NCBI GenBank assembly: GCA_946886405.1
Contig: CAMPIO010000111.1
Location: 1-10,692, forward strand
Direction: 5' to 3'
Source: an uncultured Pseudoxanthomonas sp.
GTDB lineage: Bacteria; Pseudomonadota; Gammaproteobacteria; Xanthomonadales; Xanthomonadaceae
DNA: 10,692 bases
Made by a program: the position numbers and the translations under genes. This document shows, piece after piece, positions 1 through 10,692 of this stretch (its first letter is position 1; each line of letters opens with the position of its first letter). The notes under the pieces were generated by a model that worked only from the letters and a program-made list of their open reading frames with translations, searched no databases and was not told where the DNA came from.

Positions 1-1166
1 CGGCAGAACACCGCCTTCAGATAGCGCGATTCCTGCACGTGCGCCATGAACGGATGATCGGGGCCGGCGCCCGCGACCTTGAGGATCTGGATGGTGCGGC
101 CGGAGAAGTAGGCGGCGCGGCGCAGCATGTCGAGGAACTGCTCCTCGCTGACCAGGCCCGTGCACGAGAACGTGGCGAACAGCCCACCCGGCTTCACCAC
201 GCCCAGCGCCAGCTTGTTCATGTCCAGGTATTTCTTCAGCGCGGCGATCACCTGCTCGCGGTCGCGCGTCATCTTGGCCGGATCGAGGATCACCACGTCG
301 TACTGCTCGCCGCGGTTCGCCGCGTCGCGCAGGTACGGGAAGATGTCGGCCTGCACGAACTTGGGCCGCGCGTTGTTGAGCTTGGCGTTACCCTTGGCGA
401 TCTGGATGACGTCCTGGTCGATGTCCACGCCGACCACCTCGGCCGCGCCGCGCGCCGCGGCATACACCGCGAAGCCGCCGGTGTTGCAGCACAGGTCGAG
501 CACGGTCTTGCCTTCGACCTGCTGGCTGAGCCACTCACGGTTCTCGCGCTGGTCGGCGAAGAAGCCGGTCTTGTGCGCACCGGCCGGATCGGCGCGGAAC
601 TTCACGCCGTATTCGGTGATCACCGACGCTTCGGTGGTGGTATTGCCGTGGAACTCGAAGCTCTCCTGCTTCTGCACGTGTTCGTCGGCGAAGCTGTGGA
701 AGCGGCAGCCGGGGAACTGCTCGCGCAGCGCCTCGTAGATCCATTCGCGGTGGCGGAACATGCCGGCGGCGAAGAACTCCACCACGATCAGGTCGCCGTA
801 GCGGTCCACCACCAGACCGGACAGGCCATCGCCTTCCGCATGCACCACGCGCCAGGCGTCGGTGGTCGCATCCAGCTTCAGCACATCGCGGCGCAGCGAC
901 ACGGCGGCGGCGATCTTGCGCGAGAACCAGCCGGCATCCACCGGGATGTCGGGATGCGTCTCCAGGATGCGCACCGCGATGCGCGAGTGGCCGTTGTAGA
1001 AACCGCGGCCGATCCACTCGCCGTCGACGCCGACAACTTCCACGACCGTGCCCGGCTTGGGCTTGGCGACGGGCTTCTCGACCAGTTTCTGGAAGATCCA
1101 CGGGTGGCTGGAACGCCAGGCGTTCTTCAGGCGTACGGTCGGGTTGGGGGTATTCATGAACGGCAT
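1..1166 (-). CDS. rlmI: 23S rRNA m5C methyltransferase, RlmI family (3' end cut by window edge)
   Basis: Class I SAM-dependent methyltransferase of the RlmI family, which makes 5-methylcytosine in 23S rRNA (C1962 in E. coli). The 388 visible residues begin with a PUA-like RNA-binding domain (about 5-80). The Rossmann methyltransferase fold follows: SAM motif I near 222-232 (LDLCCNTGGF), the acidic motif II residue in VVGVDID near 244-250, motif IV near 292-298 (ILDPAKM) and motif VI near 332-336 (TFSCT) with the expected catalytic Cys. The visible C-terminus (RYLKAVFC) matches the family end, so only a few codons should be missing past base 1. Family members are about 390-400 residues. The start at 1166 has AGG 4 nt upstream; an in-frame ATG at 1157 is an alternative and may be the conserved start. 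Motif IV reads DPAK where E. coli RlmI has DPPK. The gene is divergent from the riboswitch-controlled TerC gene. Confidence 0.93.
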   Translation of the reverse strand, partial: MPFMNTPNPTVRLKNAWRSSHPWIFQKLVEKPVAKPKPGTVVEVVGVDGEWIGRGFYNGHSRIAVRILETHPDIPVDAGWFSRKIAAAVSLRRDVLKLDATTDAWRVVHAEGDGLSGLVVDRYGDLIVVEFFAAGMFRHREWIYEALREQFPGCRFHSFADEHVQKQESFEFHGNTTTEASVITEYGVKFRADPAGAHKTGFFADQRENREWLSQQVEGKTVLDLCCNTGGFAVYAAARGAAEVVGVDIDQDVIQIAKGNAKLNNARPKFVQADIFPYLRDAANRGEQYDVVILDPAKMTRDREQVIAALKKYLDMNKLALGVVKPGGLFATFSCTGLVSEEQFLDMLRRAAYFSGRTIQILKVAGAGPDHPFMAHVQESRYLKAVFC

Positions 1167-1179
1167 TTTACCTGCCCGG

Positions 1180-1208
1180 TTGACCCAGCCGGGCGCCACC
1201 CGGACAAT
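1180..1208 (+). promoter_or_regulatory. Sigma70-like promoter of the riboswitch/TerC transcript
   Basis: The -35 element TTGACC (1180-1185) and -10 element GACAAT (1203-1208) are separated by exactly 17 nt. This predicts a transcription start near 1215, at the 5' edge of the riboswitch aptamer. The spacer holds a small inverted repeat, CCGGG (1189-1193) with CCCGG (1199-1203), which could be an operator or chance in GC-rich DNA. The -35 matches consensus well and the -10 matches 4 of 6. Position relative to the riboswitch is the main support. Confidence 0.6.
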
Positions 1209-1210
1209 TC

Positions 1211-1310
1211 GCCGCAGAAGGGGAGTAGCTCCCAAACGTGCCGGCCGTCATTTCGAGCAGCAATGCTCCGGTCCCACGGCAGCCCACCGGGCTGTGAGCG
1301 AGACCTTCGC
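1211..1310 (+). promoter_or_regulatory. yybP-ykoY (Mn2+) riboswitch aptamer
   Basis: The two signature segments of the yybP-ykoY family are both present: GGGGAGTAGC at 1220-1229 and GAGCGAGACCTT at 1296-1307. The closing helix P1 is GAAGG (1217-1221) with CCTTC (1304-1308). Inside are a GCCGT/ACGGC stem (1244-1248 with 1276-1280), a GAGCA/TGCTC stem capped by a GCAA GNRA tetraloop (1255-1268), and an AGCCC/GGGCT hairpin (1281-1293). The internal GTCATTTCGA (1247-1256) also resembles family members. This class binds Mn2+ and controls manganese exporters and TerC/Alx-family genes, exactly the gene type that follows. Ligand identity is family knowledge; the structure is read from the sequence. 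Confidence 0.93.
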
Positions 1311-1401
1311 CGCGATGGCGAAGGCATACCCCCGGATCCCCGTTTCCCGGTTCCGAGATGTCCGCGCCTGCGGCCGTCCTCCACTTTTTTCGGGAATCTC
1401 G
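1304..1401 (+). promoter_or_regulatory. Riboswitch expression platform in the TerC-gene leader
   Basis: The 3' strand of aptamer helix P1 (CCTTC, 1304-1308) is reused in a perfect 8-bp hairpin, CCTTCGCC (1304-1311) with GGCGAAGG (1317-1324), so the two folds are mutually exclusive. Downstream, the probable Shine-Dalgarno GGGAA (1392-1396) can be paired by TTCCCG (1344-1349). CGAGAT (1354-1359) can instead pair ATCTCG (1396-1401), directly against the start codon. A run of six T (1385-1390) precedes the Shine-Dalgarno but has only a weak 4-bp hairpin (1362-1373) before it. Translational control therefore looks more likely than termination. That choice is an inference. Confidence 0.65.
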
Positions 1402-2361
1402 ATGGAAACGATTGGCAACCCTTGGTTGTGGGCCGGCTTCGGCGGCCTGGTGGTAATCGCCTTGCTCGTCGACCTGGTGCTGATGCGCCATGGCGGCGCG
1501 CACAAGGTGACGTTCAAGGAAGCGATGTGGTGGAGCCTGGGCTGGATCGCCCTGGCCATGGCGTTCAATGGCGGCCTGTGGTGGTACGTGAACGAGACCG
1601 CCGGTCTGGTGGAAGCCAACCGCGTGGGCCTGGAGTTCCTGACCGGTTACCTGGTCGAGAAGGCGCTGGCGGTCGACAACATCTTCGTGTTCCTGATGGT
1701 GATGACGTACTTCGCCGTGCCGGAAGAGCAGCGCCAGCGCGTGCTGGTGATCGGCATCCTGGGCGCCATCGTCCTGCGCAGCATCCTGATCTTCGCCGGT
1801 GCGGCACTCCTGGCCCAGTTCCACTGGCTGCTGTACCTGTTCGGCGCGTTCCTGCTGCTGACCGGTATCAAGATGTGGTTCGCTGCCGGCAAGGAGCCGG
1901 ACCTGGAGAAGAACCCCGCGCTGCGCTGGATGCGCAACCACCTGAAGTTGACCGACGGTTACCGCGGCGCGGCGCTGAGCGTGCGCGAGAACGGCGTGCG
2001 CTGGTTCACCCCGCTGTTCGTGGTGCTGGTGCTGATCGGCGTGACCGACGTGATCTTCGCGGTGGACAGCATCCCGGCGATCTTCGCGATCACCTCGGAC
2101 CCGTTCATCGTGCTGACCTCGAACGTGTTCGCGGTGCTGGGCCTGCGCGCGATGTTCTTCCTGCTGGCGGGCATGGCCGACCGCTTCCACCTGCTGCCGT
2201 ATGGGCTGGCGGTGGTGCTGGGTTTCATCGGCACCAAGATGCTGCTGATCGACGTGTACAAGATCCCGGTGCCGTGGGCGCTGGGCACGGTGGCGGCGAT
2301 CCTGGGCATCACCATCGCGCTGAGCCTGGCACGGCCGCAGAAGACGGAACCTCAGGTCTGA
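1402..2361 (+). CDS. TerC/Alx-family integral membrane metal homeostasis protein
   Basis: A 319-residue inner-membrane protein of the TerC family. The length fits E. coli Alx, which has been linked to manganese export. Seven or more hydrophobic segments are visible. Two carry the acidic family motifs inside the membrane: EKALAVDNIF (residues 86-95, Asp92) and TDVIFAVDSIP (215-225, Asp216 and Asp222), candidates for the metal path. A charged cytoplasmic loop lies around 162-200. The ATG at 1402 was chosen because GGGAA lies 5 nt upstream and the whole region before it is the riboswitch leader. A longer in-frame start at 1048 would translate through the aptamer and lacks family similarity. Expression is probably induced by Mn2+ through the upstream riboswitch. 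Manganese efflux or periplasmic metal supply is inferred from family and riboswitch; no tellurite-resistance neighbours are present. Confidence 0.92.
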   Translation: METIGNPWLWAGFGGLVVIALLVDLVLMRHGGAHKVTFKEAMWWSLGWIALAMAFNGGLWWYVNETAGLVEANRVGLEFLTGYLVEKALAVDNIFVFLMVMTYFAVPEEQRQRVLVIGILGAIVLRSILIFAGAALLAQFHWLLYLFGAFLLLTGIKMWFAAGKEPDLEKNPALRWMRNHLKLTDGYRGAALSVRENGVRWFTPLFVVLVLIGVTDVIFAVDSIPAIFAITSDPFIVLTSNVFAVLGLRAMFFLLAGMADRFHLLPYGLAVVLGFIGTKMLLIDVYKIPVPWALGTVAAILGITIALSLARPQKTEPQV

Positions 2362-2370
2362 CGTGGCTTG

Positions 2371-2400
2371 ACGGACCATCCCGTGCGCGGGATGGTCTGT
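2371..2400 (+). terminator. Strong intergenic hairpin after the TerC gene
   Basis: A perfect 10-bp stem, GACCATCCCG (2374-2383) with CGGGATGGTC (2388-2397) around a TGCG loop, extends to 13 bp with one G-T pair (2371-2400). It begins 10 bases after the TerC stop and ends 49 bases before the rhomboid start. No T-tract follows on either strand, so it may be a weak terminator, an mRNA 3'-end stabiliser or a partial attenuator between the two genes. Confidence 0.45.
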
Positions 2401-2449
2401 CCACCCCGGCCACCCTTGCATTCGTCGGCGCTGCCGCCAGAACTGGACC

Positions 2450-3235
2450 ATGGACCTGCACCCCGACGACCCGGCGTTCGACCCGGAATCCCAGCAGCGC
2501 TACGACCGCAAGCGCCTGCTGCGCGCGCTCAACCTGAGCCTGGCCTTCGTGCTGCTGTTGGCCATGGTGTATTCGGCGCAGAACAGCTTCGACGTGCGCG
2601 CGTTCACCATCGCCCCGCTGTCGGTGGAAGGGCTGCTCGGCGTCCTGACGGCACCGCTGCTGCATGGATCACTGGAGCACATCGCCGCGAACGCGTCGGC
2701 ACTGCTGATCCTTGGCACGCTCGCGGGTGCCGTCTATCCACGCGCCACGCTGTGGGCGATCCCGCTGGTCTGGCTCGGTTCGGGTCTGGGGCCGTGGCTG
2801 CTGGCCGATCCCGGCACGCACACACTCGGCGCCAGCGGCCTGACCCACGGTCTGATGTTCATGGTCTTCATGCTCGGCCTGTTGCGCCGCGACCGCGCCG
2901 CCATCGCGGCGGGCATGATCGCGTTCCTGTTCTACGGCGGCATGGTGTTGACCATCCTGCCGCGCGAAGCCGGCGTGTCGTGGCAGGCGCATATGGGCGG
3001 CGCGGTGGCCGGCCTGATCGCCGCCTTCCTGTTCCGTCGCCTGGACCCCGTACTGCCGCGCAAGAAGTACAGCTGGGAGATCGAGGAAGAGGAAGCGGCT
3101 GCGCGTGGCGACGACGAACTCGAACTGCCTGCACCGCGCGAGGTGCCGCTGCTTTGGGTGCGCCCGGAATCGCCGGAAGAAGCGCAGCGTGGCGTGGTGC
3201 TGCGATTCCCTCCTCGTGAGCCACCGGCATCCTGA
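2450..3235 (+). CDS. Rhomboid-family intramembrane serine protease
   Basis: A 261-residue polytopic inner-membrane protease. The rhomboid signature is complete: HGSLEHIAAN (72-81), giving the HxxxN oxyanion-hole motif with His77 and Asn81; GASG (127-130) with nucleophile Ser129; and AHMGGAVAG (180-188) with general base His181. Six hydrophobic segments span about 28-200, so the Ser-His dyad sits within the membrane as in GlpG. An unusual soluble tail of about 60 residues (200-261) is rich in Glu, Asp and Pro and should face the cytoplasm. No clear Shine-Dalgarno precedes the ATG at 2450, and no other start fits. The gene follows the TerC gene after 88 bp containing a large hairpin, so it may be read through from the Mn-controlled promoter or have its own. 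The substrate is unknown. Confidence 0.92.
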   Translation: MDLHPDDPAFDPESQQRYDRKRLLRALNLSLAFVLLLAMVYSAQNSFDVRAFTIAPLSVEGLLGVLTAPLLHGSLEHIAANASALLILGTLAGAVYPRATLWAIPLVWLGSGLGPWLLADPGTHTLGASGLTHGLMFMVFMLGLLRRDRAAIAAGMIAFLFYGGMVLTILPREAGVSWQAHMGGAVAGLIAAFLFRRLDPVLPRKKYSWEIEEEEAAARGDDELELPAPREVPLLWVRPESPEEAQRGVVLRFPPREPPAS

Positions 3236-3245
3236 TGCCTCGCAC

Positions 3246-3316
3246 GTAGCGTGCGCCATGCGCACGAGCCGCGGTGTGGTCCGGGGTCACGAGGTCGTGC
3301 GCACGGCGCACGCTAC
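3246..3316. repeat. REP doublet (BIME-like), type with CGTGCGC arms
   Basis: Two 22-nt GTAG-headed palindromes lie in opposite orientation. The left copy (3246-3267) is GTAG followed by arms CGTGCGC/GCGCACG around CAT. The right copy (3295-3316) is its reverse complement with a single base difference, in the loop. A 27-nt spacer separates them. GTAG-headed palindromes are typical of REP elements mobilised by RAYT transposases, which are common in Stenotrophomonas and relatives. The doublet lies between the convergent rhomboid and receptor genes and can fold into one long hairpin. Confidence 0.8.
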
Positions 3317-3345
3317 AGAAAATACGGGCGCCATGCGGCGCCCGT
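3317..3345 (-). terminator. Rho-independent terminator of the TonB-dependent receptor
   Basis: A 9-bp perfect GC-rich stem, ACGGGCGCC (3324-3332) with GGCGCCCGT (3337-3345) around a 4-nt loop, is followed on the minus strand by ATTTTCTG. It lies 24 bases beyond the receptor stop codon and abuts the REP doublet. Stem plus T-rich tail on the minus strand make it a convincing terminator for the receptor transcript. Confidence 0.8.
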
Positions 3346-3369
3346 GTGGTGATCGCACGTCTCCGCGGA

Positions 3370-5658
3370 TCAGAACTTCGCGCTGAACTCCACGCCGACC
3401 GTGCGCGGCTCGTTGATGAAGCCGGTCAGGTTGTTGAAGTCGATACCGCCGACGATGCGGCGCTGGTCGGTGATGTTGCGGCCGAACAGGGCCACTTCGT
3501 AATCACCGTAGCCCCAGCCATAGCCGATGCGCAGGCCGCCTTCCAGCGACGACTTGCCGGTGAACTCGACGGAGTCGTACAGGAAGAAGTTCACTTCGCT
3601 GCGGTAGGCCCAGTCGGTGTAGACATACAGCTCGCTGCCGTCGCCCAGGCCGACGCTGTAACGCGCGGTCAGGTTGTGCACCCACTTCGGGGCCTGCGGC
3701 AGCTGGTTGCCGTCGATCAGCGCCAGGCCTCCGGTGTTGCGCGGGTCGGTGACCGTGCAGGCGGCGCACACCGCAACGGCGAGGTCGTTGTCCTGGATCT
3801 CGGTGTCGTTGTAGCTGCTGCCCAGCGTGAGCAGCAGGTTGTCGAGCACGTAGGCCTGCATGTCCAGTTCGAAGCCCTTGCCCACCGACTTCTCGGCGTT
3901 GAGCAGGATGTTCGCGTTGGCGGCGCCGCCGACCGCGGTCAGCTGCTGGTCCTTGATGCGGTAGTAGAAGACGCCCGCGCTCATGCGTGCGCGCTTGTCC
4001 CAGACGTCGGCTTTCACGCCGGTCTCGATGGAGGTGACGGTTACCGGACCGGCGACGGACTTGCCGTTGAAAGCGCCGGCGGCCTGGATGCTGCTGCCAC
4101 GGAAGCCGGTGGCGGCGCGTGCGTACAGGTTGACGTCGTCGCTGACCGCGTAGGTCGCCGACAGATCCCAGTTGAACTTCTTGTCTTCGGGCGAGGCGGA
4201 CAGATCGCCGTCGGGCTCGAGCGCGGCCAGCTGCGCCAGCGTGCACTTGCCCGCCAGCACGCAGGCGGCGAAACCGGTGTTCCAGTAATCCTCGACGGTC
4301 AACTTCTTCTCGTCGACGGTGTAGCGCAGGCCCGCGCGCAGCTCCAGCTTGTCGGTCGCCTGCCAGGTCGCCGCGCCGAACAACGCCCAGGCGTCGTTGG
4401 TCTGGCGGATGCGCTGGTAGCCGTCCTGCGCACTGTTGTTGAGCGAGTCGTAGCTGAAGCTTTCGACGCGGTAGTCTTCCTTGAAGTAGAACAGACCCGC
4501 CTGCCAATTCCACGGTCCCGCGTACTCGGATTCGATGCGGAACTCCTGCGTCCACTGCGAGTGGTCCGGGATGCCGTCGGCGGTTTCCGACGCGAACGGG
4601 ATCACGCCCGGGCCGGAGTCGGGCAGGAACACCGCGCCGTAGCCGCCATCGATATCGCCACGGTTGATCGTCTCGACGCTCTCGTAGCCGGTGATCGAAT
4701 AGAGCTTGTAGTCGCCGACGTCCCAGTTCAGTCGTGCACTGGCGCCCTGCGATTCCAGCTCGGAGTAGTTCAGGCCGTCCTGCGAAACCTTGTCCTCGTC
4801 GAAGCCGGGGACGAAGTTGTTGGTGCCCGGGTCGATGATGTTCGCGCGGAACAGGCGCGCGGTGCCGTTGAGCTTGCGGGCATGCGCGTTGAGCAGGGCT
4901 TCGAAGCCCTCGCCTTCGTAGAGGAACTGCACGCGGCCGGCGGACTCGTCGTAGCCTTCGAAGCCATCGCTCGGGCCCGGATAGGTGTTTTCCACCCAGT
5001 CGTCGCGGCGCTGGTAGAGCACCGAGGCACGCGCGGACCAGTTCGGACTCAGTGCGCCACCGACGGCGCCTTCGACGTTCCACATGTTGTCGCTGCCGAC
5101 GCCGACTTTGCCGTAACCGCTGGTCTCCTGCGACGGCTTGGCCGACTCGAACTTCACCACGCCGGCGGGCGTGTTGCGGCCGAACAGCGAACCCTGCGGG
5201 CCGCGCAGCACTTCAATCTGCTCCAGGTCGAACAGCGGGAAACCCTTCAGGATCGGGTTTTCCTGCACCACGTCGTCATACACCAGCGAGACCGGCTGCG
5301 AGGTGTTGAGGCGGAAATCGGTGTTGCCGTAGCCGCGGATGTAGAAGCGCGGGAACGCGCGGCCGAACGAGGATTCGATGTTCAGGCTGGGCACGCGCCC
5401 GGACAGGAAGCGGATGTCGGTACCGCCTGACGCGAGCACGCCGAGTTGCTCACCGTTGATCGTGCTGATGGACACCGGCACGTCCTGGATGTTCTCGACC
5501 TTGCGCTGCGCGGTGACCTGCACGGTGTCGAGCGTGGCGGCGTCCTTCTCGGCCGGGGTGGCGGCGTCCTGGGCGAGGGCGGTGCCGAAGGGCAGCAGCG
5601 CGGCGATGGCAAAAGCGAGGCGGTGCGGCCGGACGGCGGCCGGGCGGACTGGAGACAT
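3370..5658 (-). CDS. TonB-dependent outer membrane receptor
   Basis: A 762-residue outer-membrane active transporter powered by TonB-ExbBD. A signal peptide occupies about 1-29, with a cleavage site after ALA. A TonB box-like segment LDTVQVTA follows (43-50). The plug domain covers about 54-170, with the conserved IRGYG and LRGPQGSLFGRNTPAGVV. The rest is a long 22-strand-type barrel rich in alternating aromatic strands, ending in Phe (SAKF) as outer-membrane proteins do. The ATG at 5658 has GGAAAG 7 nt upstream; an upstream in-frame ATG at 5709 would put 17 residues before the signal peptide and is less likely. Putative extracellular loops contain two close Cys pairs (CVLAGKC and CAAC). Substrate is not evident: the motifs resemble the broad Sphingomonas/Xanthomonas group covering sugars, aromatics and siderophores. 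It follows the bufferin operon on the same strand after 127 bp and seems separately controlled. Confidence 0.93.
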   Translation of the reverse strand: MSPVRPAAVRPHRLAFAIAALLPFGTALAQDAATPAEKDAATLDTVQVTAQRKVENIQDVPVSISTINGEQLGVLASGGTDIRFLSGRVPSLNIESSFGRAFPRFYIRGYGNTDFRLNTSQPVSLVYDDVVQENPILKGFPLFDLEQIEVLRGPQGSLFGRNTPAGVVKFESAKPSQETSGYGKVGVGSDNMWNVEGAVGGALSPNWSARASVLYQRRDDWVENTYPGPSDGFEGYDESAGRVQFLYEGEGFEALLNAHARKLNGTARLFRANIIDPGTNNFVPGFDEDKVSQDGLNYSELESQGASARLNWDVGDYKLYSITGYESVETINRGDIDGGYGAVFLPDSGPGVIPFASETADGIPDHSQWTQEFRIESEYAGPWNWQAGLFYFKEDYRVESFSYDSLNNSAQDGYQRIRQTNDAWALFGAATWQATDKLELRAGLRYTVDEKKLTVEDYWNTGFAACVLAGKCTLAQLAALEPDGDLSASPEDKKFNWDLSATYAVSDDVNLYARAATGFRGSSIQAAGAFNGKSVAGPVTVTSIETGVKADVWDKRARMSAGVFYYRIKDQQLTAVGGAANANILLNAEKSVGKGFELDMQAYVLDNLLLTLGSSYNDTEIQDNDLAVAVCAACTVTDPRNTGGLALIDGNQLPQAPKWVHNLTARYSVGLGDGSELYVYTDWAYRSEVNFFLYDSVEFTGKSSLEGGLRIGYGWGYGDYEVALFGRNITDQRRIVGGIDFNNLTGFINEPRTVGVEFSAKF

Positions 5659-5714
5659 GGCGTGGCTTTCCGAGTGGGTGGGGTTCGGGGCGCGCGGCGG
5701 CGCTAGCACGCGGA

Positions 5715-5732
5715 TGTTGCATTACAGCAACA
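5715..5732. promoter_or_regulatory. Candidate operator upstream of the TonB-dependent receptor
   Basis: A perfect 18-bp inverted repeat, TGTTGC-ATTACA-GCAACA, lies 57-74 bases upstream of the receptor start, in otherwise GC-rich intergenic DNA. The symmetry and local AT content suggest a dimeric repressor site, but no regulator can be named. No clear -35/-10 pair could be fixed next to it. Confidence 0.4.
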
Positions 5733-5785
5733 GCGGGAGCAATGGCCGGAAGTCCCGTTTCGGACGACGTCCGGCCGGGGAAGGG

Positions 5786-6274
5786 TCATTCCCCCGTCCG
5801 ACCCGGTGGCCAGGACGCCACCGTGGCGGCGTGCTGCGGCCCACGCCTTGCGATCAGGTGATCCAGGCTGGCGCGACCCGGACCCGCGAACAGCAGCCAC
5901 GTGAACACGGCCACGTAGAGCACCTCGTCCAGTTCGACGAACTCGTCCAGCGTGGAGATGCCCGGCAGCACCACGACGGCCAACGCCACCAGCATGTTGA
6001 AGATCATCGGCAGCATGGTCAGCCGGGTGGCCAGTCCCAGCATGATCAACACGCCGCCGATGAATTCGGTGCCGGCGCAGACCGTTGCACTCAACGCGGG
6101 CCAGGGAATGCCCCACTCGATGAAGCGCTCGGTGAAGAACGCCAGGTTGTTCAATTTGGCCCATCCGGTCTCCAGCCAGAAATAGCCGAATACCAGCCGC
6201 AACAACAGCGGACCGATCCAGTCATGGTCGTGGAGGAAGGCGAGTGCACGGGCGTGCACGGGTCGGGTCTGCAT
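5786..6274 (-). CDS. bufD: DoxX-family membrane protein of the bufferin operon (BufD-like)
   Basis: A 162-residue inner-membrane protein of the DoxX/DoxD family with four predicted membrane segments (about 20-37, 64-81, 86-104 and 116-131). The family hallmark near the first helix is RLVFGYFWLETGWAKL (26-41), and a conserved Glu lies in the second (CAGTEFIGG, 66-74). DoxX proteins are related to a thiosulfate:quinone oxidoreductase subunit and often accompany bufferin genes, where a redox or electron-transfer role in peptide maturation or thiol chemistry has been suggested. It is the last gene of the cluster, 18 bases after bufC, with GGAG 7 nt before the ATG. The C-terminal 30 residues are hydrophilic. 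The function is inferred from family and operon position. Confidence 0.85.
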   Translation of the reverse strand: MQTRPVHARALAFLHDHDWIGPLLLRLVFGYFWLETGWAKLNNLAFFTERFIEWGIPWPALSATVCAGTEFIGGVLIMLGLATRLTMLPMIFNMLVALAVVVLPGISTLDEFVELDEVLYVAVFTWLLFAGPGRASLDHLIARRGPQHAATVASWPPGRTGE

Positions 6275-6292
6275 GGAAGATCTCCAGGAAAG

Positions 6293-7057
6293 TCAGGCAG
6301 GGAAGGACAGGTCGGCCACCAGGCCGTCGGACAACCAGCGCTTCAGCAGGCGCGCGGCGCGCAGTGCAGGCGAACGACCGGGCAGACGCGCGCACCAGTC
6401 GGCGAACGTGTCGCCGCGTTCGATGGCCACCAGTGCCATCGCCTCGTCGCGGGGCAGGCGGCGCCAATGGACATCGAACCCCGCGCGCCAGAGCAGCCAC
6501 GCGGTGGGTGGGTGCGGACGCAAGGGGGGCAGGCGCTCGCCACGCGCATGGGCATCGAGCACGGCAATGGCATTGCTGTGCAGGCGCAGGCGGCGCACGA
6601 CCGGGTGCAGCATCAAGCGAAGGCCGGCCCACGCTTCGGCAGAAAGCGCCGCCATGTCGTCGATGCTGCGCGCTGGCGCATCGGCGGCATCGAACACCTC
6701 GCCCTGCCGCCACTCCAGGCGCGCGAGATCGGCGGAGGTCGCATCGCGCAGGGCCAGCCAGTGCGGGAAACGCTGCCCTAGGTGCCGGACCGACGGATGG
6801 CGCGAAGGATGGGCGGCGAGATAGGCCTCAGCGAGAGTGTCGAAGCGGTCTTCGCCCAGCGAGGCGCGCAAGGCGGGAAAGTCGTGGCCCAGCACCTCCA
6901 CTAGGCGCCAACGGTAGCCTTCCGCATACACGCGCAGGCGTACTGAGGCAGGGGCCGGGGGTGCGTCGGACAGGAGCGGTGCCTCTGCGGGATTCCGGCG
7001 CAGCAGCCAGCTGGCGAGCTGTCGCTGCTGGTCGACGAGGGCCGTCGTGTGGTTCAT
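6293..7057 (-). CDS. bufC: BufC/HvfC-like DUF2063 protein, bufferin maturation partner
   Basis: A 254-residue soluble protein. The N-terminal DUF2063 domain (about 8-100) shows the family features QQRQLASWLL, RLRVYAEGYRWRLVEVL and DFPALRASLGEDRF. A more variable C-terminal domain (about 105-254) ends in a helical segment containing Trp and Leu. DUF2063 proteins are obligate partners of DUF692 enzymes in bufferin and methanobactin-like systems (MbnC is a distant functional analogue) and probably present the precursor to the enzyme. Start choice is firm: the ATG at 7057 has AGGAG 8 nt upstream and overlaps the bufB stop as ATGA, implying translational coupling. A longer upstream frame would simply lie inside bufB. 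Confidence 0.9.
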   Translation of the reverse strand: MNHTTALVDQQRQLASWLLRRNPAEAPLLSDAPPAPASVRLRVYAEGYRWRLVEVLGHDFPALRASLGEDRFDTLAEAYLAAHPSRHPSVRHLGQRFPHWLALRDATSADLARLEWRQGEVFDAADAPARSIDDMAALSAEAWAGLRLMLHPVVRRLRLHSNAIAVLDAHARGERLPPLRPHPPTAWLLWRAGFDVHWRRLPRDEAMALVAIERGDTFADWCARLPGRSPALRAARLLKRWLSDGLVADLSFPA

Positions 7058-7899
7058 GCCGCACGCTCCTGCACGGATGCACCGGCAGCGACGGCACGCG
7101 CGACATCCAGTTCGGTCAGAAGGTCTGCCAGCGGCGGGATGTGGTCGTCGCGTTCGATCATGGCCGGAACATGCCCGAACCGGCGCACCGCCTCCGCATA
7201 CAGCGACCACACGCCGTCAGGCACCGGGGCATCGTGCGTGTCGATCAGCAGGCCGCTGCCCCGCGCATCCTCGCTGTGTCCGGCCAGGTGGATCTGGCGG
7301 ATCGCGTCAGGCGGCAAACGATCGAGGAATGCGACCGCATCGAACCCGTGGTTGTGCGCGTTGACGAAGACATTGTTCACGTCCAGCAACAGCCCGCACC
7401 CGCTTTCGGCCACGATGGCGGACAGGAATTGCGCTTCGTCCAGCGTGTCGTCGGCGAAGCGCAGGTAGCTGGAGACGTTCTCGAGCGCCAGCGGCATGCC
7501 GAGCGCGTCCTGCACCTGGCGCACGCGCGCGGCGACATGCCGCACGGTGTCGTCGTTCTGCGGCAGGGGCAGCAGGTCGTGGAACTGCACGCCGGCATGG
7601 CGCGTCCAGCACAGGTGGTCCGACACGATCCGTGGCCGCACGCGCCGGGCCAGGCGGCCCAGCGCGCGCAGGTAGTCGCGGTCCAGCGGATCGCTTCCGC
7701 CGATGTCGAGCGACACGCCATGCATCACCACGGGCCATCGTTCGGCCATCCGGTCGAGCATCCACAGCGGCCGGCCGCCGTCGACCAGATAGTTCTCGCT
7801 GAGGATTTCCAGCCAGTCCACGCGCGCGCTGCCCGCGAGCAGCGCGTCGTAGTGCTGCGGGCGAAGGCCCAGGCCGAAACCATGCAGGGGCGTCGTCAT
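7054..7899 (-). CDS. bufB: BufB/HvfB-like DUF692 multinuclear iron enzyme, bufferin maturase
   Basis: A 281-residue TIM-barrel protein of the DUF692 (MbnB-like) family. These non-haem multi-iron oxygenases modify cysteines of small precursor peptides, to oxazolone/thioamide in methanobactin and to thiooxazole in bufferins. Family motifs run in order: LGLRPQHYD (10-18), SENYLVDGG (34-42), MHGVSLDIGG (59-68, His60), SDHLCW (93-98), LENVSSY (139-145, Glu140), LDVNNVFVNAHNHG (172-185, Asp173), HLAGH (204-208), IDTHD (219-223) and MIERDDHIP (247-255, Glu249). The His, Asp and Glu in these motifs are the expected iron ligands, so the enzyme looks intact. The start at 7899 is where family similarity begins; a 90-residue upstream extension in frame is Arg/Pro-rich, overlaps bufA and is not real. 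It lies 25 bases after bufA and overlaps bufC by 4 bases. Confidence 0.94.
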   Translation of the reverse strand: MTTPLHGFGLGLRPQHYDALLAGSARVDWLEILSENYLVDGGRPLWMLDRMAERWPVVMHGVSLDIGGSDPLDRDYLRALGRLARRVRPRIVSDHLCWTRHAGVQFHDLLPLPQNDDTVRHVAARVRQVQDALGMPLALENVSSYLRFADDTLDEAQFLSAIVAESGCGLLLDVNNVFVNAHNHGFDAVAFLDRLPPDAIRQIHLAGHSEDARGSGLLIDTHDAPVPDGVWSLYAEAVRRFGHVPAMIERDDHIPPLADLLTELDVARAVAAGASVQERAA

Positions 7900-7924
7900 G
7901 GCGTGTCGTCGCTCCGGCCTGGCG

Positions 7925-8227
7925 TCAGGTGTTGGCTTTCTTCGCGTCGGTCGCCTTCTTCTGCGGCTTGGGCGCTTCGAACTTGCCGCCGGCGGTCTTG
8001 CAGGTTTCGGCGGTGGATGCGGTGAAGCCGTGGCCCTTGCACGCGTTCTGGCCCTTGCAGGCGTTGGACGCGCTCTTGCACGCGCCTTGTCCCTTGCAGG
8101 CATTGGCGCCGACGCAGTGGCCGACCTTGGCCGAGCCGGATTCGGCCGCATGAGCCATCGGTGCACCGAGGAAGAGAGCGGCGGCGGCGACCGCGACGGA
8201 CAGGCCGGAAAGCTTGGTGGTGTTCAT
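7925..8227 (-). CDS. bufA: Bufferin-type Cys-rich metallophore precursor (BufA, probably BufA2-like)
   Basis: A 100-residue secreted small protein. A signal peptide covers about 1-27 (hydrophobic VAVAAAALFLGAP, AHA cleavage site), leaving a mature peptide of about 73 residues. The mature core has six Cys (38, 44, 50, 57, 63, 76), mostly spaced six apart in a repeated N-A-C-K-G-Q pattern (ANACKG, GACK, NACKGQNACKG). A Lys/Ala-rich tail follows (82-100). This arrangement, directly before DUF692, DUF2063 and DoxX genes, marks it as the modified substrate of the operon. The peptide should bind metal (copper in characterised bufferins) in the periplasm. The Cys-repeat type differs from the DUF2282 (BufA1) pattern and resembles BufA2. 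GAGG lies 7 nt before the ATG at 8227. The subfamily name is from memory; the precursor role is strongly supported by context. Confidence 0.9.
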   Translation of the reverse strand: MNTTKLSGLSVAVAAAALFLGAPMAHAAESGSAKVGHCVGANACKGQGACKSASNACKGQNACKGHGFTASTAETCKTAGGKFEAPKPQKKATDAKKANT

Positions 8228-8437
8228 GGGAGAGCCTCGTTGGAGTTGGGGAAGGCGTCGTCGGCAGCGCGCTGCAGGACGCCATGCCATTCCACCGCCA
8301 TGCGCCGGCGGCCACCATTCCCGAGCGTTCCCGCGATATGCCCCATCGTCCGGCTCCCGGCCTTGGCGGACGCGCGCGCATGAACGGGCGGACGCAGGGT
8401 CATGGTCGGTACCTGCCCCGTGGCCTACGATGGCGAC
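8228..8437. promoter_or_regulatory. Divergent control region between the bufferin operon and the AraC-type gene
   Basis: This 210-bp gap must hold the promoters of both divergent transcripts. On the plus side, TACGAT (8426-8431) lies 7 bases before the A of the AraC-type start codon. With no Shine-Dalgarno present, that spacing would fit a leaderless message, but the -35 is poor. On the bufA side no convincing sigma70 or ECF promoter could be fixed. A GGAATGG motif occurs twice on the minus strand. Nothing else was recognised. Confidence 0.4.
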
Positions 8438-9358
8438 ATGGATCCCTCGCCCCTCCGTGCGCTCGACCTGGCCGACGACGACGATCGCGACGCCGTCCTG
8501 GAGACCGTGCTGGGCGCCTATCGCATGCGCGTGGAGATCACGGCGGACGTGCGCTACTGCGGCACCTGGTACGACAGCGAGCCGGCGACGCACCACGGCC
8601 AGTTCCATCTGCTGACGCAGGGCCAATGCTGGATCAGTGGTGAAGCACTCGAGGCTCCCGTGCTGCTCGCGCAAGGCGACCTGATCGTCTTTCCCGCCGG
8701 CGTGCGCCACGTGCTGTCGTCGTCACCCGACCCGCACCTGCCCCATGCGCCTGATGCCGGCGACACCAGCATGCTGTGCGGCGAGCTGGAGTTCATCACC
8801 GGCTCGCACAATCCGATCTTCGCCGCGCTGCCGCGCTGGTTCGTGATACGCGGGCAGGACAGCAGCGCCGGCTTCCGGCAACTGGCGCAGATGCTGGCGG
8901 ACACCAGCCGGGAACGCCGCTGGGGTCGCCAGCTGGTGCAGAACAAGCTGGCCGATTCGTTGTTCACCATGGCCGTGTGCGAGTACGTGCGCCAGGCCGA
9001 GCAGCCGCGTGGCCTGCTCGCGGCGCTGACCGACGCACGCCTGTCGCGTGCGCTGTCGGCCATCCATGCGCGGCCCGGTGAAGACTGGACCATCCAGCTG
9101 ATGGCGCAGGAGGCGGGCATGTCGCGCACCGCATTCGCCGAACTGTTCACCGCGACGGTCGGGACCCCTCCCATCCAGTACCTGGCGCAGTGGCGGGCGA
9201 CCGAGGCGCGCCGGCTGCTGAAGAATCGGCGCTTCTCCGTCGCCGCGATTGCCGAGATGCTGGGTTACAGCAGCGAGGCGGCGTTCCGCCGCTTCTTCAA
9301 GCGCGTCGAAGGCGTGGGGCCGGGCAACGCGCGGCGTCGTCCCGGCGGATCCTCCTGA
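8438..9358 (+). CDS. AraC-family transcriptional regulator with N-terminal Cupin_6 domain
   Basis: A 306-residue DNA-binding regulator. The N-terminal Cupin_6/AraC-binding domain spans about 5-190, with family features CGTWYDSEPATHHGQFHLLTQ (41-61), LLAQGDLIVFPAGVRHVLS (76-94) and CGELEF (114-119). The C-terminal AraC domain (about 200-300) carries two helix-turn-helices: one around 217-237 (IQLMAQEAGMSRTAF) and one around 266-286 (FSVAAIAEMLGYSSEAAFRRFF). The closing family motif is slightly altered (GVGPGNARR rather than SPxxYRR). The start at 8438 begins family similarity; an in-frame ATG at 8402 is an alternative. It is transcribed divergently from bufABCD, the usual layout for a local regulator, but control of that operon is only an inference. 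The effector is unknown; His52, His53, His91 and several Cys in the sensor domain are noteworthy given the metal context. Confidence 0.92.
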   Translation: MDPSPLRALDLADDDDRDAVLETVLGAYRMRVEITADVRYCGTWYDSEPATHHGQFHLLTQGQCWISGEALEAPVLLAQGDLIVFPAGVRHVLSSSPDPHLPHAPDAGDTSMLCGELEFITGSHNPIFAALPRWFVIRGQDSSAGFRQLAQMLADTSRERRWGRQLVQNKLADSLFTMAVCEYVRQAEQPRGLLAALTDARLSRALSAIHARPGEDWTIQLMAQEAGMSRTAFAELFTATVGTPPIQYLAQWRATEARRLLKNRRFSVAAIAEMLGYSSEAAFRRFFKRVEGVGPGNARRRPGGSS

Positions 9359-9432
9359 AACAGTGCGCTGTGTTGGCTGCGGTTGCGCGAAGGGGCGCTA
9401 TCCTGCGCACCGGTTCCGTCCACCCTTCGCCC

Positions 9433-10467
9433 ATGCGCCCTGTCGCCCGTCTGTTTCCCGCTCTCGTGCTTGCCCCGCTGTTCCTGGTCGCCTGCGGCGG
9501 CGACAACGTCCGACCCGCACCGCCCGCCGCCGTGGTAAAGCCGGCGCCGGCGATGCCCAAGCCGAAGGTCGGTATCGCGCTCGGCGGCGGCGCGGCGAAG
9601 GGTTTCGCGCACATCGGCGTCATCAAGATGCTGGAAGCCAACGGCATCGAGCCGCAGATCGTGTCCGGCACCAGCGCCGGCAGCGTGGTCGGTGCGCTGT
9701 ATGCCAGCGGCATGGATCCCTTCCAGATGCAGAAGCAGGCCTTCGCGCTGGACGAAGCGAAGATCCGCGACGTGCGCCTGTTCTCCGGCGGGCTGGTGCA
9801 GGGCCAGAAGCTGCAGGACTACGTCAACGACCTGGTCGGCAAGCGCACGATCCAGCAATTGAAGAAGCCCTTCGCCGCCGTTTCCACGCAACTGGAGAAC
9901 GGCGAACGCACGGTATTCGTGCGTGGCAACACCGGTCAGGCGGTGCGCGCGTCAAGCAGCATCCCGGGCGTGTTCGAGCCGGTGGTGATCGGCAAGGCCA
10001 GCTACGTGGATGGCGGCGTGGTCAGCCCGGTGCCGGTGGACGCAGCGCGCCAGCTGGGCGCGGATTTCGTCATCGCCGTGGACATCTCCACCAAGGCGCC
10101 CGGCACCAAGCCCGGCAGCATGCTGGGCATCGTCAACCAGTCCATCGGCATCATGGGCCAGCGCCTGGGCGAACAGGAACTGGCGCGTGCCGACATCGTC
10201 ATCCGGCCGAAGGTCAACGACATCGGCCCGGCCGACTTCGAGCAGAAGAACAATGCCATCCTCGAAGGCGAACGCGCCGCGCTGGCGGCGATGCCGCAGA
10301 TCAAGGCCAAGCTCGCCGAACTGCAGCGCACCCGCACGGCCGCGCACGCGGCGAAACATGCGCCGCCGAAGCCGGACCCGCGTTGCCTGGAAGAACCGTC
10401 GCGACTGGGGCGCCTGTTCGGCCGCGACGTGAAGTGCGATGCCGCCGGGCAACCGGTGAAGCCGTAG
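9433..10467 (+). CDS. Patatin-like phospholipase, predicted lipoprotein
   Basis: A 344-residue serine acyl hydrolase of the RssA/patatin group. A lipoprotein signal peptide ends in lipobox LVAC with Cys21 as the lipidation site. A Pro/Ala/Lys-rich linker follows (24-45). The patatin domain spans about 46-255: oxyanion loop GGGAAKG (51-57), nucleophile elbow GTSAG (79-83, Ser81), substrate-pocket segment SSSIPGVFEP (174-183) and catalytic Asp in DGG (193-195). The Ser-Asp dyad is intact. Helical, Lys/Arg- and Pro-rich sequence occupies 290-344. It probably hydrolyses phospholipid or other acyl esters at an envelope membrane surface, facing the periplasm. The ATG at 9433 is chosen because it starts the signal peptide. 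TATCCT (9399-9404) is a possible -10. The TAG stop lies within the GTAG head of the following REP element, and the last 50 coding bases recur exactly at the window end. Confidence 0.92.
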   Translation: MRPVARLFPALVLAPLFLVACGGDNVRPAPPAAVVKPAPAMPKPKVGIALGGGAAKGFAHIGVIKMLEANGIEPQIVSGTSAGSVVGALYASGMDPFQMQKQAFALDEAKIRDVRLFSGGLVQGQKLQDYVNDLVGKRTIQQLKKPFAAVSTQLENGERTVFVRGNTGQAVRASSSIPGVFEPVVIGKASYVDGGVVSPVPVDAARQLGADFVIAVDISTKAPGTKPGSMLGIVNQSIGIMGQRLGEQELARADIVIRPKVNDIGPADFEQKNNAILEGERAALAAMPQIKAKLAELQRTRTAAHAAKHAPPKPDPRCLEEPSRLGRLFGRDVKCDAAGQPVKP

Positions 10468-10548
10468 AGCGGAGCTTGCTCCGCTGCTTCTGGCCCCCGC
10501 GCTTCGTGATACCCGATGCCGTGCGGAGCCGAGCAAGCTCGGCTCTAC
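10464..10548. repeat. REP doublet (BIME-like), type with AGCNGAGC arms
   Basis: Two GTAG-headed palindromes face each other. The left (10464-10485) is GTAG plus AGCGGAGC/GCTCCGCT around TT. The right, read on the minus strand (10548-10526), is GTAG plus AGCCGAGC/GCTCGGCT around TT. They differ by one G-C to C-G pair swap that preserves the stem, as expected for a selected hairpin. The GTAG heads supply the TAG stop codons of the patatin gene (10465-10467) and of the convergent minus-strand reading frame (10547-10545). The family differs from the doublet at 3246-3316. Confidence 0.8.
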
Positions 10549-10692
10549 GCTTTGGTCACGCGGCGCAGGTTGTCCCGCGCCCCCGCCTCCAGCGCGGCGT
10601 GGAAATACGGCGTGCTGTAGATCACCGGGCGAGCGAGTCGGCCGCGACGTGAAGTGCGATGCCGCCGGGCAACCGGTGAAGCCGTAGAGCGG
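10545..10692 (-). CDS. 3' end of an unidentified gene (partial, 5' part beyond window or assembly)
   Basis: On the minus strand an open frame ends at TAG (10547-10545). Its last 31 codons (10637-10548) read like real protein with local codon bias, including RPVIYSTPYFHAALEAG, and end in RRVTKA. I do not recognise the family. Upstream of 10637 the frame stays open but runs through the antisense of the repeated patatin 3' end. Those residues (10638-10692) are probably not part of the true protein if the repeat is an assembly overlap or a duplication. The gene converges on the patatin gene, with the REP doublet between them. Confidence 0.45.
   Translation of the reverse strand, partial: RSTASPVARRHRTSRRGRLARPVIYSTPYFHAALEAGARDNLRRVTKA

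Follow-up and report, generated by a model that had tools for sequence, protein, structure and literature searches.

Here we report what is likely to be a Buf2-type bufferin operon under the control of a dedicated, local activator of the AraC type, which would act from a two-way promoter. This reading is built on gene identity, genomic linkage, a DNA element and the geometry of -10 boxes, all established by computation on the window (the whole stretch of 10,692 nucleotides analyzed here) and on related loci. Judged by its protein sequences, the operon adds a member to the Buf2 bufferins already in the literature, and taken alone it would be another example of a common family; the regulator and the promoter elements are the less expected part of the locus.

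The bufferin operon

The initial annotation proposed a complete BufA-BufB-BufC-DoxX operon at positions 5786-8227, and four intact open reading frames are indeed present exactly there. They occupy the minus strand and run bufA-bufB-bufC-doxX, with intergenic gaps of 25, -4 and 18 bases. These are bufA2 (7925..8227), encoding a bufferin precursor of 100 aa; bufB (7054..7899), encoding an MNIO enzyme of 281 aa; bufC (6293..7057), encoding a DUF2063 partner protein of 254 aa; and doxX (5786..6274), encoding a DoxX-type inner-membrane protein of 162 aa. This span covers the four genes, but it leaves out the promoter elements and the divergent araC-type gene that we argue below are part of the locus. 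Good Shine-Dalgarno sites, which had been claimed for the operon as a whole, precede bufA (GAGG), bufC and doxX (both GGAG with good spacing), but the sole ribosome-binding candidate of bufB is a GGAG about 12 nt upstream.

BufA scored 86.4 bits against the NCBIfam model NF050166 (Cu_RiPP_BufA2; cut-off 60), and 3955 homologues were found at E <= 1e-3. The proposed six-Cys secreted precursor is borne out as far as the cysteines are concerned (positions 38, 44, 50, 57, 63 and 76), and its secretion would depend on a predicted Sec signal peptide, judged by eye, at residues 1-27 (8147..8227, minus strand; ending in APMAHA and followed by AESG). Six cysteines are present in 74 of the 120 BufA homologues listed, all 74 of which share with the window BufA the Cys gaps 6, 6, 7, 6 and 13; in these 74, the second, third, fourth and fifth cysteines are followed by lysine in 74, 67, 68 and 72 cases, respectively. 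Based on this comparison, the modified core is predicted to comprise Cys44, 50, 57 and 63, each followed by Lys (8039..8098, minus strand). A weak Pfam match of BufA to DUF7640 (21 bits, cut-off 28) was ignored.

BufB matches Pfam family PF05114 (MbnB_TglH_ChrH; 358 bits), the NCBIfam model NF050167 (MNIO_BufB; 368 bits, cut-off 310) and the PDB entry 3bww (E 4.6e-55). Twelve of its residues, H60, D94, H95, E140, D173, N175, H204, H208, D220, H222, E249 and D251, are invariant in 81 of 81 aligned rows, and we take iron-binding residues to be among them; together with the MNIO_BufB score this agrees with the intact multi-iron enzyme that had been proposed. D252, directly after D251, is kept in 80 of the 81 rows. 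BufB was also considered as a methanobactin MbnB, an identity that we rejected at 70 bits against the equivalog cut-off of 325.

In the case of BufC, a Pfam match to PF09836 (DUF2063; 81 bits) is complemented by a profile match to 3dee (E 5.6e-5), a single-sequence search against the PDB having given no match. Its predicted structure (pLDDT 93.9) retrieved 8hci_A, 3dee and 8hi7_A as the top three Foldseek matches, and the predicted fold resembles those of the MNIO partners TglI and NGO1945. Pfam and fold together identify BufC as a PME-type-1 partner (DUF2063 plus an RRE-type domain), and its score against NCBIfam HvfC, 39.9 bits, lies under the cut-off of 142. The fourth protein passed Pfam PF07681 (DoxX; 58 bits) and stayed below the cut-off of NCBIfam HvfX (NF050144; 69.8 bits, cut-off 80), and for this reason we name it DoxX only. 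Thus, the families that the initial annotation expected from Pfam and NCBIfam (bufferin precursor, MNIO enzyme, DUF2063 and DoxX) were all recovered, and the bufferin architecture it inferred is upheld by the BufA2 and BufB equivalog models. Its remark that these genes carry DUF names still applies to BufC, but not to BufA and BufB, for which specific models now exist.

The operon is not a chance arrangement, because BufA has so many homologues and because, around the 80 best BufB loci (tblastn, genome contigs), a BufC homologue recurs in 79 and BufA in 73; DoxX is present in 28. Published Buf2 clusters have a core of precursor, MNIO, DUF2063 and DoxX genes, and six conserved cysteines in 90% of cases (PMC12452194). 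Like these clusters (Buf_6/12Cys, BufA2), whose precursors have a signal peptide, the window combines a six-Cys precursor, with a putative signal peptide, with BufB, a DUF2063-RRE BufC and DoxX. By analogy, the four-gene set very likely makes a modified, copper-holding peptide of this recently described family.

A divergent AraC-type regulator gene

Divergent from bufA lies a gene for an AraC-type regulator (8438..9358, plus strand), for which we propose the name bufR. Pfam matches to HTH_18 (72 bits) and Cupin_6 (116 bits) place its product in the AraC family, and its predicted fold is best matched by structures from that family, although TM-scores over the whole length are low. The ATG at 8438 is favoured as start codon over that at 8402; one related genome (G001) has an in-frame TAG just upstream of the corresponding ATG.

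When 250 genomes of the order were searched at E <= 1e-40, close AraC relatives (identity 45-92%) turned up in 15, adjoining BufA2, BufB and BufC in 14 of these. The single orphan, G490, lacked a BufA2 match at E <= 1e-10 as well as any buf gene in 12 kb, and no buf gene was found in the flanks read at 12 further AraC places of at most 41% identity. In the tree, the regulator forms a clade (support 100/99) in which 33 of the 36 rows are buf-linked, in three gene orders, and the linkage spans Lysobacteraceae, Rhodanobacteraceae and one Nevskiaceae MAG. The linkage survey kept AraC matches of at least 60 bits; the L022 match (29%) fell outside the clade and was not counted as linked, and row L001 was omitted from the tree because an upstream in-frame stop had shortened the extracted frame and left the row nearly empty.

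Conversely, most Buf2 loci do without the regulator, since it is missing nearby in 20 of the 34 BufA2-bearing genomes of the order and at 61 of the 80 best BufB loci. Among these 80, DoxX is present in 19/19 AraC-linked loci versus 9/61 others. The loci share ancestry, for which the Fisher test makes no correction. In one genome, doxX keeps company with an AraC relative and a repeat resembling the element, and the 13 kb read there yielded no buf gene.

A tandem repeat and a proposed two-way promoter

Upstream of bufA, comparison of loci revealed a tandem repeat on the minus strand, composed of the distal half-site GGACGATGGGGCATA (8337..8351) and, 21 bp from it, the proximal half-site GAACGCTCGGGAATG (8316..8330). 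Two such 15-nt direct half-sites, 21 bp apart, are present in 27/27 loci first scanned and in 5/5 held-out loci; in the first 27, from whose inspection pattern and geometry were chosen, the half-sites agree on average at 10.0 of 15 places at shift 21, versus at most 6.0 at other shifts of 8-35. The 34 linked rows comprised these 27, for which bufA upstream DNA was at hand at discovery, and 7 scanned later, two of which were excluded as copies of L009 and L049. The five held-out loci gave matrix scores of 24-49, each above all 100 shuffles (preserving base composition only), with half-sites agreeing at only 7 of 15 places in L189 and L190. All 27 upstream regions differ from one another; a 38-base site is the same in the window and in L002.

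When the matrix was trained on Dyella-type loci, it picked out the same place in 8/8 other loci, and the reverse-trained matrix did so in 20/20 Dyella-type loci; with a Pseudoxanthomonas-trained matrix, L038 did not reach the maximum of its shuffles, and two further loci, L018 and L162, barely exceeded theirs. As controls we used 108 loci with a bufA match and no linked AraC gene, some of them second bufA genes of genomes also holding a linked copy; 3 had fewer than 150 bases upstream, and 102 of the 105 scanned scored below zero. Above zero were L030 (18.4), L006 (8.5) and L035 (4.5); the genomes of L006 and L035 carry an AraC match elsewhere (48% and 71%), and that of L030 weak matches only. 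Allowing up to 3 mismatches, the tandem pattern occurred once each in 4 of 6 genomes, always upstream of bufA.

A plain sigma-70 consensus scan found no promoter; the -10 box of bufA, TGGAAT (8289..8294, minus strand), is predicted from the comparison of loci. It lies 21 nt past the proximal half-site, an offset at which the hexamer agrees with TATAAT at a minimum of 4 of its 6 positions in 22/27 loci, versus at most 1/27 at any other offset of 8-35. In the held-out loci a -10-like hexamer is found at offset 21 in 4/5, and one base off in L189. It should be noted that in L004 and L052 an internal ATG was taken as the bufA start, and distances there are too long.

On the plus strand, facing the regulator gene, are the inverted half-sites GGACGCGCGCGCATG (8368..8382) and GGACGCAGGGTCATG (8390..8404; 22 bp from its partner), and a predicted -10 box, TACGAT (8426..8431), 21 nt past the half-site and 6 nt before the ATG at 8438. 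The inverted half-sites are missing in 4/27 loci. Among 22 of the 23 loci that have them (in L036, left out, the inner site alone was found), a -10 box lies at offset 21 or 22 in 15 and at offset 53 in 4. The spacing to the araC start codon is 6-7, and the transcript is probably leaderless.

Proposed mechanism and alternatives

In the mechanism that we propose, the RRE-like domain of BufC would present the precursor, BufA, to BufB, the iron enzyme, in the cytoplasm, and BufB would convert the cysteines of the four central Cys-Lys pairs to 5-thiooxazoles, each conversion changing the mass by about -4 Da. The two outer cysteines, Cys1 and Cys6, would escape modification and, once Sec has exported the peptide, probably pair in a disulphide; in the periplasm the peptide would bind excess copper, and DoxX may support it at the inner membrane. 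Modification and copper binding are here carried over from relatives, and export would follow the predicted signal peptide. We infer that the AraC/Cupin_6 protein binds the tandem 21-bp repeat, the proximal half-site of which abuts the bufA -35 region, as well as the inverted half-sites on the side of its own gene, and that, perhaps induced by copper or a thiol oxidant, it activates rather than represses, so that a single two-way promoter would serve both bufABC-doxX and the regulator gene.

Oxidant stress (reactive chlorine or thiol stress) might instead come first and copper second, with an RclR-like thiol sensor as regulator and with thiooxazole thiols and DoxX serving for protection. Among NCBIfam models, RclR gives the regulator its highest score, at 109 bits, but this is far under its cut-off of 400, and identity is limited to 73 of 278 aligned places; the protein is not assigned as RclR. 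Of the 33 usable linked rows (L001 excluded), 32 keep C53, 32 keep C76, 33 keep C126 and 32 keep C193, and C126 aligns with Cys89, one of the two disulphide cysteines of RclR (PMC7464077); RclR Cys21, however, sits 3 columns from C53, and C53, C76 and C126 are also frequent in unlinked relatives (12, 10 and 12 of 14). The constant presence of DoxX in AraC-linked loci would fit oxidant stress, but published bufferins are tied to copper, and we consider this explanation unlikely, though deserving of attention. Copper scavenging is harder still to credit. A TonB-dependent receptor (5658-3370), on the same strand as doxX and 127 bases downstream of it, could import a copper-loaded peptide as in a chalkophore system, and such a receptor also lies downstream of doxX in L002 and G001; in G001, however, it is about 1.3 kb away, its position differs in L003 and L046, and it is matched in only 3/80 BufB loci, leading us to reject it, as a local neighbour, from the system. 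Moreover, published bufferins act in copper excess (PMC12452194), and we give scavenging hardly any credence.

Concerning the direction of control, AraC-family proteins can both activate and repress, and direction is unreadable from the sequence itself. The regulator could thus be a repressor of the two-way promoter. However, the scan found no sigma-70-type site with a -35 box, and, rather than covering the -10 box, the proximal half-site precedes it by an almost constant distance, a geometry similar to that of class II activated promoters; repression therefore strikes us as rather improbable. It would be more surprising yet if the regulator were a chance neighbour and the repeat belonged to another factor. 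On the one hand, sites resembling the element precede bufA in L006 and L030, where the locus gave no AraC match, and the L030 genome holds weak AraC matches only. On the other hand, the linkage persists across the three gene orders and the families named above, and presence of the element goes with that of the regulator, also in the held-out loci; we regard coincidence as very improbable.

Regulator, half-sites, -10 boxes and probable start codon are placed here as candidates at single-base precision, making the inducing signal testable by reporter. As a speculation, which we would sooner doubt than endorse, the Cys-rich AraC/Cupin_6 clade might be a single-target sensor of bufferin demand, reading copper or oxidised thiols directly through its conserved cysteines and acting on one symmetric two-way promoter, its own transcript being leaderless; the single target refers to the 3-mismatch pattern in 6 genomes. 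In that case precursor, modifying enzymes, DoxX and sensor would rise together, and the regulator would be, as far as the literature searched shows, the first dedicated transcription factor described for Buf2. It could then also link reactive-chlorine-type sensing to thiooxazole metallophores.

Comparison with known systems

Similar to the E. coli protein RclR, the regulator is of the AraC family and has sensor-domain cysteines, and the copper-linked biology of RclA is a further likeness; unlike RclR (about 26% identity), it has no aligned second sensing cysteine and its target would be a metallophore operon. At araBAD, the AraC half-sites I1 and I2 are direct, 21 bp apart, and the proximal one abuts the -35 region. 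The bufA repeat shares this tandem spacing and placement, but it differs in half-site sequence, and the protein presumed to bind it has a Cupin_6 sensor and no known sugar.

For the precursor, an Asp after the catalytic Asp of MNIOs has been tied to a Cys-Lys precursor group (PMC12668002). Both that Asp and NACKG-type motifs are shared by the window and the captophorin Cys-Lys group, whereas the captophorins solved by NMR are Lys-Cys (EGKCG) peptides (PMC12668002). For Buf2, the modifications are stated as not identified (PMC12452194). What sets the window locus apart from Buf2 as published is the AraC/Cupin_6 regulator linked to it, together with the proposed two-way promoter and its repeats: AraC occurs 0 times in the main text of PMC12452194, which names sigma factors for Buf1 and not for Buf2, and no description of a regulator or promoter of this kind was found in the literature searched. 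Finally, no DUF2282 (Buf1) was found in G001, and this genome carries a second MNIO gene at 1260292-1261074.

The window operon is a new member of the Buf2 clusters

The initial annotation proposed a four-gene bufferin-type operon, and this operon is present and intact: bufA (8227-7925), bufB (7899-7054), bufC (7057-6293) and doxX (6274-5786) are intact open reading frames on the minus strand, with intergenic gaps of 25, -4 and 18 bases. The good Shine-Dalgarno sites also claimed are plain for bufA (GAGG), bufC and doxX (both GGAG), but the site of bufB is weak. The proposed Pfam/NCBIfam check was run: the precursor scores 86.4 bits against the NCBIfam BufA2 model (cut-off 60), the multi-iron (MNIO) enzyme BufB scores 367.7 bits against MNIO_BufB (cut-off 310), and BufC and the DoxX protein match Pfam DUF2063 (81 bits) and DoxX (58 bits), both falling below the cut-offs of the corresponding NCBIfam models, HvfC and HvfX.

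BufB matches 3bww (E 4.6e-55). When the window protein is aligned with 80 further BufB sequences, each represented by its best tblastn segment, the candidate metal ligands do not vary. The catalytic Asp is directly followed by another Asp in 80 of these 81 rows, which the accessible text of PMC12668002 gives as the mark of Cys-Lys MNIOs; the same text lists NACKG among common precursor motifs. A 49-row BufC profile matched NGO1945 (3dee; E 5.6e-5), and the top three Foldseek matches of the BufC AlphaFold model (pLDDT 93.9) are TglI of TglHI (8hci_A), 3dee and 8hi7_A; judged from this model, the fold neighbours of BufC are MNIO partner proteins.

Among the 120 listed BufA homologues, of 3955 found, 74 have six cysteines, spaced in all 74 by gaps of 6, 6, 7, 6 and 13. 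A Lys follows Cys2, Cys3, Cys4 and Cys5 in 74, 67, 68 and 72 of these sequences and Cys6 in 29; after Cys1 it occurs at most once, since 73 of the 74 have one of the five commonest residues there, and Lys is not among these. By analogy with Buf1, whose central cysteines carry the modification and whose outer two are joined in a disulphide (figure legend in PMC12452194), we infer that Cys44, 50, 57 and 63 of BufA would be the modified set.

Buf2 clusters with the same core are described in the accessible part of PMC12452194, and the window operon is therefore a new member of these clusters. The family is common: 67 of 369 genomes of the same class pass the BufA2 cut-off. The initial annotation was correct on the operon, itself an ordinary representative of this family. 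The closest relative of the window BufB in genome_contigs (91%) is in a Pseudoxanthomonas MAG (L002). The nearest genome compared, G001, has a second MNIO gene (G001:C1:1260292-1261074); no DUF2282 precursor was found in that genome.

A divergent AraC-family regulator is linked to the operon

The new and directly testable part of this locus is the combination of a linked regulator, a DNA repeat and a putative two-way promoter. No description of the regulator or the repeat was found in the literature searched, subscription papers being mostly outside its scope, and "AraC" has 0 occurrences in each of the accessible main texts of PMC12452194, PMC12668002 and PMC12538549. The accessible text of PMC12668002 does state, pointing to its Table S1, that "transcriptional regulators" often co-occur with such clusters. 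Papers matching DUF692, AraC and copper together do not bear on it: "AraC" stands only in a reference, or the match is to a plant name.

The gene divergent from the operon (8438-9358, plus strand) encodes an AraC/Cupin_6 protein (Pfam). Its start codon, judged by comparison, is ATG 8438, because G001 carries an in-frame TAG just 5' of it. A search of 250 genomes from the order at E <= 1e-40 placed relatives at 27 sites in 24 genomes. The best 15 of these, with 45-92% identity, lie in 15 genomes, and 14 adjoin a BufA2 operon; in the fifteenth genome, G490, there is neither a BufA2 match (E <= 1e-10) nor, over the 12 kb read, any buf gene. The other 12 places (<= 41% identity) have no buf gene in the flanks read, which span at most 1.5 kb per side and in several cases stop early at a contig end. 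A clade with support 100/99 in a 48-row tree (two pairs identical) comprises 36 rows, 33 of them linked; its unlinked members are the G490 orphan and the long-branch paralogues L136 and L137. The latter are fast-evolving second copies in the Dyella-type genomes G601 and G583; the flanks read around them contain no buf gene.

Gene order varies: araC is divergent from bufABC-doxX in Pseudoxanthomonas-type loci, doxX is divergent from bufABC-araC in Dyella-type loci, and in a Panacagrimonas MAG (L038) araC is found on the far side of a divergent doxX. That linkage is kept despite these rearrangements argues for function. The regulator is present in 19 of 80 BufB loci; its absence nearby from the other 61, and from 20 of 34 genomes of the order that carry BufA2, argues against a general role.

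Four cysteines of the regulator, C53, C76, C126 and C193, are kept in 32, 32, 33 and 32 of 33 usable linked rows; among 14 unlinked relatives, the first three are found in 12, 10 and 12, and C193 in 3. The E. coli regulator RclR senses hypochlorous acid via a Cys21-Cys89 disulphide (accessible text of PMC7464077). C126 aligns with RclR Cys89, whereas RclR Cys21 aligns three columns away from C53. Since RclA of the RclR regulon is a copper(II) reductase (accessible texts of PMC7464077 and PMC7527725), this likeness keeps both copper and oxidant as inputs that the regulator may sense.

A tandem element precedes bufA

All 27 linked loci scanned first carry two 15-nt half-sites, 21 bp apart (consensus GGACG-N2-CGGG-C/G-A-C/T-A), upstream of bufA; the element starts 118-188 bases before the bufA ATG as taken by script and lies at 8316-8351 (minus strand) in the window. 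The first half-site agrees with the sequence shifted by 21 at a mean of 10.0 of 15 places, against at most 6.0 for other shifts from 8 to 35. A Dyella-trained matrix picked out the same place in L038 and in all seven loci of the Pseudoxanthomonas type, scoring higher than every one of 100 shuffles. In the opposite direction, a matrix trained on Pseudoxanthomonas-type loci found it in 20/20 loci, with L038 under its shuffle maximum; L018 and L162 barely exceeded theirs. Of the seven remaining linked rows, two duplicate L009 and L049, and the other five served as a held-out test: all five carry the element (scores 49.2, 28.7, 24.3, 48.0 and 44.9, against a maximum of 8.3 over 100 shuffles), with the half-sites of L189 and L190 agreeing at only 7 of 15 places.

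In leave-one-out scoring, linked loci range from 8.4 to 57, while 102 of 105 bufA upstream regions without a linked regulator score below 0. The exceptions are L030 (18.4), L006 (8.5) and L035 (4.5); a relative is encoded elsewhere in the genomes of L006 (48%) and L035 (71%), and the L030 genome has weak matches only. In the L035 genome, the 71% relative lies near doxX, an element-like repeat stands just upstream of doxX, and the 13 kb read revealed no buf gene. At L184 (G617), a 73% relative lies near an rpoZ-like gene, recognised by eye, and near a doxX with the repeat just upstream (element at about 6275); no bufABC turned up over 13 kb, and the regulator may control doxX alone there.

With up to 3 mismatches, the tandem pattern occurs once each in G001, G419, G544 and G613, always upstream of bufA, and is absent from G396 and G425, whose sites are more diverged; the reversed pattern has no match in the six genomes scanned. 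As the second MNIO gene of G001 lacks the element at this stringency, the putative switch looks specific to the bufferin operon, with weaker sites elsewhere possible.

Promoter geometry

At 21 nt past the proximal half-site stands a hexamer that ends in AAT, its last three places being A, A and T in 25, 25 and 24 of 27 loci. In 22 of 27 loci the hexamer at this offset agrees with TATAAT in four or more of its six places; no other offset between 8 and 35 reaches this in more than 1 locus. Four held-out loci have GATGAT, CAGAAT, GAGAAT and CACAAT there, and L189 is shifted by one base. If the spacer has its usual length of 17 bases, the -35 region would abut the half-site, an arrangement typical of class II AraC-activated promoters.

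Inverted half-sites point toward the divergent gene in 23 of 27 loci (0.03-0.22 matches expected per shuffle), and among the 22 of these loci used for the geometry a -10-like hexamer stands at offset 21 in 11 and at offset 22 in 4, offset 53 likewise giving 4. The araC start codon, GTG in L004 and L005 and otherwise ATG, lies 6 or 7 bases after its -10-like box (pattern allowing 5 to 8) in the window (TACGAT, 8426-8431; ATG 8438) and in six relatives of the Pseudoxanthomonas type, from which a leaderless araC transcript is predicted.

Flanking genes

A TonB-dependent receptor gene (3370-5658, minus strand) begins 127 bases past doxX on the same strand. It is probably a neighbour and not part of the operon, because among 80 BufB loci only L002 has it in this place; G001 also has it there, at about 1.3 kb from doxX. 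Pfam further identified a TerC-family membrane protein (1450-2361), a rhomboid-domain protein (2450-3235) and a patatin-like phospholipase (9436-10467), all on the plus strand; in L002 and G001, too, the operon has matches to all three close by. A partial open frame (3-1235, minus strand), extending past the window end, presumably resembles an rRNA methyltransferase of the RlmI kind, and the 832-aa plus-strand ORF overlapping it is probably spurious.
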